A program made the position numbers and the translations under genes. From a bacterium (GTDB lineage: Bacteria; Armatimonadota; Chthonomonadetes; Chthonomonadales; Chthonomonadaceae), in NCBI GenBank assembly GCA_900299305.1, contig OMJJ01000331.1, positions 1-51,036 of the forward strand: 51,036 nt of DNA, written 5' to 3'. The notes under the pieces were generated by a model. It searched no databases. It was given only the letters and a program-made list of their open reading frames with translations, and was not told where the DNA came from. Shown here one piece after another: positions 1-51,036 of the stretch (its first letter is position 1; every line of letters begins with the position of its first letter).

Positions 1-227
1 AGCGGATTAGCCCTCATCCTGTCCTTCGGACATCCTTGCCCCCAAGTTTGGGGGAAGGAGGATACGGCTGTAAGGTTTTCTCGTTACCAGCAAGGTGTAC
101 CTGCACAAAAAGGCTACTACCTGACTATAGAGTGCATTCGCCTCTTCGCCCAAAATTGGGAGAAGAGGTTGGTGATGAGGGCTACCACCTACCAATACGT
201 GATGCCTGAGAGTAATACGATTGCCCT
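1..227 (-). repeat. MITE-like dispersed repeat, copy A (truncated by window edge)
   Basis: A non-coding element homologous along its whole length, in reverse complement, to the element at 40308-40567. About 55 bases at 7-61 match the reverse complement of 40477-40530 almost perfectly. An 11-base inverted pair TAGCCCTCATC (8-18) and GATGAGGGCTA (174-184) marks a nested inner unit. The outer boundary ATACGATTGCCCT lies at 215-227; the other outer end falls before base 1. The decamer TGCATTCGCC at 133-142 recurs in other intergenic repeats here. No transposase or convincing ORF is present. Bases 228-383 hold no recognisable feature beyond the leader of the next gene. Confidence 0.75.
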
Positions 228-383
228 ACGTTTTTGGGTTGCGGAGGTCTGCCTCCGAAACCGTATAGGGTAAGATGATTCTAGTTTACCGCAACCAAGC
301 GTACTTTTCGCAAAAGGCAGTAAACATTCCTACCATACTCTACGCAATAGAGCAAGATAACTACTGCCGAATGGGAAGCAAAC

Positions 384-1400
384 TTGACAGAAATTCACGC
401 GCCCAACCTACTCTTTGATATTCTTCACTGCCTAGAGCCGGTGATACCCAAGTCGGTATCGCAAGCATATCGGCAGGGAATGGTGGGGGCGTGTGTGTCT
501 GGAGCAGGGGTTCCTATTTTGGCAAGAGATATTTGGGCGATGTTTTTGCCCGGTCTTCCCGCACTCGGTTTGCAAGGCGAGATGGTCTCGCTTACGCCTA
601 CCACCGTGGTTGCTACTCTGCGAGAACGCTTGCGGTATGGGGTTCCGGTGGTGCTGTTTGGGTTTTCGGGCTTCCTTACCCCCCAAGAGGCAGAGCCTAC
701 CGACCTGAACGCAGAGCAGACCGAACTGGAAGAGGAGGAGTGGGAGGAGCCAACCGTTACCCGTATCGCGCAGGTTATCGGGATTACTCAGCAGGGGGCT
801 ATCTGTTGGCAGGAGCCGAACGCAGAGCCGTGTATCTCTTCTCCAGAGCAGATATGCACTCTCTTTTCGCACATACTGCGCGTAATGCGAGCCGCAGAAA
901 AGGGAGGAAAGCGTGATAACATTCGTAAGGCGATACTGCGCTGGGTCGCGTTTGCCGCCGCCTTTCCAGAGCGTCTCCCTTCGGACTCTGTTTTGGATAC
1001 CCCTGTGTTAGAGGCGGCGCAAGCGTTTTTGCGAGAGGTTGCAGGACGGCAGAAAACCCCGATTCCTCTGCGCTGGAAGTATGCGGCAGACTGCTTTGCG
1101 GAGGGGTGGGTTCCCGATGCGTTGGACTGGTTGCGGGAAGCCGTACTGCGCGAAGTACACCTGCATCCCACGCTCATTGAGGTTCTGCTCTCACCGGATA
1201 CCGATGCGCTTACCGATATTCAGAGGCGCGAACTGATTTACCTCGCACGGGCGGGGCAACCGGCTCTACGCGCCCTTGCGGCAGAGCGTCTCTTGCTAGA
1301 GATAGACCGCGACGATGCCTACCGTACCCTAGAACAACTCTGCTACGACCCTAGTTACTGGGTACGCGCCATTGCCCGAACTCTCCACGCCGAGCCGTAA
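384..1400 (+). CDS. Protein of unknown function with HEAT-like C-terminus
   Basis: I do not recognise this 338-residue protein. It has no signal peptide or membrane segment and so is probably cytoplasmic. An acidic stretch rich in Glu lies near residues 110-125. The last third (about 180-338) is helical with HEAT-like pairs, ending in a segment resembling HEAT motifs (YWVRAIARTL), which suggests a scaffold for protein contacts. The TTG start at 384 is chosen because GGAAG sits five bases upstream and no in-frame ATG with a better ribosome site follows before residue 33. The gene converges on flhA with an 8-bp gap; no terminator hairpin is visible between them. Function cannot be assigned. Confidence 0.75.
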   Translation: MTEIHAPNLLFDILHCLEPVIPKSVSQAYRQGMVGACVSGAGVPILARDIWAMFLPGLPALGLQGEMVSLTPTTVVATLRERLRYGVPVVLFGFSGFLTPQEAEPTDLNAEQTELEEEEWEEPTVTRIAQVIGITQQGAICWQEPNAEPCISSPEQICTLFSHILRVMRAAEKGGKRDNIRKAILRWVAFAAAFPERLPSDSVLDTPVLEAAQAFLREVAGRQKTPIPLRWKYAADCFAEGWVPDALDWLREAVLREVHLHPTLIEVLLSPDTDALTDIQRRELIYLARAGQPALRALAAERLLLEIDRDDAYRTLEQLCYDPSYWVRAIARTLHAEP

Positions 1401-1408
1401 TCCCCGCG

Positions 1409-3526
1409 TTACACAAGGCTCAGTTCCACCTCTACGTTCCCAACCGCCTCTACCTCTACTTTGGGTACAATCTCGGTGTATGCCATAATGGGTAGGCTAG
1501 GCTGAGACCGCTCTATCAGTCGTTTTAGCGGAAGCCTAATCTGTCCAGAGCAGAGCAGTATGGGATTATAGCCCTGCTGTACCGCGTACTCTACCTGTTG
1601 ATTGATTCCCCGTAGTAGCCCTTGTGCAAACTGCGGGTCTATGGCAAGCATATTTCCGTTCGCGGTAGGTTGAACGCCTTCGCGCAGTTGTTGCTCTACC
1701 GTTGGGGCGAGGGTAATCACACGCATCACCCCATCCTCCTCCTGATACTGCTTACACAGTTGACGCGCTAACGAGGCACGAGCGAACTCGGAGAGTTGGT
1801 CGAGGTCTTTTGTGCGCGGTGCGTAGTCGGCGAGGGTCTCTAGGATGGTGTTTAGGTCGCGAATCCCTACGCGCTCGTGCAGGAGGTTTTGCAATATCTT
1901 CTGCACCTCACCTAGCGAGAGTTGGGCAGGAATCAGTTCGTTTACTACCGCGTCGTTGGTCTGCTTTACGTTCTCTATCAGTTTTTGGGTCTCTTGGCGG
2001 TTGAGGAGTTCGGAGGCATGGGTACGTATCACTTCGGTAAGGTGGGTAACAAGCACCGAAGCAGGGTCTACTGTAATGTACCCAACGACCTCTGCCCGCT
2101 CTTTCATGGCACGGTCTATCCAGAGGGCGGGAGTCCCATGTGCGGGTTCAATCGTCTCTATACCGTCTAGTTTTTGGTACGCCAACCCCGAATCGAGGGC
2201 GAGTACGCTGTTTACCATAAGGGTATGCCCCGCGATAACCGACCCTTTAATTTTGATTTGATACTGGTTTACGCGCAGTTGCAGGTTATCCCGAATTCGT
2301 ATCATGGGTAGCACAATACCCAACTCTAAGGCAACCGCCTTTCTCATGTTACCCACCCGTTCCGAGAGGTCTCCCCCTTCGTCGGGTAGTGCCAACGAGA
2401 TAAGGTTACTGCCGAGTTCTACCTCTATACGCTCAATGCTCATTAAGTTCATTACCTGTTCAGGAGAGGCATCTTGGGGGGCAGGCGCGGGAACTTCGCT
2501 TAGTTGGGCGGCACGCTCTTTCTCTGCTTCCTGCTGTTGTTCTTTTTTGGTAAGCATGAAAGCGACCCCTGCAAACACCGCCGCGATACAAATGAGTTGG
2601 AGTTTGGGGAAGCCGGGAAGCAGAGCAATCACCAGCAGAACCCCCGATACAACACTAAGGGGGCGCGGTTGCATAAATATCTGCGCGGCAAACTCCTGCC
2701 CCAAAGCCGAGTCGGATGCCCCACGTGTTACGATAATACCGGTAGATGTGGAGATAAGCAGTGCGGGAATCTGGCTGACTAGCCCCTCACCAATCGTTAA
2801 GAGCGTGTACTTTTGGAGGGCAAGGGTAAAGTCCTCACCTCGCGCCATCCCCAGCGCAAACCCTCCGATGATGTTGATAACGGTAATCAAGATAGCGGCA
2901 ACGGCATCACCGCGCACAAATTTGCTTGCACCGTCCATAGACCCAAAGAAGTCTGCGGAACGCTCAATCGCTCTGCGCCTCTGTTTTGCCTCCTCTTCGG
3001 TCAGTTGTCCTGCGTTCAGGGCGGCATCTACTGCCATCTGCTTACCGGGCATGGCATCTAGGGTAAAACGGGCGGCGACCTCTGCCACGCGCCCCGCACC
3101 GTTCGTAATAACCACAAACTGCACCACTATCAAAATGAGGAACGCGATGATTCCGACAATATACGAACCGCCGATAACAAACTGACCAAACGCCTCGATA
3201 ATGGCTCCCGCGTGTCCTTGCCCCAATATGAGTTTGGTAGCCGCCACGTTTAGCGAGAGGCGGTACAGCGTCATAATCAACAAGAGGGAGGGGAACACGC
3301 TCATCTCTAGGGGGTCGTTGTTGTAGAGCGATACCATGAGAATCGTAACAGAAGAGGCGATATTTACGATAAGAAGCGTATCGAGTAGCCAACTGGGAAG
3401 CGGTACAATGAGCATGGCGATAATGGTGATAAGAAGAACCGCCATTATCATATCGCTCATACGCTTGATACGCCCTTGGCTAAGACCAAGCAGGGCTACG
3501 GTGGGACTGGTGGGTGCGGCTGCCAT
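1409..3526 (-). CDS. flhA: Flagellar biosynthesis protein FlhA
   Basis: FlhA is the inner-membrane export-gate component of the flagellar type III secretion apparatus; its cytoplasmic domain docks chaperone-substrate complexes. The roughly 700 residues match the family length. The N-terminal half has about eight hydrophobic helices, followed by the conserved FHIPEP cytoplasmic loop (PGKQMAVDAALNAG, then ERSADFFGSMDGASKF) and a long soluble C-terminal domain. An in-frame TTG at 3556 would give 715 residues. The ATG at 3526 is preferred because AGGAG lies about 13 bases upstream of it, inside the longer reading. No other flagellar gene is in the window, although flhA usually sits beside flhB, flhF or the export genes. 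It is distinguished from a type III virulence homologue (SctV) only by overall resemblance. Confidence 0.95.
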   Translation of the reverse strand: MAAAPTSPTVALLGLSQGRIKRMSDMIMAVLLITIIAMLIVPLPSWLLDTLLIVNIASSVTILMVSLYNNDPLEMSVFPSLLLIMTLYRLSLNVAATKLILGQGHAGAIIEAFGQFVIGGSYIVGIIAFLILIVVQFVVITNGAGRVAEVAARFTLDAMPGKQMAVDAALNAGQLTEEEAKQRRRAIERSADFFGSMDGASKFVRGDAVAAILITVINIIGGFALGMARGEDFTLALQKYTLLTIGEGLVSQIPALLISTSTGIIVTRGASDSALGQEFAAQIFMQPRPLSVVSGVLLVIALLPGFPKLQLICIAAVFAGVAFMLTKKEQQQEAEKERAAQLSEVPAPAPQDASPEQVMNLMSIERIEVELGSNLISLALPDEGGDLSERVGNMRKAVALELGIVLPMIRIRDNLQLRVNQYQIKIKGSVIAGHTLMVNSVLALDSGLAYQKLDGIETIEPAHGTPALWIDRAMKERAEVVGYITVDPASVLVTHLTEVIRTHASELLNRQETQKLIENVKQTNDAVVNELIPAQLSLGEVQKILQNLLHERVGIRDLNTILETLADYAPRTKDLDQLSEFARASLARQLCKQYQEEDGVMRVITLAPTVEQQLREGVQPTANGNMLAIDPQFAQGLLRGINQQVEYAVQQGYNPILLCSGQIRLPLKRLIERSQPSLPIMAYTEIVPKVEVEAVGNVEVELSLV

Positions 3527-3556
3527 TTTGCGGGGTTGACTCCTGATACCTTCCAA

Positions 3557-4037
3557 ACAAAAGAAAAAGTGAGAAATGACGTACTACGGGGGCTTTTCGC
3601 CCCTCTTATTTTCATATTCGGAATTTGAACGGAGAAATCTCAGCAGAAACTTTAAGGGGTTTTGTGTGGGGGCTTATATCCCTGTGTTTTTACAATAACA
3701 GTACGGATTCGCGGTATACTTTAGTTAGTCCCTTCACAGTGCTATGTTACGTAGGGGGTTGTGCGTTTGCTCAAAGCAGTATTTGCATAGCAAACGCCCC
3801 CTATCCCAACCCTTTCCCCCGCTGAACGCAGGAGAAAGGGCGAATGCACTTTAACTCTAAGGATTTGCGCCTTCTTACTGCCTGTACCGAAACAGAACAC
3901 CTTCCACCCTAGCACTCCTTTCTCCCGTGTCAAACGGGGGAAAGGAGACGGAGAATAGGGGGTGTGAGCAGAACAATGGGCTTTCCAGTCACCAAAACAA
4001 CCTAGGTTATATCAGAGGCTATGTGGGGTAATTCATC
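3557..4037. other. Intergenic region without a supported gene
   Basis: This 480-base stretch lies upstream of flhA (minus) and a small plus-strand ORF. It contains a short hairpin GGGGC-TTTTC-GCCCC at 3589-3603, about 65 bases upstream of the flhA start and probably in its leader, and the modular repeat at 3796-3963. Open frames of 60-66 codons here lie within repeat sequence and lack ribosome sites, so I do not call them genes. Confidence 0.6.
3796..3963. repeat. Modular hairpin repeat with short terminal inverted repeats
   Basis: The boundaries are GCCCCCTAT (3796-3804) and ATAGGGGGT (3955-3963), an inverted pair with eight of nine bases matching. Inside are two hairpins: CCCTTTC...GAAAGGG near 3810-3840, and CCTTTCTCCCG...GGGGGAAAGG near 3917-3945. 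The decamer GGCGAATGCA at 3839-3848 is the reverse complement of the one in the repeats at 133-142 and 8141-8150. It is non-coding and resembles a small non-autonomous element. Confidence 0.55.
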
Positions 4038-4256
4038 TTGAAAGGATACCGAATATTGAGCAGAGAAGAACGCTTTCCTTGGGAAGCACAACGGAGTACT
4101 GGCTCCACTTGTGTTATCTACACTAAGAATGTAGCTGGTAAGGTATGGGTTTATATAGACGATGAGAAATCGAATGGGAAGCAAGCGAATATAGCTATCT
4201 TCAGCAAAGACCAGATACCTACGCTTGTCGACGCATTACGCGAGGCTATCAAATAA
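4038..4256 (+). CDS. Small hypothetical protein
   Basis: A 72-residue soluble protein with a basic first half and an amphipathic C-terminus (PTLVDALREAIK). I do not recognise a family. The start is TTG at 4038, with a weak GGGG about 10 bases upstream. The stop lies 13 bases before the next gene, whose AGGAG ribosome site is in the gap, so the two are probably cotranscribed. Reading-frame integrity and operon position are the only support; it has no signal peptide although its neighbour does. Confidence 0.55.
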   Translation: MKGYRILSREERFPWEAQRSTGSTCVIYTKNVAGKVWVYIDDEKSNGKQANIAIFSKDQIPTLVDALREAIK

Positions 4257-4269
4257 GGAGTAGTAAGCA

Positions 4270-4932
4270 ATGCAAAAAGGGATATTGTCTTTCGCGTTAT
4301 TGGCGGGTTTGGCTACGCTGGCAGGCGCGGAACCCACCGACAACAAGGTAATAGCGGACTATGTAGAGGCGCGAACCGCAAGCGTGTTTGCGGGGGCTTG
4401 TCACTATAACGGGGAGATTGTCACCGCAGGGCGCGAGGCGCAGATGGTATGGCACATCCGTACTGGAACCTACAAGGGGGTAGACTTGAGCGGCTTGAAC
4501 GCGATGGTCGCTGTAGTCAGCGAATCGAATCTCAAGAACGCGCAGTCGCAACACCGTTCGGTTCTCTACCTAGACGAAAAGGCGACGGAAGCACAACAGA
4601 ACGCACTCAAAGAGATGATCCTGAAATCGGGGAAGAGCGTACTCGGTGAGGTGGTCGCGGTGAAGCGTAGTCCCATCACCTTTAAGCGTGAAGAGGACAA
4701 CTTTGCGGTAGAGGTTCCGAGTGTCTCCAAACTGGCAGTAAAAGCCATGCCAAACAAAGAGTGTTGCCGGATGCCTAATAACGTATGGTACGAGCCTTTA
4801 GTAAAGGTGAACAGCCGTAAGGTAGGCTACACTGAAGCGAGCGGCGTCAAAGAGAAGAGCCTCAAAACCGACTGGATGAAATCGCGGGAGAATACCGCAT
4901 TTTACGGTACTACGGTGATTTCGGGGCAATAG
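4270..4932 (+). CDS. Secreted DUF1326-like protein
   Basis: A 220-residue protein with a clear signal peptide (cleavage likely after ...LATLAGA, about residue 20). The mature part resembles DUF1326: the opening pattern DYVEARTASVFAGACHYNGE, then W-x-I-R-x-G-x-Y-x-G-V-D-L-S-G-L, then VLYLDEKATEAQQNAL and the GEVVAVKRSPITF block. No biochemical role is established for this family, so none is claimed. A CC pair (NKECCRMPNN, about residue 160) and one earlier Cys could form disulfides or bind metal. AGGAG lies nine bases upstream of the ATG. A hairpin at 4939-4967 follows directly and separates it from the convergent cytochrome gene. Confidence 0.75.
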   Translation: MQKGILSFALLAGLATLAGAEPTDNKVIADYVEARTASVFAGACHYNGEIVTAGREAQMVWHIRTGTYKGVDLSGLNAMVAVVSESNLKNAQSQHRSVLYLDEKATEAQQNALKEMILKSGKSVLGEVVAVKRSPITFKREEDNFAVEVPSVSKLAVKAMPNKECCRMPNNVWYEPLVKVNSRKVGYTEASGVKEKSLKTDWMKSRENTAFYGTTVISGQ

Positions 4933-4938
4933 AGCGCA

Positions 4939-4967
4939 GGGGCTAGGCGCGAAGCCGTTCTAGCCCC
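4939..4967. terminator. Bidirectional hairpin between convergent genes
   Basis: A perfect 8-bp stem, GGGGCTAG (4939-4946) with CTAGCCCC (4960-4967) and a 13-base loop, fills the gap between the DUF1326-like gene and the cytochrome gene. It lacks a clear T-tract on either strand, so termination efficiency is uncertain. Confidence 0.6.
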
Positions 4968-6122
4968 CTACCCGCCCTTCTCTTTGTGAATACGGATGTA
5001 GTGGTCGGGCATCGTTATCGGTACATCGGTTCCTTTGAATATCTTCTGTTGTGGCATATGGCACTGAATACACCCGCTGGTTGCATTAACGGGGCAGGTT
5101 TTGGCGGGGGCGATAGTGGGAGTAGGCTTGGCGTTGGGAGTGTGGCACTGTATACAGAGAGATTCGTACCGCTTGGTATCCCTACTAATCGAACTATGTG
5201 GGTTATGACACGTGCTACAGGTCATTTTTTCGCCGCCCTGCTTAAAGCACTTGCTAATCGCAATCGCGTAAGGCTGAAAACGCCCTGTAGAGTCTTTGGG
5301 CATATTCATCTCATTAACCAGTTTTTCCGTCATGTGGCACGCCCCGCAGATTTCGTTTATTCTTCTTCCACTGGCAGTTTTTAGCGGCTCCATCTGTAGG
5401 TTGCCCATGTTCCCTGTTCGTACCGCGTTAATGTGAGCACTGCCCGCCCCATGACACGACTCACAACCCACCCCCATAAACTTTTGCTCTGGAATAATGC
5501 TGTTTTTGGGTAGGGTGACGGCATGGCATAACACACAGCGGGCGGGAAAGTCTCCCTCATGCATTCTTCCCATCGCCCTGTTCTTATCTTTCTCCTGTCC
5601 GGGGGTGGTGTACCATTTGCGCCTTGCGGGAAAGTAGCTCATTCGCATCTCTGCCAAGCGCGTAGGGCTCTCTACCGCAACAAAAGTAAGCCCCGTCTCA
5701 CCAGAGCCAAACACGAGTTGCATGGGGTATATACCCGCTTCGGGATGACCTTGTGTTGCCAACCCCATTACGTCTCCTTGCGAAGCCACCGCGTAGTCCG
5801 TGTTGGGGATATTACCATCTGGTGGAGCCATATCTCCCAAGTTCTTACGGCTTAAAGGGCGGAGAGTAGTCGCGTGTCCGCTTTGGGCGTGTTCTTTTGC
5901 CTCTTTTGCGTGGCACTCGGTACAGGCGGCACTCCCCACAAAGTCGTTACGAACGGGGATAATCGCGGAGAGGGTACTCGACGAATCGACAGGTTTACCG
6001 CTATTGCTGGTTTTGGGAGGAGACGAGGTACATCCCACCACCAACAGCGTCACCGTGAGCAGAGACAAAAGCCCCACGAGATAAGAGAGTTCTCGAATAG
6101 ATTGAAACGAAGTCGTTTTCAT
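4968..6122 (-). CDS. Heptaheme c-type cytochrome lipoprotein
   Basis: A 384-residue periplasm-facing electron-transfer protein. The N-terminal hydrophobic segment ends in a lipobox (VVGC, Cys31), so it is probably lipid-anchored. Seven CxxCH heme sites are visible: residues 67-71, 196-200, 220-224, 259-263, 302-306, 323-327 and 351-355. The third sits in GVGCESCHG, typical of cytochrome c554/NrfA-like multiheme proteins. Conserved extra His residues (GHAT, GHPEAG, GSAHI, NPHSS) could be distal ligands. No catalytic partner, quinol dehydrogenase or cytochrome maturation gene is nearby, so the donor and acceptor are unknown. It is divergent from the secreted peptidase gene with only about 50 bases between start codons if that gene begins at 6175. 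Confidence 0.9.
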   Translation of the reverse strand: MKTTSFQSIRELSYLVGLLSLLTVTLLVVGCTSSPPKTSNSGKPVDSSSTLSAIIPVRNDFVGSAACTECHAKEAKEHAQSGHATTLRPLSRKNLGDMAPPDGNIPNTDYAVASQGDVMGLATQGHPEAGIYPMQLVFGSGETGLTFVAVESPTRLAEMRMSYFPARRKWYTTPGQEKDKNRAMGRMHEGDFPARCVLCHAVTLPKNSIIPEQKFMGVGCESCHGAGSAHINAVRTGNMGNLQMEPLKTASGRRINEICGACHMTEKLVNEMNMPKDSTGRFQPYAIAISKCFKQGGEKMTCSTCHNPHSSISRDTKRYESLCIQCHTPNAKPTPTIAPAKTCPVNATSGCIQCHMPQQKIFKGTDVPITMPDHYIRIHKEKGG

Positions 6123-6174
6123 GCCGTCCCTTCTTCACACATTAGGAATCGCTACAGGAGATACAAAAGCAACC

Positions 6175-6957
6175 ATGAGAAAAAACTGCCTTGTAGGAAT
6201 GTCTATTATACCTACCCTTATCGGGCTAAGCGTACTGCCCACCACTATATTGGGCTTTCCCCACGAAAAACACCAAACAAAAAAAGAAGAGCCTCCCAAA
6301 CCTACCGCGCACACCAACCGAGAGGTGGAGGGTTGGACGGTGCGCGTAGATAATCGCCTACTTCACGCGCCCAACAAAGCACTCTGCTCTCGTGCCTTAC
6401 GGTTTTTGGAGGGCAAACTACTCGATATTAAGGCGGTGGTTCCTGCCGAGCGCGTGAAGCAACTTCAAGCTGTTACCATTGTTCTCGACCTAACACACGG
6501 CAAACTAACCTCCATGCAGTATCATCCGGGGGCGGACTGGCTGGTCGAGAACGGATACTCACCCGACCTTGTGAAGTGTGTTCATATCCCCGTAGCCGCC
6601 GACTTGCCCACCCCCCGCAATATCAATGAGCAACCTTGGGTCATTCTACACGAACTAGCACACGCCTACCACGACCAAGTACTGAGTTTTGAAGACCCCC
6701 GCATTATCGAAGCCTACGAGCGTTACAAAAAGAGCGGGCACGGCGACGCGACTCTGCTCTACGATGGAAGACGGGTACGGCACTACGCCCTCACCGACCA
6801 CAAGGAGTTCTTCGCCGAGATGACCGAAGCCTATTTTGGAGTAAACGACTTCTTCCCCTTCAATCGCGCCGAACTGATTACCTCCGAACCCGAACTCTAC
6901 GCCCTGCTAAAAACGATATGGAGCGCAGGGAAAGCCTCGGTAGTGACGGGCAAGTAG
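6175..6957 (+). CDS. Secreted zinc metallopeptidase (HELAH type)
   Basis: The start at 6175 gives 260 residues with a signal peptide (MRKNCLVGMSIIPTLIGLSV); an in-frame ATG at 6121 would overlap the divergent cytochrome start and mask the signal, while AGGAG lies upstream of 6175. The motif HELAHAYH (zinc ligands His159 and His163) and a downstream helix HKEFFAEMTEAYFG (candidate third ligand Glu211 or Glu215) define a gluzincin-type active site. The arrangement recalls the anthrax-lethal-factor-like and Pro-Pro endopeptidase folds, but I cannot fix the family. The short spacing after the divergent cytochrome gene suggests shared promoter space, not necessarily shared function. Confidence 0.8.
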   Translation: MRKNCLVGMSIIPTLIGLSVLPTTILGFPHEKHQTKKEEPPKPTAHTNREVEGWTVRVDNRLLHAPNKALCSRALRFLEGKLLDIKAVVPAERVKQLQAVTIVLDLTHGKLTSMQYHPGADWLVENGYSPDLVKCVHIPVAADLPTPRNINEQPWVILHELAHAYHDQVLSFEDPRIIEAYERYKKSGHGDATLLYDGRRVRHYALTDHKEFFAEMTEAYFGVNDFFPFNRAELITSEPELYALLKTIWSAGKASVVTGK

Positions 6958-6965
6958 CCGTGTGG

Positions 6966-8069
6966 TTAGGCGACCTCTAGCACCCTCTTACCCAGCACCT
7001 CCATCTTGGGAACGATACCCAAGCCGGGAAGGGTACTTGCCGCCATACGTCCCTGCACCCGTTGGGGCGCACCGTCGGCAGTGCTTACGGTTACGTAACT
7101 ATTGAAGTCGGTGGTGGTAAAGAGGTACTCAGTGGGAGTGCTATGGGCGAGGTGGGCAATCGCGGCAGTGGTAATGTCTCCGCCCCAACTGTCCTCTATC
7201 GTCATGGCGATCCCCATAGAGACACACAGGTCACGAACTTGGCGCGTGCGCGTAATACCGCCTAGTTTCCCTATTTTCAGGTTGACCACATCCATCGCCA
7301 AGTCTGCTTTGGCGCGTAACAGCATATCCAAACTGTCCACATTTTCGTCCAGTACAAAGGGATGATTACAGTGCCGCCGCACGCTTAGGCACTCCTCATA
7401 AGTAAGGCAGGGCTGTTCGATATAGACATCCACATCACGAACCGCCCGAATAACGCGCATCGCTTCGTGAGGAAGCCAGCCCGTGTTTGCATCTGCGACC
7501 AGCCTATCTCCGGGTTGCAGTTGTGCCGCTACTGCATGAATACGCTCTATGTCCACATCGGGGTCGCCCCCTACCTTCAGTTGAAAGCGGCGATACCCTT
7601 CGGTACGGTAGCCCGCAACCTTACTCGCCATGACCTCTGGGTTCTCCTGAGAGATAGCGCGGTAGAGGTGTACATCCTCCCCATAACGCCCTCCCAAAAG
7701 GGTACTAATCGGTTGCCCCGTCACTTTTCCTAATATGTCCCAACACGCAATATCTATACCGGATTTAACGTAGGGGTGTCCTTTGAGAGCGGCATCCATC
7801 CGCTGATTCAGTTTGCCGATTTCTAAGGGGTTCCAGCCTAAGAGATGCGGGCTTAACTCCAGTAGCCCCGCCCGTACCCCCGCGGCATACGCCGGCAAGT
7901 AGAAGGGCCCCAATGGGCAGACCTCCCCATACCCTACTATCCCGCTATCGGTCTCTATGCCTACGATGGTGCTATCGAAGACGGAAACGGACTTGCCCCC
8001 AGACCATTTGTAAGTACCCTCGTGGAGCGGTAAGTCGACTTGGTGGGCGAAAATGCGGCTAATTTTCAT
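6966..8069 (-). CDS. Enolase-superfamily dehydratase/epimerase (mandelate racemase type), likely cis-3-hydroxyproline dehydratase-like
   Basis: A 367-residue TIM-barrel enzyme of the muconate-lactonising/mandelate racemase group. Metal ligands are Asp193 (VADANTGW), Glu218 (IEQP) and Asp241 (LDENV). Candidate general bases are Lys165 (FQLKVGG) and Lys265 (NLKIGKLGG), one on each face of the active site. The N-terminal cap ([13 protein letters not shown], then GYGEVCPLG) is like that of cis-3-hydroxy-L-proline dehydratases, which is my best guess; dipeptide epimerase is an alternative. It ends 8 bp from the convergent peptidase gene and is monocistronic, with no proline catabolism or transporter gene beside it. 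Confidence 0.85.
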
Positions 8070-8140
8070 ACGGTTTGCTTCTCCTTCTAAACCCGATTTC
8101 TTATAAGGGTTTTGAGATTAAGTAAGCCTTTAGTCAGCAG

Positions 8141-8232
8141 TGCATTCGCCTTGCCCCTTGCGAAGGGGAAAGGTTGGAAAGGGGTGGGTTTTAAACTCAC
8201 TACAGGCGACTACCTCACTCTATATTGCAATC
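8141..8232. repeat. Modular hairpin repeat
   Basis: This contains the decamer TGCATTCGCC (8141-8150) followed by a perfect hairpin CCCCTT-gcg-AAGGGG (8154-8168) and GGAAAGGGGTGGG. It shares these modules with the repeats at 133-142, 3839-3848, 22436-22569 and 40395-40404. It lies just upstream of the pdxT promoter and has no coding potential. Confidence 0.5.
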
Positions 8233-8272
8233 ATTGCCTACTTAAATACCCCTCTCATCTGTTTTCTTAGGG

Positions 8273-8278
8273 TATAAT
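8273..8278 (+). promoter_or_regulatory. -10 box of a probable leaderless pdxT transcript
   Basis: A consensus TATAAT ends six bases before the pdxT ATG at 8285. With the usual 7-base spacing, transcription would begin at or next to the A of the start codon. No purine-rich ribosome site lies in between (CTCCTT). No -35 consensus is evident at 17 bases. Confidence 0.6.
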
Positions 8279-8284
8279 CTCCTT

Positions 8285-8872
8285 ATGAATACCACAAAAA
8301 AGACGATAGGTCTACTCGCTTTGCAGGGTGATTTCGCCGCGCACAGGAAAGTTTTTGAGCGGCTTGGCTGGCAGACCGCCGAGGTGCGTACCAAGCAGGA
8401 ACTCGCGCAAGTAGATGCTCTGGTGATTCCCGGTGGAGAGAGCACCACTTTAGGGAAACTGTTGGCACGTATTGGCTTGGATACAGAGATACAAGAACGG
8501 GCAAAGCAAGGTATGCCGATGTTCGGGACGTGCGCGGGCATGATAATGCTGGCTTCGCGAGTAGAAGACCGTCCCGAACAGCCCACGCTTGGGTTGATGG
8601 ATATTACCGTAGCCCGTAACGCCTTTGGGCGGCAGGTAGAGAGTTTCGAGACGGAGATTCCTTTTCAGGAATCGGTGGTACAAGGTGTGTTTATCCGTGC
8701 GCCGTATGTGGTAGAGGTTACGGAGGGGGTGGAGGTTCTATCGAAGTTCCGCGATAAGGTGGTAGGAGTACGACAAGGAAACCTCTTTGCGATTGCGTTT
8801 CACCCAGAACTTACGGACGACACCCGTGTTCATAGCTACTTTGCACAGATGATATTAGAATCCAATGAGTAG
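8285..8872 (+). CDS. pdxT: Pyridoxal 5'-phosphate synthase glutaminase subunit PdxT
   Basis: PdxT hydrolyses glutamine and channels ammonia to PdxS to build the PLP ring. At 195 residues it matches family length. The class I glutaminase triad is complete: Cys83 in GTCAGMI, His173 and Glu175 in FHPELT. The oxyanion segment IPGGESTT is also present. PdxS, its obligate partner and often its neighbour, is absent from the window. The gene appears leaderless. It converges on the hydrolase gene with only three bases between stops. Confidence 0.96.
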   Translation: MNTTKKTIGLLALQGDFAAHRKVFERLGWQTAEVRTKQELAQVDALVIPGGESTTLGKLLARIGLDTEIQERAKQGMPMFGTCAGMIMLASRVEDRPEQPTLGLMDITVARNAFGRQVESFETEIPFQESVVQGVFIRAPYVVEVTEGVEVLSKFRDKVVGVRQGNLFAIAFHPELTDDTRVHSYFAQMILESNE

Positions 8873-8875
8873 CAA

Positions 8876-9607
8876 CTAACTCAGTTCGGAAAGCCATTTT
8901 AACAACACGCTTTTAGACTTGTCGGGGGCATCTTGGTGCGAAGCCTCTATCTGCATAACCTGCGTGTTTCTCCCCGCTAGGCTTGCCAACCTCTCCACTC
9001 TCTCCACCGAAAACAGAACATCTTGTTGCGCCGCTACAAACAGGGCAGGTAAGCCCCCTATCTCTTGCGCGGTAGGTAAGAGGCTACCCAGTTGGGCAGA
9101 GAGTTCTGCAACGGGTGCCCCCTGTACATAGGCGGCGCGTTGCGACTGCATAGTTCGCCCCACCACACTCTGAAAACCGATATGCGGTTCTACCCCCATA
9201 CAGAGGCAAGCAACTCCTGCTATCGGGGGAGATACAGGCGAGGCTACTTCTTGTATGGCGGTTCTGAGCACCGCCACCGCCCCCATCGAGTGCCCGACCA
9301 GTACAATGCGCTCGGCGGGTACGGTGTTACGATACCAAGCCAGTGCCGCTTGCAGGTTCTCTACCGTTTGGGTCATGTTGTGGAGTTCGCCGCCGGTTCC
9401 CCCAAGTTTGTGTCCTACAAAGTCGAAGGTTAGCCCCTCATACCCTTTGTTCGCCAGATACCCCGCCAATCCATCAAAAGTATATTTTCCCGCGGTAAAG
9501 CCGTGTGCGTAGAGTATGGCAGTGCTTTGTCTCCCGTTATCGGGCGCGTAGCGTAGTGCGGCTAACGTTGCGCAATTCGCAGGTATCTGATGGTTGTGTA
9601 GTTTCAT
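8876..9607 (-). CDS. Alpha/beta hydrolase
   Basis: A 243-residue cytoplasmic serine hydrolase. The nucleophile elbow is GHSMG, the oxyanion strand HGFTAGKYTFD, with candidate acid Asp in AAQQDVLFS and base His in EASHQDAPDKS. The layout is that of the small esterase/dienelactone-type hydrolases. It is the last gene of a probable operon with the recombinase (14-bp gap) and the KOW/SH3-like gene. Substrate is unknown. Confidence 0.85.
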   Translation of the reverse strand: MKLHNHQIPANCATLAALRYAPDNGRQSTAILYAHGFTAGKYTFDGLAGYLANKGYEGLTFDFVGHKLGGTGGELHNMTQTVENLQAALAWYRNTVPAERIVLVGHSMGAVAVLRTAIQEVASPVSPPIAGVACLCMGVEPHIGFQSVVGRTMQSQRAAYVQGAPVAELSAQLGSLLPTAQEIGGLPALFVAAQQDVLFSVERVERLASLAGRNTQVMQIEASHQDAPDKSKSVLLKWLSELS

Positions 9608-9621
9608 TTAGAAGGGGTAGC

Positions 9622-10623
9622 CTATTCGACATTCGCACGGGGGTGGGTCTTTTCATAGACGGCGATAAGGTGTTCGGGGGTGACATGGGTATAGATTTGC
9701 GTGGTGACGAGGTGGGCGTGCCCTAGCAGCTCTTGTACCACACGCACATCCGCGCCATGCTCTAGTAGGTGTGTCGCAAAGGAGTGACGTAGGGTGTGTG
9801 GGGTTGTTTTGAGACGTTCGGAGGCGATTTTGAAGTACTTGTCGAAGGTACGACGAATCCCTCTGTCGGAGAGGCGGGTTCCAAATCGGTTTAGGAAGAA
9901 GGCGTTATCAGGTCTGGTGGTGTTTTTGAGGGCGAATTCGGGACGCGCATAGTGCAGGTAGTTTCGCATGGCGAGTATCGCCGCTTTGCCTAAAAACGCG
10001 ATACGCTCTTTCCCTCCCTTTCCGTGCCGTATAAACACCTCCTCCCCGCTTAAATCAATGTCGTGAACATCCAGTTTGTGCGCCTCCCCTGCCCGAATAC
10101 CAGAGGCGTAGAGCAGTTCCATGAGGGCTTTATCGCGTAGACCTTCGGAGGTGGTGGTATCGGGGGCGTTTAGGAGGACTTCGATTTCCGACTCGCGTAG
10201 GAACTCCGGTAGTAGCCTCTCCTGCTTAATGGGTTGGATACCGATAGTGGGGTCAGTGGTAAGGTAGCCGTGCCGCATACACCACTTACTAAACGCCCGT
10301 ATTGCGGCGAGTTTTCGCGCAATAGAGGTGTGTTTGTAGTCTCCTTGATGCAGGTCGGAGAGAAAACTACGGACGTGGGTACGCTCAACTTGCTTTAGGC
10401 TGTCCTCGCCCAATGTAGGGTGAGACTGCACATAACTCAGAAACTGAACGAGGTCGGCACGATAGGCACGGAGGGTGTGGTTGGCGGAGTTTTTGCCGAG
10501 TTTGCGGAACTGCAAAAACGCCTCTAGTTTTTCATCTAGGAGCGGAGAGAGAGCGGGTTCAACAGGAAGACGCGGGTCTTCTGCTGTCTCGATATACTCT
10601 TTTACGGGCTTCATTTCGCTCAT
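9622..10623 (-). CDS. xerD: Tyrosine recombinase XerC/XerD
   Basis: A 333-residue site-specific recombinase with an N-terminal SAM-like DNA-binding domain (about 30-125) and a catalytic domain (about 145-325). Catalytic residues are all present: Arg177 (SGIRAGE), the Lys in GKGGKER (201-207), His276 and Arg279 (HTLRHSFATHLL), His302 (LLGHAHLVTTQIY) and Tyr311. Length and the absence of phage or integron neighbours favour a chromosomal dimer-resolution enzyme over an integrase; XerC and XerD cannot be told apart here. An N-terminal tail of about 25 residues precedes the usual start of the family. It lies 22 bp downstream of the KOW/SH3-like gene on the same strand. Confidence 0.92.
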   Translation of the reverse strand: MSEMKPVKEYIETAEDPRLPVEPALSPLLDEKLEAFLQFRKLGKNSANHTLRAYRADLVQFLSYVQSHPTLGEDSLKQVERTHVRSFLSDLHQGDYKHTSIARKLAAIRAFSKWCMRHGYLTTDPTIGIQPIKQERLLPEFLRESEIEVLLNAPDTTTSEGLRDKALMELLYASGIRAGEAHKLDVHDIDLSGEEVFIRHGKGGKERIAFLGKAAILAMRNYLHYARPEFALKNTTRPDNAFFLNRFGTRLSDRGIRRTFDKYFKIASERLKTTPHTLRHSFATHLLEHGADVRVVQELLGHAHLVTTQIYTHVTPEHLIAVYEKTHPRANVE

Positions 10624-10645
10624 GAATTGTCTCTATACCGTAACG

Positions 10646-11071
10646 CTAGTTACGCCCTGTTGTCCGCTTCGCAAACTCCGCCTCTTCTTTTGCGGCGAGG
10701 TCTTCACTGGTTAGACGGCGGGGTTCGGCGATAGCGGTTGGGGCGGTGAGGTCGTCTGCGCTTACGAGTACGTTATAGCGCAGAATAAACGCCTTCTCTT
10801 GCGGGGTAAGGCGGTTTTTTGCCTCTTCTGAAAGACCGTCTAGCCACTTGTTTTGCATGGCAAGGCGCATCTCTTCATGGCGACGAGCCACCTCTTCAGG
10901 GAGGCTATCGGGGTTGACTTCGATAGCGGCTTCTCCGCTGGTGTACATCTTCTGGATTTTGCCTTGCAGACCGCCAAAGTAGGCGTAGTAGAGGCTGGTT
11001 TTGCCATCTTCTGCGGTTACTTCGCGGGTTTTAATCTGAACGAGGTCGCCCTCTTTGAATGTGATTGCCAT
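10646..11071 (-). CDS. Hypothetical protein with N-terminal KOW/SH3-like barrel
   Basis: A 141-residue soluble protein. Residues 1-50 read as a small beta-barrel of KOW/SH3 type (FKEGDLVQIK..., then a turn and GGLQGKIQKMY), a fold often used in RNA or ribosome contacts. The rest is charged helix ending in a Lys/Glu-rich tail. GAGG lies upstream of the ATG. It heads the minus-strand operon with the Xer recombinase. No named family is recognised. Confidence 0.65.
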   Translation of the reverse strand: MAITFKEGDLVQIKTREVTAEDGKTSLYYAYFGGLQGKIQKMYTSGEAAIEVNPDSLPEEVARRHEEMRLAMQNKWLDGLSEEAKNRLTPQEKAFILRYNVLVSADDLTAPTAIAEPRRLTSEDLAAKEEAEFAKRTTGRN

Positions 11072-11171
11072 GATACCTCTATCTCAATAGAAATTTGTAT
11101 TAAGACTATTGTACCCGTTCTTAGGCTGATTGGAGTATGTATTTTGTGTTCTGAGATAGGAAAGGGAGTTG

Positions 11172-11213
11172 GCACTCACCCCACCCTAGCCCTACCCCTT
11201 TACAAGGGGAGGG
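11172..11213. repeat. Modular hairpin repeat
   Basis: GCACTCACCCCACCCTAGCC at 11172-11191 is nearly identical to the reverse complement of 22549-22569. It is followed by the hairpin CCCCTT-tac-AAGGGG (11195-11209). It lies in the 221-base gap upstream of the KOW/SH3-like operon and is non-coding. Confidence 0.5.
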
Positions 11214-11292
11214 AATCTCGCCTCTCAAAAGTGGTTCGAGAGAGAATCACTTAACACAGGTTAAAATGTCGCACATACCCCAGTGAGCGTTC

Positions 11293-12867
11293 TTAGGGGG
11301 AATAGCGTACTTGTTCCTGCGGGAAGTTGGTAACAGGGGCGAGTAAGGAGGCAGATTCTGCCTTCACAAGCCTCTCGAAGCGATTGATAAGGGGTGGGTT
11401 TCCGCTTTCGCGTAGTTGGTGGGCTAAAATAACGCTCTTCCCCAAACGCACAAAACGAATGAGATAGGATTCCAGTGCTTCCAGCTTCTCTCCATTCGAT
11501 TCGGAGGTAGAGAGTCTCTCTTCTGAGTTGAGCAGGTCTTGCCACTCTCCCTGTTTTGCGTCCTCTGTAATGGCGTTGGCGGCGCGTTGGTAGGCGCGTT
11601 CATACGCCCCCGTAGAGGGATCGCTATTGAGGGCGGGGTATCGAGCAAGCAGTTTGCGTCGGGCAGACTGACGCTCTTTATTGAATATGCGCCGCGCCTC
11701 CTCCATATCCCGAAAACCTTCGATACTCCCGTAGTTGTGTTGTACCATATCTTCGTAAGCCTGTTGAAGGCGGTTTTCGGTTTTGTCTCGCTTTAGGGTA
11801 CGAGAGAGAGAGGCAAGGGCGTAGCGTTGGGCAGGGGTCGCCCATTCGTACACCTTGCTGTAGGGTGTTTTGAAGACCTCTGTGTCGCGGTGCAAGACAA
11901 ATCGGCGTAGGAAGATGTCGGAGGTGCAGACGGGAACATCTACAGAGCGGTCATTGGCGAGAGTATAGCAGTACGCCTCGTCCATACCGATACGTCCGTC
12001 CTTATTGTAGTCGATTCCTGCAACCTTGCGCCCTACCCTGTCGCGCCCTGTGAGTGCCGCAAAGAAGTAGGAGGTAAAGTCGCGGTACTCCGCCTCGTTT
12101 ACCTCTGAGGTACACCCAGCCGCTAACCGCTCTTTTATGGCGGCGAAGTAGCCCACAATATCGCGGTCTACGGCATCGGCGCGGGGGTCTCCGCCTTCAA
12201 AGATGAGGTTCGCAAACGAACCAGAGTGGCACTGCACCATGACGAGGGTAACGGGTACATTGGTTGGTAGTCGTGCAATCTGTTTTGCAAGGTCTCGCAC
12301 GGTAAACGCCTCCTCTCCCCACATATCGAAGAGGTTGTTCTCGTTGGACTGCCTGTCGGAACTGCCATGTCCCGTAAAGTAGAGGAAGAGGTGTGAGGTG
12401 GGTCTGTCTCGGTTCTCCTCCACCAGTCGGCTGAAGATGCGGCGTACTTCAGTGGGTTTGGTTGCGCCGTCTAGCCGGCTACCTAGATTTGGCTTTTTGT
12501 ACTGTGTAGAGCTGACTTCTATCGCTTCGCGGTCTTTGAGCAAGAGGCGCAGAACACGCTCCCCTACGGGCTGTTTACGGGCATCTATGTCGTAGAGAAC
12601 GGTAGGGCTATCCGGGTTTCCATCGGCAAAAAGGGTCGTGCGGGGTGTAGTTGCTGGTAAAAGGCGATTGAGGTACCGGACGTTACTCTCTATAGCACAC
12701 TGGTTGTTTTCGAGGTTGGGACCTCCTCCCACAATAACGGCGCGTAGGGGCAAGGTGTCGCGGGGGTCGTTGGCACTCACTGCGAGAGGGAGTAGGGTGA
12801 GTATCCCAACCAAGTTTCGTGTTAGGCGGAGTGGACTGTTAGGGAGTATGTGAGTGTGAGGAGACAT
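11293..12867 (-). CDS. Secreted caspase-like (clan CD) peptidase with EF-hand
   Basis: A 524-residue protein with a signal peptide (hydrophobic about 18-32). The caspase/legumain-type core holds a catalytic dyad, His167 in FLYFTGHGS and Cys213 in VMVQCHSGSF, with an upstream strand AVIVGGG. About 70 residues after the Cys is a canonical EF-hand-type loop, D-Y-N-K-D-G-R-I-G-M-D-E (286-297), suggesting calcium control as in metacaspases. The C-terminal 200 residues are charged and helical, perhaps a regulatory arm. AGGCGG precedes the ATG. Monocistronic; substrates unknown. It contrasts with the inactivated caspase domain at 40685-43621. Confidence 0.85.
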   Translation of the reverse strand: MSPHTHILPNSPLRLTRNLVGILTLLPLAVSANDPRDTLPLRAVIVGGGPNLENNQCAIESNVRYLNRLLPATTPRTTLFADGNPDSPTVLYDIDARKQPVGERVLRLLLKDREAIEVSSTQYKKPNLGSRLDGATKPTEVRRIFSRLVEENRDRPTSHLFLYFTGHGSSDRQSNENNLFDMWGEEAFTVRDLAKQIARLPTNVPVTLVMVQCHSGSFANLIFEGGDPRADAVDRDIVGYFAAIKERLAAGCTSEVNEAEYRDFTSYFFAALTGRDRVGRKVAGIDYNKDGRIGMDEAYCYTLANDRSVDVPVCTSDIFLRRFVLHRDTEVFKTPYSKVYEWATPAQRYALASLSRTLKRDKTENRLQQAYEDMVQHNYGSIEGFRDMEEARRIFNKERQSARRKLLARYPALNSDPSTGAYERAYQRAANAITEDAKQGEWQDLLNSEERLSTSESNGEKLEALESYLIRFVRLGKSVILAHQLRESGNPPLINRFERLVKAESASLLAPVTNFPQEQVRYSP

Positions 12868-13133
12868 GGGTACCGCCTTTCGTCTTTTGGTGAGTAAGGT
12901 ATTGTTTTTAGTATAGACGGTTCTGTTTGGATTTCGTTCCGCGTGTTATAAAGATATTGGCGGTAGCCGCCGTCTTGCCCCCTAGTAAGATTACTCGAAA
13001 GCCATAGCAAGAGTACCTGTTGTGATGTATTCGACATCCGAATTCCCAAAACCTACTGTATACTGCTTGTAGAAGAGAAGATTTCACATTATGTATTGGA
13101 TTGGTTTTCAGGAAGAAGTAAGGAGATTTCGGG

Positions 13134-13823
13134 ATGAAACGTATTTCTGCTTTTTGTGGTTTGCTTGCCGCTGTGGGTCTTATGTTCGTCTCTAGCCTTT
13201 CTGCAAAGGCATATACACTGTCGTATACGGGCTTGAACTTGGGGCAGAACGTAACTATTAAAGTAAATGGGGTACAGAAGGCTGGTTTTGCAGGGCAGAT
13301 AGGCTGGCAGTTTACGGGGAGCGCGGGTACTCCTACAGGATATAGCAACAGTTTTTACGCCTACTGCTGTTCTTTGGAGAATAACCTCCAGACCCCCATG
13401 GATGTGAATATCCGTTCTACAAACGACCTCACCCGTAATAACAACTCTCCCAACACGGGTGTAAAAGCGGCATGGCTGTTTAATACCTATGCGAACCAAG
13501 TGAACTCGAACACCACCGCCGCCGCGCTTCAAGTTGCGATATGGGAGAGCCTATACGATACGAGCTATAGCATGAGTGCGGGGTACTTCCAGTTGGTAAC
13601 AAGCGATTCCGCGCTAACCAATCAGGTGAACACATACCTGAACGCACTGAATAGCAACTTTACCGCTACTACCGCAACGTGGTTCCAACCCACCAATCCC
13701 TCTAATGCCCAAGATATGCTGGGAGCCGCCGCGGTATCTACCGTACCAGAGCCGGGTACAATGAGCCTACTTGCTTGTAGTGGTCTGAGCGGTTTGTGTG
13801 TACTACGCCGCCGTATCCGATAA
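13134..13823 (+). CDS. PEP-CTERM protein with thioester-domain-like motifs
   Basis: A 229-residue exported protein. The signal peptide ends near SLSAKA (about residue 25). The last 26 residues are a PEP-CTERM sorting tail: VPEPGT, a hydrophobic helix and a terminal Arg cluster (RRRIR), the signal for exosortase processing. The mature domain carries FYAYCCSLEN (about 72-81) and a later AALQVAIWESLYD (about 134-146), spaced and phrased like bacterial thioester domains, in which a Cys and a Gln form an internal bond used in adhesion. That reading is inference. AAGGAG precedes the start. No exosortase gene is in the window. Confidence 0.85.
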   Translation: MKRISAFCGLLAAVGLMFVSSLSAKAYTLSYTGLNLGQNVTIKVNGVQKAGFAGQIGWQFTGSAGTPTGYSNSFYAYCCSLENNLQTPMDVNIRSTNDLTRNNNSPNTGVKAAWLFNTYANQVNSNTTAAALQVAIWESLYDTSYSMSAGYFQLVTSDSALTNQVNTYLNALNSNFTATTATWFQPTNPSNAQDMLGAAAVSTVPEPGTMSLLACSGLSGLCVLRRRIR

Positions 13824-13861
13824 TAGATTTTCTGTAAATATGTACGCAGTATAGGATTACC

Positions 13862-13891
13862 CCGTCTCTTTGCCAGATAGCAAGGAGGCGG
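13862..13891 (+). other. Hairpin downstream of the PEP-CTERM gene
   Basis: A 12-bp stem with two G-U pairs, CCGTCTCTTTGC (13862-13873) against GCAAGGAGGCGG (13880-13891), loop of six. No T-tract follows, so it may stabilise the 3' end of the transcript rather than act as an intrinsic terminator. Confidence 0.4.
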
Positions 13892-13941
13892 TGTATTCTG
13901 CGAAGAAACCGGTGAAGCGACCTCCCTGTGCCAAAAGAGTA

Positions 13942-13950
13942 TGATATAAT
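13942..13950 (+). promoter_or_regulatory. Extended -10 promoter for the 74-residue gene
   Basis: TGATATAAT is an exact extended -10 (TG-N-TATAAT). It lies about 50 bases upstream of the TTG start at 14002. A small inverted repeat, AGGTG...CACCT, follows within the presumed leader at about 13954-13972 and could be an operator or leader hairpin. Confidence 0.55.
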
Positions 13951-14001
13951 GTTAGGTGTAAGTACTAGCACCTCACCTTATAGTAGGCAGGAGAGTCTCT
14001 T

Positions 14002-14226
14002 TTGCAGCGTTTTCTTACACCGGCACAACGTGCCGCCCATGCCCTTCGCCGCGCAGAGGCGCAACTTCGTAACTGGCAAGACGACCCAGAGAGTCCGCGC
14101 CAAGATGTAGATAAGATGATAACGGTTGTGAATGAGTTGAGGCAGTGGGTAAATGCCCACGTGGTCGCCGATTTAGAACGTGCCGAAGAGAAACTCAAGC
14201 AGTCCTCTTTGGAACCGCCTACGTAG
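14002..14226 (+). CDS. Small helical protein of unknown function
   Basis: A 74-residue, highly charged, all-helical protein with coiled-coil character (AAHALRRAEAQLRNW, then ADLERAEEKLKQ). The start is TTG at 14002, chosen because AGGAGA sits eight bases upstream and an extended -10 precedes that. It is rich in Arg and Glu, with no cysteines or membrane segment. No family is recognised. It is followed by the tRNA-Thr promoter 19 bases after its stop, so it is its own transcription unit. Confidence 0.65.
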   Translation: MQRFLTPAQRAAHALRRAEAQLRNWQDDPESPRQDVDKMITVVNELRQWVNAHVVADLERAEEKLKQSSLEPPT

Positions 14227-14245
14227 TTTTTGCTTACCCTTATGC

Positions 14246-14274
14246 TTGACAAAATGGGGTGTAGGGGTTACAAT
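14246..14274 (+). promoter_or_regulatory. Promoter of tRNA-Thr
   Basis: A consensus -35 TTGACA (14246-14251) and -10 TACAAT (14269-14274) are separated by exactly 17 bases. Transcription would start about 20 bases before the tRNA. Confidence 0.8.
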
Positions 14275-14301
14275 ATATCACTTCTAGTTTTGGCACTATA
14301 A

Positions 14302-14373
14302 GCCCTTGTGGCGCAGCGGTAGCGCAACTGTTTTGTAAACAGTAGGTCCGCGGTTCGAATCCGCGCGGGGGCT
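14302..14373 (+). tRNA. tRNA-Thr (anticodon UGU)
   Basis: A full cloverleaf of 72 bases. The acceptor is GCCCTTG with CGGGGGC (U-G pairs allowed), D-arm GCGC...GCGC, anticodon stem ACTGT/ACAGT around loop TTTGTAA giving anticodon TGT, and T-arm CGCGG-TTCGAAT-CCGCG. The 3' CCA is not encoded. A strong promoter lies upstream. Confidence 0.95.
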
Positions 14374-14393
14374 TCTTACTTCTAAAAACACCT

Positions 14394-14786
14394 TTAGCCC
14401 TCTCTCACTATCGCATCTGCCTCTATCTCTACCAAAATTTCGGGTGAGATGAGTGCGCTCACCTCTACCATGCTAGTAGCGGGGCGTATCTGCCCAAAGA
14501 ACTCGCCATGTGCTTTTCCTACTGCCTCCCACTCCCGAATGTTTGTCACATAGATACGGGTGCGTATTACGTCGTTTAAGGTTGCTCCTGCCCGTTCGAG
14601 AGCGGTTTGCAGGTTCTGGATTATCTGCACGGTTTGCGCGTAGGGGTCACCTACTCCCACGATGTTGCCTTCGCTGTCGGTTGCGGTGGTTCCCGAAACA
14701 GAGACCCAGCTTCCTATCCTCACGGCTCGCGAGTAGCCTACTATGGGTTCCCAAGCGGTATTTGTTGCGATATTGGTTCGTTGCAT
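14394..14786 (-). CDS. RidA/YjgF family protein
   Basis: A 130-residue member of the Rid family, which hydrolyses reactive enamine/imine intermediates from PLP enzymes. The conserved Arg lies in [12 protein letters not shown] and the acidic residue in VEIEADAI, both typical of the imine-deaminase pocket; the GTTATD and [15 protein letters not shown] blocks match the fold. AGGAG precedes the ATG. A second family member lies at 28334-28738. It is convergent with tRNA-Thr and divergent from the phosphoesterase gene. Confidence 0.92.
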
Positions 14787-14905
14787 CGTCTCTTTCTCCT
14801 CTATTTAAGGTATACCTTATAACAAGTAAAGTCGTATTCAGCCATATCATTTCGTATTGCATTAGAGGCACAGAAAAGGGTATTTAACGCGAAAGGATTT
14901 ATAAG

Positions 14906-17470
14906 ATGAACCCCAAAAGAATAACCGCTGTTTTGGCGGGAATCGGAGCACTTTGCATCGGGCTAGGAACTACCGCAGTCACCTACCGATGGCGGCATAC
15001 CCTACACCTTCACCCCGTTACTGGCAAGCCTATCGTGCTACCCGGTGCGGAGGGCGAGGGGCGGCTACTGCATAACGGTTGGCGTATTACACCGGCAGGA
15101 AGGCATATTCCCACCAACGATATGCTACTGGGCGGCGCGATAAGCCCCGATGGTAAGACCCTTGCGATTGCCAACTGCGGCTACAACTCTCACCGTGTTC
15201 ACCTGATAGATATTGCTACCGAGAAGGAGATAGCCCAGCTGGTTATACCTACCGCATGGAACGGTATCGCGTGGTCGCCGGATGGTAACGCGCTCTATGT
15301 GGGAAGCGGATTGGCGGTTAAGGCGAGAATCTTGAACCAAGTAGACGACGTGTATCTGTTTCGTAAGCAAGAGAGCGGTGAGTGGGTGCGAGAGAACGGC
15401 TTTAACCTGAAAGGCAATGACCGCAAAAATACGTGTATTGCAGGGCTTACTCTCTCGAAAGACGGCTCTACTCTCTATGTGCTAAACAACACCGATAACA
15501 ACCTCTATGTGCTAGATGCGAAGAGCGGCAACCAACTAACCAAAGTCGCGGTAGGAGATAGCCCGATAGTAGAACGCCTCTCCGCAGACGGCACGAGGCT
15601 TTACGTAGCGAACTGGGCAGATAACACCTACACCGTACTAGATGTGAGTACCCCCGCAACCCCCAAAGCGGTACAGACTATCCACACCGATAGCCACCCC
15701 AACGACCTCGCCCTCTCTACCGATAACCGCCTCTTTGTTTCGTGTGGTAGTGCCGACGTGGTGCAGGTGTTCGATACCCAAACCAACCAACTTATCGAGC
15801 AGATACGCACCCCTATCTCTCCCAAAGCCCCCTACGGCAGTACCCCCAACGCTCTTGCTCTCACAGGAGATAACAGGTCGCTTTATGTTGCGAACGCAGA
15901 TAACAACAACGTCTGTGTGGTGGATGTTGCAAATAAGCGCAAGAGCCGCGTTCGTGGATTTATTCCTACGGGCTGGTATCCGAGTGCGGTGCTTACCACT
16001 CCCGACTCTAAGCGGGTCATTATTGGAAGCGGTAAGGGAATGGGAACCGCTCCCAATAAGGTGATGGGCCGGAATGTAAAGGCTCAGGTGTTTCGATTTG
16101 AGCACCATGGGAAACAGTTATCGGGTTTTCTCTCTTTTGTAGACGCACCCAACGATACTTCACTTGCCGAGTATACACGCATGGTCATGGCAAATACGCC
16201 GTACCGCGACGAGCAACTAAAAACCGCAAAGAGCGACGAAAAGACCGCCATTCCTACTCGTGTTGGGGCGGCAAGCCCTATCAAGTACGTCCTCTATATC
16301 ATCAAAGAGAACCGTACCTACGACCAAGTTTTCTCCGACTTGCCGCAGGGGAACGGCGACAAAAACCTTCTGCTCTTCGGAAGAGAGGTAACGCCCAATC
16401 ACCACGCACTGGCAGAAGAGTTTGTTTTACTAGATAACCTCTACGCAAGTGGAGAGGTTTCGGCAGACGGTCATCCTTGGAGTACCTCTGCGATTGCTAC
16501 CGACTATACCCAACGCTCTTGGGTTCTAAACTACTCTGGCAAGGATGCACCTCCCTTTAAGGACTCTCTAGGCGACCCCAAAAGTGGCTACATCTGGGAT
16601 GCCTGTGCGAAAAAGGGACTCTCCTACCGCTCTTATGGTGAGAACGTCTACGCTACCTCTAGTGAGCAAGCACCGGAACAGAAAATGGGGGGAACTACGG
16701 GTCTGGTTGGGCATGGGAGTGCCGCTTATGTGGGAATTGGGCGTAAAGGTGGAGAGGACGGGATGCGTGACCCAGAAAAGGCGGATGTATTTATCTCGGA
16801 GTTCCAAGAGTTCGAGAAGAAGGGGACGATTCCGCGCTTTATGGTGATGTCTTTGGGCGAAGACCACACGCACGGCACAGCAACCAACGAACATACTCCC
16901 AAAGCCTGTGTCGCCTCTAACGACTATGCACTGGGTAAAATCGTGGACGCGATTTCGCACAGTAGCGTTTGGAAGGAGTTTGCGATATTTGTAGTAGAGG
17001 ACGACGCGCAGAACGGACCCGACCATGTAGATTCGCACCGTACCGTTGGGTTGGTGATTAGCCCCTATACCAAGCGCAAAGCGGTGGATAGCACCATGTA
17101 TAACACCACCTCCATGCTCAGAACGATGGAACTGATACTGGGGCTACCTCCCATGACGCAGTACGATGCCTCTGCTACTCCGCTCTTTGCGAGTTTTACC
17201 AACGTCGCCAATACCACCCCCTTCACCGCTCGTAGCCCACTGTACGACCTAAGCGAAATGAACAGAGCGACGGCGTATGGCGCGAAAGAGTCGAACAAGA
17301 TGGACTTTCGGGGCTATGACCGTGTGGACGAGGACACCCTAAACCGTATTTTGTGGCATAGTATTAAGGGGACACAGACTCCCATGCCTGCCCCTTCCCG
17401 TAGTGCGATGCTAACCCCTCAAGGGCGCGTTTCGCTGGTACATTTCCACGAACGCGATACCGACGACTGA
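14906..17470 (+). CDS. Beta-propeller (YncE-like) and phosphoesterase fusion protein
   Basis: An 854-residue protein with an N-terminal hydrophobic segment (residues 8-25), so exported or membrane-anchored. Residues about 70-400 form a seven-bladed YncE-type propeller of DG-x-x-LYV-x-N repeats. From about 455 the sequence is a phosphoesterase of the alkaline-phosphatase superfamily: YIIKENRTYDQVF (about 465-475), then SADGHPWS, a later GEDHTHG and EDDAQNGPDHVDSHR. The Asp/His clusters are metal-ligand candidates. Such fusions are known, but their substrate is not. AAGGA precedes the ATG. It starts a co-directional run with the YtxH protein (14-bp gap) and a sugar ABC importer. Confidence 0.9.
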   Translation: MNPKRITAVLAGIGALCIGLGTTAVTYRWRHTLHLHPVTGKPIVLPGAEGEGRLLHNGWRITPAGRHIPTNDMLLGGAISPDGKTLAIANCGYNSHRVHLIDIATEKEIAQLVIPTAWNGIAWSPDGNALYVGSGLAVKARILNQVDDVYLFRKQESGEWVRENGFNLKGNDRKNTCIAGLTLSKDGSTLYVLNNTDNNLYVLDAKSGNQLTKVAVGDSPIVERLSADGTRLYVANWADNTYTVLDVSTPATPKAVQTIHTDSHPNDLALSTDNRLFVSCGSADVVQVFDTQTNQLIEQIRTPISPKAPYGSTPNALALTGDNRSLYVANADNNNVCVVDVANKRKSRVRGFIPTGWYPSAVLTTPDSKRVIIGSGKGMGTAPNKVMGRNVKAQVFRFEHHGKQLSGFLSFVDAPNDTSLAEYTRMVMANTPYRDEQLKTAKSDEKTAIPTRVGAASPIKYVLYIIKENRTYDQVFSDLPQGNGDKNLLLFGREVTPNHHALAEEFVLLDNLYASGEVSADGHPWSTSAIATDYTQRSWVLNYSGKDAPPFKDSLGDPKSGYIWDACAKKGLSYRSYGENVYATSSEQAPEQKMGGTTGLVGHGSAAYVGIGRKGGEDGMRDPEKADVFISEFQEFEKKGTIPRFMVMSLGEDHTHGTATNEHTPKACVASNDYALGKIVDAISHSSVWKEFAIFVVEDDAQNGPDHVDSHRTVGLVISPYTKRKAVDSTMYNTTSMLRTMELILGLPPMTQYDASATPLFASFTNVANTTPFTARSPLYDLSEMNRATAYGAKESNKMDFRGYDRVDEDTLNRILWHSIKGTQTPMPAPSRSAMLTPQGRVSLVHFHERDTDD

Positions 17471-17484
17471 AAGGAGTTTGAGCC

Positions 17485-17814
17485 ATGAGTAGAGATTCCG
17501 AACGTGCGGCGAGTAACCTCGTCTGCTTTATGCTAGGCGCGGCGGTGGGAGCCGCCGTCGCCCTCCTCTATGCCCCTCAAACGGGAACAGAGACCCGCCG
17601 CCAACTGGGTGAGAAGGCACAGGACGCGAAAGAGAAGGCGGAAGCCGTTGCCTACTCGGCAAAAGAGAGGGCAGAAGCCGCCGCGCAAACCGCCAAAGAG
17701 AGGATTGCTGTTGTCTCGGAGAAGGTGCAGGAGTTGCGCCGCCCCGCCTCTAGTACCGGAGAGCCTGTTTTAGCGGTAGAGACAGAGGGTGGCGACGAAG
17801 ACTACGCGGTATAA
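17485..17814 (+). CDS. YtxH domain protein
   Basis: A 109-residue protein with one glycine/alanine-rich membrane segment (FMLGAAVGAAVALLYAPQTG, about 15-34), the hallmark of YtxH, followed by an amphipathic Lys/Glu/Ala helix that would form a coiled coil. Relatives are general-stress membrane proteins; the exact role is unknown. AAAGGAG precedes the start. It sits between the phosphoesterase and the ABC importer genes. Confidence 0.85.
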   Translation: MSRDSERAASNLVCFMLGAAVGAAVALLYAPQTGTETRRQLGEKAQDAKEKAEAVAYSAKERAEAAAQTAKERIAVVSEKVQELRRPASSTGEPVLAVETEGGDEDYAV

Positions 17815-17844
17815 CTGTGTTTGAATAGCGGAGTCAGGAAAGTC

Positions 17845-19353
17845 ATGGACGCAGAAGAGAGAGTAAAACCAATAACAAAGATGTTGGGAGGGGTGGTCGC
17901 CATAATGGTTGCCGCCTTCCTGTTCTCGCGTTCTGGTATGGCGCGAGAGGTACACACCTCGTTTGGAGCGAAGCAACCGCGTACTGTGCTACGGGTGTGG
18001 GACTGGTGGTCGCCCTCTACCGACGAGAAGTTTGGGTTCTATTTTGAGGCGGTAAAGCGGGAGTTCGAGCAGTTACACCCCGACGTAGAGCTGGTAATAC
18101 AGTACGTTCCGTTCTCGCAGTACGAGCAGAAGATGGCGACGGCGTTGGTGGGCAACAGCCCCCCCGATGTATTTCAGTCTTCGGTAGCGTGGGCAGAGGG
18201 CTTCTACGATAGAGGGATGCTATTGCCCCTAAACGGCTTCCTCGCTTCTCCTGAATCCAAAGCCTTGCTCCCCGAACAACGGCTTACCCAAGACCGCTAT
18301 CTCGAATCGGCATGGAAACACAACACCACTTCCGACGGCACAGTATTCGGGATACCACAGATTTTGGACGCGGACTGCCTTGCATGGAACCTCGATATGC
18401 TAAAAGAAGCCGCCCAAACCGACCCCGAAATCCGCAGTATGTTCGCCCAAAACCCCGACGGTAGCCCCAACTACTCCCATCTAAAAGCGGATGGAGTGAA
18501 GGACTGGGAGATGTTTCGGCGAGTGACAAAAAAACTGACGAAGCGAGACGCGCAAGGCAACGTCACTCAGGCGGGGTTTGTGCTACACGCGCACGGAAGC
18601 GGTTCGAGTACCTTTTTGTCGTGGTGGGCGGCGAACGGAACCAACCTTCAGAACGCAGAGGGAACCCACACCCTTTTCGATAGCCCCGAAGGGGTGGAAG
18701 CGGTGCGCTTTGTATTAGACCTCTACTGGAAGGACAATGTGAGTTTTCCTTTTCGCCGCCAACTGAGTGTGGACGAGGTATTTAATCAGGGACATTCGGC
18801 TTGTGTGGCTTCGGGAACGTGGGCGGGGAAGTATATTCGGCGCAACACAGAGAACAAAATACACTTCGACATGACCCCCTACCCGCCGGGCCCCCATGGT
18901 AACGGGCAGTCTACTATCGCTTGGGGGAATATGCTGGTTATCCCAAAACGCGCCCGTCAGGCAAAACTGGCATGGGAGTATATTCAGTTCATCTGCTCAA
19001 AATCGGGCAGTTTGCGCCTCCTCAAGTATTTGGGGCAGAATGCGCCCCGCAAAGACTTCTACGAGACCCCCGAATGGGGTGAGGAGTGCCGCCGCTATCC
19101 CGACCTCATCAACATCCCTGCCATCTGTGCAAGCGGTAAAAAGCGGCATCATACCCAGAGCCAAGCGGTAGACTACGCCTCCCAAGCCACCTTCGAGACC
19201 CTGCTACTGCACTACCCCGAAATTGAGCAAGGAAAGGGGGCATACCCCTCGGTAAAAGCAGGGGTAGAGAAGGCAGGGGAGGCAGTGAATAAGGTCTATG
19301 AGCGTTACAATAGGCAGGTAGCAGAGTGGAAGCAGAGGGAGGCAACCCGATGA
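17845..19353 (+). CDS. Sugar ABC transporter substrate-binding protein
   Basis: A 502-residue family-1 extracellular solute-binding protein. The ATG at 17845 is preferred over an in-frame TTG at 17821 because AGGA lies five bases upstream. A hydrophobic segment (about 15-29) is a signal peptide or anchor; no lipobox is seen. Typical features include LRVWDWWSPSTDEKF, FEQLHPDVELVIQYVPFSQYEQKM and NSPPDVFQ near the N-terminus and SGTWAGKYI later. It is longer than the usual 420-450. Its stop overlaps the permease start by four bases (ATGA), showing translational coupling. Confidence 0.93.
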   Translation: MDAEERVKPITKMLGGVVAIMVAAFLFSRSGMAREVHTSFGAKQPRTVLRVWDWWSPSTDEKFGFYFEAVKREFEQLHPDVELVIQYVPFSQYEQKMATALVGNSPPDVFQSSVAWAEGFYDRGMLLPLNGFLASPESKALLPEQRLTQDRYLESAWKHNTTSDGTVFGIPQILDADCLAWNLDMLKEAAQTDPEIRSMFAQNPDGSPNYSHLKADGVKDWEMFRRVTKKLTKRDAQGNVTQAGFVLHAHGSGSSTFLSWWAANGTNLQNAEGTHTLFDSPEGVEAVRFVLDLYWKDNVSFPFRRQLSVDEVFNQGHSACVASGTWAGKYIRRNTENKIHFDMTPYPPGPHGNGQSTIAWGNMLVIPKRARQAKLAWEYIQFICSKSGSLRLLKYLGQNAPRKDFYETPEWGEECRRYPDLINIPAICASGKKRHHTQSQAVDYASQATFETLLLHYPEIEQGKGAYPSVKAGVEKAGEAVNKVYERYNRQVAEWKQREATR

Positions 19354-20195
19354 AAGAACGTTCTCGTATAGAGTGGGCGGCTTACCTCTACATTGCGCCA
19401 GCGTTTCTGCTCACCCTACTGTTTAGCCTGTTTAGTATGGGAGTCAGTTTCTGGACGAGCCTTCATAACTGGGATGCGTTTGCGGGTAGCGGGGCGTTTG
19501 TTGGGTTTGCAAACTACAAGCGAGTGCTGTTTGGAGGAGATAGCGTCTTTTGGGTGGCTCTCCGAAACACTACTCTCTATGTGCTTATGGTGCTGATGGG
19601 GATGTTGTGTACCGCGCTCCCACTTGCCCTACTCTGCCGAAAAGCGAAGTATCTGCAAGGACTGTTTCGTACCCTCTACTTTTTGCCAAGCATTACGCCG
19701 GGAGTGGTGGTATCGCTGATATTCTACCAACTTTTTGGGCTATGGGGGCAACTGCTAGATAAGAGTACCACCGCCCTTTTCGCGATTGCGATGATGGGGG
19801 TCTGGAGCGGCATGGGCTACAATATGCTTCTCTTTCTTGCAGGGCTAAACGAGATACCTGCGGACTTTTATGAGGCGGCACGGATGGACGGCGCGAACTC
19901 TTTTAGTGAGTTCTGGCACATCACCATTCCCTTTTTGCGAAACACCCTCGTCTTTGTGATAGTGATGACGATTATCGGGGCGTATCAGGTGTTTACATCG
20001 GTGTATGTGATGACGGGCGGCGGACCGGAGCGGAGTACGCAGGTTCTGGCATTTGATATATTTATGAACGCCTTTAGCGTGGCGGGGCAGATGGGATATG
20101 CAAGTGCGGCGGCGTGGCTTCTGTTTTTGGTGATAGGAGTGTTTGTCTTTATTCAGATGCGCCTTATGAAAAGTCGGCGCATCTACGACGAGTAG
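19350..20195 (+). CDS. Sugar ABC transporter permease (MalF/UgpA type)
   Basis: A 281-residue inner-membrane permease with about six hydrophobic helices. The EAA loop, which contacts the ATPase, reads YEAARMDGANSFSEFWHITIPFL. ATG at 19350 overlaps the preceding stop and has GGAGG upstream; a GTG at 19326 in frame is less likely. It pairs with the next gene to form the channel of a carbohydrate importer. The matching ATPase is not in the window and is probably a shared MsmK/UgpC-type protein elsewhere. Confidence 0.94.
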   Translation: MKERSRIEWAAYLYIAPAFLLTLLFSLFSMGVSFWTSLHNWDAFAGSGAFVGFANYKRVLFGGDSVFWVALRNTTLYVLMVLMGMLCTALPLALLCRKAKYLQGLFRTLYFLPSITPGVVVSLIFYQLFGLWGQLLDKSTTALFAIAMMGVWSGMGYNMLLFLAGLNEIPADFYEAARMDGANSFSEFWHITIPFLRNTLVFVIVMTIIGAYQVFTSVYVMTGGGPERSTQVLAFDIFMNAFSVAGQMGYASAAAWLLFLVIGVFVFIQMRLMKSRRIYDE

Positions 20196-20203
20196 GTGAG
20201 AAG

Positions 20204-21115
20204 ATGGGGTTTTACAAACGAAACCGGCTAGGCACTATAACAGCGTTGTTGGTGATGTGCTTGGGAGCATGGGTGATGGCATTTCCCTACCTTTTTGCGA
20301 TAGGGAGCTCCTTCAAGTCGCGTTCCGAGTTCTCTACCGACAAGTTTTCGCTGATTCCGCCCCGCTATCAGCCCGCCAAACTGTGGAACCGCTACGTAGG
20401 CGGAAAACACGACCCCGAACACGAGGCGCAACTAAAGAACTGGTATCCCACTCGCAACTATGTAGAGGCAGTGGTGTATGGCGGCATAGACAGGTTTTTG
20501 TGCAACAGTTTTATCTACGCGCTTATCGTTACTTCGGTGAGTCTGTTTTTCAATATGCTGGCGGCGTATGCGTTTGCCCGCATGAAGTTTCCGGGACGGG
20601 AACTCCTGTTCAATATCCTGCTTGCTACCATGATGATTCCGAGCGTAGTTACCCTGATACCGCAGTTTTTGGTAATACAGAAAATCGGGCTGGTAGACCA
20701 CTGGCTTGGCGTGGTGCTACCGAGTTTCGCAGGTGCATTTGGTATCTTTTTGCTGAGGCAGTTCTTTCTAAATATCCCTAGCGAACTAGAGAACGCGGCA
20801 CGTTTGGACGGCTGTTCTCGGTGGGGGATTTTGTGGCACATTATCGCACCTCTCTCCAAACCTGCCCTGATAACGCTGGGGCTGTTTACGTTTATGGGGG
20901 CTTGGAACTCGTTTGAGTGGCCCCTTGTAGTGCTAAGTAACGAGAACTACTACCCGCTGACGGTGGGGCTTGCGCTGTTTCGTGACCAGAATACACAAGA
21001 CTGGCCCCGCATCTTGGCGGCAGGAGTGATGGGAAGCGCACCGCTGATAGCCCTCTTCTATTTGGCGCAAAAGTTTTTGGTGGGGGGTATCAGTTTGAGC
21101 GGCATGAAGACGTAG
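20204..21115 (+). CDS. Sugar ABC transporter permease (MalG/UgpE type)
   Basis: A 303-residue permease. The ATG at 20204 begins MGFYKRNRLG, has AGGTGAG upstream and lies eight bases after the previous stop; a longer open frame from 20114 overlaps the first permease and is rejected. Six membrane helices and the EAA motif ENAARLDGCSRWGILWHI are visible. A loop between helices 1 and 2 (about 45-95) is longer than usual and rich in charged residues, perhaps contacting the binding protein. The sugar carried cannot be read from the sequence. Confidence 0.94.
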   Translation: MGFYKRNRLGTITALLVMCLGAWVMAFPYLFAIGSSFKSRSEFSTDKFSLIPPRYQPAKLWNRYVGGKHDPEHEAQLKNWYPTRNYVEAVVYGGIDRFLCNSFIYALIVTSVSLFFNMLAAYAFARMKFPGRELLFNILLATMMIPSVVTLIPQFLVIQKIGLVDHWLGVVLPSFAGAFGIFLLRQFFLNIPSELENAARLDGCSRWGILWHIIAPLSKPALITLGLFTFMGAWNSFEWPLVVLSNENYYPLTVGLALFRDQNTQDWPRILAAGVMGSAPLIALFYLAQKFLVGGISLSGMKT

Positions 21116-21134
21116 AAGTGATGAATAGTATGCC

Positions 21135-21824
21135 ATGATAACGGATATTATGTTCGATTTTTTTGGGACACTAGTGCTCTACAAACAGGGTGCCTTTCAT
21201 ACAGCACCATATTTACGTACCCATGACTACCTTCTGAGGCATGGCTTTAATGTCTCTTATGAGCATTTCACGACTGCCTTTGAATCTGCCTCCCATGAGT
21301 TAGAGACAAAAGCGACGCTTACGGGGCAAGAGTATCACATGAACGAACTGGGTGCGTTATTCTTTCGTACTGCGTTTTCTGTAGATGCCCCCGAAACGCT
21401 GGTTGTACCGTTTGTAGCGGTGTTTTTAGAGGAGTGGAGCCGGGGGGTCGTGTATTTGGATTCTCTTGCCCCTTTCTTGGAAAAACTAGCGAAAACCTAC
21501 CGCCTTAGCGTACTTTCCAACACCAATTTCCCCCCTCTTATCCACAACCACCTTGTAGCAATGGGGGTAGCACATCACTTTTCGGTAGTGTTTACCTCTA
21601 TTGAGGTGGGAATAAGGAAGCCCTATCCTACCATTTTTCAGCACGCGCTAACTGAACTTGAGGTCAGTGCTGAGAACATTATCTATGTTGGGGATAGTTA
21701 TGTAGCCGACTATGAAGGAGCCACTATGGCAGGAATACGCTGTATTCTTATCGCCCCACAAGAACAGTATCCGAATGTTCCACATTGTGTCTCTTCTCTT
21801 TTTGAATTGGAGCAGTATCTGTAA
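21135..21824 (+). CDS. HAD-like hydrolase lacking the second catalytic Asp
   Basis: A 229-residue HAD fold protein of subfamily IA (helical cap inserted after motif I). Motif I is FDFFGTL: the nucleophile Asp8 is present, but the +2 position, Asp in phosphatases, is Phe10. Motif II is LSNTN, motif III the Lys of RKPYPTIF, and motif IV YVGDSYVADYEGA. Loss of the +2 Asp is seen in haloacid-dehalogenase types (often Tyr) and some non-phosphatase members, so a phosphatase role is doubtful. It follows the permease by 19 bases, last in the run, and may act on an imported or derived compound. Confidence 0.85.
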   Translation: MITDIMFDFFGTLVLYKQGAFHTAPYLRTHDYLLRHGFNVSYEHFTTAFESASHELETKATLTGQEYHMNELGALFFRTAFSVDAPETLVVPFVAVFLEEWSRGVVYLDSLAPFLEKLAKTYRLSVLSNTNFPPLIHNHLVAMGVAHHFSVVFTSIEVGIRKPYPTIFQHALTELEVSAENIIYVGDSYVADYEGATMAGIRCILIAPQEQYPNVPHCVSSLFELEQYL

Positions 21825-21924
21825 CTTGTGAGAGATTTCATAAGGCTTCTCATTCTAAAAAGGCTTTCACGAAAAAATAGGGTAGAATAGCAAAAAGAGA
21901 CTACTCAAAATTTAGGAGAGTGTT

Positions 21925-22221
21925 ATGCCCGGACTGGATTTAGAAGAACTACGGCTATCCGAACTAGACCCCGCCCCGATTTCGGATGTGGAGGGCGGCT
22001 ATATTGTTATCCTCTATAACGACGACTACCACTCGTTCGACGAAGTTATTGCCCAAGTGCAGATTGCTACCGGCTACGACATAGACCGCTGTATCGAAAT
22101 TATGTTGATAGCACACACCACAGGACGCGCTATCGCCTATACCGGAGACGAATCGGAGTGTGAGCGGGTAGCGGCGGTACTGCGCCGTATTCGCTTGCAG
22201 GTAGAGACAGACAGGCTTTAA
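21925..22221 (+). CDS. clpS: ATP-dependent Clp protease adaptor ClpS
   Basis: ClpS delivers N-degron substrates to ClpAP/ClpCP. The 98 residues match the family; the core reads VILYNDDYHSFDEVIAQVQ, with the NDD-H pocket for the N-terminal residue, then the Clp-binding AHTTGRAIAYTG. TAGGAG precedes the ATG by seven bases, with a possible -10 TAGAAT at 21883-21888. No clp ATPase or peptidase gene is adjacent. Confidence 0.95.
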   Translation: MPGLDLEELRLSELDPAPISDVEGGYIVILYNDDYHSFDEVIAQVQIATGYDIDRCIEIMLIAHTTGRAIAYTGDESECERVAAVLRRIRLQVETDRL

Positions 22222-22251
22222 GGAGCCTCTCCTCTTGAAGAGGGAACACCA

Positions 22252-22425
22252 ATGACTCCTAATATCGACCTTAATGCAGAACAAGAGGCTTACCTGAATG
22301 TGCTTGCGAATGAGACAGAAGAGATGTCTGAGGAAGAGTTATCTCGCTCTATGATGTTGCTTTCGGAGTCTGTTTTTAATAGGGTATGGGATAATGACGA
22401 GGACTCTGTTTATGACACCCTTTAA
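22252..22425 (+). CDS. Orphan antitoxin-like small protein
   Basis: A 57-residue acidic protein (ATG at 22252, stop at 22423-22425). The C-terminus, FNRVWDNDEDSVYDTL, follows the pattern of antitoxins paired with MazF/PemK- or RelE-type toxins, where a WDNxEDxxY(D/N) tail wraps the toxin; the middle is a Glu-rich helix. No toxin follows: a modular repeat begins about 10 bases downstream, so the toxin may have been lost. It lies 30 bases after clpS, with GAGGGAA as ribosome site. The call rests on resemblance of a short sequence. Confidence 0.55.
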   Translation: MTPNIDLNAEQEAYLNVLANETEEMSEEELSRSMMLLSESVFNRVWDNDEDSVYDTL

Positions 22426-22435
22426 TACCTGATGT

Positions 22436-22569
22436 TACGCAGAAACCCGCCTCTTCCCAACCTTTCCCCTTCGCAAATTGAGAAGGGCATGATACTTAAA
22501 CTACGGTTGCGACGCAGGGGTGACGTTCCTTCCCCTTGTTAAGGGGAAGGCTAGGATGGGGTGAGTGCT
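22436..22569. repeat. Modular hairpin repeat downstream of the antitoxin-like gene
   Basis: Two modules. The first, CCCAACCTTTCCCCTTCGCAA (22457-22477 region), matches the reverse complement of the repeat at 8141-8232. The second holds a perfect 10-bp hairpin, CCTTCCCCTT-gtt-AAGGGGAAGG (22528-22550), followed by AGGATGGGGTGAGTGC, which matches the repeat at 11172-11193 in reverse. No coding potential. Confidence 0.6.
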
Positions 22570-22622
22570 AATCTGACGGCGAGCAACCACTTTTCATTGT
22601 ATAGCAACAGAGAGTAACCATC

Positions 22623-22823
22623 ATGGATATTCAGAAAATCGTTGCGTTGGGGCTTGTGGTAACAGCCGCGCTCTATTTGGGGCGGCGGTGGGTTCTCTCA
22701 TTACGAGCGTTTTGGAGCCGTAAAGGGGGATGTGAGGAGGGCTGTGGCAAGTGCGGCATGGCGCAGGTTGCGGAGGCACGAGGCAGGCGCGGACTCTCTA
22801 TTCCTCTCAAGCCCAAGCACTAA
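22623..22823 (+). CDS. Small single-pass membrane protein with Cys cluster
   Basis: A 66-residue protein: one membrane helix (IVALGLVVTAALYLG, about 5-19), an Arg/Lys stretch, then GCEEGCGKCG (C-x3-C-x2-C), and a basic tail. The shape resembles FeoB-associated cysteine-rich membrane proteins, but no feoA or feoB gene is near, so iron transport is only a possibility. The ribosome site is weak. Its stop overlaps the end of the convergent next gene by four bases. Confidence 0.6.
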   Translation: MDIQKIVALGLVVTAALYLGRRWVLSLRAFWSRKGGCEEGCGKCGMAQVAEARGRRGLSIPLKPKH

Positions 22824-23647
22824 GAGGCGTTTGCGATTAACTCTAAATCCTCTTGAAGCGCAAGAACGGGCATACCGGGCATATAGTCGTGTGTGGTAGG
22901 CTCTACCAGTTTGGAAAATGCCTCTATTACGCTCTGAATACGCTCTGCGCCCTCGTAGGCGTACTCTAGTATTTCAATAATGGGCGCGACCTCACTCACA
23001 CCACTCTCTAACCAGTAGTTAAGGTGCTTCAACGCGCCCTCTGTGTTCGCTTTGACGGCAAAGAGAGGATTGAACACCTTGTGTTTCAGGGTTCCTGTGG
23101 CTTGAAGCACGGTATCCATTTTCGCTAGTTTGATACTCTCCGCTTGTAGTGCCTGATTCTGTAGCATCTCCCCTTGCAGTTGCGCCGCCATCTCTACCAG
23201 AAGTTTGGTAGCGTCCTCCATGTCCTCTTCGTTATGTACTCTCTCAGCGTTCGTCTGATCTAGTTCCCGCTTTAGTTCCTGTATGCGCTCTAGGGTTGCT
23301 AGGTGCTGAAAGCCCCGCTCCACACACTTAACTAGTGCACAGATAGGGGACTGTAGCACAAAGTAGTCCTCTGCCTCTTCTATCTCCTCTTCATAAGTGC
23401 TAAGTAGAGCAATAAAGTAGGGAGTGGCAAGTGATTTACGAAGGGTATCTACGGTAGTAGGTCGCTGATGGTAGAAGGAGGCATCTATCACTACCACCCC
23501 GTAGCGTCCCGAAGCGAGTGCGAACTTCGCTTCATTCAGCGTAAGCACGGCAGTAACGCACCTGTTTTTCGCCTCTAAAGCGGTAACGAGTGCCTCTTGC
23601 GGGGCGGGGGTTATCAGTAGTACTCCTTGTGAGGAGAGATGGCTCAT
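22820..23647 (-). CDS. Receiver-like domain with coiled coil and H-box, no ATPase
   Basis: A 275-residue soluble protein. Residues 8-115 resemble a CheY-type receiver fold (VLLITPAP, VVVIDAS with Asp55, then a helix and FIALLST). A coiled coil follows (about 118-165). Residues 180-245 resemble a histidine-kinase dimerisation domain: LKHKVFNPLFAVKANTE (His189, with the NPL turn), then a second helix. There is no HATPase domain, so it cannot phosphorylate itself. It may be a phosphotransfer protein or a degenerate regulator; the acidic pocket of the receiver is incomplete. It has its own start, and no kinase lies beside it. Confidence 0.65.
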   Translation of the reverse strand: MSHLSSQGVLLITPAPQEALVTALEAKNRCVTAVLTLNEAKFALASGRYGVVVIDASFYHQRPTTVDTLRKSLATPYFIALLSTYEEEIEEAEDYFVLQSPICALVKCVERGFQHLATLERIQELKRELDQTNAERVHNEEDMEDATKLLVEMAAQLQGEMLQNQALQAESIKLAKMDTVLQATGTLKHKVFNPLFAVKANTEGALKHLNYWLESGVSEVAPIIEILEYAYEGAERIQSVIEAFSKLVEPTTHDYMPGMPVLALQEDLELIANAS

Positions 23648-23728
23648 GGGGGTTTCCCTTTGAAAAGAGAGTTTCTACCTACCATTATTGCCAGTATGGG
23701 GGCGGTTCCCTATAGCAAACTTACCTGT

Positions 23729-26700
23729 TTAACTCGGACACACAAAGTAGAAGGGGCAACGAGGGCAAACTCTGTCATCGGGGTTTGGGTGGAAGTTACC
23801 GGCGCGTAGCTCTTGTAGGGCTATATCGTATCTCTCAATGCGCCTAATCTCGTACCGTGCTTTTTCGGGGACTTCTAACTCTGCTTTTGCGGAAGGATAG
23901 ATTAGGCTTACCTCAATTTTTTTGTCGGGGAACTTGAGTTGGGCGGCGCGGCGTAGCAAGGCGAGTTCGGGGGCGCGGGAGTCCTCTTCGTCGGGGCGGC
24001 TACGCTTCTGCTTCATTAGGCGGATGGTGTTTCCGCTTCTCCGCACATCCTCGCAGTACACCCGAATCGTGCCGTGTTCCAGTTCCGCCGTAAACTCTTG
24101 GGCATAGGTTTTGGCGTGGGGTTCGCTTAAAAACTGGTGTACTCCCGCCAAGTAGAGCGTTGCCTCTTCGCGGTAGGTGGGCAGTTGGGGGTGGGTTTCG
24201 AGTTGGCATTTGTCCTTCCAAAGTGCTTCCCAGCGTTCGGTAACGGTAGGGAAATCGGGCAAGTTCGTCTCTTGCTTCATCCACTGGGCTACTTCGGTTA
24301 GGCTGTCTTGGTAGGCGCGGTAGGGCGTTACTTCGTAGGAGGTGGGCAGTTGGATAACCCGCTGGTAGTAGTAGCGGCGTGGGCAGGACTGGTACTGCTC
24401 TAGGGCGCGTAACGAGAGTTCTGGTTTGGTATCGGGGAGCGGTAGGGGCGGTGCCTCTTGGGTTAGCGGGGTGATGCGTTGCCACTCGGTACGCTCTACG
24501 GTATGCCCCTGCAAAAGCGGGGCGATACTTTGCAGAAGCGGGGAAGGTTGGAGGGGTCTCCCATTTCTGGTTGTAGGGTATGTAAGATAGAGGTGGTCTT
24601 TTGCACGGGAGAGAGCCACAAAAAAGAGGCACTTGTCGCCGTCTTCGTCCTCGCTCATACTCTCGCCTAGCGCGTTTGTCATGGGGGGAAGCGTTGCCAT
24701 ACTGCCGCGCTTTTGCGGTGGAAACTGCCCTTGCACGAGGTTGGGAAGGTAGACAATGGGAAACTCCAACCCCTTCGAGGTGTGAATCGTCATAAGGCGT
24801 ACCCCGTCGAGTGCCTCCATATTTCCGCTAGAGTGCAGAGACCTCTCCTCTCCGCATTGCAGGATGTGACGCAGATAGCGGAGGAAGTCGGCGTAAGGAG
24901 TGTTGGAATCGGAGGGGAGTTTGCGCGTTACATTTCGAGCGAAATCGAGGAGTTGGTGGAGTGCAAACAGCCGCTTTTGCGCCGTAAAGTGGGTACTGCT
25001 ACAGAGGGGGCGAAGGTAACTACTGGTCTCGAAGAGGTAGCGAGTCCAGAACTGCCAAGCGTTCGGCTGAAAGAGTAGCCCCTCTATCTCTTCCCACAGT
25101 TTAGCGGCTCCACGCTGTCCCTGTTCCGAGAGTTCTCCTGTAGCGACTGCCCCTTCTAACGCAAATGGAAACGCCTGTTCGGACTTCTGTGCGAACCCGA
25201 TAACTTTCTGCACATCCTCCAGCGGCAGGGCGTACTCTGGGAACTGCGCCACACGTAGGAGTGCCGAGCCGTGCGGCTCCGATACAAACGCCAGCAGAGC
25301 CAACATATCTCTGATTTCAGGACGCTCTAGCAACCCGCCAGTGTGTAGAACGGGGATTTCGCGCTCCTCCAGAAACTGAGCAAAGTCGCTTGCTTGGCGG
25401 TTGGTACGGCAGAGTATTGCCTGTTCCCAATACCCCACCCCTTGCGATTTCCAGCACCGAATCTGCTCTACAAGGTGGTCGGCTTGGGCGGTTTCGTCCT
25501 CTGCTGTGGCAAGGGTAATGGCGGGTTCTGTTTTTGTACCGCGTTGTGCCTCCCAAGATACCTCTCCTTGCTCTTCTTCCTCCGACATCTGGGTCGCTAC
25601 ACCGCTAAACAGGTTTACAAGATGCTCTGTAGATCGGTAGTTTACATCGAGGCGAAGGCGTGTACCGCCCGGAAAGTCCGTCTCGAACTGCCGAATGTTG
25701 GCAGGGGAAGCCCCCCGAAACCGATAGATGGCTTGGCGTACATCGCCCACCGCCCAAAAGCCTTTGCCGTCTCCTGCCAACCGCCTTAGCAGTTGTGCGC
25801 TTGCCCTATTGATGTCTTGGTACTCGTCCGCGAGAATATGAGCGTACTGGCGTTGCCAACGCTCGCGTACATCGGGGCAGGTGTCTAGGAGTTCTACAGA
25901 GCGCATGATAAGGTCGCCGAAATCAAGAAAGCCCTCTTGCGCCAAAACCTGCTGATAGACGCGGTAGAACTCCGCGATTTCCAAAGACTTTCGGGCGGCA
26001 CTCTCTGCCTCTGGGGTAGCAGCACTTGCGAGTTGCCGTTGCGCCGAGAGGAGGTAGTCACTAGGGGTCTGTAGTTCGTCCTTTGCACGGGAGATGCACC
26101 TTAGAATATCGGGGAAGGGAAAGGTGGGCTGATGCAGGTAGCGGTACTCACGGAGGGAGAGTTTGTCTAGGTTGCGCTCTAGGAGGAGTATCACATCAGC
26201 GATTTCGATAAGTTGGGGGTGGAGGGGTAGCCCAATACGTCTCCCCTCTTTCTTGAGCAGCTCCATACCAAAAGAGTGAAAGGTTCCCATCCAGACCTGT
26301 TCGGCGGGTAGCCCTACCGCGCTTCGGAGGCGTACCCGCATCTCCTCTGCCGCCTTGTTTGAGAAGGTGAGGGCGAGAATTTTTTGAGGCGGTACTCCCT
26401 TTTCGAGAAGCAGATGATGTAGGCGTGAGGTGAGAGTGCGTGTTTTGCCGGTGCCGGGTCCTGCCTCTACCAGTACGGGGCAGAGGTTACTTTCGGCGGC
26501 GCGTTGCTGACTAGGGTCGAGGGGGAACTTCGCCGATTTGGTCTCGATGCCAGAGAGGAGTGCCTCTTTTTCGTTTGCGGGGGGAACCAGTAGCGCGTAC
26601 TGTAGTTGTAGGCTTACGATAGAGAGGGGTAGCCCCGACTGACGGGCTATCTCTTTTGCACTCCAGCCCTGTTGCGTTACATTTCGTAACAGGGAGGTAG

Positions 26701-27136
26701 GGAGCAGGAGTTCGTAGGCGAACAGGTTTGCTTCGCGTTCTCGGCGTTCGGTGGGGTTGTAGCCTATGGCACTTCTTCCTGCTTCGGGAGAGACGGTTGC
26801 TTCTAGGGTCTCTTCGGTGGTACAGAGGTCGGAGGAGAGGTCGGGGTGTAGCCAGTAGTGCGCGAACTCGTGTGCCAAGATAAGGCGTTTGCGCTCTGGG
26901 GTGAGGGCGGCGGAGTACCATATCATCTCTTTTTCGCGGTCTAGTACGGCGTGCGCCCCCGCCAAGAGACTGTTGGTAGGGCTAACGGGAACGCAGGTCA
27001 TCCCCGTCTCGTTCTCTGCCGCCTCTAGGAGTGCATCTGCGGGAGGGATACCTGAGCCCTCTAGCAGGTGGAGACTAGAGGCGAGTTGTGTGAAGATGTG
27101 TTGGGTGCGAAGGCGCAGTACCGACCCTTCCGACAT
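23729..27136 (-). CDS. ImmA/IrrE peptidase - UvrD helicase - degenerate RecB-type nuclease fusion
   Basis: One uninterrupted 1135-residue frame. Residues 1-190: M78-family zinc peptidase with HEFAH (89-93) and EREANLFAYELLLP (133-146), as in ImmA/IrrE, which cleave repressors. Residues about 205-880: SF1A helicase with AGPGTGKT (225-232), TFSNKAAEEM, GTFHSFG, DEYQD (437-441), GDVRQAIYRFRGA, VNYRST, TIHTSKGLEF and VALSRAKDHLYLTY. Residues about 905-1135: nuclease-like domain with Cys918 and Cys1124, Cys1127, Cys1133, the one-plus-three pattern of AddB/RecB-family iron-sulfur clusters. The G-x-x-D and D-Y-K nuclease motifs are not recognisable (GTIRVYCED, then IRLMKQKRS), so cleavage may be lost. 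Monocistronic, with TATAAT upstream. Role inferred: DNA repair, damage signalling or defence. Confidence 0.88.
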   Translation of the reverse strand: MSEGSVLRLRTQHIFTQLASSLHLLEGSGIPPADALLEAAENETGMTCVPVSPTNSLLAGAHAVLDREKEMIWYSAALTPERKRLILAHEFAHYWLHPDLSSDLCTTEETLEATVSPEAGRSAIGYNPTERREREANLFAYELLLPTSLLRNVTQQGWSAKEIARQSGLPLSIVSLQLQYALLVPPANEKEALLSGIETKSAKFPLDPSQQRAAESNLCPVLVEAGPGTGKTRTLTSRLHHLLLEKGVPPQKILALTFSNKAAEEMRVRLRSAVGLPAEQVWMGTFHSFGMELLKKEGRRIGLPLHPQLIEIADVILLLERNLDKLSLREYRYLHQPTFPFPDILRCISRAKDELQTPSDYLLSAQRQLASAATPEAESAARKSLEIAEFYRVYQQVLAQEGFLDFGDLIMRSVELLDTCPDVRERWQRQYAHILADEYQDINRASAQLLRRLAGDGKGFWAVGDVRQAIYRFRGASPANIRQFETDFPGGTRLRLDVNYRSTEHLVNLFSGVATQMSEEEEQGEVSWEAQRGTKTEPAITLATAEDETAQADHLVEQIRCWKSQGVGYWEQAILCRTNRQASDFAQFLEEREIPVLHTGGLLERPEIRDMLALLAFVSEPHGSALLRVAQFPEYALPLEDVQKVIGFAQKSEQAFPFALEGAVATGELSEQGQRGAAKLWEEIEGLLFQPNAWQFWTRYLFETSSYLRPLCSSTHFTAQKRLFALHQLLDFARNVTRKLPSDSNTPYADFLRYLRHILQCGEERSLHSSGNMEALDGVRLMTIHTSKGLEFPIVYLPNLVQGQFPPQKRGSMATLPPMTNALGESMSEDEDGDKCLFFVALSRAKDHLYLTYPTTRNGRPLQPSPLLQSIAPLLQGHTVERTEWQRITPLTQEAPPLPLPDTKPELSLRALEQYQSCPRRYYYQRVIQLPTSYEVTPYRAYQDSLTEVAQWMKQETNLPDFPTVTERWEALWKDKCQLETHPQLPTYREEATLYLAGVHQFLSEPHAKTYAQEFTAELEHGTIRVYCEDVRRSGNTIRLMKQKRSRPDEEDSRAPELALLRRAAQLKFPDKKIEVSLIYPSAKAELEVPEKARYEIRRIERYDIALQELRAGNFHPNPDDRVCPRCPFYFVCPS

Positions 27137-27176
27137 TCGTAGAGTACCCCTTTGGTAACGAACTTCCTACCAAACT

Positions 27177-27182
27177 ATTATA
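27177..27182 (-). promoter_or_regulatory. -10 box of the IrrE-UvrD fusion gene
   Basis: On the minus strand a consensus TATAAT lies about 41 bases upstream of the ATG at 27136, leaving a leader that holds an AGGGG ribosome site. No clear -35 is visible. No obvious IrrE/DdrO-type palindrome is seen nearby. Confidence 0.5.
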
Positions 27183-27217
27183 CACCTTTCTACAGAAAAT
27201 TGCTCACTAAAACAGAA

Positions 27218-27257
27218 CAGTCCCCCCCTCCCCAATAGCACAGGGAGGGGTGGACTG
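27218..27257 (-). terminator. Intrinsic terminator after the aldo/keto reductase operon
   Basis: A hairpin of 14 pairs with one mismatch: CAGTCC and CCCC-T-CCC pair with GGG-A-GGGG and GGACTG around a 10-base loop. On the minus strand it is followed by TTCTGTTTTAG. It separates the operon ending at 27269 from the fusion gene promoter. Confidence 0.7.
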
Positions 27258-27268
27258 CCAATAGAAAA

Positions 27269-28324
27269 CTACCCCTCTTTACCGGAGAGTATGCCTTCCA
27301 AAAGAGAAATCTCTTCGGGGCTAAAGGCGAGATTTTCGGCGGCTTTCACGTTTTCGATAATCTGCTCTGGGCGGCTTGCCCCGATAAGGGCAGAAGTCAC
27401 GCGGCTATCTCGTAACGACCATGCCAAAGCCATCTGCGCCAGCGACTGCCCACGCCCCTCTGCAACCTCGTTGAGCCGCTTTAGTTTTGCAACGACTTCG
27501 GGGGTTACGCTTCCCTCATTCAAGAAGCCAGAGGGTTGGCGTACCCGCGAATCGTCGGGAATACCACTTAGGTACTTGTTGGTCAGTAGTCCTTGCGCGA
27601 GTGGACAGAAGGCAATTACCCCAAGCCCAAGGTCGCCTGTTGCGGGTAGCAAATCGGGTTCAATCCAACGGTTTAGCATGGAGTAGCTCGGTTGGTGAAT
27701 GATGGGCTTCACGTAGCCGTGCGCCTCACAGATAGCAAGAGCACGGCGGGTCTGCTCTCCACTATAACTAGAGATACCCGAATAGAGGGCTTTCCCAGAG
27801 CGTACCGCCGTATCGAGGGCGAACATCGTCTCCTCTAGGGGGGTATTGGGGTCGAAGCGGTGCGAATAGAAGATGTCTACATAGTCGAGTTGGAGGCGTT
27901 TTAGCGACTGGTCGAGGGAGGCGAGCAGATATTTGCGGGAACCCCACTCCCCATAAGGTCCTGCCCACATATAGTAACCCGCTTTGGTCGAGATGATTAG
28001 TTCATCCCGATACCCCGTAAAGTTCTCTTTTAGAATGCGCCCTACACGGCTTTCGGCGGCTCCTGCGGTGGGTCCGTAGTTGTTTGCGAGGTCGAAATGG
28101 GTAATGCCGTTATCAAATGAGGCGAACAGCATCGCCTTTGCGTTCTCGTGCATGGAGTGTTCGTCGGTATGCCGTGCGGAATCGGTTCCCGCGTCGCCAA
28201 AGTTGTGCCAACACCCCATCGAGATAGCGGGTAGTAGTAATCCTGAACGCCCACACCGCCGAAACCAGCTTTTGGGGGCTTTCTGGTAGCGGTCTCCCGC
28301 AAATGCGGGGGTCACTTCGCTCAT
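27269..28324 (-). CDS. Aldo/keto reductase (YghZ/L-glyceraldehyde 3-phosphate reductase-like)
   Basis: A 351-residue NADPH-dependent (beta/alpha)8 oxidoreductase. Tetrad residues are visible: Asp in HFDLANNYG, Tyr in NNYG, Lys in ISTKAGY and His in IFYSHRFD. The sequence KAGYYMWAGPYGEWGSRKYLLASLDQ... is characteristic of the YghZ/Mgr group, which detoxifies small aldehydes such as methylglyoxal. It is the last gene of a minus-strand run with RidA (9-bp gap) and a Rieske protein. Confidence 0.92.
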   Translation of the reverse strand: MSEVTPAFAGDRYQKAPKSWFRRCGRSGLLLPAISMGCWHNFGDAGTDSARHTDEHSMHENAKAMLFASFDNGITHFDLANNYGPTAGAAESRVGRILKENFTGYRDELIISTKAGYYMWAGPYGEWGSRKYLLASLDQSLKRLQLDYVDIFYSHRFDPNTPLEETMFALDTAVRSGKALYSGISSYSGEQTRRALAICEAHGYVKPIIHQPSYSMLNRWIEPDLLPATGDLGLGVIAFCPLAQGLLTNKYLSGIPDDSRVRQPSGFLNEGSVTPEVVAKLKRLNEVAEGRGQSLAQMALAWSLRDSRVTSALIGASRPEQIIENVKAAENLAFSPEEISLLEGILSGKEG

Positions 28325-28333
28325 GGTATCTCC

Positions 28334-28738
28334 TTAGTTCTGTTTTTTTGCTACGCAGTCTATCTCTACCTTAATCCCTAGCGTCAAGCCTGACTGTACG
28401 GTGGTGCGCGTTGGCAGAGGGCGGTGGTCGCCAAAGTAGGCGAGATATGCCTGATTGTAGCGATCAAAGTCGTTGATATCGGCAAGGTGAACGGTACACT
28501 TCACCACATCCGAGAGGGTACAGCCCCCTGCGTTTAGAATCTTCTCCACGTTCTCTAGGGTGGTACGGGTCTCTTCCTCTATCGTGCCACGAATCACGGC
28601 TCCCGTTTTTAGGTCGAGAGGTCCTTGTCCACTTACATAGACCCACCCGTCTATCTCTAGTCCTGCGGAGTATGCCCCTGTATCTACCTCTTTGTCGGGA
28701 TGCTTAATCTCTTTTTTGCTCACCAGTTGCCTCCTCAC
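28334..28738 (-). CDS. RidA/YjgF family protein
   Basis: A 134-residue Rid protein with GQGPLD, NAGGCTLSDVVKCTVHLADI, the Arg of LPTRTTVQSGL and Glu in KVEIDCVA. The pattern fits the imine-hydrolysing pocket. Its start overlaps the end of the Rieske gene by four bases, so the two are translationally coupled. It is distinct from the Rid protein at 14394-14786 and may belong to another subfamily. Confidence 0.92.
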   Translation of the reverse strand: MRRQLVSKKEIKHPDKEVDTGAYSAGLEIDGWVYVSGQGPLDLKTGAVIRGTIEEETRTTLENVEKILNAGGCTLSDVVKCTVHLADINDFDRYNQAYLAYFGDHRPLPTRTTVQSGLTLGIKVEIDCVAKKQN

Positions 28739-29037
28739 ACGTCGATAAAGACGCTTCCCTCTTCTACCTTACAGGCATGGGTCGCTACACACAGGTTTGA
28801 GGTGTAGAGTACCTGCCCTGTTTTTACGTTTACCTGCCAAGCGTGCCAAGGGCAAATAACGGTGTCGTCTTCGAGTTCTCCCTCACCCAGAGGTCCATCT
28901 CGGTGGGGGCACTCGTTGTCGATACAGAAGAACTCTCCTCCGACATGAAAGAGGGCGTAGTCGCGCCCTTTTACGGTAACGGTAGTCCCCGTACCCAGTG
29001 CGACCTCACTGGTCTCTGCCACTTTTACAAAAGCCAT
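28735..29037 (-). CDS. Rieske [2Fe-2S] ferredoxin (NirD/BphF type)
   Basis: A 100-residue soluble Rieske protein. The cluster ligands are Cys43 and His45 (NECPHRDG) and Cys62 and His65 (ICPWHAW). It lacks a signal or membrane anchor, so it acts in the cytoplasm as an electron carrier for an oxygenase or reductase not seen nearby. Translational overlap with the RidA gene is notable. It lies 18 bases after the hydrolase gene. Confidence 0.93.
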   Translation of the reverse strand: MAFVKVAETSEVALGTGTTVTVKGRDYALFHVGGEFFCIDNECPHRDGPLGEGELEDDTVICPWHAWQVNVKTGQVLYTSNLCVATHACKVEEGSVFIDV

Positions 29038-29055
29038 TATTGGGGGTTCCTTCCG

Positions 29056-29679
29056 CTACTCTTTGTTGGATTGCGGAGGAAGTTGTGCCTCTCCGATACA
29101 CCACGCGAATACCCAGGGCCACTCACCGTAGCCGTAGTAAGGGCTGATATGCCCGCCACCCTTGAGCAGTTGGATAGGTACATCCAGTTTTGCCGCAACG
29201 CCCGTAGACTGGTCGTAAGTGGCATAGTCGTCGGTATCGGTAGCGACGAGGGTTGTTTCGCGGGCAATGGCTTTTAGGGTGGGTGGGTTGAAGGGAGGCG
29301 GGAAAAAGCCCGTTACGCCGGGAGGTGCATCGAGGGGAGGGGCTTCAGGAAGTACATAGGGCGGGGCTACCAGCAGTACGCGGTCTGCGATAGGAGGGTC
29401 CTCTGCCCCCCGCCGTGAGGCGTAGTGTATCCAGTTGATACAGCCCAAACTGTGCGCGAGTACCGTTAATTTCGCATCGGGAACCTCTTGCGCTATGGTC
29501 GCAAGCACCGAACCTAGTTCCGCTTGCCACTCCTCAAGGTTGGGAGCAGTAGGAGTGGGCATTTTGGGATAGTAGACCTTTTGCCCTGCGTCGGTCAGTT
29601 TTTGAACCAGATGCTCTTGCCAGTGCGCGGGCTTGTTGCCGCCCCAGCCGTGCAGTATCAGAAAAACCTCGTTTGCCAT
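29056..29679 (-). CDS. RBBP9/YdeN-type alpha/beta hydrolase
   Basis: A 207-residue serine hydrolase. It begins VFLILHGWGGNKPAHW, with the nucleophile in LAHSLG and the base in KGGGHISPYYGYGEWPW, all close to the RBBP9/YdeN family. The acid is probably the Asp in VATDTDDYATY. The substrate is unknown. It is within the minus-strand run after modB (85-bp gap). Confidence 0.9.
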   Translation of the reverse strand: MANEVFLILHGWGGNKPAHWQEHLVQKLTDAGQKVYYPKMPTPTAPNLEEWQAELGSVLATIAQEVPDAKLTVLAHSLGCINWIHYASRRGAEDPPIADRVLLVAPPYVLPEAPPLDAPPGVTGFFPPPFNPPTLKAIARETTLVATDTDDYATYDQSTGVAAKLDVPIQLLKGGGHISPYYGYGEWPWVFAWCIGEAQLPPQSNKE

Positions 29680-29763
29680 GAGAGAACAGACTCCGTTCCA
29701 AAGTTGAATTTAGCACCCTATAGTACAACAAGGAACTGGTAAAATCCTCTCTTGCCTTTAACT

Positions 29764-30456
29764 CTATCGCTCTCCGCGTTGTGAAGAGAGCCGTTTTTGG
29801 TATGCGCCCACACTCCCTAGCACCACAAACGCCGTAACCGATAGGAGAAGGGTGTGGTTCCATGCCTCTGTGTTTTTACCTGCCTGTACCGAAGCGTAGA
29901 GAGCAAGCGGAAGCGTTTGAGTACGTCCCGGAATAGAGCCTGCCACCATGAGGGTCGCCCCAAACTCTCCTAATGCCCGTGCAAAGGCGAGTGCCAGCCC
30001 CGCAAACACCCCCCGATACGCCATAGGCACGATAACCCATATCAGGAGAGCGGTCTCTCCTGCGCCTAGGGTACGCCCCGCTTCCAGTAGTTCCGGCTCT
30101 ACAGCGGCAAAGGCGGCAGAGGCGGTGCGTATAAAGAGGGGGAGAGCCATGACCGAAGCCGCGAGTGCCGCACCCTGCCATGTAAACACGAGGTGAATGT
30201 CTAAACGGTCATTAACCCAAGCCCCTAGTGCCGTACCCCGCCCGAACACCATGAGTAAGTAGAAGCCGACCACCGTAGGGGGCAACACAAGAGGAAGGGC
30301 AAGCAGAGTTTCGAGTAATCCCTTACCGGGGAAAGGGCGACCATGCGCCAACCACCAACTTGCGAGAATGCCAATGGGCAATACCAGTAGAGTCGCGAAC
30401 CCTGCTACTTTGAGAGAGAGCCATAGGGGAGACCAGTCTGTAGCCCCCATCTCCAT
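29764..30456 (-). CDS. modB: Molybdate ABC transporter permease ModB
   Basis: A 230-residue inner-membrane permease with five to six helices. The ATPase-docking motif and following segment, ALGEFGATLMVAGSIPGRTQ, are diagnostic of ModB. The start overlaps the modA stop (TGATG), so the pair is coupled. ModC, the ATPase that normally follows, is absent: the next gene downstream is a hydrolase. Confidence 0.95.
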   Translation of the reverse strand: MEMGATDWSPLWLSLKVAGFATLLVLPIGILASWWLAHGRPFPGKGLLETLLALPLVLPPTVVGFYLLMVFGRGTALGAWVNDRLDIHLVFTWQGAALAASVMALPLFIRTASAAFAAVEPELLEAGRTLGAGETALLIWVIVPMAYRGVFAGLALAFARALGEFGATLMVAGSIPGRTQTLPLALYASVQAGKNTEAWNHTLLLSVTAFVVLGSVGAYQKRLSSQRGER

Positions 30457-31265
30457 CAGTGCGCTTTTCCCGTGTTTTTGAGAGGAGAGTTCGGCTTTTT
30501 AGGAGGAAGAGCAGAGGCAAAGCCGTAGCGAGTAAGGATATTCTGCGCTACAGGGCTTTTTAGGAAGGCTACGAAGTCACGGGCGGCAGGGACATTAGGT
30601 GCGCCCTTTATTACCGCAACAGGGTAGAGAATGGGGGCGTGGTCGCTATTGGGGAGGGCTTGCTGTACCACACGCACCCGCGTTTTTTCGGATTGCGCGT
30701 CGGTAGCAAACACCACTCCCGCCTCTGCATCGCCATTGACTACGTAGGTAAGCGTTTGGCGCACATTCTCCCCAAACACCATTTTGGACTGTAGTGCCGC
30801 CCACAAGCCCCGCTTGGTAAGGGTCTCTTTGGCGTATCTGCCGGAGGGTACGGAGTCAGGATTAGAGAGCGCGATATGCTTTATTACAGGAGAGAGCAAC
30901 TCTGTCCACTGCTTGAGATTGCTTTTGAGGGGGGCGATAAGTACGAGGCGGTTTCCCGCAAAAAGAGTGCGTGTCTCTGCTTCGAGGTGTCCCCCTTTTT
31001 GGAGTGCGTCCATCTCTTTAGGGGCGGCGGAGGCGAACACATCTACAGGCGCACCCTGCTCTATCTGCTGTTGTAGCGCACCGGAAGCGGCGAAGTTGAA
31101 GCGCACAAGGGTTTTGGGGTGTAGTTTGGTGTATGCAAGCCCAATCTCTTGGAAGGCGTTGGTGAGGGAGGTTGCGGCAGAGACAAGGATTTCGTCAGCA
31201 CTTGCGCCCAGTGGTAAAAGCAAAAAGAGTATCGTAAGTAGTCTCCTTAGCGGTTGTGTGTACAT
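30456..31265 (-). CDS. modA: Molybdate-binding protein ModA
   Basis: A 269-residue periplasmic binding protein with a signal peptide ending at GASA (about residue 23). Conserved oxyanion contacts include VSAATSLTNAFQEIG (Ser pair), AASGALQQQIEQGAPVDVFASAA and the later VVNGDAEAGVVFATDA. A tail of about 25 residues after the domain is Lys/Pro-rich and unusual. First gene of the modAB pair; GGAGG precedes the ATG closely. Confidence 0.95.
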   Translation of the reverse strand: MYTQPLRRLLTILFLLLPLGASADEILVSAATSLTNAFQEIGLAYTKLHPKTLVRFNFAASGALQQQIEQGAPVDVFASAAPKEMDALQKGGHLEAETRTLFAGNRLVLIAPLKSNLKQWTELLSPVIKHIALSNPDSVPSGRYAKETLTKRGLWAALQSKMVFGENVRQTLTYVVNGDAEAGVVFATDAQSEKTRVRVVQQALPNSDHAPILYPVAVIKGAPNVPAARDFVAFLKSPVAQNILTRYGFASALPPKKPNSPLKNTGKAH

Positions 31266-31323
31266 CTTAGGAACCTCCTTCTTCGATACTCTTGTACCCT
31301 ACCTAAAAAACGGCAAGCGAACT

Positions 31324-31887
31324 CTAGGTATGCTTTTTAAGCAAGTCCTGTATCACCGCCTCCATCCAGCCGGGGCGATACCCGCTTTGCGAGGCGGCAA
31401 GTTTTCCGCTTTGGTCGAAGATAAACATGGCGGGAATAGAGCCTTGGGTATCGAAGAAGTCGAGTACTCCGGGAGTGTCTTTTGCCATTGCGGTAGGATA
31501 GTCCAAACTTTTACGAATAATCCCGTACTGAGGTCGAGCATCTTCCTTATCTACCGAAAGCCCTACCACCAACACCCCTTTGCTCTTGTAGCGGTTATAG
31601 ACATCGTTGACTTCGGGCATACTCATCTTACAGGGACCGCACCATGTTGCCCACAAGTCTACTACCACGATTTTCCCTTTTAGGGTAGAGAGAGGAACGG
31701 GAGTCTGGTCGTTCGCGAGCGGTATCACCGGCTCTTTGAGTGCGTTGTTGGGTTTGGCGGCTTCTGTAAGTTTGGGCTTATCCATATCCTTCATACGGAC
31801 AGGTACGGTGAAAAGGCTATAGAGCGAGACGATAACAACGGCTACAAGGAGACTAACCATAAGCCGAGCGCGAAGATAGGGAGACAT
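31324..31887 (-). CDS. Membrane-anchored TlpA/ResA-like thioredoxin
   Basis: A 187-residue protein: an N-terminal membrane anchor (residues 10-28), then a thioredoxin fold in the periplasm with the redox motif WCGPC (82-86) and the cis-Pro loop of GSIPAMFIF. Relatives reduce disulfides, for example in cytochrome c maturation, which would suit the heptaheme cytochrome here, but linkage is not shown. ATG at 31887 is chosen because AGGAGG lies five bases upstream; a longer open frame runs back through tRNA-Phe and is artefactual. Confidence 0.93.
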   Translation of the reverse strand: MSPYLRARLMVSLLVAVVIVSLYSLFTVPVRMKDMDKPKLTEAAKPNNALKEPVIPLANDQTPVPLSTLKGKIVVVDLWATWCGPCKMSMPEVNDVYNRYKSKGVLVVGLSVDKEDARPQYGIIRKSLDYPTAMAKDTPGVLDFFDTQGSIPAMFIFDQSGKLAASQSGYRPGWMEAVIQDLLKKHT

Positions 31888-31958
31888 TTTTCCTCCTAGA
31901 AGAGACGGAACGGGATATATTTTGAGTAAAAACGCGGGACACCCAAGAGGAGAAGGAG

Positions 31959-32031
31959 TGCCGCCACTCGGACTTGAACCAAGGACACGGGGATTTTCAG
32001 TCCCCTGCTCTACCAACTGAGCTATGGCGGC
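31959..32031 (-). tRNA. tRNA-Phe (anticodon GAA)
   Basis: A 73-base cloverleaf. The acceptor is GCCGCCA with TGGCGGC and discriminator A; D-arm AGCTCAGTTGGTAGAGC; anticodon loop CTGAAAA within GGGA/TCCCC-type stem gives GAA; the T-loop is TTCAAGT. CCA is not encoded. A strong promoter lies upstream on the same strand. Confidence 0.96.
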
Positions 32032-32047
32032 GTACCGAAACACCCCT

Positions 32048-32076
32048 ATTTTATCAGAGCAAACCCCGTTTGTCAA
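32048..32076 (-). promoter_or_regulatory. Promoter of tRNA-Phe
   Basis: On the minus strand TTGACA (32071-32076) and TAAAAT (32048-32053) are separated by exactly 17 bases, about 17 bases before the tRNA. The design is the same as for tRNA-Thr. Confidence 0.8.
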
Positions 32077-32154
32077 GGTAAGAATCTCAAGTCGTTTTCT
32101 AATACGAGAAATTTCGCTCTCATTACGCCCTTAACCCCTTAATAGGGAACCACA

Positions 32155-33549
32155 TTACGCAATTCTATCTAGTTGTATGAGCAGATGGGCGAGATGACTT
32201 GTGCCTAAGTTGAAGTCGGCAAGGCGTATGTTCTCGTTGGGTGCGTGCGCCCTTACTCCCGGATACTCAATGCCCGGTGCAGTGATAGGTAGACCCAAGA
32301 AATTAGAAAACCACCACATGGGACCCGAACCGCCCACAATGGGAGTGATTACGGCACGGCGACCATAGACCTCTTGAGCGACATCGGCGGCGAGTTGTAC
32401 AAAGGGGTGGTCGGGGTCTACTCTTGCGGGGCGTTGTCCTCCTAAATAGCGTACCTCTATATCGCCAAAGCCCTCCTGTTGGAGCCATGCCTTTAGGCTT
32501 TGGTAGACCTCTTCGGGGTCTTGGTCGGGTACGAGGCGGAAGTCCATTTTGGCGTGCGCCTCCGAAGGGAGTACCGTTTTCGCCCCTGTGCCCTGCCAAC
32601 CGCTATCTAGCCCACACACCGTAAGCGTTGGCTCGAAAACAGAACGCCGCAGGTACTCCACGCCTGTTGTCGCAGATCCACCCAAAAATTCCGCTTCTGA
32701 TAGCCCAAACTGCTCACGGGTCTCCTCGTAGTCGTTGGGGAGGGCGGCGAGGAGTTCTATATCCCGTGCCGAAGCCGGTTTTGCTTTGTCGTAGTGACCG
32801 GGAATCAGGATTCGCTCGTTACTGTCTTTTAACTTAGATAACGCCCACACCAGCCGCCAAGCTGCGTTGGGAAGAATAGAGCCGCCAAAGCCGGAGTGGG
32901 CATCGTAGGCGATGGTTTTTACATGGAGTTCAAAATAGGCGATACCCCTCATTCCACAGTAGAGGTAGGGCGCACCCTCTTCGTTTACGCCGCCCTCTTC
33001 CCAGATGCAGTAGTCTGCCTGCAAGGTGTCGCGCTCTGCCTCCATAAACGACGCGATGTGAGGGCTACCCACCTCCTCCTCTCCTTCCGATACAAACTTA
33101 ACATGAAAGGGAAGTTCTCCGCCGTTTACTGCCCGAATCGCGTTGAGAGCCAGTAGGCGCGAGACGATATGCCCTTTGTCGTCCCCTACCCCCCTCGCAA
33201 ACGCCTTTTCGTCTCGAAAGGTGAGAGTAAACGGGTCACTATCCCATAGCTCCAGAGGCTCGGCAGGCTGTACGTCGTAGTGGTTGTAGAAGAGTACGGT
33301 TTTCGCGTCGGGGTTGGGAGAACGGTACTCCCCGAAGGCGATGGGGGGCGCGTTTGGAATGGGGATAGTTCGGGCGGTTAGCCCTGCCTTTTGGTAGAGC
33401 GAACAGACAAACTCGGCGCACGGCTCCAGCGACTGCTTTTTAGCAGAGACGCTAGGTATCGCGCACAGTTCGGCAAGGTCGGTAAGTGCTGTGTCGCGGT
33501 GTTCTGCAATGTAGGTATCTATCTGTGCAAGGCGTGGGTCGGTGGGCAT
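32155..33549 (-). CDS. M20-family dipeptidase
   Basis: A 464-residue zinc dipeptidase of the ArgE/DapE/CPG2 group. Metal sites are visible in order: FYNHYDVQP (His, Asp), then EEEVGS (catalytic and ligand Glu), and the C-terminal His of GPMWWF...GVRAHAPNE. The inserted lid domain lies about residues 200-350. ATG at 33549 (MPTDPRLAQ) is preferred over GTG at 33591 because GAGGAG lies between them. It may be cotranscribed with tsaD (about 100-bp gap) and precedes tRNA-Phe. Confidence 0.92.
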   Translation of the reverse strand: MPTDPRLAQIDTYIAEHRDTALTDLAELCAIPSVSAKKQSLEPCAEFVCSLYQKAGLTARTIPIPNAPPIAFGEYRSPNPDAKTVLFYNHYDVQPAEPLELWDSDPFTLTFRDEKAFARGVGDDKGHIVSRLLALNAIRAVNGGELPFHVKFVSEGEEEVGSPHIASFMEAERDTLQADYCIWEEGGVNEEGAPYLYCGMRGIAYFELHVKTIAYDAHSGFGGSILPNAAWRLVWALSKLKDSNERILIPGHYDKAKPASARDIELLAALPNDYEETREQFGLSEAEFLGGSATTGVEYLRRSVFEPTLTVCGLDSGWQGTGAKTVLPSEAHAKMDFRLVPDQDPEEVYQSLKAWLQQEGFGDIEVRYLGGQRPARVDPDHPFVQLAADVAQEVYGRRAVITPIVGGSGPMWWFSNFLGLPITAPGIEYPGVRAHAPNENIRLADFNLGTSHLAHLLIQLDRIA

Positions 33550-33650
33550 GGGGCAGTCTCTCTCCTCAAAGTTTGGACTAAGTTTCGACACCTACTCCCA
33601 AAACTCTTGCTTGTTATCTCTGTTTTCTTTTTTGAGGTAGAGGGAAGGCG

Positions 33651-34670
33651 TTATGAGAGGCGTTCGGTGGCGTAGGTATCAAAATCGAGGGAGTGAGGTG
33701 TGCCGTGCTTTAGGCGGTAGTAGCCAGCGGCGGCAATCATGGCGGCGTTATCGGTGCAGAGTACCGGGTCGGGGATAACCACTCTTAGCCCCTCACGCTC
33801 CCCCATCTGCCTCATTTTGGTTTGCAAAGAGCGGTTTGCCGCAACCCCTCCCGCCACACACAGGGTTTTTACCCCGTACTGCACAGAGGCACGGCGCATC
33901 TTCTCTACCAAAACGTCCACTATCGCGGCTTCATAGCTCGCGGCGATGTCTGCAAGGAGAGTCTGTCCGTTATCGCGCTCTACAAAGGTACGAATGGCGG
34001 TTTTCAAGCCGCTAAAACTGAAATCGAGGCTATCGCCCATCCAAGAGCGGGGAAACGGAACCCGCTTGGGGTCGCCTGTTTCGGCAAGCCGCGACACGTT
34101 GGGACCACCGGGATAGGGAAGCCCCATAAGCCGCGCCCCTTTATCGAATGCCTCTCCTGCCGCGTCGTCACGGGTCTGCCCTAGTATTTGGTACCGCCCA
34201 TGCCCCTCCATCAGCATTATCTGCGTATGCCCCCCCGAAACAATTAAAATAAGAAGGGGAAACTCCGCCTCTAAGTCGGGGGCTACCAGAAAATTGGAGT
34301 AGAGATGCCCCTCTAGGTGGTGGATACCCACAATGGGAATATCCAGCGCGTAAGCGAGAGCCTTCGCACACGAGACACCGACCAGTAACGCACCTAGCAG
34401 TCCCGGACGGTTGGTAGTGGCAATCGCATGGATGTCGGAGAGACCTATCTTCGCCTCCTCTAACGCGGTGTGTAGGGTGGGCAACATTCGCTCAACGTGC
34501 TTGCGGGATGCCACCTCCGGCACAACTCCCCCGTATCGGGCATGGAGGTCTGCCTGACTTGCAATAACGTTCGCACCTATCCGTACACCATCCGTTACGA
34601 TACCCACTGAGGTCTCGTCGCAACTGGTCTCTATACCAAGTACATTGTAAGGGGAGGGAAGGGAGGACAT
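33651..34670 (-). CDS. tsaD: tRNA N6-threonylcarbamoyladenosine transferase TsaD
   Basis: A 339-residue enzyme that moves the threonylcarbamoyl group to A37 of ANN-decoding tRNAs. Signature LGIETSCDET near the start; metal-binding HHLEGH (about 118-123); ILIVSGGHTQ; and FSGLKTA. Length matches the family. It lies six bases after rimI, a common pairing with tsaB/tsaE, which are not in this window. Confidence 0.97.
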   Translation of the reverse strand: MSSLPSPYNVLGIETSCDETSVGIVTDGVRIGANVIASQADLHARYGGVVPEVASRKHVERMLPTLHTALEEAKIGLSDIHAIATTNRPGLLGALLVGVSCAKALAYALDIPIVGIHHLEGHLYSNFLVAPDLEAEFPLLILIVSGGHTQIMLMEGHGRYQILGQTRDDAAGEAFDKGARLMGLPYPGGPNVSRLAETGDPKRVPFPRSWMGDSLDFSFSGLKTAIRTFVERDNGQTLLADIAASYEAAIVDVLVEKMRRASVQYGVKTLCVAGGVAANRSLQTKMRQMGEREGLRVVIPDPVLCTDNAAMIAAAGYYRLKHGTPHSLDFDTYATERLS

Positions 34671-34676
34671 GGGCAG

Positions 34677-35210
34677 TTAGTAGCCCTGCTGTTGGTAGTA
34701 GCGGTCTAGGGCTTGGCGGCGTTCTTCTAGCATGGCACGAAATTCGGAGAGATGAATGTCGTTTGCCCACATCACTATCGCGTTTTCGCCTGTATCGGAG
34801 TAGTAGTTTTTTCGCATTGCCATCGGCTTAAAGCCGTACTTCCGATAGAGGTTTTGGGCGATACGGTTGCTTTCGCGCACCTCTAGTTTTAGGTGTTTGA
34901 CCCGTTTATAGCGTGCCTCGTCGATAAGGGTAAGTAGGAGCCGCTCTCCGATTTTGCGCCCCTGACGATGTGGGTCTACCGCGAGGGTAGTGATATGCCC
35001 CTCGTCCATCACTGCCCACACCCCTGCATAGCCCACCACCTTATTGCCTTCTCGTGCCACAAAGTACATTGCAGAACGGTTCGAGAGTTCGGTAACGTAG
35101 GCACTGTAGTACCATGGGGTCGAATAGCATTGCCTGTCTATCGCAGCAACGGCTTCGAGGTCGCGCTCTTGCATCGGTTCAATAGAGATGGGTGGAATGA
35201 GAATTGCCAT
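34677..35210 (-). CDS. rimI: Ribosomal protein S18 alanine N-acetyltransferase RimI
   Basis: A 177-residue GNAT acetyltransferase. The acetyl-CoA loop reads VDPHRQGRKIGERLL; the later block LKLEVRESNRIAQNLYRKYGF and NYYSDTGENAIVMW are typical RimI. A C-terminal extension of about 25 residues is Arg/Gln/Tyr-rich. Adjacent to tsaD, as in many genomes, which strengthens the call over other GNATs. Confidence 0.9.
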   Translation of the reverse strand: MAILIPPISIEPMQERDLEAVAAIDRQCYSTPWYYSAYVTELSNRSAMYFVAREGNKVVGYAGVWAVMDEGHITTLAVDPHRQGRKIGERLLLTLIDEARYKRVKHLKLEVRESNRIAQNLYRKYGFKPMAMRKNYYSDTGENAIVMWANDIHLSEFRAMLEERRQALDRYYQQQGY

Positions 35211-35374
35211 AAAAGAGGGTCTTTGTGTGCTACTGGGTGGCTTGTTTTCTAAGGTTTAGTGTATCACAATGAGCAAAAATTGTCAATAACGTGAGTGGGC
35301 AGGAAAATAGGCTCCTCAGCACGAAGAGTCCTTGTGTAGATTAACGTCACATTTTCGTAACAGGAGAGACCCCC

Positions 35375-36808
35375 ATGTCGAAGAAGATTGCCATGATAGG
35401 CGCGGGAAGCGTCGTGTTTTGTAAGACCCTCATTAGCGATATTCTTGCTACCCCCGCCCTTATTGATAGCGAGTTCGCGCTCATGAGTCCCACCGAACCC
35501 AAACTACGGCGCATGGAAGCGTTTGTGAACCGTATGATTCAGGATAACGCCCTCCCCGCCAAAGTGTGGGCAACGACGGATAGACGCGAAGCCATCAAAG
35601 ATGCCGATTTCGTAGTGGTGATGATTCAGGTAGGGGGATTCCATGCCTACGGCGCAGACTACGAAATCCCGCTCAAATATGGAATAGACCAGTGTATCGG
35701 AGACACATTGGGACCGGGGGGTATCTTTCGGGGGCAGAGGCACATCCCCGTTCTGGCAGACATCGCAAAAGATATGGAAGAGGTTGCAAAGCCCGGTGCT
35801 ATCATGCTCCAGTACGCAAACCCTATGGCGGCAAACTGCCTCGCGCTGGGTAAAGTCTCGAAGGTGCCGTTTATTGGGCTGTGCCATGGGGTACAGACCA
35901 CCCTCGACCTGATTTCGGGCTACTGCAAGGTTCCCAAAGAGGAGATAACCTACGTCTGCGGCGGCATCAATCACATGGATTGGTTTCTGCGGCTAGAACA
36001 CAAAGGGCGAGACCTCTACCCCATGCTTCGCGAGTGTTTCGAGCACCCTGAATACTACAAAAACGAGAAGGTGCGCGGAGAGGTGTTTCGGCACTTTGGC
36101 TACTTTATGACCGAATCTACCGGACACCTTTCAGAATACGTACCTTGGTTCCGCAAAAGCCAGTCTGCCCTCGACCTCTACTGTGACGAACCCGCGTTTG
36201 GGGGCGAATCGGGCGCGTACTACAAGTGGGGCAAGGCGATGGCAGAGAAGTACGCCGAAGTAGACCCGCTTCAGTTCGAGAGTACCGCCATTGAGCAGAG
36301 AAGCGTGGAGTACTGCTCCTACATCCTCGAAGCCGTCACTACAGGAACCCCCTTCCGCCTTATGGGAAATGTGCGAAACGACGGCTACATCACCAACCTA
36401 CCTCAAGGATGTTGTGTAGAGGTTCCCACCTTTGCGGACGATGCGGGGCTACACCCTACCGTTATCGGAGATTTGCCCCCGCAGTGCGCCGCCCTCTGTA
36501 TGACCAATATCAATGTGCAGACCCTCTGTGCGGAGGCGGCATTAAAAGGCGATACCGAACATCTGGTACAGGCAATGGCTCTCGACCCACTCACTTCGGC
36601 GGTGTGTACCCTCAAAGAGATTCGTGATATGACCTCCGAAATGCTAGAGGAGTTACGCCCCTACCTCCCGCAGTTTGCCGGGAAAGTAGTACGCGCTACG
36701 CCCACGATTAGCATTCCCGCCGACTGCCAAGCGGTAGAGGTTCCCCTCGACCCCGCTCTCGCCATTGGCAAGAGGTTTGGTACGCTGATAGAGCAGAAAA
36801 CCGCGTAG
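35375..36808 (+). CDS. GH4 family alpha-galactosidase/glucosidase (MelA-like)
   Basis: A 477-residue GH4 glycosidase, which uses NAD and a divalent metal in a redox-assisted elimination. The nucleotide fold starts MIGAGSVVF; Asn149 (YANP) contacts substrate; metal ligands are Cys170 (LCHGVQ) and His200 (GGINHMDWF). MelA-type alpha-galactosidase is the closest match; substrate stereochemistry cannot be fixed by eye. AGGAG lies eight bases before the ATG. First gene of an operon with the SRPBCC-Rieske fusion and dGTPase. It lies about 14 kb from the sugar importer. Confidence 0.92.
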   Translation: MSKKIAMIGAGSVVFCKTLISDILATPALIDSEFALMSPTEPKLRRMEAFVNRMIQDNALPAKVWATTDRREAIKDADFVVVMIQVGGFHAYGADYEIPLKYGIDQCIGDTLGPGGIFRGQRHIPVLADIAKDMEEVAKPGAIMLQYANPMAANCLALGKVSKVPFIGLCHGVQTTLDLISGYCKVPKEEITYVCGGINHMDWFLRLEHKGRDLYPMLRECFEHPEYYKNEKVRGEVFRHFGYFMTESTGHLSEYVPWFRKSQSALDLYCDEPAFGGESGAYYKWGKAMAEKYAEVDPLQFESTAIEQRSVEYCSYILEAVTTGTPFRLMGNVRNDGYITNLPQGCCVEVPTFADDAGLHPTVIGDLPPQCAALCMTNINVQTLCAEAALKGDTEHLVQAMALDPLTSAVCTLKEIRDMTSEMLEELRPYLPQFAGKVVRATPTISIPADCQAVEVPLDPALAIGKRFGTLIEQKTA

Positions 36809-36825
36809 GTTCCAAGGGAGTACTC

Positions 36826-37659
36826 ATGCTAGAGGTCTCGTACACCAAACTGGTTCCCTATCCGTTTGATACGGTGCTCTCGCAGTACTTCGACTATGAG
36901 CATATCGCCCATGTACACCCCGACACATTAGGGGAGTACCGCGTAATCGAAGCTGATGGAAACCGTCTCGTCTACGAACAGATATGGCAACGGAACTGGA
37001 GGGGAAAACGCCCCAAAAGCGTCGTCGTGCAGAATTTTTTGCCGCCTAATGAGATATGGTTTGAGTTCACAGAGGGACTACACAAAGGCACAAAGGTACA
37101 CACCCTGCTTTCAGAACACACAGAGGGAACAGTGGTAGAGGAGACCTACCATGTTCCCCTCCCAAACTGGGCATGGCTACGCCCTCTGCTTCGCCCCTTT
37201 ATGCTACGTACCATCGAAAAAGTATGGGAGGAGGATTTGCAGGTAGAGGTCTGCTATGGCGGGTATCCCGGCATCCCGAATAGAGAAGTTCAACCCTCTG
37301 GAGTATGCCCTCCGGCTCTGCTTACCACCCCTCATGTGTTGGGAAGAGCCACCGATTTTCCCCCGCAACGCCTACATCGTATTCACCTCGAAGATACGGA
37401 AGTTGTGTTGTTCTATTATCAAGGACATTACGTTGCATTGGAGGGGATATGCCCTCACTCCGGCGGCATTTTGAGCTTAGGCAGAGTAGAGCAGAACTGC
37501 CTTATCTGTCCTTGGCATGGCGCAAAGTTCGATGTTATCACGGGCGAAAACCTGTGTAAAACGGCGCATCGTCCTCTACAAACCTACCAAGTACGGGAGG
37601 AAGAGGGAGTATTGAATCTGTACCCTGTGGTAAATATAGAAAGCGCAGAGAGCGAGTGA
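36826..37659 (+). CDS. SRPBCC - Rieske fusion protein
   Basis: A 277-residue cytoplasmic protein. Residues 1-145 have the SRPBCC/START-like helix-grip pattern (YPFDTVLSQYFDYEHIAHVHP, EETYHVPLPNWAWLRPLLRP). Residues about 185-270 are a Rieske domain, with Cys209 and His211 (ICPHSGG) and Cys228 and His231 (ICPWHGA). In classic ring-hydroxylating oxygenases the Rieske domain comes first and the catalytic START domain last, so the order here is reversed. The 2-His-1-carboxylate iron site is not obvious (HIAHVHP is the best candidate). AGGGAG precedes the ATG, and the gene overlaps dGTPase by four bases. Confidence 0.85.
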   Translation: MLEVSYTKLVPYPFDTVLSQYFDYEHIAHVHPDTLGEYRVIEADGNRLVYEQIWQRNWRGKRPKSVVVQNFLPPNEIWFEFTEGLHKGTKVHTLLSEHTEGTVVEETYHVPLPNWAWLRPLLRPFMLRTIEKVWEEDLQVEVCYGGYPGIPNREVQPSGVCPPALLTTPHVLGRATDFPPQRLHRIHLEDTEVVLFYYQGHYVALEGICPHSGGILSLGRVEQNCLICPWHGAKFDVITGENLCKTAHRPLQTYQVREEEGVLNLYPVVNIESAESE

Positions 37660-38774
37660 GAAGCAACTCCAAAATACAGACACCACGAGAGCGACAAGAG
37701 CAATGGGAGCGCGAACACTTGGCGGAGTGGGCGGCGAAAGCCTCCGATTCGCAGGGGAGAGTGGTTCCTGAGCCAGACGACCCCGTAAGAACCGCGTTCC
37801 AGCGAGATAGGGATAGGATTATCCACTCCAAAGCCTTCCGCCGCCTGAAACACAAAACCCAAGTCTTTATCGACCCCGAAGAAGACCACTACCGAACACG
37901 CCTCACCCATACCCTCGAAGTGGCGCAGATAGCCCGTACTATCGCCCGCGCCTTGCGCCTAAACGAAGACCTGACGGAAGCAGTGGCACTGGCGCACGAT
38001 GTAGGGCATCCCCCTTTTGGACACGCGGGAGAGGAGGCACTGGATTTTGCCTATCGGGAGTTTGTACCCACCGCACGGTTTCGGCACTACGAGCAGAGCC
38101 TTCGCATGGTGGAACTACTGGAGAGAGGAAGCGCGGAAGAGCAGGACGCAAACCCCAAGAAAAACGTGGGTCTAAACCTAACGTGGGAGGTACGTGACGG
38201 TATTGCTCACCACAGCAAAGGGCGCAAAGACCTCAGCGATACCTCTACGGAACGCGCCTCGACGTTAGAGGGGAAGGTGGTACGCATTGCCGACAGGATC
38301 GCCTACATCAATCACGACATAGACGACAGCGTGAGGGCGCGAATCCTAAAGTGGCGTGATTTGCCCAAAGAGCCTCTAAAACTGCTTGGCAAAACCCACT
38401 CCGATAGAATATCAACGATGGTGATGGATGTCGTAACCACCAGCGACGGACAACCTATCGTAACGATGTCGCCCACAATAGAACAAGCCACCGATAGCCT
38501 CAAAGAGTTCCTGTTTGAGCGGGTCTACTGCAACCCCGAACTGATGCTACTGCACGAACGTGACAAAGCAAGGCACGTTATCCGTAGCCTGTTCCAGTAC
38601 TACATGGAGTTCCCTGCTGATATGACAGGAGAGACCGCGTTACAAAACGCAGATACCGAAGCCCGTGCGGTAGCCGTATGCGACTACATCGCAGGAATGA
38701 CCGATAGGTATGCCGTCTCTTGCTTCTATCGACATTTTGTTCCTAAAAATATGCGCTCCCCGTTTCCAGAGTAG
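37656..38774 (+). CDS. dgt: Deoxyguanosinetriphosphate triphosphohydrolase-like protein
   Basis: A 372-residue HD-domain enzyme that removes triphosphate from dNTPs. The HD metal site reads YRTRLTHTLEVAQ (His), then AHDVGHPPFGHAGEEAL, and later the Asp of AYINHDIDD. Length fits the shorter dGTPase type. The start is GTG at 37656, overlapping the previous stop by four bases; no better ATG exists nearby. Coupling to a Rieske protein is unexplained. Confidence 0.93.
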   Translation: MRSNSKIQTPRERQEQWEREHLAEWAAKASDSQGRVVPEPDDPVRTAFQRDRDRIIHSKAFRRLKHKTQVFIDPEEDHYRTRLTHTLEVAQIARTIARALRLNEDLTEAVALAHDVGHPPFGHAGEEALDFAYREFVPTARFRHYEQSLRMVELLERGSAEEQDANPKKNVGLNLTWEVRDGIAHHSKGRKDLSDTSTERASTLEGKVVRIADRIAYINHDIDDSVRARILKWRDLPKEPLKLLGKTHSDRISTMVMDVVTTSDGQPIVTMSPTIEQATDSLKEFLFERVYCNPELMLLHERDKARHVIRSLFQYYMEFPADMTGETALQNADTEARAVAVCDYIAGMTDRYAVSCFYRHFVPKNMRSPFPE

Positions 38775-38782
38775 CGTAGCCT

Positions 38783-40174
38783 CTAAATCAAAATAAGAAG
38801 CGGATTCTCTAGGAGTTCTTTCAGGCGTTGTAGGAACCTTGCGGCGGGTGCACCGTCTAGGATACGATGGTCGAACGAGAGGCAAAGGTTCATCATACTC
38901 CGTATAACCACCTCTTTATTGATAACCACCGGCTTGTCTACGATGCGACACACACCCAAAATCGCGGCTTGCGGGGGTACGATGATGGGGTCGAAGTTAT
39001 CAATGCCAAAGGTTCCCAAGTTAGTTATCGTAAAGGTTCCTCCTGCAAGGTCGTCGGGAGTGAACTTGCCTGTTCGTGCCCTCTCTACCAGTGGCTTTAA
39101 CTCTTTTGCAATCGCTCCTATCGACTTATCCTCTGCCTGTTGTAAAACGGGAACCACCAAACCTACCTCTAGGGCTACCGCGATACCGATGTTCTTGTGG
39201 GCATAGATGCGTATCTCCTCACCCACAAGCGCGGAATTTAGCATGGGATGCTCTTCCAACGCCCTCGCAACCGCCTTTACGATGATGTCGGTAAACGACA
39301 CGCGCACCCCGTAGACCTTCTCGACCTCTGGTAGTATCCTTTGGCGGAACTCAGAGGCGGCGGTCATGTCTACTTCTAGAGTAAGGGTGACATGGGGGGC
39401 GGTGAATCGCGATTTGGCAACATTGTCCGCAATCCGTTTTCGCATACCTGCAAAGGGTTGGATGGTAACATCCTCTTGCGCGGGAGAAGGGGTAGGAGTT
39501 GAGGCGGCTTGTCGGCTTTCGGCATAGCGTACCACGTCGTCACGGCGTACACGGGTTCCTGGTAGCCCCAACGCCAGTTCGTTGAGGTCTACGCCCAAAT
39601 CGTCTGCAATTTTTGCCGCCAGCGGAGTGGTACGTGGAACCGCTTTCTCTGCGGGTTGCGCCGTCTTCCGTGCCTCTACAAACGCCAGTACGTCCCGTTC
39701 GATTACGCGCCCTTGAGGTCCTGTTCCGCGCCCTGCAAGGTCGGAGTGTGAGACCCCGTTCTCCTCTGCAAGCCGAGCGGCGCGGGGAGAGAGAAAGGCT
39801 TGGGCAGTAGGCACAGGAGCGGCGGCGACAACAAGGGAAGGCGTAGCAACCGCCTCCACAACGGGGGCGGGGCTAGGCGCGACTTCAGGGGCGGCTCCGC
39901 CAGTCGCTTCTGCTAGTAGTGCGTCTATCGGCTCGGTAGCGTCTGCTAGAATCGCAATGGCTTGACGGATAGGAACGAGGTCGTTCTCTTTTGCGAGTAC
40001 CTTGCGTAGCACCCCATCCACAGGCGACTCCACCTCCATAGAGGCTTTGTCGGTCTCTATCTCCAGCAGGATTTCCCCGCTTTTTACGGCATCGCCCTCT
40101 TGCTTGTGCCATTTAAGAATCGTTCCCTCTTCCATGGTGGAACCCATCTGCGGCATGGTAAAAATCTGCGCCAT
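38783..40174 (-). CDS. 2-oxo acid dehydrogenase E2 (dihydrolipoamide acyltransferase), two E3-binding domains
   Basis: E2 carries acyl groups on lipoyl-lysine and transfers them to CoA. Lipoyl domain residues 1-80 with lipoyl Lys in ETDKASMEVE; Ala/Pro linker; two peripheral-subunit-binding domains at about 129-168 and 183-222; catalytic domain from about 240, with HRILDG bearing the active His and Asp. ATG at 40174 is preferred over 40180 because GGGGAG then lies at normal spacing (463 residues). The second binding domain is less canonical (GLPGTRVRRDDV). E1 and E3 genes are not adjacent, so the substrate (pyruvate or branched-chain) is open. Convergent with dGTPase. Confidence 0.95.
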   Translation of the reverse strand: MAQIFTMPQMGSTMEEGTILKWHKQEGDAVKSGEILLEIETDKASMEVESPVDGVLRKVLAKENDLVPIRQAIAILADATEPIDALLAEATGGAAPEVAPSPAPVVEAVATPSLVVAAAPVPTAQAFLSPRAARLAEENGVSHSDLAGRGTGPQGRVIERDVLAFVEARKTAQPAEKAVPRTTPLAAKIADDLGVDLNELALGLPGTRVRRDDVVRYAESRQAASTPTPSPAQEDVTIQPFAGMRKRIADNVAKSRFTAPHVTLTLEVDMTAASEFRQRILPEVEKVYGVRVSFTDIIVKAVARALEEHPMLNSALVGEEIRIYAHKNIGIAVALEVGLVVPVLQQAEDKSIGAIAKELKPLVERARTGKFTPDDLAGGTFTITNLGTFGIDNFDPIIVPPQAAILGVCRIVDKPVVINKEVVIRSMMNLCLSFDHRILDGAPAARFLQRLKELLENPLLILI

Positions 40175-40307
40175 TGTCATCTTCTCCCCAAAAATCGTGT
40201 TATCGCGTCTGCGTTGATTTTCTTTTCGATACGTTTATCTTCGATTCCTCTCGTATTGTGGCACAAAAAGGGTATATTACGAAAGGGTTTTGCGAATATC
40301 TTGGGAT

Positions 40308-40567
40308 AGGGCAATCGCATTACCCGCAGGTGTTGCGAATTGGTAGGTTATAGCCCTCATCACCACTCCCCCGTGTCCCAAGTTTGGGCGAAGAGGCGAA
40401 TGCACCGTATAGCAAGCAATAGACTTTTTGTACCAGCATACCTTTCTAAATAACAATCAACCCTTACAGTAGTACCCTCCTTCCCCCAAACTTGGGGGCA
40501 AGGATGTCCGAAGGACAGGATGAGGGCTAATACCCTGACTATGACGTAAAGTGATGCGATTGCCCTG
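40308..40567 (+). repeat. MITE-like dispersed repeat, complete copy B
   Basis: A 260-base non-coding element with nested inverted repeats. The outer pair is AGGGCAATCGCAT (40308-40320) and ATGCGATTGCCCT (40555-40567), perfect over 13 bases. The inner pair TAGCCCTCATC (40351-40361) and GATGAGGGCTA (40520-40530) is perfect over 11. The direct repeat TATCTTGGG flanks it at 40297-40305 and 40569-40577, a candidate 9-base target duplication. The decamer GGCGAATGCA is at 40395-40404. Copy A (1-227) is the reverse complement. It fills most of the 510-base gap upstream of the TPR gene; the rest holds nothing I can identify. Confidence 0.75.
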
Positions 40568-40684
40568 TATCTTGGGGTTGCCCTATAGAGACAACTTGCA
40601 GAAGGATTTAGATGGGCGGCTAAGGTACTATACTAACCAATATCTCGGTTAAGCGAAAGCCCTAAGACTTAAATGGAGTGTAAA

Positions 40685-43621
40685 ATGAAAATTTGGAGAG
40701 AGTTAGCACTAACTGCCTGCCTCATAGGGATACCCCTTGTAGCACAGGCGGAAAACTACGCCCTTATCATTGGCGTAGACGAGTATCAAGATAAAGCGCA
40801 TATCGCCTCTTTAACTACCGCGGTTGCGGATGCAAAAGCCTTCGCCCAAGTGCTACAGGCAAAAGCGCAGGTAAAAGCCGCGCAGGTACAACTGCTTACG
40901 AGCGATGGAGCCATGAAGCCTACCCGTAAGGAGATTTTGAACCAGATTTCGCTATGGCAAAAGCAAGGGCAAGCGGACGATGTATACTACCTCTTTTTTG
41001 CGGGGCAGGGAGTAGCACTGGATAGCGAGAGTTATCTGCTTCCCTACGACGGGAACCTCACCTCTGCCCAGACCCTGCAAGAGACCTCTATTACCGCAAA
41101 AGAGTGGAGTGCGGCACTCTCGAAACTCAAAGGAAGAGCCGTTCTTGCCTACCTTGATATAGCACACGGCAACCCCTCCACAGCACCCGCGCCCTTCCTT
41201 CCTACTCAACCACGTTGGTTGGAGGCACAACTCCAACGCTTTGGCTTAGAGAAGAGCACCCAAAGCGAGACCCTCTTCTCGGCAAAGGCATACCAGCGTA
41301 GCCGCGACTGGAGCCGCAAACAGCGCGGCTACTTTGGGTACTTCTTGGAACAGGCGTATAAGGGAGAGGCGGCAGATGGAAAAGGAACCCTCCGTACCAA
41401 AAACATACGCGACTACCTAAACAAAGCCGTTTCGGGGGCGGCTCTACGGGAAGAGGGGGCTATTTTAGAGCCTTACTCCCTCCCTACCGGCGACACCCTA
41501 AGCAGTTTGCCCTTAGTAATAGGGCTACCCGCAGGAAACGGTGGAGAGAGCGCGGTTCCTACCCAGATAGGGGCTACCCCCGAAGAGCAGTACGAGGCGG
41601 GCTTTCAGAAGGCGTATGAACTGTTTCGCCAAAAGAAGTATGAGGAATCGCGGCAAGCGGCACAGCAACTTACCGCTACCTCTCCCAGTGCAGTCCGCGC
41701 CCTCTATTTTTTAGCAAACCTTCAGTGGGACATCTACAAAAACTTCAACGAATCGGAGCAGGGTTTCCGTAAAGCCATCGCGGCAGACCCCAAAAACGGC
41801 TACGCCTACTTCCGCTTGGGAACCCTCTACATCAACGCAAAGAAGAACTACGACGAAGCAGAAAAACTGTATCAAAAAGCACTGGAACTAGAACCCAATA
41901 ACTCGCAAGTCGTGAATGCAATGGGAACTATCTTCCAAGAGGGGCGGCGCGACTACCCCAACGCGGAGAGTATGTACCGAAAAGCCATGCAACTCGACCC
42001 CTTCTCCGCGCTTCCGGTAAGTAACTTAGGCACACTGGCACAAGTAGTAAAAAAGGACTACATTGAAGCAGAAAAACTCTACCGTAGAGCCATGGAGATA
42101 GAGCCGCAACTGGTAGAACCCGTGTATAGCCTAGCAACTCTGTACCATAACGTAAAGAAAAACTACCCCGTTGCCGAGAGCCTCTATCGCAAAGCCATCG
42201 ACCTCGACCCACAAGATGCTTCCGCCCTTAGTGGGCTTGCCAACCTCTACAAAGAGGCGAAACGTGACTACCCCGAAGCCGAAAAACTCTACCGAAAAGG
42301 GATGGAAGTAGACCCCTTTAGCCCCTACCCCCTAAACGGTTTGGGGAACCTATACAAAGACATAAAGCACGACTACGCGAAGGCAGAAGAGTTCTTCCTG
42401 AAAGCGATGCAGGTAAACCCCTACTTTGCACCGGCTTATACCAACCTAGGAGTACTCGCCCAACTGTCTAAGCACGACGCAGTGGGAGCCGAAAAACTGT
42501 TTCGTCAGGCGATGGAGATAGACCCTTACTCTGCCTCACCCGTTTTCAACCTTGCGGTGTTGTACCAGAACCAGAAGAAGGACTACCCCGAAGCCGAAAA
42601 ACTCTATCGCAAAGCCATCGACCTCGAACCCTCTCTTGCTTACCCCCTAACGGGATTTGCAGAGTTCTATAGCGAAGCGAAAGCCAACCCCGCAGAGGCA
42701 GAGAAGAACTACCAACAGGCACTAGAGAAGTTCCCAGACGACATCGCCGTCTACATGGGGTATGCGACCTTCAACCGCAAGGTAAAAAAGGATTTTACCA
42801 ACGCAGAAAAACTACTTCGCAAAGCGATGGAGGTCTCCCCACGTGACCCACGACCCGTTAATGAACTAGGGAATCTGTACCGAGAACTCAAAAACGACCC
42901 CGTAAATGCGGAGAAGTACTATCGGCAAGCGATGGAGATGGATAGCACCTACGCCAGCCCCTTCCATCACCTTGCAACCCTGTACCAAGAGCAGAAACGC
43001 CCCGCAAGCGAAATAGAGCCGCTACTGCGGAAGGCAGCAGAACTCGACCCCTCGTCGGGAACCTCTCTAAATAACCTCGCTCTGATGTTCCAGAACGAGA
43101 AGAAGGACTATGTGGAAGCAGAACGGCTTTTCCGCAAAGCAATAGAGGTCAATCCCACCGATACTACCACCTTTTACAACCTTGCCAACCTGTGCAAAGA
43201 TGTAAAGAAAGACTATCCCGAAGCCGAGAAACTCTACCTCAAGGCGATGGAACTCGACGCACGCTTTGCCGCCCCGCTCTATGGGTTGGCGGCAATCTAT
43301 CGGGATGTGAAGAAGGACTACGACAAGACCGAAGAACTCTATCGGAAAGCCATAAAACTCGACCCGCAAGATGCCTACCCGCAAAACGCGATGGGGCAAC
43401 TTTACCACTATATCTATAAGAATGCGGCGGAGGCGGAGCCGTTCTTTCGTAAGGCGGTGGCACTGGATAGAACACGAGGGGCATACTTTGCAAACCTCTC
43501 CGACTGCCTCTTTACTTTGAACCGTAAGGACGAAGCCCTTCAGATGGCGAACCGCGCTATCCTGCTGAACTATCGTAACCCAAACCACCCCGCATTTACG
43601 AAACTAGGAATTAAGCCGTAG
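40685..43621 (+). CDS. Secreted pseudo-caspase with a long TPR-like array
   Basis: Start at 40685 (978 residues) gives a signal peptide ending VAQA and GGAG upstream; a second ATG at 40673 is in frame. Residues about 22-260 are a caspase fold (ALIIGVDEYQD, YYLFFAGQGVALDSESYLLPYD), but the catalytic His is Gln108 (AGQG for GHG) and the Cys is Ala160 (LDIAHG for D-x-CHSG): both catalytic residues are replaced. From about 285 on, some 18 TPR-like units repeat at a strict 35 residues (consensus DYPEAEKLYRKAIDLDP). It is probably a periplasmic scaffold or sensor. Monocistronic. Confidence 0.88.
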   Translation: MKIWRELALTACLIGIPLVAQAENYALIIGVDEYQDKAHIASLTTAVADAKAFAQVLQAKAQVKAAQVQLLTSDGAMKPTRKEILNQISLWQKQGQADDVYYLFFAGQGVALDSESYLLPYDGNLTSAQTLQETSITAKEWSAALSKLKGRAVLAYLDIAHGNPSTAPAPFLPTQPRWLEAQLQRFGLEKSTQSETLFSAKAYQRSRDWSRKQRGYFGYFLEQAYKGEAADGKGTLRTKNIRDYLNKAVSGAALREEGAILEPYSLPTGDTLSSLPLVIGLPAGNGGESAVPTQIGATPEEQYEAGFQKAYELFRQKKYEESRQAAQQLTATSPSAVRALYFLANLQWDIYKNFNESEQGFRKAIAADPKNGYAYFRLGTLYINAKKNYDEAEKLYQKALELEPNNSQVVNAMGTIFQEGRRDYPNAESMYRKAMQLDPFSALPVSNLGTLAQVVKKDYIEAEKLYRRAMEIEPQLVEPVYSLATLYHNVKKNYPVAESLYRKAIDLDPQDASALSGLANLYKEAKRDYPEAEKLYRKGMEVDPFSPYPLNGLGNLYKDIKHDYAKAEEFFLKAMQVNPYFAPAYTNLGVLAQLSKHDAVGAEKLFRQAMEIDPYSASPVFNLAVLYQNQKKDYPEAEKLYRKAIDLEPSLAYPLTGFAEFYSEAKANPAEAEKNYQQALEKFPDDIAVYMGYATFNRKVKKDFTNAEKLLRKAMEVSPRDPRPVNELGNLYRELKNDPVNAEKYYRQAMEMDSTYASPFHHLATLYQEQKRPASEIEPLLRKAAELDPSSGTSLNNLALMFQNEKKDYVEAERLFRKAIEVNPTDTTTFYNLANLCKDVKKDYPEAEKLYLKAMELDARFAAPLYGLAAIYRDVKKDYDKTEELYRKAIKLDPQDAYPQNAMGQLYHYIYKNAAEAEPFFRKAVALDRTRGAYFANLSDCLFTLNRKDEALQMANRAILLNYRNPNHPAFTKLGIKP

Positions 43622-43770
43622 TAAGGATATTTTCTTGCATTTGGGGCAGAAATTTAGGTGGCAACCGATAACTTTTCGTAACATAAGCCCGTCTTAATAG
43701 TACGAGAGTATTTTCTGTATCTCGACCTATCTTTCTGCCCTCCCCCCGTAACCACAAGGAGACTGTTGTC

Positions 43771-45009
43771 ATGCCTCGACCAAACGCACTACTGACTATA
43801 ACGGCTTGTTTGGGGGTCGCCTCTCTGGTAGGCAGTACCCCTGCCTTCGCTCAGTTTGGGCAACCCAACGACCCACGCTTCGCCAATCGTAACGACCAGC
43901 TGCCCTTCAACTACCGTACTATTTCGCCTTACGTTCGCAACGGTATCCTGATTCCAAACACAAACCCCAACACGAACTACGGAAGAGGGCGGGGCAATGT
44001 GAACACGGTAGCAGGAAACTTCAATGTGGTTCCGCTTACGTTAAGCACCGCCCCCGACTCGACTATTTTCGACCAGATGGCGCGAATGAACGAGATTCAT
44101 GGCTATGACTCCCCCCTCTCACCGTTTATTCTGCGCTCTAATCCCCCCAACTCCCGCCCTTACCGCTATCGAAATGGGCTATGGGGCAGGAATGCCTTCT
44201 ATGTAACATGGGGTACCACTATCTTTCCGGGCGGCTCGGCGTACTATCCCTACTACTCACCAGTCTGGTCTACGGGGTATAGTTGTCTCTCTCCTTACTA
44301 CCTTTACTGGGGGCTTACCGCGCCGTTCTTGATGAACGACTTTGTATATCAGACCCCGCCGAACGTTATCTATGTTCCCGTACCCGTCTATACTGATGGG
44401 GGCAACTATCATGGTTGGAAGCAGGAGGACATCGACGGCTACTACCTAAACAAGAAGGCTCCCGCCGACCCCAACCCAAAGGAGAAGACCAAAGAGGGCG
44501 AAAAAGAGCCGGAGAAGGAGAAAGCCGAAGGGTTAGAGGGGGTTGCGGCGGTAGCCATTGCAAACAGCCCCGTAGCCGACGTAGCACGGGCAATTCAGAA
44601 GGCATGGGTGGAGCAGGATGTTCAGTCGCTTGCGGATGTGGTGGATAAGCAGAAGCGGGTGGCTATCTATCTGCGGGGCAAGTACCAGTACTCGCTTCCT
44701 CCGCAGGACTACCTCGATTTAACGCGAGATGCCCTACAGTCTACCAAAACTCAACGATTCGAGATAGATACACCTCAGAAAAAAGAGAAGGGGGTCTACC
44801 TCCTTACTGGTAAGCACACCTATAAGGGTGCGGACGGCGAGAACCATGTCGTCTATGTGAGTTATGTGGTAGAGCGGTTTAATGGGAAGTACATCGTTAC
44901 ACAGGTAGGAACCGCCCCCGAACGCATTACCCCCAAAATGGTGCGCGAATCGTTTAACCGACGCAACGACACCGACAACACAAACGGGAACTTTGAGAAT
45001 AAAGAGTAG
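43771..45009 (+). CDS. Secreted protein of unknown function
   Basis: A 412-residue protein with a signal peptide ending AFA-Q (about 27). Residues 30-215 are rich in Asn, Pro, Tyr and Gly (low complexity, YYPYYSPVWS). A Lys/Glu-rich linker (about 235-255) leads to a compact domain (about 265-390): DVARAIQKAWVEQDVQSLADVV..., a beta-rich core and RFNGKYIVTQVG, similar in outline to an NTF2-like fold. I do not recognise a family. AAGGAG precedes the start. It converges on the MBL gene with a 3-base gap. Confidence 0.7.
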   Translation: MPRPNALLTITACLGVASLVGSTPAFAQFGQPNDPRFANRNDQLPFNYRTISPYVRNGILIPNTNPNTNYGRGRGNVNTVAGNFNVVPLTLSTAPDSTIFDQMARMNEIHGYDSPLSPFILRSNPPNSRPYRYRNGLWGRNAFYVTWGTTIFPGGSAYYPYYSPVWSTGYSCLSPYYLYWGLTAPFLMNDFVYQTPPNVIYVPVPVYTDGGNYHGWKQEDIDGYYLNKKAPADPNPKEKTKEGEKEPEKEKAEGLEGVAAVAIANSPVADVARAIQKAWVEQDVQSLADVVDKQKRVAIYLRGKYQYSLPPQDYLDLTRDALQSTKTQRFEIDTPQKKEKGVYLLTGKHTYKGADGENHVVYVSYVVERFNGKYIVTQVGTAPERITPKMVRESFNRRNDTDNTNGNFENKE

Positions 45010-45012
45010 ATA

Positions 45013-45753
45013 CTACTCACTCGAAGAACAGAGATACGCTTCACCCGGTTCTAACGGGTGGAGCGTTACTTTTAGCCCCGCGATATGTTTGGTAAGAGCC
45101 TCTGGCGTACCTGTGAGCAAGGGAAACGTTGCGTAGTGAACTGGAATGACATGGGGGGCTTTGAGAAGTTTTATGGCGTAAGCCGCCTCACGGGGCCCCA
45201 TTGTAAAGTGGTCTCCTATGGGGAGAATGGCGAGGGTAGGCTGATAGAGTTCGCCAATGAGTGCCATATCCCCAAACAGAGCGGTATCGCCAGAGATATA
45301 GAGCGTATATCCATCCTCCATCGTAAGCACATATCCCGCAGGTTCCCCGCCAAAGACCACACGCCCGTCTGCTTCCACAAAACTACTGGTGTGGTCGGCG
45401 TGTGTCATGGTGATACGAATGCCCGCTACCTCTTGGGTTCCCCCTTTATTCATATAGGCAAGACGATTAGAGAGTCCCTTTCCACTGAGCCAAGCACACG
45501 CCTCAACTATCGCAACAATGGGAGCGTTTGGGTTCTGTTTTGCTATCTCTACCACATCCGCACAGTGGTCTTCATGAATATGGGTTAGCAGAATCATATC
45601 CAATGAGGGAAGGTTGCTTAGGTCTTTCCACGTTTGGGGACAACGGGGGTTCCCTGTCAGAAAAGGGTCTACCAGCAGATTTTTCCCTGTGGGGGTGGTT
45701 ATCAGTAAAGTGGAGTGTCCTAAATAGGTAACGGTTGTTTGACTTTGCGACAT
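45013..45753 (-). CDS. Metallo-beta-lactamase fold hydrolase (UPF0173/UlaG-like)
   Basis: A 246-residue MBL-fold protein. Metal site THIHEDHCAD (H-x-H-x-D-H), a second His in MTHADHTSSF, Asp in ISGDTALFGDM and the final His in IPVHYATFP. The pattern fits the UPF0173 group of metal-dependent hydrolases, whose substrates are largely unknown. Last gene of an operon with VanZ-like and M61 genes (13-bp gap). Confidence 0.9.
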   Translation of the reverse strand: MSQSQTTVTYLGHSTLLITTPTGKNLLVDPFLTGNPRCPQTWKDLSNLPSLDMILLTHIHEDHCADVVEIAKQNPNAPIVAIVEACAWLSGKGLSNRLAYMNKGGTQEVAGIRITMTHADHTSSFVEADGRVVFGGEPAGYVLTMEDGYTLYISGDTALFGDMALIGELYQPTLAILPIGDHFTMGPREAAYAIKLLKAPHVIPVHYATFPLLTGTPEALTKHIAGLKVTLHPLEPGEAYLCSSSE

Positions 45754-45766
45754 ATTCTCAAAACTC

Positions 45767-46249
45767 CTAGCGGTTCTCGGTATTGGAGGTCTGTAACCTC
45801 TCTGCGAAGTACTGATGCCCCTTCCAAATCAAAACAACTCCACAGGCGATAGTCACGCCGATACTGTCTATCATCACGTCGTTGATGGAGGAGGTACGAT
45901 TGGGGACAAAAGCCTGATGTATCTCATCGGAACAGGCGTACAGCACAGCGACCAGTGCCCCCAGCCCAATCTCCTTGAAGGTAATGCGTGGCTTCCCGTA
46001 CTGTAACGCCCGAAACGCCCAAAACGTTAAGACAAGGTACTCGGTAATGTGGGCAGTTTTACGAAAAAGATAGTTTACGTCGTCTACCTTTTGTGCGTCT
46101 AGGCTCTTCCACAGCCCCGGAACAAATCGGTCTAGTATCCGTGCTATTAGCGGTAACGAGTGTTCATTTGAGCCAGCACGCCCCGAAAGATAGAAGATAA
46201 TGCCCATCCATAATAAGAGCGGCAGGAGATAGAAGAGGCGTTTCTTCAT
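45767..46249 (-). CDS. VanZ-like membrane protein
   Basis: A 160-residue protein with three to four membrane helices. VanZ signatures are RKTAHITEYLVL and DEIHQAFVPNRTSSINDVMIDSIG. Named for a teicoplanin-resistance gene, but most chromosomal members have no known role and no vancomycin genes are here. It is flanked by the M61 peptidase (11 bp) and MBL genes in the same operon. Confidence 0.9.
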   Translation of the reverse strand: MKKRLFYLLPLLLWMGIIFYLSGRAGSNEHSLPLIARILDRFVPGLWKSLDAQKVDDVNYLFRKTAHITEYLVLTFWAFRALQYGKPRITFKEIGLGALVAVLYACSDEIHQAFVPNRTSSINDVMIDSIGVTIACGVVLIWKGHQYFAERLQTSNTENR

Positions 46250-46260
46250 GGTAGATAGGT

Positions 46261-48093
46261 TTAGTCCTTCTTGTAGAAGGCTGGGCTTGCCAGAAGCACT
46301 TTTAGCAGTGCCTCCTCTTTACCAGTAAGCTCCTCTTTCGGAATCCTGTCGAGGGTTATCTCACCTGTTCGAGAGCCGATATTGCCGACAAGCGTTAGGG
46401 TTTCGGCTTTGCGCTTAACCTCTGCTTTCAACTCTGCACCGGGCTTCATAGCTTGAAGCAGAGAGCGGAAGTTTCCTGTATCTACCTTCGTTCCATTGAT
46501 GTGCGTGATGATGTCGCCCTTCTTTAGCCCCATTTTCTCAGCGGCAGTCCCCTCTACGACCTCTATCAGTGTAAGCGGTGAACTCGCAGAAGCAGAGGGC
46601 GAAGTGAGGATACCCAGATAACCGTCTTCCTTTTGTGCCAAGCGCAACCCAAAGGGCTTGAGGACTTGTGTCCACATCATCTCATCTGTGCCGCGTACAT
46701 AGGCGTTGTACTCGGTAGTAAGGTCGATACCTGCCGCGTTGTTAATAGCAGTAAGAATGGCATCATCGGGGTAGCCTTTGCCCTTTGAGGCGTACTTTTC
46801 GTCTAGTTCGCGCAGAACGTCATCCATGCCCTTTGCGCCCTCCGTAAGAGCGCGAATCCGAAGGTCGAAATAGAACCCAACCACGCTTCCCTTGAGATAG
46901 TAACTCAGCCCCCCAAATCCAAAACTGCCTCCCTCCCATGCTTTACGGCTCGCCTCTTCCAGAGTTACGGTTTTACGGGCAGGAGTGGAGTTTAGTTGTT
47001 GGATGCGCCCTGCCATGTCGCGCAGAAACCAGTCTTGCGGAAACGCATTTGCCCGTGCCAGCAGTAGTTGCGCGTAGTAGTCGGTTACACCCTCCGCAAA
47101 CCATACGTTAGGGCTACGCACCTCTTTGGTGTAGTCGAAGGGACCCAACTGTTCGGGGTGAATATACTTTACATCCCACGCATGGAAAAACTCGTGCGAA
47201 ACCAGCGGAAACATTCCCTCGTCCCCGCCCCCACCAATCGCGCCAAAGACATGAATAGTGGTGGAGTTCCTATGCTCCAAGCCACCCCCAAAGCCCCCGC
47301 CCCCGCAGTGAAACAGAAACACATATCGCTTAAAGGGGAACCTACCGAGTATCTTCTCTGCCTCTAGGGCGACGGTGGTGAGGTTTTTCTGGAACTGAGG
47401 AGTGTTTACCTTGTGGTCTCCTACCAGCACACACTGGAAGGGAGTACGCGACACGGTGAAATGGAAGGTATCGAACTTACCGAACTGAATGGGGCAGTCG
47501 ATAAACTGGTCGTAGTTCTCGGCTTGAAAAGAGAAGGTAGAGGGGCTTTTTGCGCGTTGGGAGGCGGTATCTAACCCTGTAGCCACCTGCCAACCGGTAG
47601 GTAGTGACATGGTAAGGGAGATTTTTGCCTCTTTGTACTCTGCGGGGTAGAGGAAGGCAGAGGCACCATTGATGTAGCCCGTATTGGGTAGTAGGCTAGA
47701 GCCGAAAAATCCGTACCCGCTATCGTCTGCGGTAAGGTCGTACTCCACGTTCAGGCTAGAGACGTGATTGGGGTTGCTCACCTCCCACCTACGGGGTGTG
47801 GGATGGGTAAGCGTGAGAGGGTTCTTCTTGTCGTCTTTTGCGCTGAGGTTCGCGATTTTCTTTTCGTAGTGAAGTATCTGGTAGTAGCCAGGAGTCCATG
47901 CGGGAATCTCGAAGGCAGTTTTGTCGGCAGGAGGGGCGGTGAGTTTGAGTTGGATGTGCAGGGTCTTCTGCGCGAGGTTGCCAATCTCTACATGGTACTG
48001 TAATTGCGGGGAGGTCGCAGAGGCGAATGCCGCGCTTGTAAGAAGAAGGGCAACCCCTATCCAGAGGCTTTTTAGCAGGGAACGTCGGTACAT
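46261..48093 (-). CDS. M61-family glycyl aminopeptidase-like protein with PDZ domain
   Basis: A 610-residue exported peptidase. A Tat-like or Sec signal begins MYRRSLLKSLWIGVALLL; ATG at 48093 is preferred over TTG at 48114. The N-terminal beta domain is followed by the zinc motif HEFFHAWD (about 298-305), then the third ligand in FAEGVTDYYAQ (about 331), both M61 hallmarks. A PDZ domain near 500-575 (GTAAEKMGLKKGDIITHINGTKV) should bind peptide C-termini. First gene of the operon with VanZ and MBL genes. Confidence 0.92.
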   Translation of the reverse strand: MYRRSLLKSLWIGVALLLTSAAFASATSPQLQYHVEIGNLAQKTLHIQLKLTAPPADKTAFEIPAWTPGYYQILHYEKKIANLSAKDDKKNPLTLTHPTPRRWEVSNPNHVSSLNVEYDLTADDSGYGFFGSSLLPNTGYINGASAFLYPAEYKEAKISLTMSLPTGWQVATGLDTASQRAKSPSTFSFQAENYDQFIDCPIQFGKFDTFHFTVSRTPFQCVLVGDHKVNTPQFQKNLTTVALEAEKILGRFPFKRYVFLFHCGGGGFGGGLEHRNSTTIHVFGAIGGGGDEGMFPLVSHEFFHAWDVKYIHPEQLGPFDYTKEVRSPNVWFAEGVTDYYAQLLLARANAFPQDWFLRDMAGRIQQLNSTPARKTVTLEEASRKAWEGGSFGFGGLSYYLKGSVVGFYFDLRIRALTEGAKGMDDVLRELDEKYASKGKGYPDDAILTAINNAAGIDLTTEYNAYVRGTDEMMWTQVLKPFGLRLAQKEDGYLGILTSPSASASSPLTLIEVVEGTAAEKMGLKKGDIITHINGTKVDTGNFRSLLQAMKPGAELKAEVKRKAETLTLVGNIGSRTGEITLDRIPKEELTGKEEALLKVLLASPAFYKKD

Positions 48094-48172
48094 AGTGCGT
48101 ACAGTCCTAATCAAAAGGTAGTTGCCCCTTAGTTTCGCGATATGCTCTCGAATCTCCTACCCCAAAAGGAAA

Positions 48173-48206
48173 GCCCCCGCTTCCTTGTAATGAGGTGAGC
48201 AGGGGC
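48173..48206 (-). terminator. Intrinsic terminator after the SBBP/Ig gene
   Basis: On the minus strand GCCCCTGCT pairs with AGCGGGGGC (one mismatch) around a 16-base loop and is followed by TTTCCTTTT. It ends 27 bases beyond the stop of the large SBBP/Ig gene, so its reading direction is right. Confidence 0.75.
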
Positions 48207-48232
48207 AACGTAGAAGCAAAGGCTGAACCTAC

Positions 48233-51036
48233 CTACTTAACGGTGAGAGTGTTGCCGGAAGCAGTATACTTGAGGTAGTAAGTATCTCCATCAAAACTAA
48301 CCTTAATGGGATGCTTACCTACACTCATGGTACTCGGTATCATGTAACTTAGGCTGGCGGCTCCAGTTGCGTCCGTCGTCGCCGTTCCCACATCTACCCC
48401 ATCTATCTGGAACTTGAGTACCTTCCCATTGAGTGCTTTGCTATCGGTGGTACGCAACAGGTTTGCGAGGAGAGTGACCGTACTCCCCTGCTTCCCACTA
48501 CTGTTGTTGGTACTGATTTTCGTAGGAGACTGGCTTACCGTAAGGTTGACACTCTTGGTAGACTTGGAGTACTGACTATCTCCTGCAAAGTCGGCTTTCA
48601 GGGCGAACTTACCCACTCCCAAACTCTCCTCTATCTTATAAGAGACGGTGGCTTGCCCATTTGCATCTGTTACCGGAGTACCTATTTGAGTTCCTACAAG
48701 GGTAAAGAGAACACCTCTCCCTACGATACCTGCCTTATCTGTGCTACGCTTGAGTATCGCACTTAGGCTCTTGGTTTCCCCGATACGTGCAGGTATATCG
48801 TTTAGAGAGAAAGCAGTGGTTGTTTTCAAGCAGGTGAGTTTTGCGGTTCCCGTTCCGGGGTTAGTACCTGCATCTCCTGCATACTCCACAGTGAGAGTGT
48901 GGTCGCCAACAGCAACAGCATCGGAAAGGGTATAAGCGAAGGCAGAGGTTCCCGTACCATCGGTGCTGAGTGTACCGATACTCGTTCCATCTATCTTGAA
49001 GGTGAGTGGGCGGTTGGTAAGCATCGAACCATCGACAACACGTTGGAGAGTGGCAGTCAGGTTTTGGCTCTCTCCATAGTGCAAAGTGGCAGAGGCTATT
49101 TTCAGAATAACATCGGCTTTGGTGAGGGTGAGAGTTGTTGTTACGAAGGAAGGTCTGTTGTTTCCATCTCCCTCAAAACTCACTTTAAGGGTGTGGTCTC
49201 CTGCACTCAGGTTGGAAGCATCTATCTGTAGTACAGCATTCCCACCCCCTAGAATGGTATAGGCAGTTCCTTGTTTAATTCCATCTAGGGTGAAGGTAAG
49301 AGGTTTTGCACAGAGGGGGTATCCATCTATTTTACGTGTGAGGATAGCATTCAAGGAGACTTTACTACTCACTATTTGAGTAGAAGGAGCAGTTGCCGCT
49401 ACCGTATCTGCTTTTCCAGAGACATTAGTCATTCTTAATTTGGTGACAAAGGCATCAATGTTACCCTTGAATATCGTCTGAAATGCCCCCTTTGTAACAG
49501 GAATGTCACTAGAGTAAGTGTAGCCTGTGATATAGGCTTTCTCCGCTCCATCTACCGCAATGAACTTTCCATAAAAATTCGCAGTGCCCCCCAAGTAGGT
49601 AGAGTTAAGAAGGTATTTGCCATTACTACTCAACTTAGTTACAAAACGCCCTCCAGTAGACTTAGGTTGGAATGCCCCTAATGTAGTGGGGAAGTCGGTA
49701 GACCATGTACTTCCCGTGACGTAGGCACTTCCTGTACGGTCTACGGCAATACCTACACACCAGCTGTCGTAATTACTTCCCCCAAGGTAAGTGCTGTAGA
49801 CTAGAGCAGAGCCATCGGCATTTAACTTAGATACAAAGCCATCCAACCTATGAAGCCCATACTCGGTTTGAAATGCCCCAGATGTTACTGGAAAGTCGCT
49901 AGAAGTGGTGCCTCCTGCTATGTAAGCACTCCCTGTACTATCTACGGCAATGCAAAAAGCCCAGTCATAAGGAGACTCTCCCAGAGAGGTAGTCCCTCCC
50001 AGATAAGTACTGTAGACTAGAGCAGAGCCATCGGCATTTAACTTAGATACAAAGCCATGAGGTGAACTAACCCCACCACTCGCAACACGAGTTTGAAATG
50101 CCCCAGATGTTACCGGAAAGTCGCTAGAGTAAGTATATCCAGTGATGTAGGCACTCCCTTTATTGTCGATGGCTATGCCATACCCCGCATCATCACTGCT
50201 TCCTCCCAAGTAGGTGGAGTAGATTAGAGCAGAGCCATTGGCATTTAACTTAGATACAAAGCCATGAGGTGAACTAATCCCACCACTCGCAACATGAGTT
50301 TGAAATGCCCCGGATGTTACCGGAAAGTCGTCGGAATGGGTCTGTCCAACAACATAAGCATTATTAGCACTATCTACCGCGATACTATAAGCATAATCAT
50401 ACCAACTTCCTCCCAAGTAGGTAGAGTAAACAAGAGAAGAACCATCGGCACTTAACTTGGAAACAAAGATTTCACTGCTGCCAGCGGATTTGACTTGGAA
50501 AGCACCTGTCGTAGTTGGAAAGTCAGTAGAAATAGTGCAACCTGTAACATAGGCACAGCCCGCACTATCTACGGCAATGGTATAATCCATATACTCCGAA
50601 TCTTTCCCTCCCAAGTAGGTAGAGTAAACAAGAGAAGAGCCGTCGGCACTCAACTTGGAAACAAAGGCATCAACGTCACCAGCGGATTTGGCTTGAAAAG
50701 CACCTGTCGTAGTTGGAAAGTCAGTAGTATAGGTGGAACCTGTAACATAGGCACACCCCGCACTATCTACTGCGATACTATAACCGTAATCATAATCTTT
50801 TCCTCCCAAGTAGGTGCTGTAGATGAGTTCGGGGTCGATAACGAGCGGCTTGGTGGTGTCGTAACTCCCTACCGCAAACGCGACCTCCTTGCCTTTCAGA
50901 ACATACTTCGCCGAGACTGGAACCCGCTTCCCCCCCAACTCCTGATAGGCTACCGGTGCGTGCCACTCAAGACTACCGTTCCCCATATCCAAAGACAACG
51001 TACCTCCCTTAGAAGAGGTGACACGTTTCGCACCTG
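48233..51036 (-). CDS. SBBP-repeat and Ig-like domain surface protein (N-terminus outside the window)
   Basis: The frame stays open to the last base, so the gene is cut at its 5' end; a TTG at 50998 is not the real start. The first visible part (GSLEWHAPVAYQELGGKRVPV, VIDPELIYSTYLGG) is the domain that normally precedes SBBP repeats. Seven SBBP (beta-propeller) units follow, each with STYLGG, IAVD, AYVTG and DFP(T/V)T-GAFQ, then about four Ig-like domains of 95 residues (about 520-920). No C-terminal sorting tail is seen. It is likely secreted and involved in surface contact; function unknown. A terminator follows. Confidence 0.9.
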   Translation of the reverse strand, partial: GAKRVTSSKGGTLSLDMGNGSLEWHAPVAYQELGGKRVPVSAKYVLKGKEVAFAVGSYDTTKPLVIDPELIYSTYLGGKDYDYGYSIAVDSAGCAYVTGSTYTTDFPTTTGAFQAKSAGDVDAFVSKLSADGSSLVYSTYLGGKDSEYMDYTIAVDSAGCAYVTGCTISTDFPTTTGAFQVKSAGSSEIFVSKLSADGSSLVYSTYLGGSWYDYAYSIAVDSANNAYVVGQTHSDDFPVTSGAFQTHVASGGISSPHGFVSKLNANGSALIYSTYLGGSSDDAGYGIAIDNKGSAYITGYTYSSDFPVTSGAFQTRVASGGVSSPHGFVSKLNADGSALVYSTYLGGTTSLGESPYDWAFCIAVDSTGSAYIAGGTTSSDFPVTSGAFQTEYGLHRLDGFVSKLNADGSALVYSTYLGGSNYDSWCVGIAVDRTGSAYVTGSTWSTDFPTTLGAFQPKSTGGRFVTKLSSNGKYLLNSTYLGGTANFYGKFIAVDGAEKAYITGYTYSSDIPVTKGAFQTIFKGNIDAFVTKLRMTNVSGKADTVAATAPSTQIVSSKVSLNAILTRKIDGYPLCAKPLTFTLDGIKQGTAYTILGGGNAVLQIDASNLSAGDHTLKVSFEGDGNNRPSFVTTTLTLTKADVILKIASATLHYGESQNLTATLQRVVDGSMLTNRPLTFKIDGTSIGTLSTDGTGTSAFAYTLSDAVAVGDHTLTVEYAGDAGTNPGTGTAKLTCLKTTTAFSLNDIPARIGETKSLSAILKRSTDKAGIVGRGVLFTLVGTQIGTPVTDANGQATVSYKIEESLGVGKFALKADFAGDSQYSKSTKSVNLTVSQSPTKISTNNSSGKQGSTVTLLANLLRTTDSKALNGKVLKFQIDGVDVGTATTDATGAASLSYMIPSTMSVGKHPIKVSFDGDTYYLKYTASGNTLTVK

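Follow-up and report, generated by a model that had tools for sequence, protein, structure and literature searches.

The window (the whole stretch of 51,036 nucleotides analysed here) encodes a protein, the product of gene C, in which a zinc peptidase of the IrrE/ImmA type, a UvrD helicase and a C-terminal domain with four FeS-type cysteines lie on one chain. In the Armatimonadota, genomes that carry this fusion with an intact peptidase in most cases also carry two further genes, A and B, which encode a sigma-70-like protein and a protein with a Cro/cI-type HTH. Copies in which the peptidase or the helicase has decayed show that A, B and the peptidase belong together and that the motor is a separate unit. 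That the three proteins constitute a DNA-damage switch is the reading we favour, at even odds; the evidence is set out below together with the alternatives.

Gene C and its domains

Gene C is a single open frame of 1135 amino acids on the minus strand. Its features, in window coordinates, are as follows.

23729..27136, minus strand: gene C, fusion of M78 peptidase, UvrD helicase and FeS pseudo-nuclease (stop codon included)
26612..26950, minus strand: M78 (IrrE/ImmA/CapP-like) peptidase domain, residues 63-175 (Pfam PF06114, 64.0 bits, cut-off 22)
26858..26872, minus strand: HEFAH zinc-binding motif, residues 89-93, invariant in the 27-member alignment
26738..26740, minus strand: E133, candidate third zinc ligand (EREAN from residue 133), invariant in the 27-member alignment
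26528..26557, minus strand: segment linking peptidase and helicase, residues 194-203, modelled with low confidence (AlphaFold2 pLDDT <50)
25670..26521, minus strand: UvrD/Rep helicase N-terminal domain, residues 206-489 (Pfam UvrD-helicase, 229 bits)
24578..25654, minus strand: UvrD helicase C-terminal domain, residues 495-853 (Pfam UvrD_C, 129 bits)
23735..24418, minus strand: PD-(D/E)XK-like domain without the (D/E)xK signature, residues 907-1134 (PF12705, PDDEXK_1, 34 bits, cut-off 22)
24383..24385, minus strand: C918, first of four FeS-type cysteines, invariant in the 27-member alignment
23738..23767, minus strand: C1124, C1127 and C1133, invariant in the 27-member alignment

The original prediction, made from the DNA letters, was that one chain joins an IrrE/ImmA-type peptidase to a UvrD helicase, and the Pfam M78, UvrD-helicase and UvrD_C matches on the single frame bear this out; all four Pfam matches of the protein exceed their curated cut-offs. 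Walker A and the DEYQD motif are intact in the UvrD/Rep N-terminal domain. The AlphaFold2 model has a mean pLDDT of 86 and a pTM of 0.86, with weak segments at residues 101-128 and 194-203. When this predicted model was used in Foldseek searches, the motor matched UvrD/PcrA structures, and AdnB aligned over 757 columns with a TM-score of 0.72 of the target. The helicase part scores 356.6 bits against the PcrA profile, for which the equivalog cut-off is 911 bits, and gene C is therefore not PcrA itself; a conventional PcrA-like gene, some 770 codons long, is found separately in the same genome (G000:C268). A scan of the genome contigs with the gene C protein alone returned only PcrA-like matches, its patterns having fallen in variable stretches. 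In the databases the protein is named merely 'UvrD-helicase domain-containing protein'.

The C-terminal domain had been described as an FeS nuclease-like domain, and this description stands in part. The PDDEXK_1 match and the four cysteines, which are of the AddB/RecB type, support it; the (D/E)xK signature of the nucleases is absent both from gene C and across the family in the motif alignment. The strand in which it would be expected has the sequence IRLMKQK in gene C, and no acid-x-Lys is conserved there in the family. An active nuclease in gene C is accordingly rejected. Since all the cysteines are kept despite the lost signature, the domain is more likely, to judge from these motifs, to be a DNA-binding or structural module.

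Conservation of the fusion

Three relatives from the same genus (75, 75 and 55% identity) keep the one-frame layout, as do more distant relatives from many families, with identities down to about 30%. Among the 291 genomes of the phylum that were surveyed, there are about 40 relatives with the fusion layout, and it is likewise seen in plasmid, E. coli and virus-classified copies. A frameshift or misassembly as the source of the fusion is ruled out, because same-genus and distant relatives alike conserve the single frame. Nor do the homologues generally want for the peptidase: nearly all have it intact, and in a few it is dead. The peptidase and helicase frames are split by a short repetitive insert in a single relative (L066). 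Within the phylum, gene C mostly follows the family tree. No prior description of an M78-UvrD fusion architecture was found among the open-access papers searched.

The alignment of 27 relatives confirms that the HEFAH...EREAN zinc motif is intact, that the helicase motifs are complete and that the terminal cysteines are four in number, all of them being invariant. The invariant columns comprise H89, E90, H93 and E133 in the peptidase, Walker A (G226-T232), DExQD (437-441), Y500-R501, T783, H785, KGL (788-790), V840 and R844, and the four cysteines; all the SF1A motor motifs are thereby present in gene C.

The partner genes A and B

Neighbour-gene clustering places two gene families, A and B, directly upstream of C in most of the Armatimonadota loci examined. 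With plasmids included, the A cluster holds 31 loci, of which a few are unrelated sigma genes, and the B cluster 28; in most loci the three genes are closely spaced and run in the same direction. The A protein is sigma-70-like: a region 4 match was obtained for 20 of the 24 members, and one to region 2 for the copy from Abditibacteriota. The B protein, of about 170-260 residues, gives Cro/cI-type HTH matches among its members and has no curated Pfam family. The model of B has a five-helix HTH at residues 117-178, then an extended segment and then a C-terminal helix pair. A conserved [Y/F][R/K][A/S] motif lies in the linker in 29 of 32 members, and is followed by conserved Pro196 and Phe204. 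Its best PDB matches include CapH (7t5u) and DdrO (6jq1, 6rnx), with weak E-values (0.008 for CapH in the PDB profile search, 0.01-0.1 in Foldseek), a resemblance of a kind common to many Cro/cI proteins. The search for a DdrO-like repressor near the homologues, which the original prediction had called for, has led to B, which most relatives carry upstream of C.

The window copy is arranged differently. The neighbour upstream of C is not B in the window, in G040 or in G041, and in G039 the contig starts inside gene C. The genome of the window nonetheless keeps an adjacent A-B pair away from C, on contig G000:C259 (L104 8694-10056).

L104 8694-9425: gene A of the window's genome
L104 9382-10056: gene B of the window's genome
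Window 27177..27182, minus strand: TATAAT, likely -10 box of a promoter belonging to gene C itself, 46 bases upstream of the start and identical in G040

G040 likewise has the A-B pair apart from C, and A-B is also located away from C in G053, G046, G008 and G009. That several lineages have kept the pair after it parted from C speaks for a function and against hitch-hiking. No convincing promoter motif shared by genes C and A was found in the window's genus. The neighbours of gene C in the window are an aldo-keto reductase, a Rieske protein and a molybdate transporter; these are metabolic or housekeeping genes, and a defence island at this locus is rejected. The genome also contains a LexA-type gene, and so A-B-C is not a replacement for the SOS response.

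Co-occurrence of B with the intact peptidase

Fusions with an intact-type peptidase were defined by an N-terminal profile match with E <= 4e-42, the HExxH being read in the aligned rows. They occur in 39 of the 291 genomes searched, and B is present in 36 of these 39. The intact fusion is found without B in G039 (93% complete, in 710 contigs), G041 (64% complete) and G016 (85% complete). In all, B occurs in 40 of the 291 genomes, namely the 36 with the intact fusion and G011-G014; it was found in none of the surveyed genomes that lack any such M78 protein.

Decay has gone in both directions. In G011-G014, A-B adjoin an M78 protein in which the helicase part is degenerate and DExx has been replaced, and a second copy in G020 has likewise lost its helicase and kept A, B and the peptidase; such copies show that A, B and the peptidase can outlast the activity of the motor. 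Conversely, the peptidase motif is dead in G024 and G025 (HHFAH), G022 (HADAH) and G003 (HAIGH). None of these four genomes has B, and the search for A in them returned only background sigma factors. G021 has two copies, of which one, with a dead HAEAH motif, stands alone and the other, intact, has A-B upstream. The presence of B with intact as against dead peptidases gives a Fisher p of 2e-4, a value that is optimistic given shared ancestry, and the dead-peptidase cases come from few lineages, one of them (G022) being 69% complete. They fall in two places in the tree (made by a quick method, and without G022), the f9 clade and a mobile-type clade with G003, from which it follows that A-B and the peptidase were lost at least two independent times. 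The separate decay of the peptidase and helicase halves marks A, B and the peptidase as one functional unit, which is well supported, and the motor as another.

Comparison with known systems

Two proteases activated by ssDNA are known in PprI, which acts on DdrO, and CapP, which acts on CapH (PMC10904395, PMC13373217). PprI needs Arg85, Arg207 and Arg267 and cuts DdrO in a loop of the C-terminal domain; in a model, Arg118 at that place contacts the ssDNA (PMC10904395). The best solved profile matches of the M78 part of gene C are CapP (7t5t, 3e-9) and IrrE (3dte, 1.1e-7). Before the HExxH motif, 'PERKRLILAHEFAH' of the window protein parallels 'PERQRFTLAHEISH' of IrrE, so that the position of PprI Arg85 is kept, as R82. 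The other two ssDNA-contact arginines of PprI sit in its GAF-like domain, which is absent from the fusion. Gene C therefore resembles the IrrE/PprI-DdrO system of Deinococcus in its M78 HExxH...E motif, its Cro/cI-type HTH partner and this one arginine position, but has the UvrD helicase and FeS pseudo-nuclease where IrrE has the C-terminal GAF-like domain; further differences are the sigma-like gene in the A-B-C operon and the extra N-terminal helical region of B.

With CapP-CapH, known from CBASS and Bub, the likeness lies in the best solved M78 match, in CapH being among the best matches of B, and in a regulator pair directly upstream of ubiquitin-like operons. CapP, however, stands alone, whereas gene C combines protease, motor and FeS domain and goes with a sigma-like third protein. 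The adjacency of partner and protease genes looked for in a switch of the IrrE-DdrO or CapP-CapH type is not seen in the window's genome, A-B and C being on different contigs. Gene C shares the SF1A motifs with PcrA/UvrD/Rep and AdnB/AddB, as well as the C-terminal PD-(D/E)XK fold with four AddB-type cysteines, but it lacks the (D/E)xK signature and has the N-terminal M78 domain. PADLOC gave no specific anti-phage match beyond the shared UvrD fold; the best matches, to a DRT-associated helicase and Gabija GajB, cover the motor part only.

Copies outside the Armatimonadota

In tblastn searches, 77 plasmid records have at least 80% of the gene C protein covered by one place. A-B-C was found in all nine loci examined outside the phylum, plasmid or chromosomal and from nine strains: Klebsiella, Acinetobacter, Leptolyngbya, two Rhizobium, Pseudohalocynthiibacter, Pseudomonas, Abditibacteriota and E. 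coli, the last being an insertion near fimH. Two virus-classified contigs also carry the fusion, with B directly upstream in both; the B profile had been built without these contigs and without the E. coli, P. koreensis and R. etli loci.

Mobile copies of A-B-C adjoin genes for ubiquitin-like conjugation, among which at least three designs can be told apart. The first, Multi_ubiq with DUF6791-ThiF and DUF6527, is seen in Klebsiella, Acinetobacter, Leptolyngbya, R. etli and E. coli; the second, DUF7665 with Prok-JAB and ThiF, in Pseudohalocynthiibacter (where the JAB and ThiF matches are weak); and the third, JAB-ThiF with Prok-E2_E and Multi_ubiq, in Abditibacteriota. The resemblance to the Bub and Bil systems, in which Multi_ubiq, E1 (ThiF), E2 and JAB genes feature, is offset by the absence of ubiquitin-like genes beside C in the window and by the occurrence of A-B-C without them. 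A survey found CapW or CapH+CapP regulators in 219 of 544 Bub operons (PMC13373217). By analogy, A-B-C would be a further controller of ubiquitin-like operons. An anti-phage switch, which had been mooted for gene C, gains a hint from the plasmid and island copies beside such genes; the window copy lies outside defence islands.

How might the system work?

The reading we favour, with an even chance of being right, is that A-B-C is a DNA-damage switch like IrrE/DdrO or CapP/CapH, in which the helicase-borne protease cuts B and so controls A. Gene C would be the sensor-protease, gene A a sigma-70-like transcription factor and gene B the HTH regulator that keeps the system off. The UvrD motor and the pseudo-nuclease domain, putatively stapled by FeS, would engage and unwind damaged or foreign DNA, and either the ssDNA or a change in shape of the motor would activate the tethered M78 domain. 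This would then cut B in the exposed segment between the HTH and the C-terminal helix, with [Y/F][R/K][A/S] as the candidate site, and either A or a promoter would be freed to turn the regulon on. In mobile copies, the output would include the adjoining ubiquitin-like conjugation genes. A direct coupling of DNA engagement to proteolytic signalling had been suggested from the fusion itself; what has been added is a DdrO/CapH-like genomic partner whose presence follows the integrity of the peptidase. We infer, rather than show, cleavage and its triggering, which protein the M78 domain cuts (B) and at what site, how ssDNA takes part, whether regulation is positive or negative, and which genes respond. 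Since A and B vanish together, the protease might act on A instead. More tentative is the full proposal that UvrD translocation and proteolysis are mechanically linked within a single polypeptide, the protease destroying a Cro/cI-type regulator and setting free a sigma-like factor, and that mobile elements have recruited this device to control ubiquitin-like operons.

Alternatively, A, B and the peptidase might be an independent regulator and the helicase with its pseudo-nuclease simply a fused effector, of defence or repair, that takes no part in sensing; cleavage of B would then raise the level of the helicase by autoregulation. The two-way decay fits such an arrangement, with A-B-M78 kept and the helicase lost in G011-G014 and the second copy of G020, and the helicase kept with a dead peptidase in G003, the first copy of G021, G022, G024 and G025. 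So do the close spacing and common direction of A-B-C at most loci and the comparable control of adjacent immune operons by CapH+CapP (PMC13373217). However, some 40 lineages have retained the fusion across deep divergence (to 26% identity), which suggests a mechanical link, and in the window's genus C, lying apart from A-B, is preceded by a promoter-like TATAAT of its own. We regard this explanation as somewhat unlikely.

That gene C is a self-contained anti-phage or anti-plasmid defence, attacking foreign DNA while A-B control its expression, seems improbable. The PADLOC matches and the copies on plasmids, on viral contigs and near fimH in E. coli speak for it, but those matches reflect only the fold that UvrD proteins have in common, gene C lacks the nuclease signature, and the gene mostly follows the family tree in the phylum, with the window copy among housekeeping genes.

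In animals, SPRTN works with FANCJ in the repair of DNA-protein crosslinks, and SPRTN has a link to ubiquitin. That gene C works in this way, its helicase meeting a DNA-bound protein for the tethered metalloprotease to digest, would accord with an HExxH metalloprotease that shares its chain with an SF1 motor and FeS-type cysteines, and with the repeated Ub-like, E1, E2 and JAB neighbours, but is very improbable, as the solved M78 matches (IrrE, CapP) are repressor proteases, the active site tracks one particular HTH protein and the peptidase is retained where the helicase has decayed.

Significance

A DNA-damage switch made of a protease and an HTH repressor is already known as a kind from IrrE/DdrO and CapP/CapH. 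What is new here, compared with those, is that the protease forms part of a helicase and that a sigma-like protein joins as a third component. In the known systems the protease must find ssDNA produced by other enzymes, whereas gene C carries the potential maker of ssDNA itself. With the partner genes identified, the whole switch could be rebuilt from three proteins. If the proposal is true, A-B-C would be a further type of response beside LexA/RecA and the stand-alone IrrE- or CapP-type proteases, and a likely controller of plasmid-borne ubiquitin-like operons, including those of Klebsiella, Acinetobacter and E. coli. It would also explain a protein that has been labelled only by its helicase domain, and would give a poorly studied phylum, in which LexA also occurs, a new DNA-damage response.

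Surroundings of gene C in the window

22820-23647, minus strand: 275-aa protein that belongs to no Pfam family
28334-28738, minus strand: Rid-family gene
28735-29037, minus strand: Rieske ferredoxin gene

The gene for the 275-aa protein follows gene C, the peptidase–helicase fusion, in the window and, among the relatives, only in two genomes of the same genus (G039 and G040); the two genes may be co-transcribed within that genus. Upstream of gene C, an aldo-keto reductase gene, the Rid-family gene and the gene for the Rieske ferredoxin are tightly packed together; as far as can be seen, this group has no relation to gene C. Close to the window edge (1409-3556, minus strand) lies an FHIPEP (FlhA-like) export gate protein, a component of flagellar or type III-type export.

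Mobile and altered copies

L078, Klebsiella plasmid CP120875, 2907-4271 and 15800-21201: flanks of an A-B-C/ubiquitin-like operon
L110, E. coli STEC383 chromosome, 4400070-4404259: island with IS1
L066 (G019:C71), 7224-10533: gene C relative with a short repetitive insert between peptidase and helicase
L113-L116 (G011-G014) and L117, 6178-8577: A-B operons, C protein with decayed helicase

Flanking the Klebsiella operon are a gene with an FRG domain and a set of Tn7-like transposition genes, TnsD among them, which suggests that the operon is carried as Tn7-like cargo. On the STEC383 chromosome, an IS1 element occupies the place expected for genes A and B and for the first half of C; all that is left is the helicase tail of C and the Multi_ubiq, E1 and DUF6527 genes.

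The insert in L066 places the peptidase and helicase domains in separate, overlapping frames, which means either that the fusion has split naturally or that a frameshift is present. The M78 peptidase is intact in the helicase-decayed C proteins of L113-L117, and these A-B-C operons would serve as convenient natural minimal systems.
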